This document shows positions 1 through 64,000 of a stretch of DNA of 64,000 nucleotides, in pieces. A program made the translations under genes and the position numbers. The notes beneath the pieces are model-generated. The model had not been told where the DNA came from. It made no database searches and saw only the letters and a list, made by a program, of their open reading frames with translations. Each line of letters opens with the position of its first letter. The first letter of the stretch is position 1. Source of the stretch: Mageeibacillus indolicus UPII9-5 (GTDB lineage Bacteria > Bacillota > Clostridia > Saccharofermentanales > Fastidiosipilaceae); assembly GCF_000025225.2 (NCBI RefSeq), contig NC_013895.2:496001-560000 (forward strand). Reading direction: 5' to 3'.

Positions 1-1
1 A

Positions 2-3000
2 GATTATAACGAAAAATTAACTAATGGTGATTATTCCGGTAAGAAATTCGACTTGGAGGAACTTAGGAAAGCTTTTCTAAAAATGGGATTTGGTCTCCCG
101 CATGATGATGAAGATGATTCAGGTAATAGTGATACTGATGATGATTCAGGTAATACTGATGATGACGATTCCGTGGTGTTTGATGATATGAAACCGTTGG
201 CAGTACATTACCTTCGCAACCGCTACCCCATCACGATACAAAATGTCAAAAATGACATAACCCAGAACACTTTTTATGATGACAGCCTTCTCCATGCCTT
301 GTATTCAAAGGATGCTAAGACTGGAAAAGAAAAACCGCTAGTCGATGATGAAAAAGATCGCCCGGACGATCCCCAAAAGACTAACTTTGTCCCGAAAGGC
401 TGGGTGTTTGACGGCTACACTTTTGATGAGCAAAACAAGCTCCGCATTGATCAGCCCGGCTATACCATGCCCGACAACCCGATAACCGTCTTTGCCAAAT
501 GGATGGATCCCCAAATCTACGACTTGACGATTGACTTGCAAGGCGGCCATTTTGATAAGTTGCCAGAACAAAGTGAGTTGACCGATTATCCATTCAATGA
601 TACTTTCTATAAGGCTGATAAATACCCGATTAAAGTAAAGACCAAAGATGGTGAGAAGGATGTCCCTGTTGACAAACTGAAGGATTGCAATCCGTATAGC
701 GTAGATGCCATAACCTACCGCATCAAATCCGGCAAAAACGTCCTTCAATTTAAAGAAGTCCCAACTAAGCCTGGCTACCTATTCCTCGGTTGGGAGGCGG
801 TTCGCTATGAGCTTACCGACAAAAAAGAAATAAAAAGAGACAAGGATGGCAAGCCGATAGAAGATAATTCATATTTTAAGAACTATAAAGCGCATGAATT
901 TTTCTCCTTCAACAACCCGATGGCCGAACCTATGGGCATCCGTGCGATCTGGGGTAAATTGGAATATAAGCCAGTCTACATTGAACACCACTTTTTTGAT
1001 AAGCAAAATAATGAAATCGGTAAAGAATTGGATTTGGCCAAGCTATTACCGGGGATTGATGTTTCTGAATTTATGAGTCCACTTAAGGGCGTTCTGAAAG
1101 TGCAAAATGCAGTGCCAGGTTCTAATCTTGCGGCGATGGCGGATTATGAAAATTACAAATGGGTTCTGGTCAGCAATGATAAAAATGAAACGGCCGGAGA
1201 TACTGATTTAGAGGAAATTTACAAAAAAAACTATCCCGGAAAAACGTTGTCTCCCGACTTTAAAAATAAGTTTATTCAAAACAAAATGGTTGAGGAAAAT
1301 GGGACAAATATTATTAGATTTTTCTATAAACCGTTCAGTCACCGTTTCTACTATGTTAAATATGCCTGTGTAGATGAAGACAAGTCCGTGGACAATCCTT
1401 CGTCCCCGAAACCGCTTTATACCGTCAAGCGCGATTTGGACAAGTTTTATAATGACAACTTTGACTATGATGTCATCAACTACCAACCGCTACATGGCTA
1501 TAAGTTATATGTACCGAAAAAGAAGGACGGGGCACAGGGACAAGATGAAAAAAATGGGCTGCAGCAGGTCTTAAAGTTTACGGAAGATAATAATGGAGAT
1601 CTGTTGATCAACGGTAAGTCTGCGTATGAATACGACTTTATGTACAAGGACTACCGGGTGCTGGTGCGCAATTCAAAGGATGATGCAATCCCTGACGGTT
1701 ACCACCGTGTTATCTTTGAGCTGGACAAAAACATGGAATTTGTGACCAACTATGAGGGTGCGTTTAACGGTATTACCAAAGGCAGTAAGCTAAAAGATAT
1801 TGTTGATGGGCAGGGTGAAAACAAAACCATTTCCAACCTTCTCGGTATGGGGGGTGAGTTGGAATATGGCGTGAAAGATGTTGATAAAGTATGCAAACGT
1901 CGCTACATCGTCGATGTGGCCGACGGGGTTGATGATGCCAACATTCCGTTGCCGCCCATCCAGCCGGTTCGTTATCTGCCGGTGTCTCTGCTTTGGATCG
2001 ATCAAAAAGGCCTTAATTTCTATAGCCACAAGCTGTATGAAAGCACTCCCGGTGAAATCGAGGAGGAAGACTTGGAAAAGACTTTGGATGAGGCAGTACC
2101 GCCGCAACCGGAGCCGGAAAGAAAGCTTTCATTCTCGAACGAATATAAAGTTAATGTTGAACTCACGCCGAAGAATAAAGGCACAGAACCGCCAAAGAAG
2201 CTTACCCTGAAACCTATAAATTTAAATGACAAAGGCGACTATAAGGATCAGCCGCGCTGGGTAAAGATTGAGGACATTCCGGCCAGCCAGGATCTTATTT
2301 GCCAGCGGGTTAGCGGCAGTCCGCGTAAGGATGCGAATGGCGCTTTGTCGGAACCGAAAGCACTCACAGATGGAACTTTGGCGAGAAATGAAAATGCAGA
2401 TAATGCAAAATTAGCAGCTGATGCCAAGGACTGTTCGCTTGATGGTGTATGCAAAGAACTTGCAAGTAATGCCGAGGGTCACGAAGGCGAGGGTAGATGG
2501 AATGTTGAAGAACCTGCAATGAATAAGCTGGAACTGACCGACTTTGCGGATTTGACAGCCCCGAAAGATGATGAAAAATTCAAACCGGCAGCTGAAAAAC
2601 AGGATGGAGTGCCGGCTTGGCAAAAAAAGCCATACCAAAAAAAGACAATTCAAGTTTTTGCTAAGGGTTCTGAAGAGGCGGACAACAAAGAAGATTGCTG
2701 CAACATAAAAATAGATAAGAACAAACTGCCACCCCGTATTTGGACCAAGGCCTTCCTGGATAAACTGAAAGAAATTGACCACCAACCGCATGATATCCTC
2801 GAATGGTCTGCTTCTGAAGAAGGCGCACAAGAACAAACCGATGGAGTGGAGAAGGGCATTTTCGTCGAACACAAGGTTTTAGTCAATAATAAAGAAAGCA
2901 CACGCCTCTTCGAGGTCGAGCTGTTTGGCAGCACAGAAAATGAACTTTTCGTGGTTAACAGCGAAGTGCCGACCATCGACGTCGAAGTACACAAGTATTG

Positions 3001-3547
3001 GTTCGGCAAGTACGGCCAGCCGCTCGATTTCAACACCCTGTCCGTAGGCTCGGCGGCCAATCCAAAGCCGTTGACGATGGAAATGCGCTTCATGGATCCG
3101 CGGATTTTGCTGAAACCCAAGACGGTAGATCTGACTGCTGCCAACAAATGGCATGATTGGATAAGAAATGTCCGACTGAAATTCCGGCGCACCAGCCCAC
3201 GCACCTATGACTATGAACTGCACGAAGTCGGCGATTCCGGTGGAACGCTCAGCTATGGCGGCAAGAAATTTGACGCGATCTATATCGGTCGCTGCCTCGA
3301 TGGCTTCAAGGTGATCAACCGCGAACAGACCTACGGCTTCCCACCGGTTGTAGCGATTTGTGACTGCGCCAGAATGGGCATGAACAAGGCTTATTCAGCC
3401 GCTGACAGAGCCTATACAGCCGTAAGCGAGGCGGCCGGTAAAGCCGGCAACTACATTAAACGCCAAGTCGGGAAATTCTTTGGTGGAAATGGTAGGCAAA
3501 CTGAAACGAATGGACAGGGCGGCTGCTCGTCCTGCCATTTGGATTGA
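2..3547 (+). CDS. Large secreted/surface protein with InlB-type repeats, 5' end outside the window
   Basis: The frame is open from base 2 with no stop. The first possible start inside the window (TTG at 53) has no good ribosome site and falls in the middle of protein-like sequence, so the gene almost certainly begins upstream. At least 1181 residues are visible. An Asp/Ser/Gly/Asn-rich acidic stretch is encoded at about 105-170. Two segments resemble the Bacteroides-Listeria (InlB B/Flg_new) repeat: one ends in NPITVFAKW near base 510, the other starts PTKPGYLFLGW near base 760. These repeats are usual in extracellular proteins of Firmicutes. Most of the rest is unrecognised, lysine/aspartate-rich and punctuated by K-P-rich linkers. 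The C-terminus is cysteine-rich (CDCAR, then CSSCHLD as the last residues) and has no LPXTG motif. Function is unknown; a surface or exported role is inferred from the repeats. A secreted protein follows 24 bases downstream and may be co-transcribed. Confidence 0.75.
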   Translation, partial: DYNEKLTNGDYSGKKFDLEELRKAFLKMGFGLPHDDEDDSGNSDTDDDSGNTDDDDSVVFDDMKPLAVHYLRNRYPITIQNVKNDITQNTFYDDSLLHALYSKDAKTGKEKPLVDDEKDRPDDPQKTNFVPKGWVFDGYTFDEQNKLRIDQPGYTMPDNPITVFAKWMDPQIYDLTIDLQGGHFDKLPEQSELTDYPFNDTFYKADKYPIKVKTKDGEKDVPVDKLKDCNPYSVDAITYRIKSGKNVLQFKEVPTKPGYLFLGWEAVRYELTDKKEIKRDKDGKPIEDNSYFKNYKAHEFFSFNNPMAEPMGIRAIWGKLEYKPVYIEHHFFDKQNNEIGKELDLAKLLPGIDVSEFMSPLKGVLKVQNAVPGSNLAAMADYENYKWVLVSNDKNETAGDTDLEEIYKKNYPGKTLSPDFKNKFIQNKMVEENGTNIIRFFYKPFSHRFYYVKYACVDEDKSVDNPSSPKPLYTVKRDLDKFYNDNFDYDVINYQPLHGYKLYVPKKKDGAQGQDEKNGLQQVLKFTEDNNGDLLINGKSAYEYDFMYKDYRVLVRNSKDDAIPDGYHRVIFELDKNMEFVTNYEGAFNGITKGSKLKDIVDGQGENKTISNLLGMGGELEYGVKDVDKVCKRRYIVDVADGVDDANIPLPPIQPVRYLPVSLLWIDQKGLNFYSHKLYESTPGEIEEEDLEKTLDEAVPPQPEPERKLSFSNEYKVNVELTPKNKGTEPPKKLTLKPINLNDKGDYKDQPRWVKIEDIPASQDLICQRVSGSPRKDANGALSEPKALTDGTLARNENADNAKLAADAKDCSLDGVCKELASNAEGHEGEGRWNVEEPAMNKLELTDFADLTAPKDDEKFKPAAEKQDGVPAWQKKPYQKKTIQVFAKGSEEADNKEDCCNIKIDKNKLPPRIWTKAFLDKLKEIDHQPHDILEWSASEEGAQEQTDGVEKGIFVEHKVLVNNKESTRLFEVELFGSTENELFVVNSEVPTIDVEVHKYWFGKYGQPLDFNTLSVGSAANPKPLTMEMRFMDPRILLKPKTVDLTAANKWHDWIRNVRLKFRRTSPRTYDYELHEVGDSGGTLSYGGKKFDAIYIGRCLDGFKVINREQTYGFPPVVAICDCARMGMNKAYSAADRAYTAVSEAAGKAGNYIKRQVGKFFGGNGRQTETNGQGGCSSCHLD

Positions 3548-3571
3548 GTAATCGATAAGAGGACGACACGT

Positions 3572-4633
3572 ATGGGAAAAACAATAAAAATACTAGCTGG
3601 AGCCTTGACAATGACCATGTTGGCCACGAGCGGGGTGACAGCGCTGGAATACACATCATTCAGCCGCGAGGAAGCGAAACTGGTAGATCAGCTTTTTGAG
3701 GAACAGAACCGCAGCAAGGCGGCTGAGGCAAACAACGCAAACGGCGCGAACGGTGGGGGAGCGAAAGCTGCAGCCGGCCAAAACGGCATGATTGAGCCGA
3801 ACGTAATATATAAGTCATTTGCTACGCCGGAGTTTTACCGGACACTGAAAAGGTACGATGAGGCGCAAAAGTCGGTCGCCCAGGACGCAGACGTGGTCGG
3901 TGCGCTCGGCACGGCAAGATGTGTAGCCCAATTTCGTTTGGACGAGCTGAATCGCCAAATCTGCGCCACGCGTAAGTTGATGGAATTGGCAGAAGGCATC
4001 AAACGCATCGACACCTACCGTTATAAACGCTCGCGTAAAACTAGTGACTCTAACGAACCGTACAAATTCTACCGCAATGATTTTCCGGTGATTACAGATG
4101 CTGTGCGCAGTGCAGCGAGAATATACGCGCTCGACAAAGATGCGCAAGCTCTGGACAAATTGATCAAGACGAATGCTGAGTTGGCTAGCAAAAACCTGAA
4201 TGAAAAGCCGAAGTACGAGGCGTTGGGCATTGAATACATGGATCGGGTGACCGGGCGCGAGTTGAAAGACAACGTTTTGGCGATTCGCACCCTGATCGAC
4301 AAAAAGATCATGACCCCGTTATATCGAGGTCTGGTCGAGAAACTGATGCTCTTTTACGGTAACAAGCAAATCGCGGATCACACGGTGGGTGAACTGACCC
4401 GGCAAGCCAAGGTCGAGGCGGCCAAGATCCACCTGCTGGAAGCCTTTGCCAAACAAAAGAAGTTCAGCCTGCGTTCTTGTCCGTTATTCGATTACGGTGC
4501 CAAAGTAACGCCTTTAGGAGTCGGGGCAGCGGAATTGTCGGAGAAGATCAAGCAAAAAGATCCGAACAAGGATGATGTGCCGAACACGGCGGCTGCAGTT
4601 GCTGCAGCTCCGGCCAAGCGTTTCGCTAACTGA
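3572..4633 (+). CDS. Secreted protein of unknown function (353 aa)
   Basis: The start ATG at 3572 lies downstream of an AAGAGGA-like ribosome site. Residues 1-25 form a typical signal peptide: positive MGKTIK, a hydrophobic core, and a likely cut after VTA. A short Asn/Gly/Ala-rich linker (about residues 50-70) follows. The rest is a mainly helical, charged region with four visible cysteines and an Ala-rich C-terminus. No domain is recognised and no sorting motif or membrane anchor is present, so it is probably released or held by a partner. It starts 24 bases after the large surface protein, on the same strand, and ends just before a strong hairpin. This suggests a two-gene unit in which the two products may work together; that is inference only. 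Confidence 0.7.
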   Translation: MGKTIKILAGALTMTMLATSGVTALEYTSFSREEAKLVDQLFEEQNRSKAAEANNANGANGGGAKAAAGQNGMIEPNVIYKSFATPEFYRTLKRYDEAQKSVAQDADVVGALGTARCVAQFRLDELNRQICATRKLMELAEGIKRIDTYRYKRSRKTSDSNEPYKFYRNDFPVITDAVRSAARIYALDKDAQALDKLIKTNAELASKNLNEKPKYEALGIEYMDRVTGRELKDNVLAIRTLIDKKIMTPLYRGLVEKLMLFYGNKQIADHTVGELTRQAKVEAAKIHLLEAFAKQKKFSLRSCPLFDYGAKVTPLGVGAAELSEKIKQKDPNKDDVPNTAAAVAAAPAKRFAN

Positions 4634-4704
4634 GCCGGCAACCGCGACTGACGTCACCTGAACAAGCAATAGCCAAATTTATTAGCGCATTAAATCAGCA
4701 TTTG

Positions 4705-4760
4705 AATACCCACTTTACTGAATGATATGGAAAATCAAGTAAAGTGGGTATTTTGGTTCA
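4705..4760 (+). terminator. Rho-independent-type terminator after the secreted-protein pair
   Basis: A perfect 15-bp inverted repeat (4705-4719 and 4738-4752, arm AATACCCACTTTACT) has an 18-base loop and runs into a T-rich tract. It ends the transcript of the two upstream genes. The arms read the same from the other side, so it could also act bidirectionally. The rest of the 306-base gap (4634-4939) holds AT-rich sequence with several TATAAT-like hexamers at 4893-4910 that may serve the next gene. No convincing -35 was found. Confidence 0.75.
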
Positions 4761-4939
4761 TAAATAGTCATAAACAGATAGATATATGAGATTCTCAAGA
4801 TTATGGTAATGCCTACCGCTGTAAGCCGGCTCTGCAACTACTTTTACTAGATAGTGTAAATAAATTTTAATGTTGCTAATATAAATTTCCATTATAATGG
4901 AATATATAATATTTTTCACTTATACAAGGACATAATGAT

Positions 4940-6415
4940 ATGAAAAGAATGACTCTATTTACTAAAATAGCGGTAGCAGTAATGGTCTTGGCAATCGCTT
5001 GGCAAGCGAATATTTTTAAGGTGAAAGCGGACGAATCCGTAGTTTGGGAAGATGCAGATTTTAATATTACCTATAAGGATGGTTACAAGGTTATCGGCGG
5101 TAGGACGAATGTGCAAAGGCCGCCTGTAGGTGGAAACCCGGGGTATACAGAAAATACTTATTTGGAAGGATTTAGCGCTAGAGGATTTGCTAAGTTGAAG
5201 AAGTCGCGCCACGTGGAAATTCCAGAAGGCGTGAATATTATATCTTCAAATAGTTTTATCGGCCGTACAAGCGGCACACCTGACAATTTCATTGAAACTT
5301 TAAAATTACCGAAAACTTTGAAAATTATCGAGTATGGAGCTTTTGCGTATAACAAAATTAAAGGTACTGTGGAAATTCCAGAAGGTGTAATTTATGTAGG
5401 AAGAGTTGCATTTATTGGCAATCAGATTGAGAAAGTGATTTTGCCTAAATCGCTTGAGACCGTTGGCATATATGCAGGTAAGCCGTATTACTTGCAAGGC
5501 ATAGGAGCAAGAGCTTTTCAGGCTAATAAGATTAAAGAGATCATTGGTAAAGGTAACATTAATAAATATGAATTCTGTATTGATAATCATGAAAAAGGTA
5601 AGCCAGATGCAGCTCCGTTCAGTAATCAAGAATTGGATGATGTAACGATTCATGAGGGTGAAGCTTTTAGAAATCCTATTGATATTAAATCTATTGGCCA
5701 AGAGCAGAATATTAATTCAATTGCTGGATTTAATGAAGGTGCTGGCTTATTACCGCTGGAAAGTTCCTCATATTTTAAACAAGATGCCCAAGGAAAGTAT
5801 GTGGCTGTAAAAACAGGAAAATTGGAAGGCTTGGTAATGTATCATGACGAGGTAAACCACGAAAATCGCAATGTAGCTTCAGCCCGTTTTTCTTATGAAA
5901 TTTTGCCGAAACTTAGCACATTTACAGTGACATTCATTAACGAAAACCTAGACTATGCGAAAGTTGAAGTGCAGGCCGGACATGCTATAAAAGATCCGGG
6001 GGCTGGAGCCCAGAAGATGCCGGCAGATCCAAGCAAAAACGGCTACAAATTCATGGGGTGGAATTTGAGGCAAGACGGCAAAGGAGCTGCTTTCACCGCC
6101 GACACCGTAGTCAACAGTGATATGAAAGTTTATGCGATTTACGATAAGCTGCCGGTGCCGCAACCGTCACTCAATACTGTGCCGCATCCAACTAACGGCT
6201 CGATTTTTCCGGTAACTCAGGTGCCGGAATGTCCAACAGACCCATGGCAGCGACAACTGCAGCAACCACTGCAACGCCAATCCGATAAAAATAACAACGA
6301 AACCGTACCTAAAACCGGTGAAGCAACCTCTTGCGGTGCATTACTATTAGCCTTGGCCGGTACAACTACTCTTATTATAGGCTTGCGCAAAAAGATACTA
6401 CCACAAGTCAAGTAA
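4940..6415 (+). CDS. LPXTG-type cell-wall-anchored protein with leucine-rich and InlB-type repeats
   Basis: This 491-aa surface protein has a signal peptide at residues 1-30 (MKRM, hydrophobic core, KADE). Residues ~80-250 are BspA/TpLRR-type (LRR_5) repeats with the pattern I-P-E-G-V-x-x-I and L-P-K-S/T-L-x-x-I. A Bacteroides-Listeria repeat at about 330-395 carries the GYKFMGWN core. A Pro/Gln-rich spacer follows, then the sorting signal VPKTGE (456-461), a hydrophobic segment and an RKK tail. VPKTGE fits sortase A-type anchoring. Such proteins commonly mediate adhesion; that role is inferred from the family. ATG 4940 is preferred over the nearby ATG 4935 because it follows AAGGA at 4926 at better spacing and is in frame with the signal peptide. 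Confidence 0.88.
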   Translation: MKRMTLFTKIAVAVMVLAIAWQANIFKVKADESVVWEDADFNITYKDGYKVIGGRTNVQRPPVGGNPGYTENTYLEGFSARGFAKLKKSRHVEIPEGVNIISSNSFIGRTSGTPDNFIETLKLPKTLKIIEYGAFAYNKIKGTVEIPEGVIYVGRVAFIGNQIEKVILPKSLETVGIYAGKPYYLQGIGARAFQANKIKEIIGKGNINKYEFCIDNHEKGKPDAAPFSNQELDDVTIHEGEAFRNPIDIKSIGQEQNINSIAGFNEGAGLLPLESSSYFKQDAQGKYVAVKTGKLEGLVMYHDEVNHENRNVASARFSYEILPKLSTFTVTFINENLDYAKVEVQAGHAIKDPGAGAQKMPADPSKNGYKFMGWNLRQDGKGAAFTADTVVNSDMKVYAIYDKLPVPQPSLNTVPHPTNGSIFPVTQVPECPTDPWQRQLQQPLQRQSDKNNNETVPKTGEATSCGALLLALAGTTTLIIGLRKKILPQVK

Positions 6416-6533
6416 GTAGATGAACTTTGAAAAATCCCCTCCGCCATATTTACCTACCACATTCGCTTACCCTAAAAATAATGCTGAACAGCTAGTGCAT
6501 ACAATTTTAGCAGCAAAACATAGTTTAAAAGTA

Positions 6534-6561
6534 TGTACAAGCCACATAAATGTGATATAAT
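6534..6561 (+). promoter_or_regulatory. Probable promoter of the str operon
   Basis: An extended -10 (TGATATAAT, hexamer at 6556-6561) lies 16 bases after a TGTACA hexamer (6534-6539) that matches TTGACA at four of six positions. It is 50 bases upstream of rpsL, which has a strong AAGAAGGAGGTG ribosome site. The assignment is by position and sequence only. Confidence 0.6.
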
Positions 6562-6610
6562 AAAAAAGTCTGTTTGAGTATAGACTATTATTCAAGAAGG
6601 AGGTGTACTA

Positions 6611-7039
6611 ATGCCTACGTTCAACCAATTGGTAAAAGCCGGACGTTCTTCCAAGTCGTATAAATCATCTTCACCTGCACTGCACGTTTCGATGAACACT
6701 TTGAAGAAACATTCTACCGAGGTTATGGCTCCGCAAAAACGTGGTGTTTGCACGGTGGTTAAAACAACTACCCCGAAAAAACCTAACTCCGCTTTGCGTA
6801 AAGTAGCTCGTGTGCGTTTGACTTCAGGAATGGAAGTATCAGCTTATATTCCCGGTATTGGCCACAACTTGCAAGAGCACTCGGTTGTTTTGATCCGTGG
6901 CGGCAGAGTTAAAGATCTACCTGGTGTGCGTTACCACATTATTCGCGGAACATTGGATACAGCCGGTGTTGCCAACAGAATGCAAGGCCGTTCCAAGTAT
7001 GGCGCCAAGCGTCCTAAAGCGGCAAAAGTAAAGAAATAA
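6611..7039 (+). CDS. rpsL: 30S ribosomal protein S12
   Basis: This is the universal S12 protein of the decoding centre of the small subunit (142 aa). Hallmark sequence [14 protein letters not shown] and the [13 protein letters not shown] loop are both intact. The lysines whose replacement causes streptomycin resistance in other bacteria are therefore wild type. The protein is longer than the E. coli form (124 aa) because of an N-terminal insertion before PQKRGVC, as is usual in Firmicutes. It is the first gene of the str operon. The AGGAGGTG site is 4-9 bases before the ATG. Confidence 0.98.
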
Positions 7040-7182
7040 GACAAGAAGACTTTAGGTTGGACTCATAAAATCAGTACATCTTAGACATAATATATTTTTA
7101 TTAGGCCTAAGCACAGACACGATTAAAGTGAGTACCTATGGTATCGGGGTAACCCGCATTATCATGAAAGGAGGGAAGACTA

Positions 7183-7653
7183 GTGCCAAGAAGAGGCCAT
7201 GTCCCAACAAGAGAAGTACTTCCTGATCCCATTTATCATGATGTGAGAGTGAGCAAACTCATTAACAACATCATGTTGGATGGTAAGAAGGGAGTAGCAC
7301 AAAAAATTTGCTACGGTGCATTTGATCTGATCAAAGAGCGTACCGGTCAAGACCCGATGGATGTTTTCAACAAGGCTATGGAAAATGTAATGCCGGTGTT
7401 GGAAGTAAAAGCACGCCGTGTCGGCGGTTCCAACTATCAGGTCCCGATTGAAGTCCGCCCTGAGCGCCGTCAAGCTCTATGCTTACGCTGGCTGACCCAG
7501 TTCTCACGTACTCGCAGTGAACGTACTATGAAAGAACGTTTGGCTGCCGAGCTACAAGATGCGGCTAACGCGACCGGCGGTGCATATAAGAAAAAAGAAG
7601 ATATGCATAGAATGGCGGATGCCAACCGGGCATTTGCTCACTACAGATGGTAA
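7183..7653 (+). CDS. rpsG: 30S ribosomal protein S7
   Basis: S7 (156 aa) nucleates assembly of the 30S head and contacts the E-site tRNA. It has the standard N-terminus [15 protein letters not shown], the [17 protein letters not shown] core and the conserved ending [13 protein letters not shown] with small changes. It starts at GTG 7183, eight bases after AAAGGAGGG, and follows rpsL by 143 bases in the conserved str order. The gap shows no hairpin strong enough to call a terminator. Confidence 0.98.
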
Positions 7654-7673
7654 CATCGGAAGGAGAACACTGA

Positions 7674-9740
7674 ATGTCAAGAGCATTCTCTTTAGAGAAC
7701 ACAAGAAATATCGGTATTATGGCGCATATTGACGCCGGTAAAACAACCACTACCGAACGTGTTCTGTTCTACACCGGTAAAATCCACAAAATCGGTGAAA
7801 CTCACGAAGGCGCTTCGACCATGGATTTCATGGCTCAGGAGCAAGAGCGCGGTATCACCATCCAGTCTGCGGCTACGACCGCACAATGGAAGGGTTGCCG
7901 GATCAACATAATTGACACCCCGGGACACGTTGACTTCACAGTTGAAGTTGAGCGTTCTTTGCGTGTCTTGGATGGAGCGGTAACTGTTCTGGATGCCAAG
8001 GGCGGTGTAGAACCTCAAACTGAAACCGTATGGCGGCAGGCCGATCATTATGGCGTACCGCGTATGGCCTATGTCAATAAAATGGATATTTTGGGTGCCG
8101 ACTTTTTCCGCTCAGTACAAAGCATGAAGGATCGTCTGCATACAAATGCCGTTCCGATCCAAATCCCGATCGGTAAAGAAGAAAATTTTCGCGGTTTGGT
8201 CGATTTAATGTCGATGAAAGCTGAGGTATATGCCGATGAATTAGGAACTAAACCTGAAACAGTCGACATCCCGGCTGACTTGCTAGATTTGGCCAAAGAA
8301 TGGCGAGAAAAAATGGTTGAATCCATCTGCGAAACCGATGAAGACCTGACGATGCGTTTCTTGGAAGGCGAAGAAATCAGTGTAAAAGATTTGGTTGCTG
8401 CTTTGCGTAAAGCGACGATTGCCTGCAAGATCACACCGGTAGTTTGCGGTTCCTCTTACAAAAATAAGGGTGTACAACGCATGTTGGACGCGGTCGTGGA
8501 CTACTTGCCCTCACCGGTTGATATCCCGGGTATCAAAGGTATTAATCCTGATACAGACGAAGAAGTAATCCGTCATCCGAGTGATGATGAACCCTTCACC
8601 GCCCTTGCGTTCAAGATTATGGTTGACCCATTTGTCGGTAAGCTTTGTTTCTTCAGAGTTTATGCCGGCACACTTGAGTCAGGTTCGTATGTTTTAAACT
8701 CAACCAAGCGTAAGAAAGAACGTATTGGCCGTATCCTTTTGATGCATGCTAATCACCGCGAAGAAATCGACAAAGTATATGCCGGTGACATCGCTGCAGC
8801 TGTAGGTTTAAAAGACACGACGACTGCCGATATCCTTTGTGATGAAGATCATCCGATCATCATGGATTCCATGGAGTTCCCGGAACCGGTTATATCGGTT
8901 GCAATCGAGCCGAAATCCAAGGCATCTCAGGACAAGATGATGATCGCCTTGCAAAAACTGGCGGAAGAAGATCCTACGTTCCATACGTATACCGATGCAG
9001 AAACCGGTCAAACCATTATTGCTGGAATGGGCGAGTTACACCTTGATATCATCGTCGATCGTTTGTTCCGTGAGTTCAAAGTTGAGGCAAATGTTGGTGC
9101 GCCCCAGGTTGCTTACAAAGAAACGATTCGCAAGAGTGTTAAAGCGGAAGGTAAGTTTGTCCGTCAATCAGGTGGTCGTGGTCAATATGGTCACTGTATT
9201 TTGGAACTTACGCCGGTTGAACCTGGACAGGGCTACTCCTTCGAGAACAAAGTCGTCGGTGGTGCCATTCCTAAGGAATATATCGCTCCGATCGACCAAG
9301 GTATTCAAGAAGCCATGCAATCCGGTGTGTTGGGTGGATATCCCGTTGTTGACGTTAAAGTCGCAGTTATCGATGGTTCTTACCATGATGTAGACTCATC
9401 AGAAATGGCCTTTAAGATAGCCGGTTCTATGGGTTTCAAAGAAGGTATGCGCAAAGCCGACCCAGTTTTGCTAGAACCTATCATGCGCGTTGATATCACG
9501 GTTCCAGAAGAATACATGGGTGACGTAATGGGTGATATCAGTTCACGTCGTGGACGCATCGAAGGCATGGAAGCTCTTAACGGAGCCCAAATTATTCGTG
9601 CTTTCGTACCGCTTTCACAGATGTTCGGCTATGCCACCGCCTTGCGCTCAAGAACGCAGGGACGCGGCGTTTTCGTCATGCAGATTGATCACTTCGAGGA
9701 AGTGCCACGCAGCATAATGGAGGAAATCCTCAAGAAGTAG
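7674..9740 (+). CDS. fusA: Elongation factor G
   Basis: This translocation GTPase of 688 aa is full length for the family. G1 ([12 protein letters not shown]), G2 ([11 protein letters not shown]), G3 (DTPGHVDFT) and G4 (NKMD) are present, followed by domains II-V. The conserved GGRGQYGH segment of domain IV and the domain V ending are present. The ATG at 7674 follows GGAAGGAGAA and is 20 bases after rpsG, consistent with co-transcription. It is distinct from the tet(M) paralogue at 54.4 kb, which lies in the transposon. Confidence 0.98.
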
Positions 9741-9874
9741 GTGCTGCGGCTTCTTTTAACAGGCCACGTCTGTACGGTTGAAAATTTTTGCAAAATGTGT
9801 AGAATAGGTTACAGGCGCGAGCCAAGTGTAACATTAAAACAGCTATGATTAGCTGTAACAGGAGGAATTTGAAA

Positions 9875-11074
9875 ATGGGAAAGGCAAAATTTGAAAGAAA
9901 TAAACCCCACGTCAATATTGGTACAATTGGCCACGTTGACCATGGTAAGACTACTTTGACCGCTGCAATCACCAAAGTTTTATCTTTGAAGGGTGACGCT
10001 GATTACAGTGCTTACGACCAGATTGATAAAGCTCCGGAAGAAAAAGCTCGTGGTATCACGATTAATACAACTCACGTTGAGTATCAAACTGAAACACGTC
10101 ACTATGCTCACGTTGACTGCCCTGGACACGCCGACTACATTAAGAACATGATTACCGGTGCTGCTCAGATGGACGGTGCTATCTTGGTAGTTTCTGCTGC
10201 TGACGGCCCGATGCCGCAAACTCGTGAACACATCTTGTTGGCTCGCCAGGTTGGCGTTCCTGCTATCGTTGTTTTCTTGAACAAGTGCGATATGGCTGAT
10301 CCTGAGCTGATCGAATTGACCGAGATGGAAGTTCGTGAACTTTTGTCCAGCTATGATTTCCCCGGCGACGAAGTTCCGGTAATTAAGGGCTCTGCTCTTA
10401 AGGTTTTGGAATCTACCAGCACTGATGTTAACGCTCCTGAATACAAGTGCATTTTGGAATTGATGGATGCTGTTGACAACTACATCAAAACTCCGGTTCG
10501 TCCGGTTGACCAACCGTTCCTTATGCCGGTTGAAGACGTCTTCTCCATTACCGGTCGTGGTACCGTTGCTACCGGCCGTGTTGAGCGTGGTGTAGTTAAG
10601 GTATCTGATGCTGTTGAAATCGTTGGTTTGGCTGACGAAAACCGCAGCTCTGTTGTAACCGGTGTTGAAATGTTCCACAAGTTGTTGGATCAAGCTGAAG
10701 CAGGTGATAACATTGGTATTCTGTTGCGTGGTATCAACCGTACCGATATCGAACGCGGTCAGGTTGTATGTAAACCGGGCAGCATTCATCCGCACACCAA
10801 TTTCAGCGCTCAAGTTTACGTTTTGACTAAGGATGAAGGCGGCCGTCATAAGCCTTTCTTCAACGGCTACCGTCCGCAGTTCTATTTCCGTACTACCGAT
10901 GTTACTGGCGTAATTGAATTGCCAGAAGGTACTGAAATGGTTATGCCTGGTGACCACGTTACCGTTAATGTTAAGCTCATTACTCCTATCGCTTGCGAAA
11001 AGGGTCTGAAGTTTGCTATCCGTGAAGGCGGTAGAACTGTTGGTGCAGGTTCCGTTACTAATATTGTTGAGTAA
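9875..11074 (+). CDS. tuf: Elongation factor Tu
   Basis: EF-Tu of 399 aa delivers aminoacyl-tRNA to the ribosome. G1 ([10 protein letters not shown]), G2 ([12 protein letters not shown]), G3 (DCPGHADY) and G4 (NKCDM) are all present, followed by the two beta-barrel domains. The start is ATG 9875 ([12 protein letters not shown]), which follows AGGAGGAATT. An in-frame ATG 30 bases earlier would add a non-conserved extension and is not favoured. It is the last gene of the str operon and is followed by a terminator. Confidence 0.98.
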
Positions 11075-11091
11075 TTAATTGTCGGATCTAA

Positions 11092-11121
11092 AGAGACCGT
11101 CTTCGGGCGGTCTCTTTTTTT
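11092..11121 (+). terminator. UUCG-capped terminator of the str operon
   Basis: An eight-bp stem AGAGACCG/CGGTCTCT (11092-11099 and 11108-11115) extends inward through a T-G pair to a C(TTCG)G tetraloop. A run of eight Ts follows directly. This is a canonical intrinsic terminator 17 bases after the tuf stop. Confidence 0.92.
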
Positions 11122-11233
11122 AGCAATTTATCACGACACGTTTTTTAGCATTTGTATGACGGCGTTATTTTGTATATCATAAAGAGGCGGTTCAATTTTA
11201 TGATTTCGCTTACTGATAAAAACTGAGGTAATT

Positions 11234-13753
11234 ATGAGCAAAAGAGTTAATTGGCAGTTTATAGCCAAGCGTAGGTTGATTAGTAAATTCAGGTATCAAT
11301 ACTTAAAGAGGCAGCGTAAGCTTATGCCGCGTGAGGGTAAATATCTTTTTTTGGATGATCCTGATCTACTGCCTTTGCCTGCTACAAAATATGCTTATAT
11401 GCTTAGCGATGATGCGGCTCTGATTGCCAAAATGGCTTTCAGTCGCGATGAGCTGTTGCTTTTGCGTTACCGTTATGGGGCTGACGACTTGCTGATGCAT
11501 GAGATGCTCCCAGACGCTTTGCAAATAACCAATTCGCCTGATTCCATTGAACGTTATGGCATTCTGATTAAGATTGATAAAATTAACCGTGATGAAGAGA
11601 AGCATTGTCAAATTATATTTTCGACAGTTGCCAGGGTTGAAATAAATTCAGATAACGACGATGAGGCAGTGGAGCCGTTGTACGTTTCCGTTCGCATTCT
11701 TCCAGCGGTTTTGCCCGAGGGTGAGGACTTGGTGCAAGCCCTAAGTTATCGTCAATATATTTTGCAATATTATAAGGAAAAATTGAATTTAGATGAAGAG
11801 CGGGATACAAAATTTTGGCAAAACCTACAGACAACAGTCAGGTTGGGGGATTTTGCCGATTTGGCCGCGAACAATTTGAAACTTACCAAAAATCAGGCTT
11901 TTTTTCTGCTGATCGAAGCCGATGTAATGAAACGGTTGCAATATTTGGTTAAGATAATCAGATATGAAACCGGTATAAAGGACCTGCAAAAAGAAATTTC
12001 GCACAAGCTACACGCCGGTCTCGATCGTACGCAGCGCAATTACTATATTCAAGAACAGATTAAAGTTTTGCAAAACGAATTGAACTCGGACGGAAAAGCA
12101 GGCGTTTCTTCGACTGATCATTTGACCGATGAGGAAAAATATTTAAAAAAATTGCGCGAAATTAATTTGTCGGCTGAATATGCCGATTATATCGAGCGAG
12201 AAATAAGAAAGTTGGCTAAATATCCTTTTGGTTTCCCGGAAGCGGCCGTTTTACGAGACTATTTAGAACTGGTTTTTCAGCTGCCATGGGGAAAGTACGT
12301 TGAGAACGAAGTTTCCCCGATTATGGCACAACGCATCTTGGATGCCGACTATTACGGCCTGACGACGGTAAAGCAGCGTATTCTTGAATATATAGGGGTA
12401 ATGGCTTGGAATCAACATCAACGCGCAGACAACGGTCGACATAGCGCCGAAGGTTCGTCTGTAAGTGATATGGTACCGCCGCCGGTGCTTTGTTTGGTCG
12501 GCCCTCCCGGGGTCGGTAAAACATCGATTGCCAAGTCAATTGCCAAAGCGTTGGGCCGCAAATATATTCGTATGTCTTTGGGTGGGGTACGTGATGAGGC
12601 GGAAATCAGGGGACATCGTCGCACCTATATCGGCGCGATGCCGGGCAGATTTATTCAGGCAATGTGCCGTTCTGATATGGCAAATCCGCTCATCCTTTTA
12701 GATGAGATTGATAAACTGGCTGCTGACTATCGGGGCGATCCCACAGCCGCGCTGCTGGAAATCCTTGATCCGCAGCAAAATAACACATTCATCGACCATT
12801 ATTTGGATATTCCATTTGATTTTTCGCATACGGTATTTATCACTACGGCAAACAGCAAAGAAAACATCCCTTGGCCCTTGCTTGATCGGTTGGAGATAAT
12901 CGAACTACCGGCTTATAATTGTCCGGAAAAACTACAAATTGCCAAAAAATATTTGTGGCCGCAAGTCCTTGCTGAGCATGGGTTGGAAGATGGAAAATTA
13001 GGCCTGAGCAAAGCGGTTATGGAAACGATAATAACGAATTATACCCACGAAGCCGGTGTGCGTAATTTGCGCCGAAAGTTGGGACAGATTTGCCGTCGGG
13101 CGACATTGCAGTTTTTGAAAGAACCGGAAACTATTCGAATTAACGTGACGAAGAAGCTTTTGCCGGAATTATTAGGGAAGCCGTCTAACCATCATTTCAC
13201 GGTTGAAACAGGCGGAAAAGTGGGAATCGTCAACGGGCTGGCGTGGACGGCAATTGGCGGCGTTTTGCTCAAGATAGAAGTGAGTGCCTTGCCGGGAAAG
13301 GGAGAAATTATTTTGACCGGCAATTTGGGACAAGTTATGCAGGAATCGGCGAAAGTCGCGTTGGCCTATATAAGGAGCAAAGCGGCAGAACTTAACTTAC
13401 CGAGTGATTTTTATTGCCATACTGATATTCACATACACGCACTTGAAGGGGCAGTACCTAAAGACGGACCATCGGCGGGGATCACGCTGGCTGTCGCCAT
13501 GATATCAGCTTTGACGGGCGTTCCAGTTCGCTCGAACATTGCGATGACCGGGGAAATATCTTTACATGGAGATATTTTGCCGATCGGAGGCTTGTCGCAA
13601 AAAATTATGGCCGCAGAGCTGGCCGGGGTGGTAGAAGTTTATATTCCGCAAGAAAATTTTTCGGAAATTGAATCTGACATAATAAGTAAGACTAAAGTGA
13701 AGATTTCCCCTGTTAATAGCTTGACTGAGGTATGGCGGCATGCCAAAATCTGA
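11234..13753 (+). CDS. lon: ATP-dependent protease Lon (La)
   Basis: This 839-aa AAA+ serine protease degrades misfolded and regulatory proteins in the cytosol. An N-terminal LON substrate-binding region leads to a coiled segment (QRNYYIQEQIKVLQNEL). Then come Walker A GPPGVGKTS (residues 423-431), Walker B ILLDEIDKL and the peptidase domain. Catalytic Ser747 lies in DGPSAG and Lys790 in GLSQKIM. Their 43-residue spacing equals that of the E. coli enzyme. Compared with typical Lon (about 780 aa) it has a basic N-terminal extension of about 40 residues and a polar insertion just before Walker A. ATG 11234 follows TGAGGTAATT. The stop overlaps the next gene by 14 bases. Confidence 0.95.
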   Translation: MSKRVNWQFIAKRRLISKFRYQYLKRQRKLMPREGKYLFLDDPDLLPLPATKYAYMLSDDAALIAKMAFSRDELLLLRYRYGADDLLMHEMLPDALQITNSPDSIERYGILIKIDKINRDEEKHCQIIFSTVARVEINSDNDDEAVEPLYVSVRILPAVLPEGEDLVQALSYRQYILQYYKEKLNLDEERDTKFWQNLQTTVRLGDFADLAANNLKLTKNQAFFLLIEADVMKRLQYLVKIIRYETGIKDLQKEISHKLHAGLDRTQRNYYIQEQIKVLQNELNSDGKAGVSSTDHLTDEEKYLKKLREINLSAEYADYIEREIRKLAKYPFGFPEAAVLRDYLELVFQLPWGKYVENEVSPIMAQRILDADYYGLTTVKQRILEYIGVMAWNQHQRADNGRHSAEGSSVSDMVPPPVLCLVGPPGVGKTSIAKSIAKALGRKYIRMSLGGVRDEAEIRGHRRTYIGAMPGRFIQAMCRSDMANPLILLDEIDKLAADYRGDPTAALLEILDPQQNNTFIDHYLDIPFDFSHTVFITTANSKENIPWPLLDRLEIIELPAYNCPEKLQIAKKYLWPQVLAEHGLEDGKLGLSKAVMETIITNYTHEAGVRNLRRKLGQICRRATLQFLKEPETIRINVTKKLLPELLGKPSNHHFTVETGGKVGIVNGLAWTAIGGVLLKIEVSALPGKGEIILTGNLGQVMQESAKVALAYIRSKAAELNLPSDFYCHTDIHIHALEGAVPKDGPSAGITLAVAMISALTGVPVRSNIAMTGEISLHGDILPIGGLSQKIMAAELAGVVEVYIPQENFSEIESDIISKTKVKISPVNSLTEVWRHAKI

Positions 13754-14387
13754 AGGCGATTCAACTTTTATTACTGTTGCCAAAACGGCACAGGCGGAGA
13801 TTACGATCAAAAAATCGCTTTTTATCGCGCGGGTAAGTTCGGCGGCAAGCGAAGAAGAGAGTCGTGATTTTTGTCGGATGGTAAGGCGGCAGGAAAGTAC
13901 AGCAAGGCACAATGTATCTGCTTTCAGGGTTGGTGTTCCGGGAACCAGTAATTTTGTCGAACGCTTTTCTGATGATGGCGAACCACGCGGAACGGCGGGT
14001 AAACCGGTTTTTGATTGCATTAGCGGCAGGAATTTGACAAATACAGTTGTTGTCGTCACACGCTATTTCGGCGGCATTTTGCTCGGTACGGGCGGTTTGG
14101 TCCACGCTTACTCAACGGTGGCCGCGACAGCACTTGATTTGGCCGGGCAGCAAGTGATGACTTTGAAGAATATGGTTGAGGTGGAGCTACCATATAATTT
14201 GGCTGATGTCTTTCGCTATTATTTGCGAAAACAGGAAATTAATATTTTAGAAGAAAACTATGGCACGAAAATTAATTATTTGCTTGCGCTAACGTCTATT
14301 GAACAAGTAAAATTAGAAGAGCACTTGGCAGATATATCCGCCGGCACGGTGAAGGCGAGATTTTTGTATAATATGTACATGAGGTAA
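13740..14387 (+). CDS. YigZ/IMPACT-family protein
   Basis: This 215-aa protein belongs to the UPF0029/IMPACT family. The hallmark FSDDGEPRGTAGKPV segment (near residue 80) and the VVVTRYFGGILLGTGGLVHAYS motif are both present, followed by the smaller C-terminal ferredoxin-like domain. Eukaryotic IMPACT regulates Gcn2; the bacterial proteins are thought to bind nucleic acid or ribosomes, but their function is unsettled. It begins inside the 3' end of lon (14-base overlap), so translation is probably coupled, and it is followed four bases later by the NYN-domain gene. Confidence 0.9.
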   Translation: MPKSEGDSTFITVAKTAQAEITIKKSLFIARVSSAASEEESRDFCRMVRRQESTARHNVSAFRVGVPGTSNFVERFSDDGEPRGTAGKPVFDCISGRNLTNTVVVVTRYFGGILLGTGGLVHAYSTVAATALDLAGQQVMTLKNMVEVELPYNLADVFRYYLRKQEINILEENYGTKINYLLALTSIEQVKLEEHLADISAGTVKARFLYNMYMR

Positions 14388-14391
14388 TGAA

Positions 14392-15165
14392 ATGAATAAC
14401 GATGATGATATACGTTTGGCAGTGCTAATTGATGCCGACAACATATCTTCCCACTATGTTAAAGCCTTGATGGAAGAGGTAGCACGTTACGGTATACCGA
14501 CAATTAAGCGCATATACGGTGACTGGACCCGGCCAAACCTCAGCAATTGGAAAAATTGTCTGCTTGACCACGCGATAGCTCCGATTCAACAGTTCGGCTA
14601 TACAAGCGGTAAAAATTCGACTGATTCGGCGCTTATCATTGATGCGATGGATATTTTGTATGCAGAAAAGGTGGATGGTTTTTGTCTAGTTAGCAGCGAT
14701 TCAGATTTTACCCGGCTGGCGACCCGACTACGTGAGGCTGGCAAAGTGGTATATGGATTTGGTGAGCAAAAAACGCCGAATCCCTTTATTGCAGCCTGCG
14801 ACCGCTTTGTCTTTTTGGAAATAATCCACGGGGTAGACAATTCTTTGACTCGGCCGGCACAACCTTCCTCGAGCAACAGTTGTTCGCAACCGATCAATTA
14901 TCAGACACACGACTACAAAATAGACCAAGATTTAAGCAATTTAGTCTATAGTTCAATAAATGATGTCGCCGATGAAGATGGATGGGCATTTTTAGGTGAT
15001 GTTGGTAATATGATCATAAAGAAACGGCCGTCATTTGATCCGCGGGCCTACGGGTGCAATAAATTATCGGCATTGATCCGCAAGTTTGATCGGATTGAGT
15101 TTGACGAGAGACCGACCAACTCGCCGCGCATAATGCACATTTATATAAGATTAAAGGATAATTAA
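14392..15165 (+). CDS. NYN-domain (PIN-like) protein with C-terminal LOTUS/OST-HTH domain
   Basis: In this 257-aa protein, residues 8-145 are a LabA-like NYN domain. It shows LIDADNIS, the acidic NSTDSALIIDAMD and LVSSDSDFTRLATRLRE motifs, and YGFGEQKTP. NYN domains are PIN-fold metal-dependent RNases. Residues ~180-255 (W-A-F-L-G-D-V-G-N... DPRAYGCNKLSALIRKF) match an OST-HTH/LOTUS RNA-binding domain. NYN plus LOTUS is a known bacterial arrangement suggesting targeted RNA cleavage or processing; the substrate is unknown. The gene starts four bases after the YigZ-family gene, probably in the lon operon. Confidence 0.88.
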   Translation: MNNDDDIRLAVLIDADNISSHYVKALMEEVARYGIPTIKRIYGDWTRPNLSNWKNCLLDHAIAPIQQFGYTSGKNSTDSALIIDAMDILYAEKVDGFCLVSSDSDFTRLATRLREAGKVVYGFGEQKTPNPFIAACDRFVFLEIIHGVDNSLTRPAQPSSSNSCSQPINYQTHDYKIDQDLSNLVYSSINDVADEDGWAFLGDVGNMIIKKRPSFDPRAYGCNKLSALIRKFDRIEFDERPTNSPRIMHIYIRLKDN

Positions 15166-15231
15166 AGCATAATTAAAACATAATTAGAACATAGAAAAAT
15201 ATTTGTAAATGAGAAAAAAGGAGTTAAATTT

Positions 15232-16755
15232 ATGAAAAGCAGGTATAGCGGAGTTTTGCTGCACATTGCTAGCTTGTCCGGCCCTTATGGTTGTGGAACG
15301 ATGGGGGTAGAAGCGGTTGATTTTCTGAAAAAACTCAAAAAAGCAGGATTTTCCTATTGGCAAGTTCTTCCATTGACTATCGTCGATGAATTTCACAGCC
15401 CGTATAAGTCATTATCCGCCTTTGCCGGCAATCCGGCTTTGATCGATCCACGTGGGTTGGTATCTGACGGATTACTTACGGCGGCGGAAGCGGAAGCGTG
15501 TATTTATCCGCAAACAGCCTCAAATATGAACTATGAAACGGCTATGGCAACAGCTGATAAATTTTTGAATCTTGCTTTTAGCCGGGTGACCGCCAAACTT
15601 CGCCAGCATATAAGTTCTTTCATCACTAAAGAATCTGCATGGCTTACGGATTATGCCTGCTTCATAACAGCAAAACGCACTTTCAATTTGTTGCCCTGGT
15701 GGGAATGGCCGGACAAAGCTCTGGCGGCGCATGAGCCGCAAGCGGTAGCTGATTTCATGCAAAAACACCAAGAGGAAATTGACCGCTGCTATTTTGAACA
15801 ATGGGTGTTTAACCGCCAGTGGAGCGGCCTACACAAACAAGCTCGCGAACTCGGTATTGGGATAATCGGTGATATTCCGTTTTATGTTGATGGAGATTCG
15901 GCCGATGTGTGGTCGCATCGAGAGCTTTTTGCCATGGAAAGCATGAAATTTACTGAAGTGGCAGGCGTACCCCCGGATTATTTTTCGCCAACGGGGCAAT
16001 TGTGGGGTAACCCGATATATGACTGGTTTGCCCACCAAAAGGAGAATTTTGCTTGGTGGAAGTTGCGTATGCAACACGCCCTAGAGGCTTTTGATAAACT
16101 GAGAATTGACCATTTCAGAGCCTTGGTAACTTTCTGGGCGATTCCTTACGGCAGCCCTGATGCAACTTCAGGCGAATGGCGGCAGGCCCCTTATATGGAA
16201 TTTTATCGTCAGGTTTTTGGTAACTGGCCGGCGGAACGTATTTTTGCGGAAGATCTGGGTGACATAGATGCCAAGACTCGTGAAGGTATTGATGCGGCTG
16301 GATTGGCCAACATGAAAGTGTTGCAATTTGTGTTTAACATCGGTGGGGTAAAGGACGATTTGCCGCACAATTGGGAATATCCGACGGTTGCGTATACTGG
16401 AACTCATGACAATACCACTTTGATCGGTTGGATTTGGGAAATGGATGACGAGCTCCGTCGCTATGTGCTTGATTATGCAGATTTTCCGGCTGATGCCGAC
16501 TGGGGCAAAGGCGGATTCAACAGTCCGTTGGTTCGGCGTATGTTAAGGGTTTTGTGGCAATCGGCAGCGAAATTGACCGTGGCTCAGGTGCAGGATTTAT
16601 GCGGTTTCGGCGGCGATACAAGAATGAACTTGCCGGGACGGAAAGAAAATAACTGGAGCTATCGTCTGCCATTCGGCACAACAGAGCATATCGACTGGGA
16701 TTATTTTGCGAAGTTGAATAAGCTTTATCAGCGCAACACTCCGGCCGACGATTGA
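15232..16755 (+). CDS. malQ: 4-alpha-glucanotransferase (amylomaltase)
   Basis: This GH77 enzyme (507 aa) transfers maltooligosaccharide units during glycogen or maltodextrin metabolism in the cytosol. Family hallmarks are the N-terminal SLSGPYGCGTMG, GDIPFYVDGDSADVW, RIDHFRAL (nucleophile Asp), AEDLGDID (acid/base Glu) and YTGTHDNTT. Length is normal for the bacterial family. A good AAAAGGAG site precedes ATG 15232. No other maltose gene lies nearby, so it appears to be transcribed alone. Confidence 0.96.
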   Translation: MKSRYSGVLLHIASLSGPYGCGTMGVEAVDFLKKLKKAGFSYWQVLPLTIVDEFHSPYKSLSAFAGNPALIDPRGLVSDGLLTAAEAEACIYPQTASNMNYETAMATADKFLNLAFSRVTAKLRQHISSFITKESAWLTDYACFITAKRTFNLLPWWEWPDKALAAHEPQAVADFMQKHQEEIDRCYFEQWVFNRQWSGLHKQARELGIGIIGDIPFYVDGDSADVWSHRELFAMESMKFTEVAGVPPDYFSPTGQLWGNPIYDWFAHQKENFAWWKLRMQHALEAFDKLRIDHFRALVTFWAIPYGSPDATSGEWRQAPYMEFYRQVFGNWPAERIFAEDLGDIDAKTREGIDAAGLANMKVLQFVFNIGGVKDDLPHNWEYPTVAYTGTHDNTTLIGWIWEMDDELRRYVLDYADFPADADWGKGGFNSPLVRRMLRVLWQSAAKLTVAQVQDLCGFGGDTRMNLPGRKENNWSYRLPFGTTEHIDWDYFAKLNKLYQRNTPADD

Positions 16756-16822
16756 AAATGCAACAAATATGTAATAAACTAAGAAAATAATATCTTTAAT
16801 TTGGTTTGTTTGAGGAGGAACT

Positions 16823-17380
16823 ATGATTACAGCAGGCGATTTTCGCAACGGCATGACCTTTGAAATGGATAATAATGTTTTTCAGGTCGTTGAATTTCAA
16901 CATGTTAAACCCGGTAAAGGGGCAGCTTTTGTACGTACGAAGTATAAAAACATTCGCACAGGAGCGGTGTTAGAGCGTTCTTTCAACCCTAATGAAAAGT
17001 TTGAAAACGCTCAGTTGGAACGATCGGACATGTCTTATCTGTATGCTGACGGCGATTTGTACTATTTTATGAATGTGGAAACATATGATCAGCTGCCGTT
17101 TACTGCTGAAATCTTAGGTGATGCTTTGAAATACTTGAAAGAAGGTATGGTTTGTAAGGTTATATCTTACAAAGGAACAGTTTTCAGTGTTGAACCGCCG
17201 TTGTTTGTTGACTTGCTGATCACGCAGGCTGAGCCGGGTGTCAAAGGTGATACGGCTCAAAATGCGACGAAAACAGCTATTGTTGAAACCGGTGCTTCGA
17301 TTCGTGTTCCGCTGTTTGTCAATGAAGGCGAAACGATTCGTGTTGATACACGGACCGGCGAATATTTGGAAAGAGTATAA
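16823..17380 (+). CDS. efp: Elongation factor P
   Basis: EF-P (185 aa) relieves ribosome stalling at polyproline. All three beta-barrel domains are present (KOW-like, OB, C-terminal), ending in the conserved [19 protein letters not shown]. The modifiable tip loop reads PGKGAAF, with lysine at the modified position. No epmA/epmB or other modification gene is seen in the window. ATG 16823 lies five bases after GAGGAGGAA. The Asp23 gene starts eight bases after its stop. Confidence 0.97.
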
Positions 17381-17388
17381 TTTTTGCT

Positions 17389-17766
17389 ATGGCGGAACTG
17401 TTTACAGTCAAGGGCGAAAGAACCATGTCACAGGGGTTCATCGCCCAGTATGCCGCCGAGGCTGCCCGACAGACTGAAGGCGTTGCGGATATGGATCGAA
17501 GCGGCGTGGCAGGTCTTAAAGAGGCTTTGGGTTTGGAACATGAAGGTTACGGTGTTACGGTTCAATTTAAAGAAGAAGACCACAACTTGGTTACGTTGAC
17601 GGTTTACCCGATTATTTATTACGGTATGGTTGTTCCGGAAGTGGCTTGGGCTATTCAGGAAAACATCAAATCTGATGTCGAAAAATATACCGGCTTGGTA
17701 GTTGAAGCCGTCAATGTTCATGTGAAGAATATCGTCTTACGCCCTGAAGAGGTGGAAAATGCGTAA
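17389..17766 (+). CDS. Asp23/Gls24-family envelope stress protein
   Basis: This 125-aa Asp23-family protein has the core TLTVYPIIYYGMVVPEVAWAIQENIKSDVEKYTGL and the usual ending V-N-V-H-V-K-N-I. In Staphylococcus, Asp23 is a peripheral membrane protein held by AmaP and linked to cell-envelope stress. Here the amaP-like and DUF2273 genes follow immediately, overlapping by eight bases, so the same complex is expected. ATG 17389 has no strong ribosome site; the in-frame ATG at 17425 (MSQGF) is an alternative start. Confidence 0.9.
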   Translation: MAELFTVKGERTMSQGFIAQYAAEAARQTEGVADMDRSGVAGLKEALGLEHEGYGVTVQFKEEDHNLVTLTVYPIIYYGMVVPEVAWAIQENIKSDVEKYTGLVVEAVNVHVKNIVLRPEEVENA

Positions 17767-18307
17767 ACTTTACCGATTTTTGATCAGCGTCTATTCTTTA
17801 TTGACGGCTATTGCCGCCTTACTATTTTTGTCATTTTTACTTAACGGAACTTGGGCTGCCGCAGTTCCGGTGTTTTTTGCGGTTCTGACATATAGCCGAA
17901 AAATGTTCTGGTTGGCTACAATCGGAGGCTTCGTAATTTTTGCTTTGTCGGTAGGAACCTTGGTTTATGCACTCCTGACAGGCCGCCTGCGCCACACCCG
18001 TTTGCGGAAAACGGAAAACGGTATTGTAGAAATAGGCGTTGATGCTTTGGAGAGTATTGCCCTCAATTCAGCCCGAGCTGCTCAAGCTGGCATCAAGACG
18101 GCTAAGGCTAGAATTTACGCGGCACAAGGTGCGCAAATAAATGTGGATTTGACGGTCGTCTTATACTCTGATGTTGAAATCCCGGCTCAAATGGCAAAAA
18201 TTCAGGAGCGAATCAAGAAAGATATTGAAAGGTACTCCGGCATTCCCGTTGCACAGGTGAGTGTCAATGTTTCACGGGTTGAATTGGTAGGAGCGAAGGT
18301 TGAATGA
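17759..18307 (+). CDS. amaP: AmaP-like alkaline-shock-response membrane anchor protein
   Basis: This 182-aa protein has two N-terminal membrane segments (about residues 8-35 and 50-78). A basic stretch and a cytosolic Asp23-like domain follow, ending in V-S-V-N-V-S-R-V-E. The two-TM plus Asp23-like layout and the position between asp23 and a DUF2273 gene match AmaP, the membrane anchor for Asp23. It overlaps asp23 by eight bases and the next gene by an ATGA junction, so translation is likely coupled. Confidence 0.85.
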   Translation: MRKLYRFLISVYSLLTAIAALLFLSFLLNGTWAAAVPVFFAVLTYSRKMFWLATIGGFVIFALSVGTLVYALLTGRLRHTRLRKTENGIVEIGVDALESIALNSARAAQAGIKTAKARIYAAQGAQINVDLTVVLYSDVEIPAQMAKIQERIKKDIERYSGIPVAQVSVNVSRVELVGAKVE

Positions 18308-18543
18308 TGCGGAATTTTTTGGAACCGCTGATAAAATTTTTGCAAGGGAAGAATATTTCCATGATCGGTGCCGGGACATTTTTCCTGATCGCCTTGCTGT
18401 GGGTCATTTTTGGCTTTATGCGTCTGGTCTTTATTTTATTGATGACGGTAGCTGGCTATACAATGGGAGCGGTGTTTTTTCGAGACTCGGAGAGTTTGCG
18501 TAAATGGCTTAATCGGATTCTTCCCCCCGGTCTTTTTCGGTGA
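18304..18543 (+). CDS. DUF2273 small membrane protein
   Basis: This 79-aa protein is mostly two adjacent membrane segments (about residues 18-58), with a basic start and a positively charged end. Such DUF2273 proteins regularly accompany Asp23 and AmaP, and the three are thought to form one membrane complex; the precise role of DUF2273 is unknown. It starts at the ATGATG overlapping the amaP stop and ends 11 bases before nusB. Confidence 0.8.
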   Translation: MMRNFLEPLIKFLQGKNISMIGAGTFFLIALLWVIFGFMRLVFILLMTVAGYTMGAVFFRDSESLRKWLNRILPPGLFR

Positions 18544-18554
18544 AAGGTGGATTT

Positions 18555-19010
18555 ATGAAGAGAAGAGAAGCAAGGGAACAAGCATTTAAATTTTTGTACC
18601 AGATTCAAGTACAAACTGACGATATTCCTGCGCAACGCGAGTATTTTTTGCGCAGTTGCCGTGATGAGTTCGGTTTTGAAGATGCAGACATTTCATATAT
18701 CACCGGAGTTGTTGATGGGGTCATAAAGGAGACGGCGGAATTTGACCGCCAAATTTCCACTTGTCTGAAAAAGTGGACGGTGGATCGCTTGCCTTGTGTT
18801 GACTTGGCTATTTTGCGCTTGGCCTTATATGAGATTAAATATGAACATGTTGCTTTCAGTATTATTGCTAATGAAGCTGTTTTGCTTGCTAAAAAATATA
18901 GTACCGAAGAGTCGCGTAGCTATATTAACGGTATTCTCGGCAAATTAATGCCAAAAGAAGATGAGCAGTCCGTGAAAGATATGGCGGAGACAGAAGCGGA
19001 TGAGGTGTAA
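18555..19010 (+). CDS. nusB: Transcription antitermination factor NusB
   Basis: NusB (151 aa from the chosen start) binds boxA RNA with S10 during rRNA transcription. The start KRREAREQAFKFLYQ, the central WTVDRLPCVDLAILRLALYE and SFINGILGKL-like ending (SYINGILGKL) are diagnostic. The chosen ATG 18555 follows AAAGGTGG; an in-frame ATG 15 bases upstream would add MKGGF before the conserved start. An acidic tail follows the family core. The stop overlaps the xseA start (TAATG). Confidence 0.95.
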   Translation: MKRREAREQAFKFLYQIQVQTDDIPAQREYFLRSCRDEFGFEDADISYITGVVDGVIKETAEFDRQISTCLKKWTVDRLPCVDLAILRLALYEIKYEHVAFSIIANEAVLLAKKYSTEESRSYINGILGKLMPKEDEQSVKDMAETEADEV

Positions 19011-20344
19011 TGGCGGAAGATATTATGACGGAAGACATTATGACGGAGAATATATATCCTGAACACAGTGTTGCCGAAGTAGCCGCTTATATCCATAAAT
19101 TGATCCGACGCTCTGCCGATTTGTCCGCGTACTGGATTTGTGGCGAATTGTCAGGGGTCAAGCGTTATTCTTCAGGGCACATATATTTTACAATCAAAGA
19201 TGAGCAGGCTCAGCTGTCATGTGTTATGTATAATTCTAATGCATCGCGGTTGAGTTTTCCTTTAAAAGACGGGAAAAAAGTAAAGCTTCGGTGTAAAATC
19301 GACTTCTACGAGGCTAGGGGACAATGCCAACTAATTGTTTTGGCTGTTGAAGAAGCTGGAAGCGGGCAGCTTTACGCCAAATATCTGGCCTTGAAAGAAA
19401 AATTGGCGGCGGAAGGCTTGTTTGCCAATGCCAGGCCTTTGCCATTACTTCCTAGGCGAGTCGGCGTGATAACCTCACCATCCGGCGCTGTTATCCAAGA
19501 TATCTGTAATGTCAGTTGCCGGCGTTTCCCGGCGGCGGATATTTTGCTGTATCCTGCTGCTGTGCAGGGTGAAACGGCTGCCGCAACTTTACGTCGTGGA
19601 ATTTTGTTGTTTAATCGCCTGAAAAATGTTGATGTGATCATTATCGGTCGGGGTGGCGGCAGCATAGAAGATTTATGGCCGTTTAATGATGAAGAACTAG
19701 CGCGGGCCGTTGCCGCCTCAGAAATTCCTGTGGTAAGCGCGGTAGGCCATGAAACCGATTACACTATTTGTGATTTTGTCGCCGATCATCGCGCACCTAC
19801 TCCGTCCGCTGCTGCAGAAATGGTGTGGCCGGTACGGGATGAATTACAGACGCGCATTGCCGGCGCTGAGCGGCGAATGGCGTTTGCTTTGGAACGCAAC
19901 TGGGAGGCGGCTAATTTCAGATACAGCCATTGTGCCGCGCATTTCACGGCGACGCAGGCGGCAGCCTTGCTTAATAAATTTTTCAGTGCCTGGCAAACGG
20001 CAATTAATCGCTTACAAAATCAGCATCCTTTGCGGCAAACAGAGCGAAACCACAGTCAGATCGAAAATTTGTTCGCGGCGGCCTCACAACATATTCGCTA
20101 CATTCTCCTGCAAAAGGAGCAACAATGGCGCTTGCAAACAGAAAAATTGAACAACCTTAATCCGCTTAACGTTTTGATGCGCGGCTTCGGCCTAGTAACC
20201 GACAAAAACGATGCTGTAGCGGTAAGTACGGCCAAAATTCTTCCCGGCGACAATATAAAGGTGACTTTACAGGACGGGAAATTAGCTTGCAAAGTTTTGG
20301 CGGTTGAGAAAATTAATGGCAAAGGAGTTACTTGCGATGGATAA
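19010..20344 (+). CDS. xseA: Exodeoxyribonuclease VII large subunit
   Basis: XseA (444 aa) is the catalytic subunit of exonuclease VII, which cuts single-stranded DNA from both ends. An N-terminal OB-fold domain (YWICGELSGVKRYSSGHIYF) leads to the catalytic core, with PRRVGVITSPSGAV, IIGRGGGSIEDLWPFNDE and VSAVGHETDYTICDFVADHRAPTPSAAAE. A long coiled-coil region and a C-terminal RGF/G segment follow. The N-terminus carries a short repeated MTEDIMTE stretch not seen in most homologues. It is translationally coupled to nusB and overlaps xseB. Confidence 0.96.
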   Translation: MAEDIMTEDIMTENIYPEHSVAEVAAYIHKLIRRSADLSAYWICGELSGVKRYSSGHIYFTIKDEQAQLSCVMYNSNASRLSFPLKDGKKVKLRCKIDFYEARGQCQLIVLAVEEAGSGQLYAKYLALKEKLAAEGLFANARPLPLLPRRVGVITSPSGAVIQDICNVSCRRFPAADILLYPAAVQGETAAATLRRGILLFNRLKNVDVIIIGRGGGSIEDLWPFNDEELARAVAASEIPVVSAVGHETDYTICDFVADHRAPTPSAAAEMVWPVRDELQTRIAGAERRMAFALERNWEAANFRYSHCAAHFTATQAAALLNKFFSAWQTAINRLQNQHPLRQTERNHSQIENLFAAASQHIRYILLQKEQQWRLQTEKLNNLNPLNVLMRGFGLVTDKNDAVAVSTAKILPGDNIKVTLQDGKLACKVLAVEKINGKGVTCDG

Positions 20345-20633
20345 TATAGATGACAATAATAAAGAATTAAACGGATCCGACGTTTCAGCCGAAAAAGGTG
20401 AACTTTCTTTTGAAAGTGCATTGCGCAAGTTGGAAACGGTAACAACTCAACTTGAGCGCGGTCAATTAAGCTTGGAAGAGTCTATTCAACTGTTTAACAC
20501 AGGCGTGCGACTGAGTGCTTTTTGTCAGGACAAACTCAATGAAGCTAAACAAAAGATAAGTCAGTTGTTGCCGGAAAGTGATGACGGAACTGAAATTCCG
20601 TTTGAGGGGCGGCAAAGTGAATACAAGGACTGA
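20337..20633 (+). CDS. xseB: Exodeoxyribonuclease VII small subunit
   Basis: XseB (98 aa) is the partner subunit needed for exonuclease VII assembly. The family core SFESALRKLETVTTQLERGQLSLEESIQLFNTGVRLSAFCQDKLNEAKQKI is complete. The start is ATG 20337 because it lies seven bases after AAAGGAG; earlier in-frame starts would sit further inside xseA. It overlaps the end of xseA by eight bases. Confidence 0.95.
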   Translation: MDNIDDNNKELNGSDVSAEKGELSFESALRKLETVTTQLERGQLSLEESIQLFNTGVRLSAFCQDKLNEAKQKISQLLPESDDGTEIPFEGRQSEYKD

Positions 20634-21627
20634 TTTTTTGAATTTGCTTAAAAATATGATTGAAAGCATTAATGCTGTTTTGGCGGATACTTTACCCCGA
20701 GCGGCGGTTGAAGCTGTCATACGTGGGCAAAACTTGTGTTCGACTGCGGCGGAATGGCAGGGATATTTTTCAAAGTATCGGGCGGAGCAGGAAGCGGCAG
20801 GCAATGGCGACAAAACGGTTAGCGAACTTGATTTAGCAATTACTTATGCAATGTTGGCAGGTGGCAAGCGGCTTCGTCCGACTTTGGCCGTCTTAGTTTA
20901 CGAGATGCTGAGCAGGCAAACTCTGCCGACGAAAAGTGAAACTTGGCCTGACGCTCTTAAGTATTTAATCCGTGCAGTTGAATCTATCCATATTTACTCT
21001 TTAATACACGATGATTTGCCGGCCATGGACAATGACAGCTTGCGCCACGGTCGTCCGACTTTGCATACTTTTTTCTCGGAAGGGCAGGCTATCCTAGTCG
21101 GAGATGCTTTACTTTCGGAAGCTTGGCAATATGCAACAAAAACGGATAATGTTGAAGCCGGTATGATTTTGGCGCAAAATGCTTTAGCAATGGTTCATGG
21201 GCAATGGCGCGACTTAGCCTTCACTGACCAAAAAGTAACATACCAAGATTTGTGTGAGATGGTAAAACGTAAAACTGCTGCCTTAATTGCGGCTCCGGTT
21301 TTAGCTGCTGCGACCTTGACGGAGGCCGACGCACCGACTAAGCGACAATTGTCGCAATTTGCTGAAAATTTGGGCATCGCTTTTCAGATCCGCGATGATA
21401 TTCTTGATGTCGAAGCCGAAAGCGAACGTATGGGCAAAACATTGGGCAAAGATGCCGCTGAGCATAAGACAACGTTCGTGAAGGTTCTGGGAATGGTGGA
21501 GGCCAAAAGAGAACTGGTTCGATACACCGATATCGCTAAACGAGCTTTAGCGGATCTGGCTGATCGCGGCTATGAGACAAAAAACTTGGCCGAGCTTACC
21601 GCTTGGCTGGTGGATCGCGAGGTTTGA
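20617..21627 (+). CDS. ispA: Polyprenyl (farnesyl/geranyl-type) diphosphate synthase
   Basis: This trans-isoprenyl diphosphate synthase condenses DMAPP/GPP with IPP to give farnesyl or longer diphosphates. GGKRLRP and the first aspartate-rich motif HDDLPAMDND are present, as is the second, IRDDILDVE. The gene order xseB-ispA-dxs is the common bacterial one. The start is uncertain. GTG 20617 (after GAGGGG) gives about 336 aa; TTG 20638 and ATG 20656 are alternatives that fit the usual ~300-aa length better. The overlap with xseB is 17 bases if GTG is used. Confidence 0.93.
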   Translation: MNTRTDFLNLLKNMIESINAVLADTLPRAAVEAVIRGQNLCSTAAEWQGYFSKYRAEQEAAGNGDKTVSELDLAITYAMLAGGKRLRPTLAVLVYEMLSRQTLPTKSETWPDALKYLIRAVESIHIYSLIHDDLPAMDNDSLRHGRPTLHTFFSEGQAILVGDALLSEAWQYATKTDNVEAGMILAQNALAMVHGQWRDLAFTDQKVTYQDLCEMVKRKTAALIAAPVLAAATLTEADAPTKRQLSQFAENLGIAFQIRDDILDVEAESERMGKTLGKDAAEHKTTFVKVLGMVEAKRELVRYTDIAKRALADLADRGYETKNLAELTAWLVDREV

Positions 21628-21631
21628 CAGG

Positions 21632-23725
21632 ATGATTGAACTCGGCAAAATTTTGCAAACCTATAATGGGCCGCAAGATTTGGCAGCTTACTCAACGGCG
21701 GAGCTGCGCGAGCTGGCCGCAGAGGTAAGAGCTTATATAATTGCCGTCACCGAGGCTAATGGTGGTCATTTGGCGTCTAACTTAGGCGTGGTTGAACTGA
21801 CGATAGCTTTATTAAGAAATTTCGATTTTAAAGATACACAGATAGTTTGGGATGTCGGCCATCAAAGCTATGCCTATAAAATTTTGACCGACCGCAAAAA
21901 AGAATTCATGACCCTGCGCCGAGCGGGGGGACTTGCCGGTTTCCCCAAACGCAGTGAAAGCCCGGTCTATGACGCCTTCAATACTGGCCACAGTACAACA
22001 TCCGTTTCTGCGGCCATAGGTTTGGCCAGGGCGGCAAAATTGCAGGGACGACCGCATACTGTCATTGCGGTAATCGGTGACGGGGCGATGACTGGCGGCT
22101 TGGCTTGGGAAGCGATGAACAATATTTTGCCGGATGATGATATATTAATTATATTGAATGATAATCAAATGAGCATAGCACCCAATGTCGGCAGCTTCAG
22201 CCGCCATCTGAAGAACATTCGGGTCAATCCAAACTATTTGAAACTGAAACCCAAGATAGAAAGAAGTCTTTTGCGTTGCGGCGTATGGGGTCGCCCCTTC
22301 ATTAAACTGTTGCAGAAATTGAAGCAAGGTACGCGTAACGCGATTCAGCCAGGCAATTCTATTTTTGAAGCCTTAGGCATTCGCTATTATGGATTGGTAG
22401 ACGGGCATGACCAAGATGAACTTCAACGTTATCTAAGTGCCCTTAAGCTGGTCAAAGGACCGCGTATGCTGCACATTGCTACAATCAAGGGTAAAGGATA
22501 CCTCCCGGCTGAAACTTCTCCGGCCGATTATCACGGAGTCGCGCCTTATTATATTCAAAAAGGCAAGCAAAAAAATCCAGATGGATTCAGCAACGATTCC
22601 CTACCGACAGATTTCACCACGGCTTTCGGCCGGGCAATTGTTGACTTAGCAGCTACCGACGAGTCAATTTGCGCGATTACAGCAGCGATGCCAAGTGGGA
22701 CCGGGCTTACGGAATTTGCCGCAAAATACCCGCGCCGCTTTTTTGATGTTGGGATCGCGGAAGCCCATGCTGTAACCTTCGCTTCAGCGTTGGCCGCGGG
22801 GGGAATAAAGCCGGTTGTAGCTGTCTATTCGACTTTTTTACAACGCGCCTATGATCAAATCATTCATGATTGCTGTTTGCAAAATTTGGCCGTGACATTT
22901 TGTTTGGATCGGGCCGGGCTGTCGGGGCAAGACGGTGAAACTCACCAAGGCCTATATGATTTGGCGGCGTTGCTGCCATTGCCCAACTTGCGTATTTTTG
23001 CGCCGGCCACATACTACGATTTGAAGAACTGTCTCAGTTATGCCAGATATGGTGTGCCTTATGATTTTCGTCGCTTACATTCCTGTGATCCTGAATGTGA
23101 GAGCGAAAAACCAGGCGACAGGTGTGAGTCATTAAAGTCAATAAATGAACCAAAATCCATCGGGCCTGCCGTCATTCGTTACCCTAAGGGTAAGGAGTCG
23201 GAGCTGTATCCGTCGAGTTTTGCGGAGCAAGTCAGTGAAACAGCTCCGGCTCCCCGGTTGGTTCGTGAAGGAGCTTCTCTAATGGTGCTGGCGGTAGGAC
23301 CATTAGTCGGTCAGGCCTGCCAAGCGGCCGAGGAGCTGCGCAAATACGGCATTACTTTGCGAATTATTGATCCGATTCAGCTTAAACCGCTTGATAAATC
23401 AGCATATGCAAGACTCCTCTTGCGGGATAAGCCTTTACTGATCATCGAAGAAGGAAGCTCAATAGGCGGCTTTGGCAGCTATTTCCGTCAAGAGATGGCG
23501 GAAATACTTGCTTTGTACCACATACCCTGCCATGCTTTGGGCATTCCTGATATTATAGTAGAGCATGATACGATTGCAGGAGCTAGAAAAAAACTCGGCC
23601 TTGACGCGACTGGACTAGTAGCGTCGATTCTATCGTTGGTTAGCGGAAGGGTGCACAATGAAAATCGGTTTAGTAATAAATATGAGAAGGGATTGCCATT
23701 TGCAAGTAAGCAACAAAGCAGTTAA
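21632..23725 (+). CDS. dxs: 1-deoxy-D-xylulose-5-phosphate synthase
   Basis: This TPP-dependent enzyme makes DXP from pyruvate and glyceraldehyde 3-phosphate, the first step of the MEP isoprenoid pathway, and feeds ispA next door. It has the TPP-binding GDGAMTGG (near residue 149), VGHQSYAYKILT, and the transketolase core FDVGIAEAHAVTFA. ATG 21632 follows the ispA stop by four bases. At 697 aa it exceeds the usual ~620. About 37 extra residues (roughly 473-509, Cys/Glu/Lys-rich) sit just before the conserved PAVIRYPKG strand. The C-terminus runs 68 bases into nadK, so the last residues are encoded twice in different frames. Confidence 0.94.
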   Translation: MIELGKILQTYNGPQDLAAYSTAELRELAAEVRAYIIAVTEANGGHLASNLGVVELTIALLRNFDFKDTQIVWDVGHQSYAYKILTDRKKEFMTLRRAGGLAGFPKRSESPVYDAFNTGHSTTSVSAAIGLARAAKLQGRPHTVIAVIGDGAMTGGLAWEAMNNILPDDDILIILNDNQMSIAPNVGSFSRHLKNIRVNPNYLKLKPKIERSLLRCGVWGRPFIKLLQKLKQGTRNAIQPGNSIFEALGIRYYGLVDGHDQDELQRYLSALKLVKGPRMLHIATIKGKGYLPAETSPADYHGVAPYYIQKGKQKNPDGFSNDSLPTDFTTAFGRAIVDLAATDESICAITAAMPSGTGLTEFAAKYPRRFFDVGIAEAHAVTFASALAAGGIKPVVAVYSTFLQRAYDQIIHDCCLQNLAVTFCLDRAGLSGQDGETHQGLYDLAALLPLPNLRIFAPATYYDLKNCLSYARYGVPYDFRRLHSCDPECESEKPGDRCESLKSINEPKSIGPAVIRYPKGKESELYPSSFAEQVSETAPAPRLVREGASLMVLAVGPLVGQACQAAEELRKYGITLRIIDPIQLKPLDKSAYARLLLRDKPLLIIEEGSSIGGFGSYFRQEMAEILALYHIPCHALGIPDIIVEHDTIAGARKKLGLDATGLVASILSLVSGRVHNENRFSNKYEKGLPFASKQQSS

Positions 23726-24551
23726 ATTTTTGCGCGATTTAGGGGTAGAAGTAGTTGTGGATCCCCAGCACCATCAAAGCGAAATTTACCAGCTTGCAGG
23801 GGTTGAATTCAGTTCATACGCGGAATGTGCCGTTGTTTTGGCAATCGGGGGTGATGGAACATTGCTTTCTGCCGCGCATTGGACGGGTGAGTGGCGAATG
23901 CCTTTGGGCGGCATAAACCTCGGCAGTCTGGGTTTTATGACCGAAATTGATGTTGAGGTAATGCAAGATGCCTTAACAGCTATTGTCGCAGGTAATTACA
24001 GCCTGGATCAGCGCATGCTGCTTAAAGTATGGTGCAAGGATAAGCTGGGGCAGATTAAATATGAAGATTTTGCCGTCAATGATGCGGTGTGCAATCGTGA
24101 TCCGTCGTCGCCGATTCAGACCTATCAGCTAAACATTGATAATGAGACTGTTGAATTAATACCGGGAGACGGAATAATAATTTCTAGCCCGACCGGATCT
24201 ACCGGCTATGCCATGGCGGCTGGCGGTCCGATAATTGATCCTCGGGTGAGGGCAATATTGTTTACGCCGCTTTGTCCGCACACATTACATAACCGCAATT
24301 ATGTTTTAGCTGAAGATAGCGTGATTGAAATCCGTTTGCAGCAACCGAACAGTAGTTCTTACCTTTCGGTAGATGGTCGTAATACTATTCAGTTAGACAC
24401 GGACGATGTCATTAAGGTGGCGAAAAACTCGCTTTCATTGAATCTTATTTCTCTGACCAAGCAAAATTTTTATACAAAAGTGCCGGAAAAGATACAGAAA
24501 CGCAGCTTAGGCCGGGCGATATGTAAAAATTGGCTTGGCGATCATGCATAG
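23658..24551 (+). CDS. nadK: NAD kinase
   Basis: NAD kinase (297 aa) phosphorylates NAD to NADP. The GGDGT motif (VLAIGGDGTLLSAA), the GGINLGSLGFMTE motif and the SPTGSTGYAMAAGGPI substrate loop are all present. ATG 23658 gives the standard MKIGLVINM start, so the overlap with dxs is real by this reading. The dxs-nadK-recN order is common in Clostridia, but argR and a TlyA-like methyltransferase that often lie among them are absent here. Confidence 0.95.
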   Translation: MKIGLVINMRRDCHLQVSNKAVKFLRDLGVEVVVDPQHHQSEIYQLAGVEFSSYAECAVVLAIGGDGTLLSAAHWTGEWRMPLGGINLGSLGFMTEIDVEVMQDALTAIVAGNYSLDQRMLLKVWCKDKLGQIKYEDFAVNDAVCNRDPSSPIQTYQLNIDNETVELIPGDGIIISSPTGSTGYAMAAGGPIIDPRVRAILFTPLCPHTLHNRNYVLAEDSVIEIRLQQPNSSSYLSVDGRNTIQLDTDDVIKVAKNSLSLNLISLTKQNFYTKVPEKIQKRSLGRAICKNWLGDHA

Positions 24552-24568
24552 GTTTACAGAGGTGTAAA

Positions 24569-26299
24569 GTGCTTGAACGATTGGAAATTAAACAGTTGGC
24601 ATTGATTGAGCAGGCGGTGTTTGAGCCGGCCGCAGGATTCACGGTTATTACGGGGGAAACCGGTGCCGGTAAATCACTTTTGCTAGGGGCTATACAAGCC
24701 GTGCAAGGTAGCAAAATGAGCAAAGAGCAAATACGAGCAGGCGCCCGAAATGCCTCGGTTGAGGCCTATTTTTCGCATGGTGTTGCAGCCTTGAGTCGGC
24801 AAAACCGTGCTGACTTTCTTGCAGAAGAAACGGAAGATGATGACTTGATTCTGGCGCGGAGCATAAACACGGCTGGTCGCAACTTTTGTCGACTAAACGG
24901 GAGCTTGATTCCTTTGCATGAATTGCAACGTTTGGGAGAGGATCTGGTGACGGTACACGGCCAAAGAGACAGTCAAAAGATTTTTGAAGTGGCTGAGCAC
25001 GCCCCGCTTCTTATTAAGTACGCGGCCGGGGAATGGCCGGAGGAATATCAAGAATATCAGAAAGCCTGGCAAGCTTGGCGCAAAATTGTCGGTCAGCTCA
25101 ATCGGGTGGATCTGAGTGATGAAGAACGCGAGCGCATGATTGATTTGTTTAGTTATCAGATAAATGAAATCAAAAGTCTGGATTTAAAACCGGGTGAGGA
25201 GGATGCTCTTAGGCAAAAAAAGCAGAAATTGAGTCAATTAAGAGGACTGATAGCATCTTTACAGCAGATTGCGTTGTGTCTAGAAGGAGATGGAGCTGAG
25301 GCTGGCGGGGCCATAAGTTTGCTCGAACAGGCTGGGGCAGCAGCCGAAAAAGTCAGTTCCTTGTTGGAAAAAGCCGGGTTACCGCTCGACAATCTTAGCC
25401 AAGCCAAAGAGCTGTTGTTGCCGCTTGCCCGTGGTATCAATAAATTGGCCGCACAACTTGACTTTCACCCAGATATCTTGGAAGAAATCGAGCAGCGTTT
25501 GGACAGAATTGCCCGGCTGAAGAAAAAATACGGCAAGGATGAAGCTGCTATACTGGATTTCGCGCAGCAGACGGAAATTAAGCTGGACAAGCTGACTCGC
25601 CTGGAAGCAGCCTTACAAAAGCTTACCGCTGCAGAAGATGCTGCCTGGAATGAGGTAAGTGTTAAAGGGGAAATATGGCAAAAATGTCTTGCCGCCGCCG
25701 CGGCTGAATTAAGCTCGTCAATTAATCGTGAATTGGCCGACCTGGGCATGCAACAGGCGGCTTTCAAAGTGGAGTTCAAGCAGCGCGCACCGCGTACAGC
25801 GACGATTTATGGACTTTGTGAAGTGGAATTCCTGTTGCAAGCCAATTTAGGGGAGGGCTACAAGCCGTTATACAAGATAGCTTCTGGCGGCGAGGCTGCG
25901 AGAATTATGTTGGCAATCAAAGCTGTTTTGGCTAAGGTCGATTCCGTTCCTTTGCTTATATTTGATGAAATAGACAGCGGAGTGAGCGGTGAAACAGCTG
26001 CGCGGGTAGGTGAGAAATTGCTTTTACTCAGCAGAGATGCCCAGGTGATTTGTGTTACCCACTCTGCCTATATTGCTTCTATGGCCGATAAACATTACAA
26101 AATTTATAAGGAAGTTGCTGATGGTCGGACCAATACTTATTTGACTGAGCTTGACCAAAATGGGGCCAAGGCGGAAATTGCTCGTTTGCTGGCTGGCGAT
26201 ACTGATCGGGCTACGGCAGAAAAGTTGGCGTCATCATTACATGGCAAGGCGGCTGAGTTTAAGCGGGTACATGGTTTCAAGTCAGCAAGGCCAGACTGA
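24569..26299 (+). CDS. recN: DNA repair protein RecN
   Basis: RecN (576 aa) is an SMC-like ATPase acting at double-strand breaks. Walker A is GETGAGKS near the N-terminus, and VHGQRDSQKIF is a RecN signature. A long coiled coil (about residues 170-410) follows, with signature motif ASGGEAARIMLA and Walker B LLIFDEIDSGVSG at the C-terminus. The start is GTG 24569 (VLERLEIKQLAL), which matches the family start; a longer TTG start at 24530 would overlap nadK and lacks conservation. Its stop lies within a 20-bp direct repeat. Confidence 0.95.
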   Translation: MLERLEIKQLALIEQAVFEPAAGFTVITGETGAGKSLLLGAIQAVQGSKMSKEQIRAGARNASVEAYFSHGVAALSRQNRADFLAEETEDDDLILARSINTAGRNFCRLNGSLIPLHELQRLGEDLVTVHGQRDSQKIFEVAEHAPLLIKYAAGEWPEEYQEYQKAWQAWRKIVGQLNRVDLSDEERERMIDLFSYQINEIKSLDLKPGEEDALRQKKQKLSQLRGLIASLQQIALCLEGDGAEAGGAISLLEQAGAAAEKVSSLLEKAGLPLDNLSQAKELLLPLARGINKLAAQLDFHPDILEEIEQRLDRIARLKKKYGKDEAAILDFAQQTEIKLDKLTRLEAALQKLTAAEDAAWNEVSVKGEIWQKCLAAAAAELSSSINRELADLGMQQAAFKVEFKQRAPRTATIYGLCEVEFLLQANLGEGYKPLYKIASGGEAARIMLAIKAVLAKVDSVPLLIFDEIDSGVSGETAARVGEKLLLLSRDAQVICVTHSAYIASMADKHYKIYKEVADGRTNTYLTELDQNGAKAEIARLLAGDTDRATAEKLASSLHGKAAEFKRVHGFKSARPD

Positions 26300-26331
26300 A
26301 AAGCGCGATGCAAATCTGAAAAGCGCGATGC
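26296..26331 (+). repeat. Two-copy direct repeat over the recN stop
   Basis: CTGAAAAGCGCGATGC occurs at 26296-26311 and again at 26316-26331, a 20-base period. The first copy contains the recN TGA. It may come from a local slippage duplication; no function is evident. Confidence 0.8.
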
Positions 26332-26347
26332 CGGGCTCAATTTGTAA

Positions 26348-26376
26348 AGGACAGTACTTGGTATATGCGCTATAAT
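26348..26376 (+). promoter_or_regulatory. Probable promoter of the TPP riboswitch transcript
   Basis: A perfect TATAAT (26371-26376) lies 17 bases after a weak -35, AGGACA (26348-26353). It is about 15-20 bases upstream of the riboswitch, the expected position for its start of transcription. Confidence 0.5.
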
Positions 26377-26390
26377 AAAAAAGATGATGA

Positions 26391-26475
26391 ATTGCAGGGG
26401 GACCGCGAGCGGTTGAGAAGGCTAAAACCTGACCCTTTGAACCTGTTTATTAAGATAAGCGTAGGAAGCAATTAA
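26391..26475 (+). promoter_or_regulatory. TPP (THI-element) riboswitch
   Basis: The conserved THI blocks appear in order: GGGGGACC, then GGTTGAGAAGG (consensus CTGAGA region), GACCCTTTGAACCTG (consensus ACCC..GAACCTG) and AAGCGTAGGAAGC (consensus GCGTAGGGA). It senses thiamine diphosphate and lies about 70 bases before a short-chain dehydrogenase gene. A downstream hairpin can mask the ribosome site, suggesting that ligand binding lowers translation. Confidence 0.9.
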
Positions 26476-26498
26476 AACTATCTTTTCACTTGTTATGG

Positions 26499-26539
26499 TA
26501 CTCCTCGGTTCGTTATTAATAAATAAAGCCAAAGGAGTA
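26499..26539 (+). promoter_or_regulatory. Ribosome-site-sequestering hairpin (riboswitch expression platform)
   Basis: TACTCCT (26499-26505) is the exact complement of AGGAGTA (26533-26539), which contains the ribosome-binding site of the next gene. Extra GGTT/AGCC-like pairing can extend it inward. Five Ts follow, so it could also stop transcription. It fits the off-state stem of the upstream TPP riboswitch. Confidence 0.6.
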
Positions 26540-26544
26540 TTTTT

Positions 26545-27300
26545 ATGGAAAAAAGAGTGGCCATTGTTACAGGCGCAAGCCGCGGCCTAGGCCGAGAGAT
26601 TGCCCGACAATTTTTGGAAAAAGGCTATTACGTAGTTGCCAATTACTATCAGACCCCGAGCGGCGCCCAAAGCTTAGCAGCGGAATTCGGTGTGGACAAC
26701 GTCCTACCCGTGCAGGCGGATGTCAGAGATAAAGCGGCTATGACACGTTTGCATGAAGCCGCCTTACAGAAATTCGGGCGAGTTGATGTCTTGGTTCACA
26801 ATGCATTGATCAATTTCCGTTTTGATCCGACTAAGCAACTTGATCTTGAAAATATCGGTTGGGAAAATTATCTTGCGCAAATGGAAGGCTCGGTTAAGGG
26901 AGCTTTAAACTTGCTGCAAACGAATTTAGCTAGTTTAAAAAAACAAAATCATCCTCGTTTCATTGCGATAGGGACCAATCTATTCCAAAGTCCGGTTGTA
27001 CCTTATCACGAATACACTACCGGTAAAGGTGCTTTACTTGCCTTTGTAAGGAACGCGGCGGCAGAATTGGGTAAGTACGGGATAACGTGCAATATGGTTT
27101 CGGGCGGTTTGCTTAAAACGACAGACGCTTCAGCGGTGACGACTCCGGAAGTGTTTGATTTGATTGCTGCGACTACTTCTCTGAAACGTGTAACAACCCC
27201 GGCCGATTTGGCGGCTGCTGTATGCTTTTTGGCTGAGCCGGCGGCACAGGGAATCAGCGGACAAAACATTGTTGTGGACTCCGGTCAGACGTTTAATTGA
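26545..27300 (+). CDS. Short-chain dehydrogenase/reductase under TPP riboswitch control
   Basis: This classical SDR (251 aa) has the TGASRGLG cofactor loop at the N-terminus, an acidic VQADVRD strand end, the YTTGK (YxxxK) catalytic motif and the C-terminal GQNIVVDSG. By my count a Thr (in AIGTNLF) stands where the catalytic Ser is usual, 13 residues before the Tyr. Automatic pipelines would call it 3-oxoacyl-ACP reductase. The TPP riboswitch argues instead for a thiamine-related role. From memory, a THI-element-regulated SDR has been named oarX in comparative genomics; whether this is the same family needs a search. It is a single-gene unit convergent with the pseudouridine synthase. Confidence 0.85.
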   Translation: MEKRVAIVTGASRGLGREIARQFLEKGYYVVANYYQTPSGAQSLAAEFGVDNVLPVQADVRDKAAMTRLHEAALQKFGRVDVLVHNALINFRFDPTKQLDLENIGWENYLAQMEGSVKGALNLLQTNLASLKKQNHPRFIAIGTNLFQSPVVPYHEYTTGKGALLAFVRNAAAELGKYGITCNMVSGGLLKTTDASAVTTPEVFDLIAATTSLKRVTTPADLAAAVCFLAEPAAQGISGQNIVVDSGQTFN

Positions 27301-27310
27301 TTCCGTTTGC

Positions 27311-27370
27311 GTCAACCGATTTCAGCCGATTTCAACTGATGTCAATCGATTTCAACCGATGTCAGCTGAT
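27311..27370 (+). repeat. Six tandem copies of a 10-nt repeat
   Basis: The 60 bases are exactly six in-register decamers matching KTCARYYGAT (for example GTCAACCGAT, TTCAGCCGAT, TTCAACTGAT). The array lies between two convergent genes and covers the last nine bases of the pseudouridine synthase gene, whose stop codon comes from it. The 10-base period is close to one helical turn. Confidence 0.9.
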
Positions 27371-28426
27371 GGTGTTTGGGCAAGAATAACAATCGGTAAA
27401 CTTATTCAATAGGTCGACGGTATGGCTCATATCGTCGGGCAAAGCAGTTTCAACAGCTATTTTTTCTCCAGTCAGAGGGTGGACGAACTCCAGTTTATAC
27501 GCATGAAGAGCTTGCCGCGGCATGGATTCGTCCCACCGCAGACACAGGTCGCGATCAAAGTAGGCGGGACAAAGTTCAGCCAAGTCGCCGATTTTTTCGC
27601 GCGGCACGAGGAATTCTCCCTCATAGGCCTCATCCTTCAGCTTGGCATCAGCTCTAGCAAACAGCGGCCGAAGGCGAGGCCATCCCGGATAAAAACGATT
27701 GCAGCCATAAAGTGTTTCCCCGACGATGGGCCAACTGCTCATCAAGCTATGCAAACGTAGCTGGTGGGTGCGCCCGGTCACCGGCGTGTACTCCAGCAGA
27801 GAAACTTGCGCGGCCGGCCACCGCTTAAGGCAAATAAACCGGCTTATTGCGGTTTGCCCGGACGCATTAATTTCACGCAAAATTATTGAACCGGGGGAAC
27901 GAGCGATGGGCAGGCTAATTTCCCCAGCGTCCGGCACGTGGGTTCCATGTACGAGAGCCAGATAACGTTTGGCAATTGAAACAGTTGTGAGAGCGTGGTG
28001 GGCATAGCCGTTTTTGGCCAAAATAACTAGCCCACTGGTATCGCGATCCAGACGATTGACGGGATGAAGCAAGTCAGAACATAATCTGGCGGTCAAATTA
28101 TTTGCATGGTGCAAATAGGTAGGGTGAGTGACCAGATTGGCCGGCTTGTTGCATATGATGAACCACTCATCTTGAAAAAGTATTGGAATATCGGGCTGCG
28201 CTTCTATCGGCCTATTTACTTCACCAGCCGGATCCATGTAAAAGACGACTATTTTTTGTCCACTTTGTGCCGGTGTTTTCATCAACTCAGGTTTGCCGTC
28301 TATTTCCATGCGTCCGTGCAGCTTTACTCTTTTTATCAGCAGACGTGAAAAATGCAGACGTTCCATCAAAATTTGATAGACAGGTCGACCGGAATCCGCC
28401 ATCTTGACCGTGTAAGATATTTCCAT
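27362..28426 (-). CDS. RluA-family 23S rRNA/tRNA pseudouridine synthase
   Basis: This 354-aa protein converts uridine to pseudouridine in structured RNA. The catalytic motif is intact: HPVNRLDRDTSGLVILAKN with the nucleophilic Asp in RLDRDTSG. GRTHQLRLH follows, and the N-terminus has an S4-like KRVKLHGRM region as in RluD. The exact RNA target cannot be assigned. It starts at ATG 28426 on the minus strand and is convergent with the SDR gene. It is the last clearly core gene before the accessory island. Confidence 0.9.
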   Translation of the reverse strand: MEISYTVKMADSGRPVYQILMERLHFSRLLIKRVKLHGRMEIDGKPELMKTPAQSGQKIVVFYMDPAGEVNRPIEAQPDIPILFQDEWFIICNKPANLVTHPTYLHHANNLTARLCSDLLHPVNRLDRDTSGLVILAKNGYAHHALTTVSIAKRYLALVHGTHVPDAGEISLPIARSPGSIILREINASGQTAISRFICLKRWPAAQVSLLEYTPVTGRTHQLRLHSLMSSWPIVGETLYGCNRFYPGWPRLRPLFARADAKLKDEAYEGEFLVPREKIGDLAELCPAYFDRDLCLRWDESMPRQALHAYKLEFVHPLTGEKIAVETALPDDMSHTVDLLNKFTDCYSCPNTIS

Positions 28427-28704
28427 AGCACTCCTAAAAAAGATCGTCGAAGGATCTCACAAAAATATTCTGCATTATATTAAAGCATGAAGAAGTTGGT
28501 TTTAGAAGAGTTGATTTTGAGAAAAGTCGGCCAAGTGCGGCCAAGTGCATAAGTAATTTCCCGAATTTCAAGAAGAAAATTAACCGCACTTAGGGTCATT
28601 CACTTAGGGCTTTAATTTGCTATATTCCAGCCAACTAGCTCTTTATATCGTTGATATATTCACAGAACCGAGATAATATAAATTAAGGAAATATGGAGGG
28701 AACT
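28427..28704. other. Intergenic junction between chromosome and accessory island
   Basis: This region is AT-rich. It holds a short direct repeat (CGGCCAAGTG twice, near 28529-28549) and a TAATATAAATT stretch near 28674 that may be a -10 for the regulator remnant. No gene, tRNA or attachment site is recognised. Confidence 0.4.
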
Positions 28705-28916
28705 ATGGCTGTTAGATATAAAAAACTTTTATATCGTATGATCGAAGAAGATATTTCCAATTAGGACTTAATGAGAATGAGCAAATTTCCGCCAACATTA
28801 TTACGAAACTATGCACTGGGCAATATATATCACTGGAAAAAGTTGAAAGTATCTGCAGGGCTTTACACTGCACGCCCGACGATATTTTGGAATTTATAGC
28901 GGAGGATGAAAAGTAA
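28705..28916 (+). pseudogene. Frameshifted XRE (Cro/CI, HTH_26-type) regulator
   Basis: ATG 28705 follows GGAGGG and encodes MAVRYKKLLYRMIEEDISN, then hits a stop at once. The next frame continues as LGLNENEQISANIITKL, then VESICRALHCTPDDILEF, and ends at TAA 28914-28916. Together these form a normal ~70-aa small HTH protein with one frameshift near 28760. The stop overlaps the ATG of the hsdM fragment (TAATG), so it was once translationally coupled. Related small regulators precede the type III and DUF4297 systems in this window. Confidence 0.8.
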
Positions 28917-29608
28917 TGGCAAAGAAGAAAACTGCTGATAAAGCTTTAAATATAGATAGCATACTTTTTAATTGTAGAGATTACTTACGTGCAGCACGAA
29001 ATTCCGGCTCATTCTTTGAAAAAAAAGATATGATGCTCACGCTTGTCTTCTTGCGTTTTATCGGTGAGAAATACGAAGATGGCATCGAAGCACTCCGTAA
29101 GACTTTAATTGAGCATGGACTAGACCCTGATGATGAAAACATCAGAGCCGCATTCTTTGATGATGCTACATTTGCAGATGGAACATACAATCTTCCTGTA
29201 GAAGCAAGATGGTCAACTATAATCAACACACCTGCTCCCAAACTCAATGTTGCACTGGACACTGCATTAAGCAGACTTGAAGCGGAAGATCCTCAGCTTA
29301 AAGGTTGCTTTATAAAGGGTACATTTACCACTCGTAATTTAGCGGCTAATGACATCAAAAAAATTGTTGATGAAGTTAATAAAATAAGCCACAAGGCTTT
29401 TGGTGAAGAAAAAGATTTAATCGGCTATGTGTATGAATACTTTCTTAAAGAGTTCGCAGTTAATGCAACAAAGGAAGAAGGAGAATTCTATACCCCTCAT
29501 CACGATGTAGTTAAGCTTATTGCAGCTATGATTGAGCCCTTTGAAGGCACACTTTACGAGAAGTATTTACTCGAATGGCGGCAAAAAGTTACAGATGCCG
29601 TCTGCTAA
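28916..29608 (+). pseudogene. hsdM: Truncated type I restriction-modification methylase subunit (hsdM fragment)
   Basis: Residues 1-~213 match the N-terminal region of HsdM: helical HsdM_N domain (SFFEKKDMMLTLVFLRFIGEKY) and the start of the methylase domain (EEGEFYTPHHDVVKLIAAMIEPFEGTLY). The SAM-binding DPCCGSGG motif that should follow GTLY is missing; at about 29557 the sequence changes to 16 unrelated residues and a stop. No hsdS or hsdR follows. It cannot be a working methylase. The break probably marks a deletion or insertion endpoint. Confidence 0.88.
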
Positions 29609-29944
29609 AGTGCTGTAAATAAGGGTTTTTTCAAAACTATTTAAATGAGAAGAGCTGTAGAGGCGATCTGGCGGAAATGGACGTTAGATTTTTTGTTTTT
29701 TAGGGGGTGTCTTTTTGCTTTTAGGGGTGTGTGTGTTATTTAGACAAGGGTGTGTGTTTTTGCTTTAGGGGGTGCTCATGGTTCCAAGGGTGTCTATCAA
29801 GACTTGACTTATTCCCGAAGCTGAGTGATGTACAATGCAATAAGTAGTACTTGATTAATATTAGGACCCTATAAAACCAAGCACTGATTGTAGGGCACTA
29901 AGCTAGAAAAGCAGACAGTTACAGAAATTCTTTTGCACACCCGT
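29609..29944. other. Gene-free stretch with periodic G-runs
   Basis: Five G-runs (three to five Gs, each followed by TG) start at 29703, 29724, 29748, 29768 and 29788, 20-24 bases apart, separated by T-rich sequence. No gene is supported in any frame. It separates the hsdM fragment from the minus-strand ASCH gene and may be the debris of a deletion. Confidence 0.6.
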
Positions 29945-30328
29945 TTATTCATGGCTAATGCTAATGTAAATAAAGGATTGTGGTGCTGAATTTAATCCTA
30001 AGTCAGACAATTCCTTTTCTTGTTCAAATACTTCTACATCACCTAAGATATAGGCGTTAGCAATTTTATATCCGCGAAAATATTCTCGATATTTAGATCG
30101 GCTTATTCCTGCTGCAGTTTTTGTTTTTTCCCACAGCTTGCTGGGTGATGCGGAAAGTCGTCCTTTAATTTGGACTGACGCAACAATTTTTTTAAACGGA
30201 GATGTGCTATAGATGTACATTGTAGATACATCTTCTTTAGCCAATTGCTTTCTATATTCGAATTTTTTAGTACCTTGTAATATCTTTTCTACATATTCTG
30301 GTTTTATTGATAAAAGAAGTGCTTTCAA
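29945..30328 (-). CDS. ASCH-domain (PUA-superfamily) protein
   Basis: This 127-aa protein starts MKALLLSIKPEYVEKILQGTKKFEYRK, the typical first strand and helix of an ASCH domain, and continues with a short beta-rich body. ASCH/PUA folds bind RNA or modified bases. It starts at TTG 30328 on the minus strand, preceded by AGGAG at good spacing, 12 bases after the PIN-GNAT gene. It is the last gene of the type III restriction operon, which suggests a helper role in defence or in reading modified nucleic acid; that is inference. Confidence 0.75.
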   Translation of the reverse strand: MKALLLSIKPEYVEKILQGTKKFEYRKQLAKEDVSTMYIYSTSPFKKIVASVQIKGRLSASPSKLWEKTKTAAGISRSKYREYFRGYKIANAYILGDVEVFEQEKELSDLGLNSAPQSFIYISISHE

Positions 30329-30340
30329 AATATATTACTC

Positions 30341-31867
30341 CTATTCTTCTATAGCATAATTCATATCAGTTTTGCCAAATGCTATAATTTTATGAAATTC
30401 AGCATCAGTTATTATTGTGAATGGTCTTGGTCCACTTGAAGCGTCAATAATGCCCATGTCTCGTAGATCGCTGAGTGTGGGTCTCTTGTTGAGACTTTTT
30501 ACAAAGATAAATTTTATTATCTTTAAGTTACGGTTGTGATCTCTCCAAAAGTTCTTTAACTCATCCACAGTAAAAACGCTACGGTTTTGGCATAATGATA
30601 AAAGATTCTCTTCGCTTGGAATAGAATCTATAATTTCATCGACAAGTGCAATAGTTGTAATGACCGATCTGTATTTTTTGATCTCACCGTTTTCTGCCAT
30701 CCTATAGAAGAGAAAAAGATCTCCAGGTTTTGCACTGTTTGTATTAGCCCACGAAATATATACTTTTTGAAGAGCATAGCGATAGGCTGTTTTTTCAAGA
30801 AAGTTAATTCTGTCCTCAGTATTTAATTGTGAATCGGGCAAAAGAGATGTATGATATTTTGCCATAATTGGTAGTATAAATTTGTTGCATGAGCTTGAAA
30901 TGTTAGGATAATTTTGCTTTGGGGATTGCCCATTCGCTATTGTCCCTAAGTGTTTTACTAAAACTTTTTCACTTAAGCCATTATTGCGTTTAGTTCCCCA
31001 GTAAACAAAACCCCACCTATATAGCAATTCTTCCAATGCTTTCAGTTCGTCACGATCGTTATATAAGGTCACATATATTTCATCTACTTTTCGCTTTTGA
31101 GCATTATCAAAAATAATTTTTACAAAACGTTCCCCGAGGCGAAATCCAGTTGATTCGACCTTAAAAGTGCCAACTTTTAAGCGTTTCTTAGGAGTAAATA
31201 AAGGTTGAATATCTGAATAGTTTTCCTGACTATCTTCCGTTTTAAGATACAAGAAACCTAGTATTTGTCCCTCATCTGCACGACAGATATAGGCATCTTC
31301 ATCGCACTTACGAGCAAACCATCTATTAAAGTCATCATAATAATCCCTAAAGCTGTCGAAGAAACTATCACCTACATCAATTTGACCGAAGCAGGTTTTC
31401 TCGACAGAGAGTGCCTTATATTCTATCAAATCAGGGTTATCTGAAGATACTTTGCTAATAAAGCTATTGATTGAAAACACCCTATCTGCAAGCCCTAAAC
31501 TGATAGCCTTATTTCTTAATTTATGATCTTCTGTGATGAATGCGTCAACTCTGCCGCTGTACAATTCATATAATAGGCAATTATCAATAGCATCGTTAGT
31601 ATTCTTATCGTAAAGTGATACTTTGTCTAAAAACTCGGAGCTGGGTTTTTGTACAGTCTTAATGATGTTGTAGGCATCTAGTTTGACAGAAAGAACTTCT
31701 TGCGTTTCTGGATCGCGATATTTTTTGAGTTCATCTATTGTATATGGATGAATTACTTTGTCATGTTTTAACTTATCTATCCAACGAAAAAGATGACCTA
31801 TGCTATAATTAGATATACGTCGATTCTCGCGGTGGATTACAATGTTTGTATCTAGAAGAATTCTCAT
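30341..31867 (-). CDS. PIN nuclease - GNAT acetyltransferase - PUA-like fusion protein
   Basis: This 508-aa protein has three apparent parts. Residues 1-~135 form a PIN domain (MRILLDTNIVIH; acidic residues D6, E46, D92/D95 and D114 in ITEDHK), a metal-dependent RNase fold. Residues ~170-310 resemble a GNAT fold (ILGFLYLK, then KVESTGFRLGERFVKIIFDNA, and ELLYRWGFVYWGT near the end). Residues ~330-508 look PUA/EVE-like (VYISWANTNSAKPGDLFLFYRM, then a V-I-T-T-I-A strand). It starts 11 bases after res with a strong AAGGAGG site, so it belongs to the type III restriction operon. The activity is unknown. RNA cleavage coupled to acetyl transfer or a toxin-like abortive response are possibilities. 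The domain calls are by eye. Confidence 0.75.
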   Translation of the reverse strand: MRILLDTNIVIHRENRRISNYSIGHLFRWIDKLKHDKVIHPYTIDELKKYRDPETQEVLSVKLDAYNIIKTVQKPSSEFLDKVSLYDKNTNDAIDNCLLYELYSGRVDAFITEDHKLRNKAISLGLADRVFSINSFISKVSSDNPDLIEYKALSVEKTCFGQIDVGDSFFDSFRDYYDDFNRWFARKCDEDAYICRADEGQILGFLYLKTEDSQENYSDIQPLFTPKKRLKVGTFKVESTGFRLGERFVKIIFDNAQKRKVDEIYVTLYNDRDELKALEELLYRWGFVYWGTKRNNGLSEKVLVKHLGTIANGQSPKQNYPNISSSCNKFILPIMAKYHTSLLPDSQLNTEDRINFLEKTAYRYALQKVYISWANTNSAKPGDLFLFYRMAENGEIKKYRSVITTIALVDEIIDSIPSEENLLSLCQNRSVFTVDELKNFWRDHNRNLKIIKFIFVKSLNKRPTLSDLRDMGIIDASSGPRPFTIITDAEFHKIIAFGKTDMNYAIEE

Positions 31868-31878
31868 ACACTACCTCC

Positions 31879-34515
31879 TTATAGCTTTTTTACTAACTTA
31901 TCTACGGCTTTACTGAATTCAGCCATACGATTTTCTTGATTAAAGAATGGAAGGCCAAGGAGCGTGTAACCGTGTCCGAAGAGATCAGTTATCTTATGCT
32001 CATCTTTAATTTGAGATAAGAATTTTTCTTTCCATGCATCTTGCAGCAATAGCTGAGATCCCTTCGGTTCAATATAGGCTTGTAATGTCTTAATCTCTGA
32101 AACGTCCTTCTTTTTAATGAAAAGTAAGAAATCAGGTTCAAAGCGTTCACCGGCAGTAAAGGAGTAGATGGCAAGTTCAGGAATTCTTTCGTTTCTAATC
32201 AAATAATACTCGAGATCCTTTTCTTTAAGTTTTGGTTCAATAACAGCCTTAAAGTATTTAACGAGTTGTTTTTCTTCGCTTGTCCCGTAATTGTCATTGA
32301 AGACGTACCAAGGTTCATCCGTCAGGTATAGACGGTAGTCTTCATTGACACAGATATTTTGTGAATCGCCATGTCCACCATTTTCTTGTATAGCAGTAAG
32401 AGAGATCTTTTTATCGTGTAGAACGCTTTTTAGCATTCTTGGCTTAAATACGGTACTGCCAATGAACTCTTGTTTAATATTTGCAATGTAAGAGGCAATT
32501 TGTCCCATTGCCTTTTTAGATGCTGCAAAGATGTCTTTACCAGTTAAAATATCACCAGTTTGGGTAATCTCTAACATTGAATTCCCTAGATAATCCTCGG
32601 ACGTGAGAAACTCTTTGAGTGAGGAAACATTTGGGTATTTATCTTTAATCACGTCAAAACGAAGTTCTGTGTAGCAAGTAGCAGCACCCGATAGGATGTT
32701 ATAGTCAACATCCTTAAAGAAGAAGGATGTTATCTTTGCTTTGTTACTAGTTGATTGCTTGTTTTCAGTTTCCTCTGCCTGATTATTTGTATCAAAAAGA
32801 TTGACGATGCCGCCGGACACTGACTTTTGTGTGTAGTGATAGATCTTTGTTTTCAAGCTATCTTCAACGGTTGTAATATTCGCACGACCTCGAGGCAATC
32901 GTTCATTAGAGTAGACATATGCTTTTTGGTAAAATTCAGAAGTCTTAAATTCTTCTTTAAGCGTATATTCACGAGTAATTGGATTTTTAGGTTGAAGACC
33001 AGTAGCAATAAGTGCCTGTTTCAGCTCAGCAATGTAGCGCGAATCGTTCAGACTATGGAAAAGCATCGTCTCTAAAATACGATAGTCATTGGTAAGATCA
33101 CCATCGAACTTGCGCTTAAATTTAAGGTCAACGTCGCCTTCATATATGAACGGACAATAGCGTGCTCCACGACCAATAAGCTGAGCCTCTTTAATCGTAT
33201 ATGAGCCAATCTGACCTGCTTTACCACTGCTTTGTCGGCTATCATACAAGCGCACAATATCGAAAAGATTTAATACATCCCAACCTTCGTTGAGCATGTC
33301 AACAGCAAAAATAAGGCGTATGTGATTATCTTTGTCTTCGAGTGAGTTCACTTTAATTTGGTTAGTATCGTTATCGTCTGAAGATCCATTCATGATGATG
33401 GTGTTATCTTCAGCAAAAGAGTTCTTAAGACTATGCTCTAGGTTTTCAAGGGTATCATCTTTTTCCTCAAAATAAGCAATAGCCTTAGAAAGAAGCGGAA
33501 TATTCGCACTTTGCAGAGCTTTAATCTCATAGCTCGTGAGCTGATTTAGCTTTTTGAAAAACTCGTCATGGAAAGCTTCAGATTCTTTAATCTTTTGTGA
33601 CTTAAGCATAATAACTGGTTTAATATTCAGTTTTAAGTCCGCAAAAAGATAGCGACGATATTCACTAAGAATAAGAGCTATAAGCGTGCGATCCCAGAGG
33701 TTCGTATCGGTTGCAAAATTCTGGAAGTCTTTAGTATAGCCACTTGCACGGAATCGCTCCAGTGGATAGTTGTATACGATTTTATCAGTATACTTTGCAA
33801 GTACGTTTTTATCTTTGAGATCAGCTGTTGCGGTAAATTCCAGTAGAACACTATCTTTATCGGAACTAAAAGCACGATTTACCGTGTATTCCCAGCTTTT
33901 CTCGGCATCCTCTTCAGTACTAGTCTTTTTCTTCGTATCAGAATTAATGTGATGGCTTTCGTCCGAAATAAAAACGATTTTATCATTCTCAAAATCAGCG
34001 TAAGTTGGCGCATTTTCTTTAGCAAACCACATATCTGTATGTAACTTTTGCGTGGTAGTAAATAGCAGCTCAATATCATCATCTAAAGCCGTATCGCTAA
34101 ACCGGTCTACTTTTTTCACTTTAATTTTCGTACCAAGATAGGAAAGATTATCAGAAAAAAGATACTTCGATGAAAGCGTGTTCAAAAAGTTTTCTTCCGT
34201 CTTTTTCAAAATGTTCGTTTGGTTCACAAAGAAGAGGAACTTGCGATAGCCTTTTGTGTAAAGATAGAGGATAAGCCCTGCCATCATCACCGTTTTACCG
34301 GAGCCTGTTGCCATGTGAAAAAGAGTATGAATCTGCTTATTTTTACGCAAACCATCTTTTTCAAAATAGGTGACGAAATATTGGAAAGCTTCTTTTTGAT
34401 ACTCTCGCAAAACAATATTTTGAGATAAACTATGCTCAATAATATCTGGCATAGGTGCAAGCTCATTAATCTCTTTAAGCGTATCGAGTTTTTCGTATAA
34501 GAATGGTTTAGCCAT
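31879..34515 (-). CDS. Type III restriction enzyme, Res (helicase/nuclease) subunit
   Basis: This 878-aa superfamily 2 helicase has Walker A ATGSGKTVMMAG (near residue 68), the DEAD-like SDESHH box and helicase motifs through QLIGRGARYCPF. A C-terminal nuclease region (FEPDFLLFIKKK, then YIEPKG) fits the D-x-n-E-x-K endonuclease pattern. Res translocates from an unmodified site and cuts in complex with Mod. It appears intact. Its ribosome site (GAGGAGG) is formed by the last codons of mod, and its ATG is three bases after the mod stop, so synthesis of Res depends on translation of Mod. Confidence 0.92.
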   Translation of the reverse strand: MAKPFLYEKLDTLKEINELAPMPDIIEHSLSQNIVLREYQKEAFQYFVTYFEKDGLRKNKQIHTLFHMATGSGKTVMMAGLILYLYTKGYRKFLFFVNQTNILKKTEENFLNTLSSKYLFSDNLSYLGTKIKVKKVDRFSDTALDDDIELLFTTTQKLHTDMWFAKENAPTYADFENDKIVFISDESHHINSDTKKKTSTEEDAEKSWEYTVNRAFSSDKDSVLLEFTATADLKDKNVLAKYTDKIVYNYPLERFRASGYTKDFQNFATDTNLWDRTLIALILSEYRRYLFADLKLNIKPVIMLKSQKIKESEAFHDEFFKKLNQLTSYEIKALQSANIPLLSKAIAYFEEKDDTLENLEHSLKNSFAEDNTIIMNGSSDDNDTNQIKVNSLEDKDNHIRLIFAVDMLNEGWDVLNLFDIVRLYDSRQSSGKAGQIGSYTIKEAQLIGRGARYCPFIYEGDVDLKFKRKFDGDLTNDYRILETMLFHSLNDSRYIAELKQALIATGLQPKNPITREYTLKEEFKTSEFYQKAYVYSNERLPRGRANITTVEDSLKTKIYHYTQKSVSGGIVNLFDTNNQAEETENKQSTSNKAKITSFFFKDVDYNILSGAATCYTELRFDVIKDKYPNVSSLKEFLTSEDYLGNSMLEITQTGDILTGKDIFAASKKAMGQIASYIANIKQEFIGSTVFKPRMLKSVLHDKKISLTAIQENGGHGDSQNICVNEDYRLYLTDEPWYVFNDNYGTSEEKQLVKYFKAVIEPKLKEKDLEYYLIRNERIPELAIYSFTAGERFEPDFLLFIKKKDVSEIKTLQAYIEPKGSQLLLQDAWKEKFLSQIKDEHKITDLFGHGYTLLGLPFFNQENRMAEFSKAVDKLVKKL

Positions 34516-34518
34516 GGA

Positions 34519-36417
34519 TCATGCCTCCTCATAGAAAGACTTCGTAAAGGCTTTATCAGCATCACTAATTTGATATGTTTCATCATCCATATCTGAAGCG
34601 TTGACGTAGAGTTTATTTTTATCTACAAGCTTTATGAGTGCTTGTTTCTTTTCTTCTAATGTTAGATTCTCAAAGTCTTTATCCGCATAAGCGAGTTCCT
34701 GCTTAGTAAGATAAGGCACAATGCGCTCATCTGCGTAAATAGCAGCTTTTACGCTTTCAATAGTATCTTCATTTGCATTTTGAATAGTGGTAATAAGCGT
34801 GTTCGCGTCTTCTTTAAGCTCGCAATAAACGAAAGAGCCACCACCTTGCCAGTTTTGAGCTTTAGAAATACCGCCTTGTTCGCCTTCAAGAACTTTCTTC
34901 AAACGTTCAACAGTTATGTCTTGAATGTAATCCATTTGTTCAACACCAATGTATCGGCGTCCCATTTTATGAGCAACGGCAGCAGTAGTACCAGAGCCAG
35001 TAAAGAAATCAAGAACTATATCTTTTTCGTTAGTAGATATAGAAATTATCCTTTCAATCAAAGATTCTGACTTTGGAGTGCTAAAAACATTTTTGGTGTC
35101 AAATAATTGCATTAAGTGTTTTGTTGCACTTGTTGCTGTATCTACATCATCCCAAATTGTATTTATGCTATTTCCTTTTAGATTAGCCTCAGAAAGAAAT
35201 CTCTTATATTGTGGACGACCTTTCCCATTTTTCCCCCAAATTATACGGTTGTCTTCTAAGGCACTGGCGAATTTCTCTTGAGAAAATCGCCAATGCCTCC
35301 CACTCGGTGGAAGGTGCTGATCTCCTGTGCTTGGGTTTGTAATAGCATATGTTAAATTAGGACGTATGTTAGGAGCATCAAATGGATCAGCTTTCCAAGG
35401 ACCGCGTGGATCATTATCAGGATTAGAAAAACCTTCTTCATCAACGCTCAATGGATAAAGTCTTGTAGAAGATTCTTTGATATAGCACATAACATAATTG
35501 TGAGAAAGAGAGATGTCTATATCATTTTGCTTTGATTTTCGATGATTCCAAATAAAAGTCGCTTTGTGATTTTCTCTGCCCAAAATATCATCTGTTAAGA
35601 CCTTACAATAAGCGTACTCATTGTCATCCAGAATGATAAATATGCTACCAGTAGTCGCCAGTAGTCTCTTGCAGATCTCTAGCCTATTTTTCATAAAGGT
35701 TAGCCATGTGGAATGGTTGAATGAGTCGTTGTAGTTAAAACTATCATTTTGAGTGTTGTAAGGTGGATCTATACAGATGCACTTTACTTTGCCTTCGTAG
35801 CGTTTAAGAAGGCCTGCTAAGGCAATAAGATTGTTTCCTTTGATAATTAAATTATCGTTATCGTTAAAAGTTATTCCTGTTTCTTCTTCAACATGAATAG
35901 TATTAGGGTCTAGTTCTCCAGTTAAATCTTTCTCACCAACCGCTGTATAACGTTTAGCATTCGTGAAGACTTTAGGAGCAAGCATACGCGAGATTTCATC
36001 ACTCGCGATTGTTTCGTTATAGAAAATCTCACTTCGTTTTTGATCATCTTTATCTTGACCGCCTTCCAATACACAATCCTTGTAAGGAAAATCAAGCACA
36101 ACATCGTTTGTTTGCGAGATGAAACTACCGTTATGAGTCAGCCCAATTTTGTTCGTGTAAGCCGTGTAAGAGTCAGGCAGAAATTCCTTTGATTCCATGA
36201 ACCAAGCAAACTTTTGCTTATCAAAAACGAGCATGCCTTGAACGTTTTTGAAGAAGGTTTCTTTTACGTCTTTGTTTGAGAGGAGAAGGGTCAGCAAATT
36301 CTCATTCATTGCCATAACATCACTATAAACAACAGCTTTAAGAAGCTTACCATCTTCGGCTTTATATTTATTATTTGTAAGTAGTAAGTCTGCTACCGTT
36401 TCAAATATGTTTTTCAT
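34519..36417 (-). CDS. Type III DNA methyltransferase (Mod subunit)
   Basis: This 632-aa beta-class N6-adenine/N4-cytosine methylase has motif IV DPPYNTQNDSF first, then a target-recognition stretch. SAM motif I DFFTGSGTTAAVAHKMGRRYIGVEQ comes after it, the order expected for beta-class enzymes. It methylates one strand of a short asymmetric site and gives specificity to Res. It appears complete. It starts at ATG 36417 on the minus strand after GAGGTG. A decayed XRE gene ends in an overlapping TAATG just before it. It is the first gene of a four-gene operon: mod, res, PIN-GNAT, ASCH. Confidence 0.93.
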   Translation of the reverse strand: MKNIFETVADLLLTNNKYKAEDGKLLKAVVYSDVMAMNENLLTLLLSNKDVKETFFKNVQGMLVFDKQKFAWFMESKEFLPDSYTAYTNKIGLTHNGSFISQTNDVVLDFPYKDCVLEGGQDKDDQKRSEIFYNETIASDEISRMLAPKVFTNAKRYTAVGEKDLTGELDPNTIHVEEETGITFNDNDNLIIKGNNLIALAGLLKRYEGKVKCICIDPPYNTQNDSFNYNDSFNHSTWLTFMKNRLEICKRLLATTGSIFIILDDNEYAYCKVLTDDILGRENHKATFIWNHRKSKQNDIDISLSHNYVMCYIKESSTRLYPLSVDEEGFSNPDNDPRGPWKADPFDAPNIRPNLTYAITNPSTGDQHLPPSGRHWRFSQEKFASALEDNRIIWGKNGKGRPQYKRFLSEANLKGNSINTIWDDVDTATSATKHLMQLFDTKNVFSTPKSESLIERIISISTNEKDIVLDFFTGSGTTAAVAHKMGRRYIGVEQMDYIQDITVERLKKVLEGEQGGISKAQNWQGGGSFVYCELKEDANTLITTIQNANEDTIESVKAAIYADERIVPYLTKQELAYADKDFENLTLEEKKQALIKLVDKNKLYVNASDMDDETYQISDADKAFTKSFYEEA

Positions 36418-36572
36418 TACTTCACCTCAATGTTTTTTACTTGTTTCACTTCGCAAATATCGCCAATACCGCAGGCAGGATATTGACAGATGCGCAGTAT
36501 CGTTTCTGTGTTTACATTTTCGCCTTTATTCAGTCTTACTACTGAAGCGGCTGATATGCCGGCATAACGTTT
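36417..36572 (-). pseudogene. Remnant of an XRE (HTH_26-type) regulator upstream of mod
   Basis: On the minus strand an open frame with no start reads KRYAGISAASVVRLNKG, then VNTETILRICQ, and ends GDICEVKQVKNIEVK before TAA (36417-36419). This is the second half of a small Cro/CI-type regulator. An in-frame stop precedes it near 36573, and the N-terminal part lies in another frame or is lost. The TAA overlaps the ATG of mod, so it once led the type III operon by translational coupling. Confidence 0.72.
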
Positions 36573-37017
36573 TTATCAGCTTCATCATGCGCGATGAAGT
36601 CTCCGCTAAAGCCAATCGAAATCAGATTTTAGATAATTTAATTAACGAAACGGAGAGTTGTCTTCGTACATAAAACACGTCTTTATTATACACAAACTAT
36701 TCTTAGAAGTGACAAGAAGCGATCAAGAAAATAAGGCAGTGATATTCTGGATAAAGGTGAAGTGTCCCTGCAGATGCTTCATGGGCTTGGATTGCAGAAT
36801 ATTGAGGTTCGTTTTCTACCAGCAGATATTGCGTATGAGCATTATTTGTCTGGAAAAAAGTTGAATGTTGCAGCACTAATGCTGTAGATCATCAAAATGC
36901 AAGTGAAAATGAATTCGTACATTGATAAAATAATATCATATGTTAAGCTAATGTTACCATACTACGATAGTGTAGTACAAATACACTGTAAATTAGAACC
37001 CTAGGAGGTGTAATGTT
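36573..37017 (+). other. Degenerate region with a gene fragment
   Basis: No intact gene is supported. A protein-like open stretch without a start runs 36741-36887 (+), beginning DILDKGEVSLQMLHG and ending SGKKLNVAALML before TAG. It looks like the C-terminus of a lost protein that I do not recognise. Promoter-like AT-rich sequence and a strong AGGAGGTG site close the region just before the next gene. Confidence 0.45.
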
Positions 37018-37785
37018 ATGTCTAAGAAAAAAACGTATATTTCGTTAGGAATTGTACTTTTATTGGTTCTATTTGTATCTATTGGAATTTTTAGTATTGA
37101 AAATAGTCAAGCATCAAAGAATAGTGAGAATATATCTCATAAAGTGATGCCGGCAAACGTAGTTTATGCGGAAACCTCAGATGATATAAATGGAGCTATG
37201 AATAAGCTGAGGGTGGAAATAGAAACTGAGACGAAGACTAATCCACAATTGGCTATGCAGGCACATCCGGGAGAGTTCATTAAGAATTCGGAAAACTATC
37301 AAAGAATATTGAAGCTAGGATTGAAGGCAGTTAAACCTCTTTACGATACTATTTATGATAGTAGAGATGCTGGATGCTATGAATATATTCTAGCTATGGC
37401 TATTGAAGACATAACTGGTGAAAAGTTTGTTTACAATTCTGATTATGGTTGGAAAAATTCATTAGAGTTTAGAATGGCTTATGATGAAAAGGTAAACAAT
37501 ACAAGGTTTAATGTTGAAAGGATCAGTAATAACGAAGTTTTGAACGATTCTGAGCGAACTCAGAAATTTAAGGAATTAGGGATTTTTGCAGTTTCTGATT
37601 TAATTAAAGAGTATAGGAAAAGCGATTCCAAGGTTTCTAAACCATCGATATTAGAAGCTGTTAAGGGAATTACTAGTAAGTATAAAGAACTTGCAGTAAC
37701 GGAAAGAACTCCCACTGAGAGTATTCTAGAGAAAACGCAATTATTTGATTCTCTAGTTTCCTTAAACGGAAGAGCGTACAAATAA
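37018..37785 (+). CDS. Exported or membrane-anchored protein of unknown function (255 aa)
   Basis: ATG 37018 follows AGGAGGTGTAATGTT. Residues 1-~35 are a signal or anchor segment (MSKKKTY, then a hydrophobic ISLGIVLLLVLFVSIGIF core). VVYAETSDD offers a possible cut site; no lipobox cysteine is seen. The rest is a soluble helical domain with only one cysteine and no recognised family. It stands alone, has its own terminator, and lies between the type III operon and an IS110 scrap, so it is likely island cargo. No function is proposed. Confidence 0.65.
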   Translation: MSKKKTYISLGIVLLLVLFVSIGIFSIENSQASKNSENISHKVMPANVVYAETSDDINGAMNKLRVEIETETKTNPQLAMQAHPGEFIKNSENYQRILKLGLKAVKPLYDTIYDSRDAGCYEYILAMAIEDITGEKFVYNSDYGWKNSLEFRMAYDEKVNNTRFNVERISNNEVLNDSERTQKFKELGIFAVSDLIKEYRKSDSKVSKPSILEAVKGITSKYKELAVTERTPTESILEKTQLFDSLVSLNGRAYK

Positions 37786-37847
37786 GGTGAATTATCTAAT
37801 TGTAGAGCTAGTTCTTTAGGAATCATATGAGTGTTATACGAATGTGG

Positions 37848-37878
37848 AGCGACCAAGATTTTCTTGGTCGCTTTTTTA
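37848..37878 (+). terminator. Intrinsic terminator
   Basis: Perfect 11-bp stem AGCGACCAAGA/TCTTGGTCGCT (37848-37858 and 37862-37872) with a three-base loop, followed by six Ts. It ends the gene for the exported 255-aa protein. Confidence 0.92.
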
Positions 37879-38053
37879 TATAAGAAATACTAACTATTAA
37901 AAGTCAAGAAGAAAAAGCATGAAAATGCAGAAATGCAAATCGGATAAAAAGAACCTTGATAATTGCATAACGAAATAAGCACCACGAGGTGCTTGGCAAA
38001 TAAGTCGTATAAGGTAGCGGTTTAAGCCAGAGGAATAAAGGCAACGTTTGCTT

Positions 38054-38296
38054 TCACCAAATGAAAGAGAACGCGAGTGAGTTTCTTGGCAGCAAAAGAG
38101 CCTTAACGCGCTTACTAGAGCAATCGGCAACAAGGGTCGCTCGATAACGGGTTAGTGATTTTAGTTCAGACATGAGCTGTTCAAAACCGTCACGACTGTT
38201 CTTGAAGGTAAATACTTCAATGAAACACTTGCCATTAGCATCTAGGATAACACAGGCGTGTTTATCCATGGCTACATCAATTCCTGCGTAAAACAT
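38054..38296 (-). pseudogene. IS110-family transposase N-terminal fragment
   Basis: The first ~60 residues (MFYAGIDVAMDKHACVILDANG, then a short strand-helix stretch) match the start of the DEDD/RuvC-like domain of IS110 transposases, including the first catalytic Asp in GIDVA. The fragment becomes unrelated after about residue 62, and no second domain or IS end is found. The flanking 37879-38053 and 38297-38549 hold no gene I can support; a tiny insertion remnant is likely. Confidence 0.75.
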
Positions 38297-38549
38297 AGCA
38301 GACCTCCAGTAAAAAATTAGACACTGTATTGCCCCGCAGACTTGTTTGTTCTCACGTAACCTCGTGCTACATAAAACGTCATGCGTTATCTAACTAATTA
38401 CCGCTTAAACAAACGGCTGTGGTTATTGCCTTTCTTAAGACGTCTATGCGTTAGGAGGTAAATACTAATCCACAGCGTCTGTTAGAGATTATAAGACCTT
38501 GCTGATGGTCTATAAAAACTACAAATCTAATAATACGAGGAGATAAAAC

Positions 38550-39209
38550 ATGGATTACAAAACAATGAGAAATCAAATAGAAGATATGGTAAATGACAAT
38601 CACAAAGACTTTGTTAAGGCGGTTATCAGCATGGAAAAAGGAATTAGCGATGAAAGTACATTAGACAAGCTATATGACGCTTATATGGACAATGACACCG
38701 TTAATTTACTGCATGAGGAATTTGATTACATGATTGAAGATTTAAGAGAACAGGGGCAGATTAAAGATCTTCCTTATGTTCAAGAGGAGAAAGATAATCT
38801 TGTCAATATCGTTGGAAATATTGTAGGAAAGATCGATGTAGTTGAAAGAGAAAATAAGAACGGCGAAGCCTTTCAAGTAGTAAACTTCTCTGTGGCATCT
38901 AAAGATGATGAGGGCAATAAGGTATATCATAATTGCTCCGCATACGGAGAAAATGGTGATATTCCAAAAGACTTTAAGCAGGGAGATTTTGTAAAACTCT
39001 TTGGACAGATTAGAACTTCCGTTGACGATAACGGCAAGGAACATACTAACATCAGGATACTTTCTTCAAAGCTCTTAAAGGCAAAAGAACAGATGAAAGG
39101 TCGAGATGAAAAGAAAGAGTCTGTGCTTGGAGCCATTAAAAAATATCAGGCTGAAGATAAGGAAAAGCCTAAAGAAAAGAAAGAAGTATCAAAAGAAACT
39201 GAGAGATAA
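38550..39209 (+). CDS. SSB-like OB-fold protein typical of conjugative elements
   Basis: This 219-aa protein has an N-terminal acidic helical region of ~85 residues, then a single-stranded-DNA-binding OB fold (LVNIVGNIVGKIDVVE, then VVNFSVASKD). GDFVKLFGQIRTSVDDNG follows, and the end is a charged Lys/Glu-rich tail. Such proteins are common in clostridial integrative elements, where they probably protect transferred single strands. Together with the relaxase and MobC at 60-62 kb, it suggests an older mobile element around the Tn916 copy. GAGGAGA precedes the ATG, and a terminator follows. Confidence 0.8.
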   Translation: MDYKTMRNQIEDMVNDNHKDFVKAVISMEKGISDESTLDKLYDAYMDNDTVNLLHEEFDYMIEDLREQGQIKDLPYVQEEKDNLVNIVGNIVGKIDVVERENKNGEAFQVVNFSVASKDDEGNKVYHNCSAYGENGDIPKDFKQGDFVKLFGQIRTSVDDNGKEHTNIRILSSKLLKAKEQMKGRDEKKESVLGAIKKYQAEDKEKPKEKKEVSKETER

Positions 39210-39216
39210 ATATATG

Positions 39217-39250
39217 GTCGGTGTAGTCTTAGGACTGCACCGGCTCTTTT
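39217..39250 (+). terminator. Intrinsic terminator after the SSB-like gene
   Basis: A 12-bp stem (39217-39228 with 39233-39244, two G-T pairs) and TTAG loop, then TCTTTTTT. Confidence 0.85.
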
Positions 39251-39351
39251 TTACATACGATAGTATTGGGAAAGAGAATATATTGATGTAAAAACAGAAA
39301 AAATATGATATAATATTATTACTCTATATTTTGATGAATGGAGGAAAAAGG

Positions 39352-39558
39352 ATGAGAACTTTCAGTTATAAGAAGTTGTTTAAAAAACTTATAGATTTGG
39401 ATATGACTAATAATGAATTGATGGAGAAGACAAATATCAGTAAAAGTACATTTTATAAGATAAAGAATGGACAGAATGTTACCACAGATATTTTGCTTAG
39501 AATTTGTAATGCTTTGGATTGTGATATTGAGGAAATACTGGAGTGTGTAGAAGATTAG
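39352..39558 (+). CDS. Small XRE (Cro/CI, HTH_26-type) transcriptional regulator
   Basis: This 68-aa DNA-binding protein is a single helix-turn-helix domain: FSYKKLFKKLIDLDMTNNEL, the recognition-helix region ISKSTFYKIKNG, and the ending RICNALDCDIEEILE. The start is ATG 39352, six bases after GAGGAAAA. A TATAAT lies at 39309-39314. It stands 90 bases before the nuclease-ATPase pair and probably controls it. It resembles the two decayed regulators that precede hsdM and mod in this window. Confidence 0.88.
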   Translation: MRTFSYKKLFKKLIDLDMTNNELMEKTNISKSTFYKIKNGQNVTTDILLRICNALDCDIEEILECVED

Positions 39559-39648
39559 ATAGTAATTTAGAGGAAAATAATTAGAGATTATCAAGGCTCC
39601 GTTATGTAGATGGTGTAGATATGATAACTAAGAAGAGAGGTGCATTAT

Positions 39649-40674
39649 ATGGAATATTCGGACTATTATATGAATTTGCCATTAGACTTAGCAGGTAGCA
39701 GAACTAAGAATAGATTTAGAGTTGAATTATTGTGGGGTATTAGCAAATTAATTGATGCATATAAGCAGTACGATGACTATACTGTCGTGTTTGATTTCAA
39801 ATGTGACATCGAGTTACATTATGAAAATGGTCTAGATTTTTATCAGGTGAAAACAAAAAATAGTGGGAATCATAGCTTTAAAACACTGACTAATCGAAAA
39901 GAAAATAGTAAATCTATTTTGGGAACATTATATGCCCTATACAATCCTAATCAAAACGTGAAGTTGGCTGTGGTTTGTAATAAACATTTGAAGATTGCTA
40001 GGAATGAAGACCTAAGAGAAGAGATATGTTTAGGGGAGTTGGATAAAACAGTAATAGATTTTATTCAAGATAAATTGAAAGAAGAACTGAATTTGTCAGA
40101 TGTTGTTCTTGATAATGTTTTTTATATTTGTGAAGGTATAGATCTAATAAATCCTCACTACGCTTTGATTGGAAAGTTAATTGAATCTTTTCAAGAAATT
40201 AAAAATGAAGAGCCTAATAATCCGAACGCTTTATATAGATTAGTATCTGAGACAGCCCAGAAAAAAGCTTCTTATGAGATGGCAATAACTAATTATAATG
40301 ATGTTCTAGAGTTAAAGGGGATTTCTAAAGATGAGTTTAATAAAATGCTTGAATCTCATAGAAAAAAATCTATAACTGGTATTGAGCAAGCTAAAAATTA
40401 CATTAAAACTTTATATCCAGCCGAAAGAAGAATGTATAATCAAGCCTTAACTAATTTGCTAGAAATTGATCATAGTTATGATTTGAATGTATTAAAGGCA
40501 TCAGTTTTTGAATATATTAAAGGAAATATAGATAAGATTAAAAGTGAAGGTGAACTTTTTTGTGTTTTAAGTCCAATATTTGACGGAAAATTCCCGATGG
40601 AATATACACAAATTATGAAGAATGTATTTTACTTATTAGTATTTTATATATACACAGATGGAGGTGATATTTAA
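39649..40674 (+). CDS. DUF4297/Cap4-like nuclease, effector of a two-gene defence-type system
   Basis: The start is ATG 39649 after AGAGAGG (341 aa). Residues ~10-200 look like a DUF4297/Mrr-type PD-(D/E)xK nuclease: LAGSRTKNRFRVELLWGIS (E26), FDFKCDIEL (D53) and DFYQVKTK (Q66, K68). The C-terminal ~140 residues are helical, with no family recognised. DUF4297 nucleases are the effector part of Lamassu-type and CBASS Cap4 systems. The ATPase gene starts in an overlapping TAATG, so the two products are coupled. By analogy the ATPase senses foreign DNA ends and releases the nuclease. The nuclease gene itself looks intact. Confidence 0.78.
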   Translation: MEYSDYYMNLPLDLAGSRTKNRFRVELLWGISKLIDAYKQYDDYTVVFDFKCDIELHYENGLDFYQVKTKNSGNHSFKTLTNRKENSKSILGTLYALYNPNQNVKLAVVCNKHLKIARNEDLREEICLGELDKTVIDFIQDKLKEELNLSDVVLDNVFYICEGIDLINPHYALIGKLIESFQEIKNEEPNNPNALYRLVSETAQKKASYEMAITNYNDVLELKGISKDEFNKMLESHRKKSITGIEQAKNYIKTLYPAERRMYNQALTNLLEIDHSYDLNVLKASVFEYIKGNIDKIKSEGELFCVLSPIFDGKFPMEYTQIMKNVFYLLVFYIYTDGGDI

Positions 40675-42287
40675 TGAATGTAATTTTTAAAAAAATATAC
40701 ATTTTTGATATTTTAACTAAAAAAGCTTTTGTTACAAGCTTTGAAGAAGGAGTAAATGTTGTTACGTCTAGCAGTATTGATGGAACAGATAGAGGAAAAT
40801 CGGTATTGTTGCGTAGTTTATATCATGTTATGGGAGCTGATGCCCACTTCGATAAAAAATGGAAAAATGAAGACAAAGTATATCTTTTAGAGTTTATGGT
40901 TGATAATAAAAAATATTTTATATATCGCCATAGAAAGTTATTTAAGGTATTTAATGATCTTATTCAGATATTATTTCAAACATCATCTAGGCCAGAGTTA
41001 TCAGAGTTTTTAGGTGAAATTTGGTCTTTTGAAATATTTTTGCCGAATAGAAATACTGAGAAGTTAGAGATTGCTCCACCTGCGTATACATATGTGATGA
41101 ATTTCCTTGATCAAGACTATTATGATGGAACTAATTTCAATTCTTTTAAGAGTTTAGGACAATATCAAAATTTCAAACCTGATGTAATCTACTCTCAATT
41201 TGGAATATATGATAAGAACTATTTTGAGCGTGTTAAAAGCAAACAAAATTTATTTGAACGCATTAATGAGTCTAAAGACTCATATAAAAAAGCGGATGAA
41301 ATGAAGGGAAAAGTATCTAATTTATTAGAGAATGTAGTTGTTCCTGAAAATTTACAAGAACTAGAAAGAGAACTTTCTATTAAATCAAAGGAATATAACG
41401 ATATATTGAATTCTATGAATGCGTTTAGATATAAGCTTACTAATTTAAGAAATGAGAAATATGAGCTAGAGATTGCATTGAACCAAATTGAGAGATTTAA
41501 AAATAATAAAGAAAAAGAAATAAAGTCTATTTTAGAGACGGATATCTGTCCTGAATGTCATTAAGTTTTGAATGATACCACTGATCTTAGGAGCAAAAGA
41601 TATAATTCAATAGAGGATTCATTATATATAAGTGACAGCATCTACGAAGATATAGAAAAGATTTCAAAAGAAATTTTCCAAATTGAGAGTAGTTATAGAG
41701 AGTTTTCAAATAGATTGGAATCATATAAGAAAAATATTAATTCTGCTCAGGAAGAAATCAAAAATTATACCAGCTATATGGGATTAAATGAGCTTTATAA
41801 TAGCTTGAATCTGGAATTATTTAATGAATTGCAATTACAAGAAGAACTTAAAGATAGAATAGAAAATATCGAAGAAGAACTAAAAAAAGTATCGGAAATA
41901 AAAGCTTATATTAATAAAAAGTATTATGAGATGGTGGATAGACAAGTGTTGAGATTCGGATTGAATGAATTGGATGAGTCACAATATAAAGCGATTAATC
42001 GTGTTTTTTGTGCTAGTGGAAGTAATAAACCTATTTCAACACTTATATGGTATTTCATCCTTAATAATATTAAAACATGCTTTAATAAAAAATCTTTGAA
42101 GTTGCCAATGGTACTGGACAGCCCTAAGAATGCAGAGATGGATTATGATAAAGAACAAGCTTTAATTGAATATATATTGGAGAATTCATCCAATTATACG
42201 CAACTCATTTTTTCATCAATTGGATTCGAAAGAACGAAGTTTATATTTGAAGGGGAAATAAAAATTATTCAAAGAAAAATAGCATAA
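40674..42287 (+). pseudogene. SMC/Rad50-like ATPase, broken by a nonsense codon and by Tn916
   Basis: The N-terminal part has a Walker A-like SIDGTDRGKSVLLRS (Lys42), a form seen in Rad50-like ABC-three-component ATPases. It continues into coiled coil and ends C-P-E-C-H at residues 292-296, a zinc-hook motif. Codon 297 is TAA (41562-41564). The same frame then continues with no shift (VLNDTTDLRSK and onward) through the second coiled coil. A signature-like CASGSNKPISTL and a Walker B/D-loop region LPMVLDSPKNAEMDYDKEQ follow. A CAA to TAA change would explain the stop. The frame now ends at 42285-42287, within the Tn916 left end; the lost C-terminal part is at 60299-60403. Confidence 0.8.
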
Positions 42288-42300
42288 AAATCTAGTTATC
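42284..42300 (+). repeat. Tn916 left terminal inverted repeat
   Basis: ATAAAAATCTAGTTATC pairs with the complement of the right end, ATAAATTTCTAATTATC, with three mismatches. Confidence 0.75.
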
Positions 42301-42347
42301 CGCATAAAAACTGGACTTATCACACTTTATCAAGGTCAAAACCACTC

Positions 42348-42371
42348 AATTTACTACTAATTTACTACTTA
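42348..42371 (+). repeat. Integrase arm-type direct repeats, left end
   Basis: Two adjacent TTTACTACT copies lie 64 bases inside the left end. The same motif occurs at the right end (60147-60167). From knowledge of Tn916, these DR-2 sites bind the N-terminal domain of Int. Confidence 0.75.
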
Positions 42372-42453
42372 TGAATGAGCTTTGATACGACGATTTATCC
42401 TTGAAAAGTGAAGATATAAAGATACTTCCAATAAAATTTGAATATTTAATAGG

Positions 42454-42487
42454 TAGACACTTCAAAAAATGAGGTGTCTATTTTTTT
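42454..42487 (+). terminator. Terminator-like hairpin before the transfer genes
   Basis: An 11-bp stem with one G-T pair (42454-42464 and 42470-42480), a five-base A loop and a run of seven Ts. Confidence 0.75.
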
Positions 42488-42513
42488 ACCCGATTTTGAA
42501 AGGAAGTGAACTT

Positions 42514-42588
42514 ATGAAAACAAAAAATCAAGAATCAAAAGGTCGTTCCCCACTCTTTAAGACCATCAAACATTCATTCAGCCAATAA
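42514..42588 (+). CDS. Short peptide upstream of orf23
   Basis: A 24-codon frame (MKTKNQESKGRSPLFKTIKH, then FSQ) has a good GAAAGGAAGTG site. It lies 22 bases before orf23 and may be a leader peptide or a small basic protein. Coding is suggested only by the ribosome site. Confidence 0.4.
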   Translation: MKTKNQESKGRSPLFKTIKHSFSQ

Positions 42589-42610
42589 AAAAGAAAGGAT
42601 AGGTAAAAAT

Positions 42611-42925
42611 ATGGAACTTAAATTTGTGATTCCCAACATGGAAAAAACATTCGGCAATTTAGAATTTGCTGGCGAGGATAAAGTCGTTCAGCGAAGAATC
42701 AACGGACGGCTAACTGTCTTATCAAGAAGCTATAATCTCTATTCTGATGTTCAAAGAGCAGATGATATTGTGGTGGTGCTTCCTGCTGAAGCTGGCGAAA
42801 AACATTTCGGCTTTGAGGAACGTGTGAAGTTAGTCAATCCACGTATTACCGCAGAGGGCTACAAAATCGGCACTCGTGGTTTTACAAATTACCTTTTACA
42901 TGCTGACGACATGATAAAAGAATAA
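42611..42925 (+). CDS. orf23: Tn916 Orf23, YdcP-family (DUF961) protein
   Basis: This 104-aa DUF961/YdcP protein matches Tn916 Orf23 in size and place. It is the first of a pair of related small proteins at the head of the transfer operon. Their function is not established; in related elements this family is reported to take part in relaxosome or replication processing. AGGATAGG precedes the ATG. It is followed 15 bases later by orf22. Confidence 0.9.
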   Translation: MELKFVIPNMEKTFGNLEFAGEDKVVQRRINGRLTVLSRSYNLYSDVQRADDIVVVLPAEAGEKHFGFEERVKLVNPRITAEGYKIGTRGFTNYLLHADDMIKE

Positions 42926-42940
42926 AGAAAGAGAGGAAAA

Positions 42941-43327
42941 ATGATGAGATTAGCAAATGGCATTGTATTAGATAAAGACACGACTTTTGGAGAATTGAAA
43001 TTCTCTGCTCTACGTCGTGAAGTGAGAATCCAAAATGAAGACGGGTCGGTTTCAGATGAAATCAAGGAACGTACCTATGACTTAAAATCCAAAGGACAAG
43101 GACGCATGATTCAAGTAAGTATTCCTGCCAGCGTGCCTTTGAAAGAGTTTGATTATAACGCACGGGTGGAACTTATCAATCCCATTGCGGACACCGTTGC
43201 TACTGCCACCTATCAAGGAGCAGATGTTGACTGGTATATCAAGGCAGACGATATTGTGCTGACAAAGGATTCTAGTTCATTCAAAGCTCAACCACAAGCA
43301 AAGAAAGAACCGACACAAGACAAATAG
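42941..43327 (+). CDS. orf22: Tn916 Orf22, YdcP-family (DUF961) protein
   Basis: This 128-aa protein is a paralogue of Orf23: MRLANGIVLDKDTTFGELKFSALRRE aligns with the start of Orf23, and both end in an I-K-A-D-D-I/M motif. It has a Lys/Pro/Gln-rich tail. The ATGATG start after AGAGAGG leaves two possible initiators. It lies between orf23 and the coupling-protein gene in the transfer operon. Confidence 0.9.
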   Translation: MMRLANGIVLDKDTTFGELKFSALRREVRIQNEDGSVSDEIKERTYDLKSKGQGRMIQVSIPASVPLKEFDYNARVELINPIADTVATATYQGADVDWYIKADDIVLTKDSSSFKAQPQAKKEPTQDK

Positions 43328-43355
43328 TCGCTAGGTAGAAAGGAGACTTTTTCGC

Positions 43356-44741
43356 ATGAAACAGCGTGGTAAAAGGATTCGCCCATCTGGTAAAGATTTA
43401 GTCTTTCATTTTACGATAGCGTCACTCCTGCCTGTTTTCCTGCTGGTTGTCGGACTGTTTCATGTGAAGACAATCCAGCAGATCAACTGGCAGGATTTTA
43501 ACCTATCACAAGCAGATAAGATTGACATTCCCTATTTAATTATCAGTTTCAGTGTCGCAATTCTTATCTGCTTGCTGGTAGCGTTTGTATTCAAACGGGT
43601 TCGCTATGATACGGTTAAACAACTTTACCACCGTCAAAAACTGGCAAAGATGATACTTGAAAACAAGTGGTATGAATCTGAACAGGTCAAAACAGAGGGT
43701 TTCTTTAAAGATAGTGCTGGTCGTACAAAGGAAAAGATAACCTACTTCCCTAAAATGTATTATCGACTTAAAAATGGCTTGATACAGATACGGGTGGAAA
43801 TCACGCTGGGAAAATATCAAGACCAACTCTTACACTTGGAAAAGAAATTAGAGAGTGGCTTGTACTGTGAGCTGACGGATAAAGAGTTAAAGGATTCCTA
43901 TGTGGAATATACTTTGCTCTATGACACCATAGCCAGTCGTATTTCTATTGATGAAGTAGAAGCTAAAGATGGTAAACTTCGCTTAATGAAAAACGTATGG
44001 TGGGAATATGATAAGCTCCCTCATATGTTGATTGCTGGTGGTACAGGTGGCGGTAAAACTTACTTTATACTGACACTGATTGAAGCCTTGCTTCATACAG
44101 ATTCAAAACTGTATATTCTTGACCCGAAAAATGCTGACCTTGCGGACTTAGGTTCTGTGATGGCAAATGTCTACTATAGAAAAGAAGACTTGCTTTCTTG
44201 CATTGAAACATTCTATGAAGAAATGATGAAACGTAGTGAGGAAATGAAGCAGATGAAGAACTATAAGACTGGCAAAAATTATGCTTACTTAGGTCTCCCG
44301 GCACACTTCTTAATCTTTGATGAATACGTCGCTTTCATGGAAATGCTGGGAACAAAAGAAAACACCGCAGTTATGAATAAGCTGAAACAGATTGTCATGT
44401 TAGGTCGTCAAGCTGGCTTCTTTCTAATACTGGCTTGTCAACGTCCAGACGCAAAATATTTAGGCGACGGAATCCGTGATCAGTTTAATTTCAGAGTGGC
44501 TTTAGGTCGTATGTCTGAAATGGGCTATGGCATGATGTTTGGCAGTGACGTACAAAAGGATTTCTTCTTAAAGCGAATCAAAGGTCGTGGCTATGTTGAT
44601 GTAGGAACAAGTGTCATATCAGAGTTTTATACTCCCCTTGTACCAAAAGGATATGATTTCTTGGAGGAAATTAAAAAGTTATCCAACAGCAGACAGTCCA
44701 CGCAGGCGACGTGCGAAGCGGAAGTCGCAGGTGTGGACTGA
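43356..44741 (+). CDS. orf21: Tn916 Orf21, FtsK/SpoIIIE-type coupling ATPase
   Basis: This 461-aa TcpA-like coupling protein links the processed DNA to the conjugation channel and pumps it. Two membrane segments lie near the N-terminus (about residues 20-40 and 62-82). The FtsK/SpoIIIE ATPase then shows Walker A IAGGTGGGKTYF and Walker B HFLIFDEYVAFME, with ILACQRPDAKYL as sensor. Length equals Tn916 Orf21. The oriT region follows directly. Confidence 0.95.
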   Translation: MKQRGKRIRPSGKDLVFHFTIASLLPVFLLVVGLFHVKTIQQINWQDFNLSQADKIDIPYLIISFSVAILICLLVAFVFKRVRYDTVKQLYHRQKLAKMILENKWYESEQVKTEGFFKDSAGRTKEKITYFPKMYYRLKNGLIQIRVEITLGKYQDQLLHLEKKLESGLYCELTDKELKDSYVEYTLLYDTIASRISIDEVEAKDGKLRLMKNVWWEYDKLPHMLIAGGTGGGKTYFILTLIEALLHTDSKLYILDPKNADLADLGSVMANVYYRKEDLLSCIETFYEEMMKRSEEMKQMKNYKTGKNYAYLGLPAHFLIFDEYVAFMEMLGTKENTAVMNKLKQIVMLGRQAGFFLILACQRPDAKYLGDGIRDQFNFRVALGRMSEMGYGMMFGSDVQKDFFLKRIKGRGYVDVGTSVISEFYTPLVPKGYDFLEEIKKLSNSRQSTQATCEAEVAGVD

Positions 44742-44918
44742 TCTTGCTGGCTGGTGTGGCAATAGCCACGCCAGCACTTAACCCCCCGTATCTAACAGGG
44801 GGGTACAAATCGACAGGAAACAGTCAAAAAAACATTAGAAAATCCTTTGGTTACAAGGGATTTACAAAATTTCAGCGTATGTCAAATGGGCTTTAAAAGT
44901 TGACATACGCCTTTTTGA
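44742..44918 (+). other. Tn916 origin of transfer region (orf21-orf20 gap)
   Basis: Two strong hairpins lie here. One is GCTGGTGTGGC/GCCACGCCAGC (44750-44760 and 44765-44775, one mismatch). The other is ACCCCCC/GGGGGGT (44781-44787 and 44798-44804). The position between orf21 and orf20 is the known oriT of Tn916. The nick base cannot be assigned by eye. Confidence 0.75.
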
Positions 44919-46124
44919 TTGGAGGGATTTTTACTGAATGAACAAACTTGGTTACAGCATTTAAAAGAAAAACGCTTGGCTTATGGACTATCTCAAAACC
45001 GTTTAGCTGTTGCGACTGGTATTACAAGGCAGTATCTAAGCGATATTGAAACAGGAAAAGTCAAGCCATCAGAGGATTTACAGCAGTCCCTTTGGGAAGC
45101 TCTGGAACGCTTCAATCCCGACGCTCCCCTTGAAATGCTGTTTGATTATGTAAGGATTCGCTTTCCGACAACAGACGTACAGCAGGTGGTCGAAAACATC
45201 TTACAACTGAAACTGTCCTATTTTCTTCATGAGGACTATGGTTTCTATTCTTATTCAGAGCATTATGCTTTAGGCGACATATTCGTCCTTTGCTCCCATG
45301 AACTGGACAAAGGAGTTCTGGTGGAATTGAAAGGTCGTGGGTGCAGACAATTTGAAAGCTATCTTCTGGCACAACAAAGAAGCTGGTATGAGTTCTTTAT
45401 GGACGTTTTGGTGGCTGGCGGTGTGATGAAACGCCTTGACCTTGCCATTAACGATAAGACAGGGATTTTGAATATCCCTGTACTCACTGAAAAGTGCCAA
45501 CAGGAAGAATGTATCTCCGTCTTCCGCAGTTTTAAAAGCTATCGCAGTGGCGAACTGGTACGCAAAGAGGAAAAGGAATGTATGGGAAACACCCTCTATA
45601 TCGGTTCATTACAAAGTGAAGTTTATTTCTGTATCTATGAAAAGGACTACGAGCAGTACAAGAAAAATGATATTCCCATTGAAGACGCAGAAGTAAAAAA
45701 CCGTTTTGAGATTCGATTGAAAAATGAGCGTGCCTATTATGCAGTCCGTGATTTACTCGTCTATGACAATCCAGAGCATACCGCCTTTAAAATTATCAAT
45801 CGGTATATCCGTTTTGTAGATAAAGACGATTCCAAACCTCGTTCTGATTGGAAACTGAATGAAGAATGGGCTTGGTTTATTGGGAACAATCGTGAACGAT
45901 TAAAACTAACCACAAAACCAGAGCCTTACTCCTTCCAAAGGACGCTGAACTGGCTATCTCATCAAGTTGCCCCGACCTTAAAGGTTGCGATTAAACTTGA
46001 TGAAATCAACCAGACGCAGGTTGTAAAAGACATTCTCGACCATGCGAAACTGACAGACCGACACAAGCAGATTTTGAAGCAACAGTCAGTAAAAGAACAG
46101 GACGTGATAACAACAAAAAAATAA
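44919..46124 (+). CDS. orf20: Tn916 Orf20, MOBT relaxase / replication initiator
   Basis: This 401-aa protein nicks oriT and starts strand transfer or element replication. It has an N-terminal helix-turn-helix (LAYGLSQNRLAVATGITRQYLSDIETGK), then a Rep_trans (pT181-type) domain with VLVELKGRGCRQFESYL and KRLDLAINDKTG. The start is TTG 44919, as used for Tn916 Orf20; no ATG lies before the conserved NEQTWLQHL. The upstream ribosome site is weak. The frame is intact. Confidence 0.93.
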   Translation: MEGFLLNEQTWLQHLKEKRLAYGLSQNRLAVATGITRQYLSDIETGKVKPSEDLQQSLWEALERFNPDAPLEMLFDYVRIRFPTTDVQQVVENILQLKLSYFLHEDYGFYSYSEHYALGDIFVLCSHELDKGVLVELKGRGCRQFESYLLAQQRSWYEFFMDVLVAGGVMKRLDLAINDKTGILNIPVLTEKCQQEECISVFRSFKSYRSGELVRKEEKECMGNTLYIGSLQSEVYFCIYEKDYEQYKKNDIPIEDAEVKNRFEIRLKNERAYYAVRDLLVYDNPEHTAFKIINRYIRFVDKDDSKPRSDWKLNEEWAWFIGNNRERLKLTTKPEPYSFQRTLNWLSHQVAPTLKVAIKLDEINQTQVVKDILDHAKLTDRHKQILKQQSVKEQDVITTKK

Positions 46125-46166
46125 CTCAAATACAAATTCATTGAATATAGAGAGGAGAACATTTTT

Positions 46167-46388
46167 ATGAATTTTGGACAAAACCTTTATAACTGGTTTC
46201 TATCAAACGCTCAATCACTGGTGCTTTTAGCAATCGTTGTGATTGGCTTGTATCTTGGCTTCAAGCGTGAGTTTAGCAAACTGATTGGCTTTTTAATTAT
46301 TGCGATTATTGCGGTTGGCTTAGTCTTCAACGCTGCTGGAGTAAAAGACATTTTACTAGAGCTATTCAATCGCATTATTGGTGCTTAA
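46167..46388 (+). CDS. orf19: Tn916 Orf19, small membrane protein
   Basis: This 73-aa protein has two hydrophobic segments (about residues 16-30 and 40-60). Size and place equal Tn916 Orf19. It is probably part of the conjugation channel; no enzymatic motif. GAGAGGAGAA precedes the ATG. Confidence 0.88.
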   Translation: MNFGQNLYNWFLSNAQSLVLLAIVVIGLYLGFKREFSKLIGFLIIAIIAVGLVFNAAGVKDILLELFNRIIGA

Positions 46389-46504
46389 ATAAAACCGTTC
46401 TTTTGTGGAATATAAGTGGTTTTCTTATGTTCCGCAAAGGAATGGTACACCAAACGAAGTGCGGTAGGGATTTTTGAATCTCTACAAAGAAAGGACGTGA
46501 ATAT

Positions 46505-46999
46505 ATGGACGATATGCAAGTCTATATTGCGAATTTAGGCAAATACAATGAGGGCGAATTGGTCGGTGCGTGGTTTACCTTTCCCATTGACTTTGAGGAA
46601 GTCAAAGAGAAAATCGGCTTGAATGATGAATATGAGGAATACGCCATTCATGACTACGAGTTACCCTTTACGGTTGACGAATACACTTCCATTGGCGAAC
46701 TCAATCGACTATGGGAAATGGTATCGGAATTACCCGAAGAATTACAATCGGAGCTATCTGCTCTGCTCACTCATTTTTCAAGCATTGAAGAACTAAGCGA
46801 ACAAGAGGATATTATCATTCATTCCGATTGTGATGATATGTATGACGTGGCACGCTACTACATTGAAGAAACGGGTGCTTTAGGCGAAGTACCAGCTAGT
46901 CTTCAAAACTATATTGATTATCAAGCCTATGGTCGGGATTTAGACCTTTCAGGAACGTTTATCTCAACCAATCATGGGATTTTTGAAATCGTCTATTAA
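46505..46999 (+). CDS. ardA: Tn916 Orf18, ArdA antirestriction protein
   Basis: This 164-aa acidic ArdA protein mimics B-form DNA and inhibits type I restriction-modification enzymes on entry into a new host. It shows the family start MQVYIANLGKYNEGELVGAWFTFP and many Asp/Glu residues throughout. It matches Tn916 Orf18. The only type I system visible in the window is a dead hsdM fragment; ArdA is not expected to block the type III enzyme. Confidence 0.95.
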   Translation: MDDMQVYIANLGKYNEGELVGAWFTFPIDFEEVKEKIGLNDEYEEYAIHDYELPFTVDEYTSIGELNRLWEMVSELPEELQSELSALLTHFSSIEELSEQEDIIIHSDCDDMYDVARYYIEETGALGEVPASLQNYIDYQAYGRDLDLSGTFISTNHGIFEIVY

Positions 47000-47087
47000 A
47001 TCTGTCGGTACATTACTACTGGCAGATTTTCTATTTTACGGGGTGGCTCAATCAGCTACCCCTATTTTTTATGAAAGGATTGATTAC

Positions 47088-47480
47088 ATGAAGAAAATAC
47101 GAAGCTATACCAGTATCTGGTCTGTGGAAAAGGTACTGTATTCTATCAATGATTTTAGACTTCCGTTTCCCATAACCTTTACGCAAATGACATGGTTTGT
47201 CGTGTCACTCTTTGCAGTGATGATACTTGGCAACTTGCCCCCTCTTTCCATGATAGAGGGAGCATTTCTCAAATACTTTGGGATTCCTGTGGCTTTCACA
47301 TGGTTTATGTCTACAAAAACTTTTGATGGTAAAAAGCCTTATGGATTTTTGAAGTCTGTCATTGCTTATGCACTGCGACCAAAGCTGACCTATGCAGGAA
47401 AAAAAGTAACGCTTGGCAGAAACCAGCCACAAGAAGCCATTACAGCAGTTAGGAGTGAATTTTATGGCATATCCAATTAA
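47088..47480 (+). CDS. orf17: Tn916 Orf17, TcpE-family membrane protein
   Basis: This 130-aa protein (from ATG 47088 after GAAAGGATTG) has membrane segments at about residues 38-60 and 65-82, matching TcpE/Orf17 of the conjugation channel. A longer frame from 46974 overlaps the end of ardA and lacks a good ribosome site, although some annotations use it. The stop overlaps the start of orf16 by 17 bases. Confidence 0.85.
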   Translation: MKKIRSYTSIWSVEKVLYSINDFRLPFPITFTQMTWFVVSLFAVMILGNLPPLSMIEGAFLKYFGIPVAFTWFMSTKTFDGKKPYGFLKSVIAYALRPKLTYAGKKVTLGRNQPQEAITAVRSEFYGISN

Positions 47481-49910
47481 ATACATTGAAAACAATCTCG
47501 TCTGGAATAAAGACGGGGAATGTTATGCTTACTATGAGCTTGTTCCTTACAATTACTCATTTCTAAGTCCAGAACAGAAAATACAAGTGCATGATTCTTT
47601 CAGACAGCTTATCGCACAAAATCGTGATGGCAAAATTCATGCTTTACAAATCAGTACAGAATCCAGCATACGTTCTGCACAAGAGCGTTCCAAAAATGAA
47701 GTCACTGGCAAGCTCAAAGCGGTTGCCTATGACAAAATCGACCAACAGACAGACGCTTTAATATCCATGATTGGCGAAAATCAAGTGAACTACCGTTTCT
47801 TTATCGGCTTTAAGTTGCTTCTCAACGATCAGGAGTTTTCTATGAAAAGTCTTACCGTTGAAGCAAAAAATGCTTTGTCTGATTTTGTCTATGATGTGAA
47901 CCATAAGCTGATGGGCGATTTTGTTAGTATGAGTAATGATGAAATCCTGCGTTTTCAGAAGATGGAAAAGCTCTTAGAAAATAAAATCTCTCGTCGTTTC
48001 AAAATCCGCAGGTTAGATAAGGACGACTTCGGCTATCTGATTGAACACCTTTACGGACAGACAGGCACTGCCTATGAAGAGTATGAGTACCATCTATCAA
48101 AGAAAAAGCTGGATAATGAAACGCTGATTAAATACTATGACTTGATTAAGCCTACTCGCTGTTTGGTGGAAGAAAAACAGCGATATTTGAAAATCCAGCA
48201 GGAAGATGAAACCGTCTATGTAGCTTACTTTACCATTAACAGCATTGTCGGAGAACTGGACTTCCCGTCCTCTGAAATCTTCTACTACCAGCAACAGCAA
48301 TTTACATTCCCGATTGATACGTCAATGAATGTGGAAATTGTAGCGAATCGTAAAGCCCTATCTACTGTCCGCAATAAAAAGAAAGAACTGAAAGACTTGG
48401 ATAACCACGCTTGGCAAAGTGATAATGAAACCAGCTCCAATGTGGCGGAAGCTCTGGAAAGTGTGAATGAGCTGGAAACCAATTTAGACCAAAGCAAGGA
48501 ATCTATGTACAAGCTGTCTTATGTGGTAAGGGTATCGCAAATGATCTTGACGAACTCAAACGTCGTTGTAATGAAGTGAAAGATTTTTATGACGATTTAA
48601 GCGTAAAACTGGTACGACCATTTGGGGATATGCTCGGCTTACATGAAGAATTTTTACCTGCCAGCAAGCGTTATATGAATGATTATATTCAATACGTGAC
48701 CTCTGATTTCCTCGCTGGTTTAGGTTTTGGTGCTACTCAAATGCTGGGGGAAAATGAGGGGATTTATGTTGGCTACAGCTTAGATACTGGACGCAATGTC
48801 TATCTGAAACCTGCTCTTGCCAGTCAAGGGGTTAAGGGTTCAGTAACCAATGCGTTAGCGTCGGCTTTTGTTGGTTCGCTGGGTGGTGGTAAATCCTTTG
48901 CGAATAACCTTATCGTCTATTATGCGGTGCTTTATGGGGCACAAGCAGTGATTGTAGACCCAAAAGCAGAACGTGGCAGATGGAAAGAAACCTTGCCAGA
49001 GATTTCCCATGAAATCAATATCGTCACTCTGACTTCTGATGAGAAAAACAAAGGCTTACTTGACCCTTATGTGATTATGAAAAATCCCAAAGATTCTGAA
49101 TCACTGGCTATTGATATTCTGACATTCCTTACGGGGATTTCCTCTCGTGATGGGGAACGCTTCCCAATCCTTAGAAAAGCCATTCGTGCAGTAACCAATA
49201 GTGAAGTACGAGGGTTGATGAAAGTGATTGAGGAATTACGGGTTGAGAATACGCCACTAAGTACCAGTATAGCCGACCATATCGAAAGTTTTACAGACTA
49301 TGACTTTGCACATTTATTATTCAGTAATGGTTATGTGGAGCAGTCTATCAGCTTAGAAAAACAACTGAACATTATACAGGTTGCGGACTTGGTACTTCCC
49401 GACAAGGAAACTTCCTTTGAGGAATATACCACTATGGAGCTTTTATCCGTTGCTATGCTGATTGTCATTAGTACCTTTGCTTTAGACTTTATCCATACAG
49501 ACCGAAGCATTTTCAAGATTGTAGATTTAGACGAAGCATGGAGCTTTTTACAGGTAGCACAAGGAAAAACACTATCTATGAAGCTGGTTCGGGCTGGTCG
49601 TGCTATGAACGCTGGGGTATATTTCGTGACCCAAAATACAGACGACCTCTTAGATGAAAAACTGAAAAATAACCTCGGCTTAAAATTTGCATTTCGTTCC
49701 ACTGACCTTAACGAGATTAAAAAGACCTTAGCCTTTTTTGGTGTAGACCCAGAGGACGAAAACAATCAGAAGCGATTGCGTGATTTGGAAAACGGGCAAT
49801 GCCTTATCAGTGATTTATATGGTCGTGTCGGTGTGATACAGTTCCACCCTGTATTTGAAGAACTGCTCCATGCCTTTGATACCAGACCACCTGTGCGAAA
49901 AGAGGTGTAA
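47464..49910 (+). pseudogene. orf16: Tn916 Orf16 (VirB4/TcpF-like conjugation ATPase), frameshifted
   Basis: From ATG 47464 (MAYPIKYIENNLVWNK) the frame runs to a stop at 48579. The remainder, starting KDFYDDLSVKLVRPFGD and including Walker A GSLGGGKSFAN, lies in the frame ending at 49910. Together they span 2447 bases, one fewer than the 815 codons plus stop expected for Orf16. The shift is at about 48535, where GGTATCGCAAATGATC would restore VRVSANDLDELKRRCNEVKDF if one C were added. This ATPase powers channel assembly, so the break should stop conjugation. Sequencing error is the main alternative. Confidence 0.88.
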
Positions 49911-49912
49911 AT

Positions 49913-52090
49913 GTGAAACCATCAATAGTAAACAGAATAAAATCAAACTGGACGCTGAAACGTCTAGGTAAAGTGGCAATGACAGTGGCTTTCACACTTG
50001 TGATTGCCATTTTTCTTTTAGCCATGCTGGGAACGGTGGTTCAAGCTGCGGGCTTGGTAGATGATACGGTCAATGTGGCAAATGAATACAGCCGATACCC
50101 ACTTGAAAACTATCAACTGGATTTTTATGTGGATAATAGCTGGGGCTGGCTTCCGTGGAACTGGTCGGACGGGATTGGAAAACAGGTCATGTATGGACTA
50201 TATGCCATTACCAATTTTATTTGGACAATCAGTTTGTATGTTTCCAATGCGACAGGTTACTTAGTACAGGAAGCCTATTCCTTAGACTTCATTTCCGCTA
50301 CAGCAGATTCCATTGGTAAGAATATGCAGACCTTAGCTGGTGTGAGTGCAAACGGATTTTCAACAGAGGGTTTCTATGTTGGATTCCTCTTACTCTTGAT
50401 TTTGGTTCTTGGGGTTTATGTTGCCTATACGGGACTGATAAAGAGAGAAACCACAAAGGCAATTCATGCCATTATGAATTTTGTGCTGGTGTTTATCCTA
50501 TCGGCTTCCTTTATTGCCTACGCTCCCGACTACATTAAAAAAATCAATGACTTTTCATCAGACATCAGTAATGCCAGTTTATCACTTGGCACGAAGATTG
50601 TCATGCCCCATTCCGATAGTCAAGGCAAGGACAGCGTGGACTTAATCAGAGATAGCCTGTTTTCCATACAGGTTCAGCAACCGTGGCTACTGCTTCAATA
50701 CAACAGTTCAGACATTGAAAGTATCGGTATTGACCGTGTGGAAAGCCTGCTCTCCACCAGCCCAGATTCCAACAATGGCGAAGACAGAGAAAAAATTGTT
50801 GCGGAAGAAATTGAAGACAGAAGCAATACCAATCTAACCATTACAAAGACCATTAACCGTTTAGGTACAGTCTTCTTCCTATTTGTCTTCAATATTGGGA
50901 TTTCCATATTTGTATTCCTATTAACAGGAATCATGATTTTCTCGCAGGTACTTTTTATCATCTATGCTATGTTTCTGCCTGTGAGCTTTATTTTAAGCAT
51001 GATTCCATCATTTGATGGTATGTCAAAACGAGCCATAACAAAGCTCTTTAATACCATTTTGACACGAGCTGGAATCACATTGATTATTACGACAGCATTT
51101 AGTATTTCAACCATGCTCTATACCTTATCGGCTGGTTATCCGTTCTTTTTGATTGCTTTTCTACAGATTGTGACCTTTGCAGGAATCTACTTCAAGCTGG
51201 GCGATTTAATGAGTATGTTTTCTCTACAGAGTAACGATTCTCAAAGTGTGGGAAGTCGTGTGATGAGAAAACCTCGTATGCTTATGCACGCTCACATGCA
51301 CCGTCTACAGCGGAAACTTGGACGTTCCATGACTACTCTAGGGGCTGGGTCTGCCATTGTTACAGGTAAAAAAGGACAGTCGGGTTCGGGGAGTTCTGCA
51401 AGGACACAAGCAGATCACTCCCGACCAGACGGAAAGGAAAAATCAACACTTGGAAAACGTATCGGTCAAACCATCGGTACAGTAGCTGATACCAAAGACA
51501 GAATGGTAGACACTGCTAGTGGTTTGAAAGAACAGGTTAAAGATTTGCCGACCAATGCAAGATATGCAGTATATCAAGGAAAATCCAAAGTAAAAGAGAA
51601 TGTCCGTGATTTAACCAGTAGTATTTCTCAAACCAAAGCGGACAGAGCCAGTGGACGCAAGGAACAGCAGGAACAAAGGCGAAAAACCATTGCGAAGCGT
51701 CGCTCTGAAATGGAACAGGTCAAACAGAAAAAACAGCCTGCTTCTTCTGTTCATGAAAGACCGACTACAAGACAAGAACAATATCATGATGAACAGACCT
51801 CAAAACAGTCTAATATTCAGACTTCATATAAGGAATCTCAACAAGCCAAACAAGAGCGTCCAGCAGTTAAGTCCGATTTTTCAAGTCCAAAAGTGGAACG
51901 CCAAGGCAATACCGTTCAAGAAAAAACCGTTCAAAAGCCAGCAACTTCAACCACTACAGCAGATAGAACTTCACAACGTCCAATCACAAAAGAACGTCCG
52001 TCTACTGTTCAAAGAGTACCACTACAAAATACAAGAAGTAGACCACCAATCAAAACCGCCACCATTAAGAAAGTCGGTAAGAAACCATGA
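49913..52090 (+). CDS. orf15: Tn916 Orf15, VirB6-like multispanning channel protein
   Basis: This 725-aa membrane protein starts at GTG 49913, two bases after orf16. One segment lies near residues 22-45 and a cluster of about six more between 150 and 430 (for example LVFILSASFIAYAP). A long hydrophilic Gln/Lys/Arg/Ser-rich tail follows (residues ~440-725). It corresponds to Tn916 Orf15, a core channel protein. It overlaps orf14 by four bases (ATGA). Confidence 0.92.
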   Translation: MKPSIVNRIKSNWTLKRLGKVAMTVAFTLVIAIFLLAMLGTVVQAAGLVDDTVNVANEYSRYPLENYQLDFYVDNSWGWLPWNWSDGIGKQVMYGLYAITNFIWTISLYVSNATGYLVQEAYSLDFISATADSIGKNMQTLAGVSANGFSTEGFYVGFLLLLILVLGVYVAYTGLIKRETTKAIHAIMNFVLVFILSASFIAYAPDYIKKINDFSSDISNASLSLGTKIVMPHSDSQGKDSVDLIRDSLFSIQVQQPWLLLQYNSSDIESIGIDRVESLLSTSPDSNNGEDREKIVAEEIEDRSNTNLTITKTINRLGTVFFLFVFNIGISIFVFLLTGIMIFSQVLFIIYAMFLPVSFILSMIPSFDGMSKRAITKLFNTILTRAGITLIITTAFSISTMLYTLSAGYPFFLIAFLQIVTFAGIYFKLGDLMSMFSLQSNDSQSVGSRVMRKPRMLMHAHMHRLQRKLGRSMTTLGAGSAIVTGKKGQSGSGSSARTQADHSRPDGKEKSTLGKRIGQTIGTVADTKDRMVDTASGLKEQVKDLPTNARYAVYQGKSKVKENVRDLTSSISQTKADRASGRKEQQEQRRKTIAKRRSEMEQVKQKKQPASSVHERPTTRQEQYHDEQTSKQSNIQTSYKESQQAKQERPAVKSDFSSPKVERQGNTVQEKTVQKPATSTTTADRTSQRPITKERPSTVQRVPLQNTRSRPPIKTATIKKVGKKP

Positions 52091-53088
52091 AGTTGAAAAC
52101 TTTAGTGATTGGTGGTTCTGGATTATTCTTGATGGTCTTCTCACTGCTTCTGTTTGTTGCCATTTTATTTTCAGATGAACAGGACAGCGGAATTTCCAAT
52201 ATTCATTATGGAGGTGTGAATGTTTCCGCAGAAGTGCTGGCTCATAAGCCTATGGTAGAAAAATATGCCAAAGAATATGGCGTTGAAGAATATGTCAACA
52301 TACTTCTTGCGATTATACAGGTGGAATCGGGCGGTACTGCGGAAGATGTTATGCAGTCCTCGGAATCCCTCGGTCTTCCACCTAATTCATTGAGTACAGA
52401 AGAATCCATTAAGCAAGGTGTGAAGTATTTCAGTGAATTATTAGCCAGTAGCGAAAGGCTCAGTGTAGATTTAGAATCGGTTATCCAGTCCTACAATTAT
52501 GGTGGTGGTTTCTTAGGGTATGTGGCTAATCGTGGAAATAAATATACCTTTGAACTGGCTCAAAGTTTCTCAAAAGAGTATTCAGGTGGCGAAAAAGTGT
52601 CTTACCCCAATCCCATAGCCATACCTATCAATGGGGGCTGGCGATACAACTATGGCAATATGTTTTATGTGCAACTGGTAACGCAGTATCTTGTCACAAC
52701 AGAGTTTGATGATGATACGGTACAAGCCATCATGGACGAAGCACTGAAATATGAGGGCTGGCGATACGTTTACGGTGGAGCTTCCCCGACTACTTCTTTT
52801 GATTGTAGCGGACTGACACAATGGACGTATGGAAAAGCTGGAATTAACTTACCACGAACCGCACAACAGCAATATGATGTGACCCAGCATATCCCACTAT
52901 CGGAAGCACAAGCTGGCGATTTGGTTTTCTTTCATTCTACCTATAACGCTGGCTCTTATATTACTCATGTTGGGATATACCTTGGCAATAACCGTATGTT
53001 TCATGCAGGCGACCCAATCGGTTATGCCGACTTAACAAGCCCCTACTGGCAACAGCATTTAGTGGGAGCAGGACGAATCAAACAATGA
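52087..53088 (+). CDS. orf14: Tn916 Orf14, cell-wall hydrolase (lysozyme-like plus NlpC/P60)
   Basis: This 333-aa exported peptidoglycan hydrolase opens the wall for channel assembly. An N-terminal membrane anchor (residues 5-28) leads to a lysozyme-like domain with AIIQVESGG (catalytic Glu) and a C-terminal NlpC/P60 domain. That domain shows FDCSGLTQW (catalytic Cys), ITHVGIYLG (His) and GDLVFFHS. Length matches Tn916 Orf14. Start and stop overlap the neighbouring genes. Confidence 0.94.
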   Translation: MKLKTLVIGGSGLFLMVFSLLLFVAILFSDEQDSGISNIHYGGVNVSAEVLAHKPMVEKYAKEYGVEEYVNILLAIIQVESGGTAEDVMQSSESLGLPPNSLSTEESIKQGVKYFSELLASSERLSVDLESVIQSYNYGGGFLGYVANRGNKYTFELAQSFSKEYSGGEKVSYPNPIAIPINGGWRYNYGNMFYVQLVTQYLVTTEFDDDTVQAIMDEALKYEGWRYVYGGASPTTSFDCSGLTQWTYGKAGINLPRTAQQQYDVTQHIPLSEAQAGDLVFFHSTYNAGSYITHVGIYLGNNRMFHAGDPIGYADLTSPYWQQHLVGAGRIKQ

Positions 53089-54020
53089 GAAAGGAAGATT
53101 TAATGATGAAATTTAGAAAAAATCAGAATAAAGAAAAACAGATACCAAAGGAAAAGAAACCTCGTGTCTACTATAAGGTCAATCCTCATAAAAAGGTTGT
53201 GATTGCCTTGTGGGTACTTTTAGGGCTTAGTTTCAGCTTTGCGATATTCAAGCACTTTACAGCTATAGATACTCATACTATTCACGAAACAACTATCATA
53301 GAAAAGGAATACGTTGATACTCATCATGTAGAAAATTTTGTAGAGAACTTTGCGAAAGTCTACTATTCATGGGAGCAATCCGATAAGTCCATTGATAATC
53401 GAATGGAAAGTCTAAAAGGCTATCTGACAGATGAACTTCAAGCTCTCAATGTTGATACAGTACGCAAAGATATTCCTGTATCGTCTTCTGTAAGAGGATT
53501 TCAGATATGGACGGTAGAGCCAACTGGCGACAATGAGTTTAATGTAACCTACAGTGTAGACCAGCTCATTACAGAGGGAGAAAATACAAAGACCGTCCAC
53601 TCTGCTTATATAGTGAGTGTCTATGTAGATGGTTCTGGAAATATGGTACTGGTTAAGAATCCGACCATTACCAACATACCTAAGAAATCAAGTTATAAAC
53701 CAAAAGCCATTGAAAGTGAGGGGACGGTTGATTCCATTACAACCAATGAAATCAATGAGTTTTTAACGACGTTCTTCAAGCTCTATCCTACAGCGACAGC
53801 CAGTGAACTTTCCTACTATGTGAATGACGGGATATTAAAACCAATCGGAAAAGAGTACATCTTTCAAGAACTGGTAAATCCTATTCACAATCGTAAGGAT
53901 AATCAAGTCACGGTATCGCTGACAGTGGAGTATATCGACCAGCAGACCAAAGCAACGCAGGTATCTCAATTTGATTTGGTACTTGAAAAGAACGGGAGTA
54001 ATTGGAAGATTATAGAATAA
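53085..54020 (+). CDS. orf13: Tn916 Orf13, TcpC-like conjugation protein
   Basis: This 311-aa protein has a basic cytosolic start, one membrane segment (about residues 38-60) and an extracellular part with two NTF2-like domains, as in TcpC of pCW3. It probably stabilises the channel. ATG 53085 overlaps the end of orf14; ATG 53103 after GGAAGATTTA is an alternative start. It is the last gene before the tet(M) regulatory region. Confidence 0.9.
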   Translation: MRKEDLMMKFRKNQNKEKQIPKEKKPRVYYKVNPHKKVVIALWVLLGLSFSFAIFKHFTAIDTHTIHETTIIEKEYVDTHHVENFVENFAKVYYSWEQSDKSIDNRMESLKGYLTDELQALNVDTVRKDIPVSSSVRGFQIWTVEPTGDNEFNVTYSVDQLITEGENTKTVHSAYIVSVYVDGSGNMVLVKNPTITNIPKKSSYKPKAIESEGTVDSITTNEINEFLTTFFKLYPTATASELSYYVNDGILKPIGKEYIFQELVNPIHNRKDNQVTVSLTVEYIDQQTKATQVSQFDLVLEKNGSNWKIIE

Positions 54021-54089
54021 CAAATATTGGTACATTATTACAGCTATTTTGTAATCACGTACTCTCTTTGATAAAAAATTGGAGATTCC

Positions 54090-54118
54090 TTTACAAATAT
54101 GCTCTTACGTGCTATTAT
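54090..54118 (+). promoter_or_regulatory. Promoter of tet(M)
   Basis: TTTACA (54090-54095) and TATTAT (54113-54118) with a 17-base spacer, followed by a leader of about 280 bases before tet(M). The leader holds long inverted repeats (for example GGTATTCTTAAA near 54160 and its complement near 54250). Confidence 0.8.
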
Positions 54119-54294
54119 TTAAGTATCTATTTAAAAGGAGTTAATAAATATGCGGCAAGGTATTCTTAAATAAACTGTCAATTTGATAGTGGGAACAAAT
54201 AATTGGATGTCCTTTTTTAGGAGGGCTTAGTTTTTTGTACCCAGTTTAAGAATACCTTTATCATGTGATTCTAAAGTATCCGGAGAATATCTGT

Positions 54295-54381
54295 ATGCTT
54301 TGTATGCCTATGGTTATGCATAAAAATCCCAGTGATAAGAGTATTTATCACTGGGATTTTTATGCCCTTTTGGGCTTTTGA
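54295..54381 (+). CDS. orf12: orf12 leader peptide of tet(M)
   Basis: A 28-codon leader (MLCMPMVMHKNPSDKSIYHW, then DFYALLGF) ends 15 bases before tet(M). From knowledge of Tn916, slow translation of this peptide under tetracycline lets RNA polymerase pass the terminator that overlaps it, raising tet(M) and, by read-through, orf7-orf8. Confidence 0.88.
   Translation: MLCMPMVMHKNPSDKSIYHWDFYALLGF
54322..54361 (+). terminator. Attenuator hairpin upstream of tet(M)
   Basis: Perfect 17-bp inverted repeat (54322-54338 and 54345-54361) with a short loop, right arm ending in Ts. It lies within the leader-peptide frame, as required for attenuation. Confidence 0.88.
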
Positions 54382-54396
54382 ATGGAGGAAAATCAC

Positions 54397-56316
54397 ATGA
54401 AAATTATTAATATTGGAGTTTTAGCTCATGTTGATGCGGGAAAAACTACCTTAACAGAAAGCTTATTATATAACAGTGGAGCGATTACAGAATTAGGAAG
54501 CGTGGACAGAGGTACAACGAAAACGGATAATACGCTTTTAGAACGTCAGAGAGGAATTACAATTCAGACGGCGATAACCTCTTTTCAGTGGAAAAATACT
54601 AAGATAAACATCATAGACACGCCAGGACATATGGATTTTTTAGCAGAAGTATATCGTTCATTATCAGTATTAGATGGGGCAATTCTACTGATTTCTGCAA
54701 AAGATGGCGTACAAGCACAAACTCGTATATTGTTTCATGCACTTAGGAAAATAGGTATTCCCACAATCTTTTTTATCAATAAGATTGACCAAAATGGAAT
54801 TGATTTATCAACGGTTTATCAGGATATTAAAGAGAAACTTTCTGCGGAAATTGTAATCAAACAGAAGGTAGAACTGCATCCTAATATGCGTGTAATGAAC
54901 TTTACCGAATCTGAACAATGGGATATGGTAATAGAAGGAAATGATTACCTTTTGGAGAAATATACGTCTGGGAAATTATTGGAAGCATTAGAACTCGAAC
55001 AAGAGGAAAGCATAAGATTTCATAATTGTTCCCTGTTCCCTGTTTATCACGGAAGTGCAAAAAACAATATAGGGATTGATAACCTTATAGAAGTGATTAC
55101 GAATAAATTTTATTCATCAACACATCGAGGTCAGTCTGAACTTTGCGGAAAAGTTTTCAAAATTGAGTATTCGGAAAAAAGACAGCGTCTTGCATATATA
55201 CGTCTTTATAGTGGCGTACTGCATTTGCGAGATTCGGTTAGAATATCGGAAAAGGAAAAAATAAAAATTACAGAAATGTATACTTCAATAAATGGTGAAT
55301 TATGTAAAATCGATAAGGCTTATTCCGGGGAAATTGTTATTTTGCAGAATGAGTTTTTGAAGTTAAATAGTGTTCTTGGAGATACAAAGCTATTGCCACA
55401 GAGAGAGAGAATTGAAAATCCCCTCCCTCTGCTGCAAACGACTGTTGAACCGAGCAAACCTCAACAAAGGGAAATGTTACTTGATGCACTTTTAGAAATC
55501 TCCGACAGTGACCCGCTTCTGCGATATTATGTGGATTCTGCGACACATGAAATCATACTTTCTTTCTTAGGGAAAGTACAAATGGAAGTGACTTGTGCTC
55601 TGCTGCAAGAAAAGTATCATGTGGAGATAGAAATAAAAGAGCCTACAGTCATTTATATGGAAAGACCGTTAAAAAAAGCAGAGTATACCATTCACATCGA
55701 AGTTCCACCGAATCCTTTCTGGGCTTCCATTGGTCTATCTGTAGCACCGCTTCCATTAGGGAGCGGAGTACAGTATGAGAGCTCGGTTTCTCTTGGATAC
55801 TTAAATCAATCGTTTCAAAATGCAGTTATGGAGGGGATACGCTATGGCTGTGAACAAGGATTGTATGGTTGGAATGTGACGGACTGTAAAATCTGTTTTA
55901 AGTATGGCTTATACTATAGCCCTGTTAGTACCCCAGCAGATTTTCGGATGCTTGCTCCTATTGTATTGGAACAAGTCTTAAAAAAAGCTGGAACAGAATT
56001 GTTAGAGCCATATCTTAGTTTTAAAATTTATGCGCCACAGGAATATCTTTCACGAGCATACAACGATGCTCCTAAATATTGTGCGAACATCGTAGACACT
56101 CAATTGAAAAATAATGAGGTCATTCTTAGTGGAGAAATCCCTGCTCGGTGTATTCAAGAATATCGTAGTGATTTAACTTTCTTTACAAATGGACGTAGTG
56201 TTTGTTTAACAGAGTTAAAAGGGTACCATGTTACTACCGGTGAACCTGTTTGCCAGCCCCGTCGTCCAAATAGTCGGATAGATAAAGTACGATATATGTT
56301 CAATAAAATAACTTAG
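54397..56316 (+). CDS. tet(M): Tetracycline resistance ribosomal protection protein Tet(M)
   Basis: This 639-aa EF-G-like GTPase removes tetracycline from the ribosome. G1 [13 protein letters not shown]2 [13 protein letters not shown]3 DTPGHMDF and G4 NKIDQ are intact. The five-domain layout and full length (639 aa from ATG 54397, after AATGGAGGAA) match Tet(M). No frameshift or stop is seen, so resistance to tetracycline and related drugs is expected. An in-frame codon 15 bases upstream lies over the ribosome site and is not the start. Confidence 0.98.
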
Positions 56317-56413
56317 TGTATTTTATGTTGTTATATAAATATGGTTTCTTGTTAAATAAGATGAAATATTTTTTAATAAAGATTTGAATTAAAGTGTAAA
56401 GGAGGAGATAGTT

Positions 56414-56602
56414 ATTATAAACTACAAGTGGATATTGTGTCCTGTATGTGGAAATAAAACACGATTAAAGATAAGGGAAGATACTGAATTAAAAAAATTC
56501 CCCCTCTATTGTCCGAAATGCAGACAAGAAAATTTAATTGAAATAAAGCAGTTCAAAGTAACTGTGATTACAGAGCCAGACGCAAAGACGCAGAGCCGAT
56601 AA
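56414..56602 (+). CDS. orf6: Tn916 Orf6, cysteine-rich KTR-type small protein
   Basis: A 62-codon frame encodes a zinc-ribbon-like protein: YKWILCPVCGNKTRLKIRED, then YCPKCRQENLIEIKQ, with two CPxC pairs. There is no ATG, GTG or TTG at a usable position. ATT 56414 lies eight bases after AAAGGAGG and is the best initiator by spacing. The function is unknown. It follows tet(M) by 97 bases, and its stop is inside a terminator stem. Confidence 0.75.
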   Translation: MINYKWILCPVCGNKTRLKIREDTELKKFPLYCPKCRQENLIEIKQFKVTVITEPDAKTQSR

Positions 56603-56640
56603 AATGAGATTAATACAATCTCATTTTATCGGCTCTTTCC
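56592..56640 (+). terminator. Terminator after orf6
   Basis: A perfect 20-bp inverted repeat (56592-56611 and 56617-56636), five-base loop, then TTTCC. The left arm covers the orf6 stop. The arms may also serve orf9, which converges from the right. Confidence 0.85.
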
Positions 56641-56661
56641 GTTATGTATGGATTCTTTTAA

Positions 56662-57015
56662 TTAGTCTTCGATGTTTCTTGCTTCGTTGATACCGCTGGC
56701 TAAAGATTCCATTAAGGATAGTTCTTTGTCTGTAAAGCTATCCATGTATTTCTCTATCTGTAATCGTCGGGTGCTTTTTACCAAGTTATTAGCAGGTAAG
56801 AAAAATTCATCAACGGAAACATGAAGTAACGATACAAGGTCATAAAGAACTTGTATGCTGGGGTGTTGCCCTTTATTTTCAATATTAGTTAAGTACCGTG
56901 GGTCAATTTCAATCAATGCTCCCACTTGTTCACGAGTTAAACCTCGTTTCAATCGAGCTTCTTTAATGGCTAAACCAAAGGCTCTAAAATCATATTTATC
57001 TTCTTTTTTACGCAT
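56662..57015 (-). CDS. orf9: Tn916 Orf9, XRE-family repressor
   Basis: This 117-aa Cro/CI-type protein has [36 protein letters not shown] and a short C-terminal oligomerisation region. It is thought to repress the orf7-orf8 promoter of Tn916. Transcribed leftward against orf6; GAGGTGG precedes its start. Confidence 0.92.
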
Positions 57016-57519
57016 AGTAGACCACCTCTATACATTTTATTGTTCCTACTGAATTAAAAACAGGTATAGAAAAACGTGTTATATGGTTTATAGGTTTATA
57101 TTTAATAAAAAGCACTACTAAACGCCAATAAAAAAAACCGTTATATGGTAGTGCTATTTACGCTGTTAAAATATTGTATATTACTTCCAAATGGCGGTTT
57201 GTTGGAGGTCAACGTCGCCATGAAGTACATCATATACAATAAATTTCCTTACATTGGGTTCTTGTCAAAAAAAGTCGTCTATCTGCAATAGATAAGTACG
57301 TCCACCAATGTGGTTTTATAAATCATATAGATAGAATAACAGAAGCATGTAAACAGAGAAATAAATCTGTTTATATGCTTTTTTGGCTATTCAGAACTTT
57401 TTTACGAAGTTTATTTATCAGTAATGCAACAAATCCCCCTTTCACATTGGGACTAAGAGTGAAAGGAGATAAACGAGCAAGGCTCACTTCCTTTCCTAGA
57501 CAGAAAGGGGGTGAGAAAC
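57016..57519 (+). other. Tn916 regulatory gap between orf9 and orf7
   Basis: This gap should hold the divergent promoters for orf9 and orf7. A 23-codon frame (57220-57291, MKYIIYNKFPYIGFL, then SKKVVYLQ) follows TTGGAGG and may correspond to the small orf10, but coding is uncertain. AT-rich stretches near 57085-57105 and 57165-57185 look promoter-like. No clear operator was found. Confidence 0.45.
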
Positions 57520-57942
57520 ATGAAACCATCTTCTTTTCAGACCACAATAGAAAATCAGTTTGACTATATCTGTAAACGTGCTATGGAAGACGAGCGAAAG
57601 AATTATATGCTTTATCTTTCAAGGATTGCAAAGCGTGAGGTGTCCTTTTCGGATGTTGGCGATTATCTTGTTAGCCAGTTTGCGACAACAGATAACTATT
57701 CAACTGACTTTCAGATTTTTACACTCAATGGGTTATCAGTAGGCGTTGAAAATGATTTGTTGAGTGAAGCATTACGTGAGTTGCCAGACAAGAAACGTGA
57801 AATTCTACTGCTGTTTTACTTTATGGACATGAGCGATTCAGAAATTGCAGACCTGTTGAAATTGAACCGTTCTACTGTCTATCGGCATAGAACCAGTGGA
57901 CTAGCCTTAATTAAAAAGTTTATGGAGGAATTTGAAGAATGA
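57520..57942 (+). CDS. orf7: Tn916 Orf7, sigma-factor-like regulator
   Basis: This 140-aa sigma-70 family protein shows a region 4 helix-turn-helix in the C-terminal part: ALRELPDKKREILLLFYF, then SEIADLLKLNRSTVYRHRTSG. With Orf8 it activates transcription of xis, int and the transfer genes after tetracycline induction. ATG 57520 follows GAAAGGGGGTGAG; the GTG at 57511 is part of that site and is not used. It overlaps orf8 by four bases. Confidence 0.9.
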   Translation: MKPSSFQTTIENQFDYICKRAMEDERKNYMLYLSRIAKREVSFSDVGDYLVSQFATTDNYSTDFQIFTLNGLSVGVENDLLSEALRELPDKKREILLLFYFMDMSDSEIADLLKLNRSTVYRHRTSGLALIKKFMEEFEE

Positions 57943-58169
57943 AAACACAATATCCTATGATTCCCTTTCCTCTCATTGTAAAGGCAACAGATGGCGATAC
58001 CGAAGCGATTAACCAGATTCTACATCATTACAGAGGGTACATAACGAAGCGTTCCCTACGACTTATGAAAGATGAATATGGCAATCAAAGTATGGTCGTT
58101 GATGAAGTCTTACGTGGAAGAATGGAAACCAGACTGATTACAAAGATTTTGTCATTTGAAATTAAGTAA
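57939..58169 (+). CDS. orf8: Tn916 Orf8, helix-turn-helix regulator
   Basis: This 76-aa protein (MKTQYPMIPFPLIVKATDGD, then AINQILHHYRGYITK) is of the small HTH type found beside Tn916 Orf7 and acts with it. It starts in the ATGA overlap with orf7, so the two are co-translated. Confidence 0.88.
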   Translation: MKTQYPMIPFPLIVKATDGDTEAINQILHHYRGYITKRSLRLMKDEYGNQSMVVDEVLRGRMETRLITKILSFEIK

Positions 58170-58629
58170 TATCCTCTCTCCTTTCGTGGAAGCGTGCTAA
58201 ACCATTCCACGCTTCCCGAACAGGGAGGTTTGTTATTCCACCAAAGCATATTGAGCTTTCAATGTGTTTTGATAGGCTAACGAGCCATTGTTCTTTGAAA
58301 ACTGAATAAAAGTAATCGAATACGTTTCGATAAGAAAAGAGCCAACGGAACTAACCGCCATGACCTATCTTATAAAGATAGCGAGCGATTCATGTTAGTG
58401 ATCCGAGAAGCAATCTTTAGCAGGATTGCCTGCAACGACATTCTTATCGTGATAATGATACTCCCATACAGTCAATAGTCCGAGCGTGATAAAACCGTCG
58501 CAGGCAATGAGTATGGCTACATGAGAACCATGCAGGGGTGGAACTCCCGTGAGCTTTGCTAAAGCTGTTCGATTGCTGGTAAAACAACTTTTATGAAATC
58601 CAAATAAGTGATTTGGAAAGGAGGATTTT
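58170..58629 (+). other. Tn916 gap between orf8 and xis
   Basis: A stem GGAAGCGTG/CACGCTTCC (58188-58196 and 58208-58216) lies at the left and could slow transcription. The rest has several short inverted repeats and no gene I can support on either strand. The xis promoter should lie here, but no clean -35/-10 pair was found. AAAGGAGGA at 58617 is the xis ribosome site. Confidence 0.5.
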
Positions 58630-58833
58630 ATGAAGCAGACTGACATTCCTATTTGGGAACGTTATACCCTAACCATTGAAGAAGCGTCAAAATATTTTCG
58701 TATTGGCGAAAACAAGCTACGACGCTTGGCAGAGGAAAATAAAAATGCAAATTGGCTGATTATGAATGGCAATCGTATTCAGATTAAACGAAAACAATTT
58801 GAAAAAATTATAGATACATTGGACGCAATCTAG
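58630..58833 (+). CDS. xis: Tn916 excisionase Xis
   Basis: This 67-aa winged-helix DNA-bending protein ([20 protein letters not shown], then [16 protein letters not shown]) is full length. It directs Int toward excision by binding near the element ends. The AGGAGGATTTT site precedes the ATG. The int gene follows 81 bases later and is frameshifted, so Xis may have no working partner from this copy. Confidence 0.96.
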
Positions 58834-58914
58834 CGTCGCCAAAGGGTCTTGTATATGATAAAATAGTATTAAGTCGTATCAAGGCTCTTTCCATAAAGGA
58901 AAGGAGCAAATGCC

Positions 58915-60133
58915 ATGTCAGAAAAAAGACGTGACAATAAAGGTCGAATCTTAAAGACTGGAGAGAGCCAACGAAAAGACGGAAGATACTTATACAAATA
59001 TATAGATTCATTTGGAGAACCGCAATTTGTTTACTCGTGGAAACTTGTGGCTACAGACCGAGTACCAGCAGGAAAGCGTGATTGTATCTCACTTAGAGAG
59101 AAAATCGCAGAGTTACAGAAAGACATTCATGATGGTATTGATGTTGTAGGAAAGAAAATGACACTCTGCCAGCTTTACGCAAAACAGAACGCTCAAAGAC
59201 CAAAGGTTAGAAAAAAACACTGAAACTGGACGCAAATATCTTATGGATATTTTGAAGAAAGACAAGTTAGGTGTAAGAAGTATTGACAGTATTAAGCCAT
59301 CAGACGCTAAAGAATGGGCTATTAGAATGAGTGAAAATGGTTATGCTTATCAAACCATCAATAACTACAAACGTTCTTTAAAGGCTTCATTCTATATTGC
59401 TATACAAGATGATTGTGTTCGGAAGAATCCATTTGACTTTCAACTGAAAGCAGTTCTTGATGATGATACTGTCCCTAAGACCGTACTAACAGAAGAACAG
59501 GAAGAAAAACTGTTAGCCTTTGCAAAAGCTGATAAAACCTACAGCAAAAATTATGATGAAATTCTGATACTCTTAAAAACAGGTCTTCGTATTTCAGAGT
59601 TTGGTGGTTTGACACTTCCAGATTTAGATTTTGAGAATCGTCTTGTCAATATAGACCATCAGCTATTGAGAGATACTGAAATTGGGTACTACATTGAAAC
59701 ACCAAAGACCAAAAGTGGCGAACGTCAAGTTCCTATGGTTGAAGAAGCCTATCAAGCATTTAAGCGAGTGTTAGCGAATCGAAAGAATGATAAGCGTGTT
59801 GAGATTGATGGATATAGTGATTTCCTCTTTCTTAATAGAAAGAACTATCCAAAAGTGGCAAGTGATTACAACGGCATGATGAAAGGTCTTGTTAAGAAAT
59901 ACAATAAGTATAACGAGGATAAATTGCCACACATCACTCCACATAGTTTGCGACATACATTCTGTACCAACTATGCAAATGCAGGAATGAATCCAAAGGC
60001 ATTACAGTACATTATGGGACATGCTAATATAGCCATGACGCTGAACTATTACGCACATGCAACATTCGATTCTGCAATGGCAGAAATGAAACGCTTGAAT
60101 AAAGAGAAGCAACAGGAGCGTCTTGTTGCTTAG
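58915..60133 (+). pseudogene. int: Tn916 tyrosine integrase, frameshifted at an A-run
   Basis: The frame starts at ATG 58915 (MSEKRRDNKGRILKTGESQR), the arm-binding domain, but ends at TGA 59221-59223 after RPKVRKKH. Seven As at 59211-59217 are one more than needed; with six, the reading VRKNTETGRKYLMDILKK continues to 60133. The total of 1219 bases is one above the 405 codons plus stop of Tn916 Int. The catalytic part downstream is intact (KTGLRISEFGG Arg, LRHTFCTNYANAG, GHANIAMTLNYY Tyr). As written, no full integrase is made. A homopolymer sequencing error or polymerase slippage restoring the frame are the alternatives. Confidence 0.9.
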
Positions 60134-60146
60134 TAGTACAAATGAA

Positions 60147-60167
60147 TTTACTACTTATTTACCACTT
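60147..60167 (+). repeat. Integrase arm-type direct repeats, right end
   Basis: TTTACTACTTATTTACCACTT holds two copies of the motif seen at 42348-42371. They lie just downstream of int and are the expected Int arm sites of the right end. Confidence 0.72.
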
Positions 60168-60281
60168 CTGACAGCTAAGACATGAGGAAATATGCAAAGA
60201 AACGTGAAGTATCTTCCTACAGTAAAAATACTCGAAAGCACATAGAATAAGGCTTTACGAGCATTTAAGAAAATATAAAAA

Positions 60282-60298
60282 GATAATTAGAAATTTAT
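60282..60298 (+). repeat. Tn916 right terminal inverted repeat
   Basis: GATAATTAGAAATTTAT is the imperfect complement of the left end (14 of 17 matches). Outside it begins unrelated, protein-like sequence. Confidence 0.72.
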
Positions 60299-60403
60299 AC
60301 TTTGTTTGAGCTAAAAAATGATAAATATCAGTTGCTTAATTCTGAAACCTTCAAAGAATATGAAGATATTCTAGAAAATGTTTTAAGTGCTCAATTGATA
60401 TAA
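60299..60403 (+). pseudogene. Severed C-terminus of the SMC/Rad50-like ATPase
   Basis: An open frame with no start reads TLFELKNDKYQLLNSETFKE, then YEDILENVLSAQLI and TAA (60401-60403). It begins at the Tn916 right end, on the same strand as the ATPase cut off at the left end. An L-x-N-D-K-Y-Q-L-L type strand and helix is what one would expect to close this kind of ATPase. It is therefore read as the displaced tail; this is inference from position, strand and sequence character. Confidence 0.68.
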
Positions 60404-60417
60404 ATAGAGATGAAGCT

Positions 60418-61749
60418 CTATCTCTCCATCTCCTTACCCATATAAATTCCATAATTTTTTCGTATCTTGTAAAGCTCGTCCATAGTCGATTTTGAGGAAG
60501 AATACTTCTGCATAAGGGTATTCTTCTTTTCTTGTAATTTATCAAGCTCAGCTAAAATATCCTTTGAATTTGGGAGCTTGGAATAGGATTTTTTAAGCTC
60601 TGAGAGAGCATTTTCATATAGGGTAATCTGAGCTTTGTACTCTTCAAAAAATGCCTTGTCAGACGGATTAGCAGTATATTCCTTGTAGCACGCCCTGTAT
60701 TTTTTAACGGTATGAACTTGCTCCATAGTGGTGGAAAGCTTCTGCATTTCCTTATCAATAGCCTTGATTTTCTCTTGTATATTTTGCCTTTCATCGGCTG
60801 CTGTTTGGATATACTCATCAAGCTGTTTAACGGATTTAATGCCATGTTCTCTGATATAAATAACAGACTCAGTCATTGTATGAAGGTTATGTTTGGTTGC
60901 CCAATATTCGTAGCCTTTGCTTTCCTTTACCTTTGCATTGGTGTTCATGTCAATAACATTGCCGATGCGTTTTTTGACGGCAGGAGTCTTTATGAACTCT
61001 CTTTCCGCAATGCGGTCTTTTAATCTTTCTTCGGTGTAATCTTCCCCGATTGTTTTAGCCCTTGTAAATCTCGCCTTATCTTTTGGCTTAAAAGCAATGT
61101 GCTTACCGTATTTGATTTCATAGCCAAGATCAGCCATCTTATTTAAAAATTCGTCCCAGTCCTTTGACTGTTTTATCATTCTGTCAATGTCAAATTGAAG
61201 CCTGCTTTTCCAAGAAGTGCCATGCTTTGCCTGTTCGTTTTCATACCAAGATTTACCGTTAATCTTATATTTTTTCTTATAGCTTTCGTAAAACTCGTCA
61301 ATGACAGATAGGTTATTTTCTTTGCATAACTTATCGCTCTGATAACGGATTTGGTGGTAGCTTTTCTTGTTAGACTGGTAGCACCTACCTGTTACCATAT
61401 TTACATTATTGAAGATGATGTGATTGTGGATATGCCCCTTATCTACGTGAGTAGATAAGACAAATTCGTACTCATCTTTGAGTATCTTTTTACACAGCTC
61501 CATACCAATCTGGTGAGCCAATTCAGGACTTGTTTCTCCCGGTAAAAATGATTGAATGAGATGTCTTGCAAGAACGGTTCCTTTTGTTCCTGCGTTATTT
61601 CGTGTCCTTAAAAACTGAGTGTGAGCAGTTGATTCGTGGCATTTATGAGTGCTTACTAAAAGCTGCTCGTCTGTTTTATCTCCGTTTACAATGTAGTCGA
61701 TAGCAAGATTAAGAGTCGATTTTATTGGATGTATTTTTGTAATAGCCAT
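60418..61749 (-). CDS. MOBP-type relaxase (MobA/VirD2 family)
   Basis: This 443-aa mobilisation relaxase cuts oriT and pilots the single strand. The N-terminal nuclease domain holds the metal-binding histidines in STHVDKGHIHNHIIFNNVN. The C-terminal half is a long coiled coil rich in Lys/Glu (residues ~300-430). It resembles relaxases of clostridial Tn1549-like and mobilisable elements, not Orf20 of Tn916. It starts two bases after the mobC stop (TAATAATGG). It appears intact and may let this region be mobilised by another conjugation system. Confidence 0.88.
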   Translation of the reverse strand: MAITKIHPIKSTLNLAIDYIVNGDKTDEQLLVSTHKCHESTAHTQFLRTRNNAGTKGTVLARHLIQSFLPGETSPELAHQIGMELCKKILKDEYEFVLSTHVDKGHIHNHIIFNNVNMVTGRCYQSNKKSYHQIRYQSDKLCKENNLSVIDEFYESYKKKYKINGKSWYENEQAKHGTSWKSRLQFDIDRMIKQSKDWDEFLNKMADLGYEIKYGKHIAFKPKDKARFTRAKTIGEDYTEERLKDRIAEREFIKTPAVKKRIGNVIDMNTNAKVKESKGYEYWATKHNLHTMTESVIYIREHGIKSVKQLDEYIQTAADERQNIQEKIKAIDKEMQKLSTTMEQVHTVKKYRACYKEYTANPSDKAFFEEYKAQITLYENALSELKKSYSKLPNSKDILAELDKLQEKKNTLMQKYSSSKSTMDELYKIRKNYGIYMGKEMER

Positions 61750-61751
61750 TA

Positions 61752-62108
61752 TTATTCACCTTCCGTTTCAGATGTTCTTTTCAGAAGTAGTGAATGAATT
61801 TGCCACAGCTCTTTTGAGAAATGTTCAATCTCTTTTTTTATATCACTGATGTCCTCTTTGTAGATTACACCTGTCGAATTTACTCGCTTTGAAATCTGAT
61901 TAATGTTGTTTGTTGCATTAGAAAGTAAGCCTTGTAAATCTCTGAAAGGCTCTAAATCCACTTGATAAATTTCCTTTTCCAAAACGCATTTGCGGATGAA
62001 ATGGCTCATGTTTCTACACTTCGCAAGTCTTTTTTTCTCTTCAAAAAGAGCCTTTTCTTCTTCAGTTAGTTTAATTTCAAGTCTTTCGTTTCTTATTCTA
62101 TTTGCCAT
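61752..62108 (-). CDS. mobC: MobC-family relaxosome accessory protein
   Basis: This 118-aa MobC protein starts with a ribbon-helix-helix (RNERLEIKLTEEEKALFEEK) and continues with the LLSNATNNINQISKRVN motif typical of PF05713. It melts or marks oriT for the relaxase. It is coupled to the relaxase gene downstream on the minus strand; AAGGAGG precedes its ATG. Confidence 0.88.
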   Translation of the reverse strand: MANRIRNERLEIKLTEEEKALFEEKKRLAKCRNMSHFIRKCVLEKEIYQVDLEPFRDLQGLLSNATNNINQISKRVNSTGVIYKEDISDIKKEIEHFSKELWQIHSLLLKRTSETEGE

Positions 62109-62236
62109 AGTTAGTTCCTCCTTTGAATGTATTTCGGGGTCTTAGGGTTCTCCCTAACGAGCTAAAAATTGATAAAAAAAGAAGCAGATCCCCAAGGGCT
62201 GCTTCGTCAATTTTTCGTAAGTGTCCGTACACTTAC
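62109..62236. other. Candidate oriT of the MobC/relaxase element
   Basis: Nested inverted repeats lie just upstream of mobC. They are AAAAATTGA/TCAATTTTT (62164-62172, 62207-62215), inside it GAAGCAG/CTGCTTC (62181-62187, 62199-62205), and then GTAAGTGT/ACACTTAC (62217-62224, 62229-62236). A MOBP oriT is expected here. The nick site is not assigned. The following bases to 62381 hold the araC promoter region. Confidence 0.6.
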
Positions 62237-62339
62237 TGTGCTTGCTACAAAAGAACGATTAAGATAGCAAGCATTAAGCATATTTTCAGAACAGTATATC
62301 AAATTTAACAAGAGATGGGAAGAGGGAGGCTCATATTTA

Positions 62340-62348
62340 TGGTATAAT
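62340..62348 (+). promoter_or_regulatory. Extended -10 promoter of the AraC-family gene
   Basis: TGGTATAAT (hexamer 62343-62348) is a TGN-extended -10, 34 bases before the start codon. No good -35 is present, as is common for extended -10 promoters. Confidence 0.6.
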
Positions 62349-62381
62349 AGCAAAAAATTATCAAGAAGCGAGACAAAAGGT

Positions 62382-63590
62382 ATGGAGTTAAATAGAAAGA
62401 GTATTATCGAAAACGCCTACAATGGGTATATTTTTTCGGAGAAGAAAAATGTTGATAATGCGAAAGTTTATCGTTTTAGAAACGAAACGGGTACAGGAGA
62501 AATGCGTTGTTATGATTTGCTTGAAGGAATTCAATTATCTTATAACAACTTAAATATGGAAACAACACATCAAAAAATAACACCTAAAGAAGGAATCTTA
62601 CAAATTGATCATTGCCTTGAAGGGTGCTATGAATTTAAGCTGGAAAATAATGAACGCGCATTTATTAGGAAAGGAGATTTAAGTGTTTTAGAACTTGGGA
62701 AAGTACCGTTTGAAAACTCTTGTATTCCCATGAAAAAATATGTTGGGCTTTCTCTTTTTATTGATATGAGTATAGCACAAAAGTCCATTTCAAAATATTT
62801 TCCATATGGAAATATAGATTTGTTTGAAATGCGGGATAAGGTGTGCAAAAATGGGGCGGCGTTAATTATCCGCTCTCGTCATGAAATCAATCATATTATT
62901 GGTGAATTATATAGGGTTGATGAGAGGATACAGCTTCCATATTCAATAATTAAAACAATAGAACTATTACTATTTCTGAGTTTAGTTGAAAGTAAAGACA
63001 CACATAAACTTCCATCCTTTTCTGAGCCTGTGTACGAAGCAACTCAAGAATGCTACAAAGCTCTTATGGAAAATCCTTTTGACAGATATTCTATTTCTGA
63101 ACTGGCAAAAAAATATGCAATTTCTGAATCAAGTCTTAAAAGATGTTTTGCTTATATAACCGGAAATTCAATAGGCAGTTTCATTAAAAAAACTTGTCTT
63201 GAAGCGGCAGCAGAGTTACTAATTCATAAGTCAAGTATGTCTATCGGAGAAATAGCGGATTTAGCAGTATACTTAAATCAAGGCAAGTTTTCTTCAGCTT
63301 TTAAAAAACATTTTGGAGAGCCACCACCGGAGATAGGCACTATAAGGGCCTATCTCCGGTGGTGGCTCTCTAAAGAGGGCATTATTGCCCCCCAGTTGAA
63401 CTGGGGGATTTTATCATTCCTATTCGGTGCCATAAAATGGGCGCCAGAGAAAAATTCCCTGACGCTCGCTTCTTGCCCAACTAAACATGATTGCTATTAT
63501 GTAGAAAAAAGCAAGGGGATTTTCGAATATGTCGAAATATTTTCCTTCTGCTCTGCTAAGCACAAGAGAAAGAAGATGATATTTCAATAG
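62382..63590 (+). CDS. AraC-family regulator with a disrupted, replaced C-terminus
   Basis: The 402-aa frame has an AraC-type sensor region (residues ~1-210) and two helix-turn-helix motifs at about 220-315: YSISELAKKYAISESSLKRCF and MSIGEIADLAVYLNQGKFSSAFKKHFGE. After HFGEPP a normal protein would end within ~10-20 residues (P-S-E-Y-R...). Here the frame instead enters a 23-bp perfect hairpin and ~80 residues of non-homologous sequence. The DNA-binding part may still fold. Related AraC genes on mobile elements often control iron-uptake ABC transporters, none of which is in view. Confidence 0.75.
   Translation: MELNRKSIIENAYNGYIFSEKKNVDNAKVYRFRNETGTGEMRCYDLLEGIQLSYNNLNMETTHQKITPKEGILQIDHCLEGCYEFKLENNERAFIRKGDLSVLELGKVPFENSCIPMKKYVGLSLFIDMSIAQKSISKYFPYGNIDLFEMRDKVCKNGAALIIRSRHEINHIIGELYRVDERIQLPYSIIKTIELLLFLSLVESKDTHKLPSFSEPVYEATQECYKALMENPFDRYSISELAKKYAISESSLKRCFAYITGNSIGSFIKKTCLEAAAELLIHKSSMSIGEIADLAVYLNQGKFSSAFKKHFGEPPPEIGTIRAYLRWWLSKEGIIAPQLNWGILSFLFGAIKWAPEKNSLTLASCPTKHDCYYVEKSKGIFEYVEIFSFCSAKHKRKKMIFQ
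63316..63370 (+). repeat. Perfect 23-bp hairpin at the end of the AraC gene
   Basis: Arms 63316-63338 and 63348-63370 are exact complements (left arm starts GAGAGCCACCACC), with a nine-base loop. A second palindrome, CCCCAGTT-G-AACTGGGG, lies about 20 bases further on. It looks like the structured end of an inserted element, for example of the IS200/IS605 kind, but no transposase is present and identity is unknown. Confidence 0.85.
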
Positions 63591-63635
63591 TTTATAGAGG
63601 AACTTCTCTAAACAGAATGATTTGTTATATCGTTT

Positions 63636-64000
63636 TTATTGATTTTTTTGCTGTGTCCACTTCCGATATTCAGAAGGATATAGACCAGTACTTTTTTTGA
63701 AGTCTCTTGAAAAACGACCAGCATTACTATATCCAACAGCCAGAGCAATTTGCTCAATTGAAAAATCGGTGGAGCAAAGGAGATTTTCTCCCTGAGATAA
63801 ACGCCGCTGTTGAATATATTCCGTAATGGTGCAGCAATAGACCTGCTTAAATGTAATTTTCAACTTTGTTGTTCCCATGCAGGCAATGCGCGCTAGTTTA
63901 TCTAAAAGAATTTCTCTGTTGTAATGATCGTTGATATACGCAGCGACATTTTCAAGAGATTTTATATCCTGTGATGAAATACGGACTTTCCCTCTTTCTG
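63636..64000 (-). CDS. AraC-family regulator, C-terminal part (gene runs off the window)
   Basis: On the minus strand an open frame runs from the window end to TAA at 63636-63638, 120 codons. It encodes the two HTH motifs of an AraC protein: EILLDKLARIACMGTTKLKI, then IEQIALAVGYSNAGRFSRDF and the usual ending STGLYPSEYRKW. The ATG at 63878 lies inside the conserved domain and is not the true start. It faces the first AraC gene, tail to tail. Target genes are not in view. Confidence 0.88.
   Translation of the reverse strand, partial: ERGKVRISSQDIKSLENVAAYINDHYNREILLDKLARIACMGTTKLKITFKQVYCCTITEYIQQRRLSQGENLLCSTDFSIEQIALAVGYSNAGRFSRDFKKSTGLYPSEYRKWTQQKNQ

Follow-up and report, generated by a model that had tools for sequence, protein, structure and literature searches.

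SDR-type genes under the control of a TPP riboswitch have been described before. In Corynebacterium glutamicum, RNAseq revealed a TPP riboswitch at cg0825, a putative short-chain oxidoreductase gene, and the authors speculate on a thiamine-dependent role for it (PMC3890552, in the part of the paper available to us). The locus described here has the same arrangement, a short-chain dehydrogenase (SDR) gene behind a TPP riboswitch, in another phylum. That an SDR of this sort can be under TPP control has been published and is known in outline (PMC3890552). The C. glutamicum genome contains a protein scoring over the cut-off of family NF006393, the match to cg0825 itself being unconfirmed. A second precedent is reportedly oarX of the thiamine regulon, the name that Rodionov et al. 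2002 are said to have given to genes that resemble 3-oxoacyl-ACP reductases and carry a THI element. In the literature searched the name oarX returned unrelated papers only, most of them on the sheep X chromosome.

The SDR gene of the current study lies at 26545-27300, on the forward strand, of a 64,000-nucleotide stretch of Mageeibacillus indolicus DNA, hereafter the window. Its open reading frame of 251 amino acids was assigned to the NF006393/PRK08642 family by family scores, supplemented by an AlphaFold model. This family carries the name '3-oxoacyl-ACP reductase', which implies fatty-acid synthesis, whereas its gene context implies thiamine salvage. Another described SDR, pyridoxal 4-dehydrogenase, has as its substrate a ring aldehyde that chemically resembles HMP aldehyde. 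It has the same fold as the window SDR (NF047923; 3nug; Z 32.4, rmsd 2.1, 242 aligned). However, the window SDR scores 143.9 bits against NF047923, where the cut-off is 325, and the fold match is tied with those of many other SDRs and gives no sign of a shared substrate.

The leader of the gene carries a predicted TPP riboswitch aptamer (THI element) at 26386-26484 on the forward strand. It matches the RF00059 covariance model over its full length (model positions 1-105 of 105) and scores 59.8 bits (E 3.3e-9) where the gathering score is 54.3, in agreement with the THI element named in the first-pass annotation, and a whole-genome search with RF00059 recovers the same riboswitch. The aptamer retains the core THI motifs as well as its P1 pairing. 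For our own covariance model, R1, we used 12 aptamers, including those of the window, of the nearest homologue (L066) and of nine distinct other loci, so that their own scores are circular; this applies to the 84.6 bits of the window aptamer (26391-26475 under R1) and to the 86.9 bits of the L066 aptamer. L066 is from Veillonellaceae bacterium DNF00626. Its SDR protein is 77% identical to that of the window, and its neighbouring genes are different.

Between aptamer and gene, RNA folding predicts a stem-loop at 26497-26541 on the forward strand, in which TACTCCT (26499-26505) pairs with the Shine-Dalgarno-like AGGAGTA (26533-26539) immediately 5′ of the ATG at 26545, just as the earlier reading of a hairpin masking the ribosome site had it. 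The post-aptamer fold has a z-score of -2.97, with 3 of 200 shuffles equally good. In L066 the ribosome-binding site is hidden by a hairpin of different sequence in the same place (z -2.54), and the two masking hairpins look like a kept expression platform. High TPP would fold the aptamer and let the downstream hairpin hide the ribosome site, while low TPP would open the site and allow the SDR to be made. This TPP-off direction of control is what we infer. No competing on-state pairing was found in the folds of the window leader RNA, and the masking hairpin was undisturbed when the aptamer was enforced, a point against our best explanation because the switching step is left unexplained. A possible leader promoter (AGGACA, 17 nt, TATAAT) was picked up by a consensus scan at 26348-26376 on the forward strand, 5′ of the aptamer; this sigma-70-like site is not above chance, the scan having found 2 where 1.4 were expected. 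The window leader is almost certainly regulated by TPP.

The association of riboswitch and SDR is conserved well beyond this locus. We collected 113 loci of relatives, namely the 80 best by similarity to the window, which are not a random sample, and 33 further ones. Five loci with SDR DNA identical to that of another were dropped, leaving 108 distinct loci. Most sites were overlooked when the THI core was sought by regular expression, and a covariance model was used instead. A TPP riboswitch was found upstream of the SDR or heading its operon in 100 of the 108 distinct loci, which we take as membership of a TPP regulon, and at none of 29 control loci around other SDRs. The question posed at first pass, whether homologous SDRs carry THI elements elsewhere, is thus answered in the affirmative. 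The linked loci were found in records of Bacillota, Rhodothermota, Bacteroidota and Gemmatimonadota. Among the 80 best loci, the riboswitch lies at most 400 nt upstream on the same strand in 75 and heads the operon in 3, and 2 have none linked. Eighteen of the 33 further loci are linked within the stretch first fetched, and 9 more within longer stretches. The family itself is sparsely distributed: in a phylum-wide sample of 348 genomes, NF006393 is over its cut-off in 3, the window's genome included, and among 12 genomes of the window's own family it is over cut-off in the window's genome alone.

Eight of the 108 distinct loci (L034, L035, L036, L065, L048, L050, L071 and L145) have no linked riboswitch. 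The first four, whose flanks were searched over only about 1.5 kb or less, fall outside the riboswitch-linked clade as its sister subgroup, and the other four fall inside it. L071 is counted as unlinked because an opposite-strand gene lies between the SDR and a same-strand TPP riboswitch 4.3 kb upstream. The riboswitch-linked clade (51 other rows) has a support of 98 in a quick tree that combined 54 of the 113 loci with the window and 6 outgroup SDRs, and for which likelihood-ratio support only was computed. In L035, L036 and L065 of the sister subgroup, without a TPP riboswitch nearby, the SDR gene is located behind ABC-transporter genes, and the neighbour in L036 is an NMT1/THI5-like binding protein.

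The operons in which the relatives reside provide a second line of evidence. An NtaA/DmoA-type FMN monooxygenase is encoded directly downstream of the SDR in 60 of the 108 distinct loci. In stretches as first fetched, where longer operons are undercounted, thi genes occur in the same run as the SDR in 22 of 108 loci (4 of them with both thi genes and the monooxygenase), and neither partner occurs in 30 of 108, L066 included. The window locus, counted apart, likewise has neither. The earlier remark that no thiamine gene is nearby therefore holds for the window, but not for the family. The operon types are TPP-SDR-monooxygenase; TPP-SDR-thiM-thiD-thiE; tandem TPP-thiM-thiD-thiE-SDR; TPP-thiD-SDR-thiE-thiM; and, in Planococcus-type loci, TPP-thiE-thiO-thiS-thiG-thiF-SDR-monooxygenase. 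In these relatives the ThiD, ThiM and ThiE labels denote BLAST similarity to window-genome genes of tested family and the ThiG labels rest on PF05690 positions, while ThiF, ThiO and ThiS are presumed identities assigned by eye. Tandem TPP riboswitches, about 150 nt apart, were seen in L045, L046, L047, L049, L051, L052, L055 and L147-L151, where they precede the SDR or thiM-thiD-thiE-SDR operons.

The partner monooxygenase at L033 scores 467.8 bits against TIGR03860 (cut-off 279.7), the NtaA/DmoA family that has YtnJ, EDTA monooxygenase and riboflavin lyase among its solved members. Relatives of the NtaA type split C-N or C-S bonds. To our knowledge, none of YtnJ, EDTA monooxygenase and riboflavin lyase is TPP-regulated. 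Across 49 of 151 genomes (29 SDR-bearing and 20 SDR-less, 2 more with below-cut-off hits being left out), an orthologue (68-100% identity, next best 38%) is present in 13 of the 29 SDR-bearing genomes versus 0 of the 20 SDR-less ones looked at within a single family. In two genomes a separate TPP riboswitch serves the monooxygenase: in L106 (6864-6964, forward strand) this riboswitch lies between the SDR and the monooxygenase, and in L164 (4444-4545, reverse strand) it belongs to a monooxygenase located far from that genome's SDR. This indicates that the two enzymes answer to TPP separately. The partner is absent from the window's genome by a search that was positive in genomes known to have one, and it is not in the Caldanaerobacter run (L100). 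The window's lineage and Caldanaerobacter are anaerobic, which fits an oxygen-using enzyme. In one Planococcus-type genome (L156 11032-12342, identical with locus L076), a TAA stop interrupts the reading frame of the monooxygenase, and that of the SDR is open. Among the matches listed in the literature searched, no relevant title joins a TPP riboswitch to a monooxygenase. Neither the SDR nor the monooxygenase is named in the accessible parts of PMC3766115, PMC12452182, PMC5627462, PMC2258182 and PMC6593275. The link to the monooxygenase is the least explained part of our account.

We propose that the SDR is a TPP-repressed reductase of thiamine salvage, a reading to which we assign a probability of roughly 0.8 with the substrate left open. 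Judged from its genomic setting, a function in thiamine salvage or supply in the broader sense is very probable. The first-pass annotation had suggested a precursor or a breakdown product of thiamine as a possible substrate. The thiamine link in that suggestion is supported by the conserved riboswitches, the thi operons and the absence of riboswitches at all 29 control loci. Within the thiamine salvage regulon the SDR would serve as a carbonyl reductase of the NADPH type, its reductive direction and use of NADPH being what we infer. As a guess, it may reduce an aldehyde of the pyrimidine half, for example 4-amino-2-methylpyrimidine-5-carbaldehyde, to HMP, the substrate of ThiD; this exact reaction is rather unlikely as it stands, and no pyrimidine or thiazole aldehyde came up in the literature searched. 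In aerobes the co-regulated NtaA-type FMN monooxygenase could supply the aldehyde by oxidatively splitting a C-N or C-S bond of degraded thiamine, and in the window's organism, which is without a monooxygenase, the aldehyde might be taken up from outside. Theoretically, there may thus exist an unrecognised oxidative branch of B1 salvage, in which a TPP-repressed monooxygenase cleaves degraded or modified thiamine and the Thr-type SDR reduces the aldehyde to HMP, the SDR acting alone on scavenged aldehyde where the monooxygenase is absent. We regard this complete scheme as speculative and somewhat less likely still.

The thiamine genes of the window's genome provide some clues regarding the half of the vitamin that is concerned. 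This genome has two TPP riboswitches only, one on the SDR and one on thiD-cytX, a pyrimidine-salvage branch in which cytX is a putative HMP transporter. The thiazole-salvage genes thiW-thiM-thiE are present without a TPP riboswitch. ThiG was found, and ThiC was not found by a search that was positive in 13 of 14 control genomes. The organism should therefore make the thiazole and need the pyrimidine, which favours the pyrimidine branch in this genome. Genomes with ThiG and without ThiC account for 8 of 13 with the monooxygenase versus 5 of 36 others, a difference that was noticed afterwards and among related genomes. A tie between the SDR and loss of ThiC or ThiG was considered and rejected, since SDR presence shows no association with either ThiC (6/29 SDR-bearing vs 6/20 SDR-less genomes) or ThiG (13/29 vs 7/20).

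The main competitor is a reductase of the thiazole branch, which would provide ThiM with hydroxyethylthiazole by reducing 4-methyl-5-(2-oxoethyl)thiazole or a thiazole carbonyl akin to it. This reading is consistent with the TPP-SDR-thiM-thiD-thiE and TPP-thiM-thiD-thiE-SDR operons, with ThiM as a neighbour at 14 loci, nearly as common as ThiD at 17 (clusters over the 113 loci and the window locus), and with the lack of ThiG in 16 of 29 SDR-bearing genomes. However, the window's genome has ThiG, and there TPP control rests on thiD-cytX, not on thiW-thiM-thiE. Moreover, the operon that holds the SDR and monooxygenase genes of Planococcus-type loci also includes thiO, thiS, thiG and thiF, and thiazole is already made there. 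The thiazole branch has a real but lesser chance of being right, and on balance we lean slightly towards the pyrimidine branch.

In the window the SDR gene stands alone, as was noted at first pass, between genes that we take from their sequences to be recN-like (upstream) and pseudouridine-synthase-like (downstream and convergent); it has no operon partner, neither monooxygenase nor thi gene. A dxs gene lies upstream within the window, and the product of dxs needs TPP. This raises the possibility that the SDR serves the product of a TPP-dependent enzyme or a process tied to TPP indirectly. Yet dxs is no recurring neighbour in the listed relatives, where thiamine genes do recur, and TPP repression fits salvage better. 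Such a role is improbable.

Other features of the window were observed in passing. About five 10-nt direct repeats (TCAACCGATT-like) occupy 27311-27371, just past the SDR stop codon. A restriction-modification-like region at 28916-36417, recognised by eye, begins with a short type I methylase-like ORF followed by ORFs resembling the helicase and methylase of type III systems. Three Rfam matches at 54177-54341, 57003-57232 and 58452-58552, to sRNA_0030 (Enterococcus sRNA 30), SQ2397 and pemK RNA, fall within 4.4 kb and suggest a mobile element from other Bacillota.

The enzyme itself is a plain SDR. Classical SDRs have a TGxxxGxG motif, an Asn, and a catalytic Tyr and Lys. The AlphaFold model (pLDDT 92.5) has the ordinary SDR fold, and the Rossmann fold, TGASRGLG, Asn86, Tyr157 and Lys161 are all present, with domain scores of 160.8 bits for PF13561 and 117.5 bits for PF00106. 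A fold search with this model gave at least 2,000 matching chains, and because the top rows are tied, the structure gives no hint of the substrate. Tyr157 and Lys161 of the YxxxK motif (codons 27013-27027, forward strand) are invariant in 114 of 114 aligned relatives. SDRs usually have Ser at the position 13 residues before the catalytic Tyr. Here that position is held by Thr144 (codon 26974-26976, forward strand), so the classical catalytic Ser is missing and the hydroxyl is kept. The Thr had been counted correctly at first pass and was called atypical there; it is instead a family trait, being present in 105 of the 114 aligned relatives against Ser in 9. Arg in the cofactor loop of SDRs goes with NADPH. 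Arg13, in the dinucleotide loop, is shared by 107 of the 114 and by this rule suggests NADPH as the cofactor.

These sequences also bear on the name of the family. A 3-oxoacyl-ACP reductase of fatty-acid synthesis that came under TPP control by chance would agree with the NCBIfam name of NF006393 and with the FabG structures among the best fold matches. However, the window SDR is by score a member of the NF006393 equivalog (335 bits, cut-off 292) and falls far below the FabG equivalog TIGR01830 (115.4 bits, cut-off 297.75). FabG Arg129 and Arg172, which we take to be its ACP contacts, align with Asn135 and Tyr178, positions that are mostly not Arg in the family. No fatty-acid gene was found among the labelled neighbours of the SDR relatives, most neighbour clusters being unannotated. 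Nor is the SDR equally common without the switch and in fatty-acid operons, the pattern that the first-pass annotation had named as contrary to its view, given 8 unlinked loci in 108, half of them the sister subgroup. As the main reading, the fatty-acid role was rejected on these scores and neighbours, and we consider it very improbable. Least probable of all is a decayed or non-working riboswitch copy acquired by horizontal transfer: of 12 same-family genomes, the window's own is the one with the SDR family over cut-off, which suggests acquisition, and the Rfam score is just 5.5 bits above its cut-off, but the core motifs and P1 pairing are intact and L066, with other neighbours, keeps both aptamer and masking hairpin.

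The preferred reading, a TPP-repressed reductase of thiamine salvage, has consequences beyond this locus. A widespread family that now carries a fatty-acid label seems to have its place in vitamin B1 salvage. Its partner monooxygenase, in some cases itself behind a TPP riboswitch, suggests a salvage chemistry without a name in the literature searched. The riboswitch, finally, is a ready handle for finding the substrate of the SDR.
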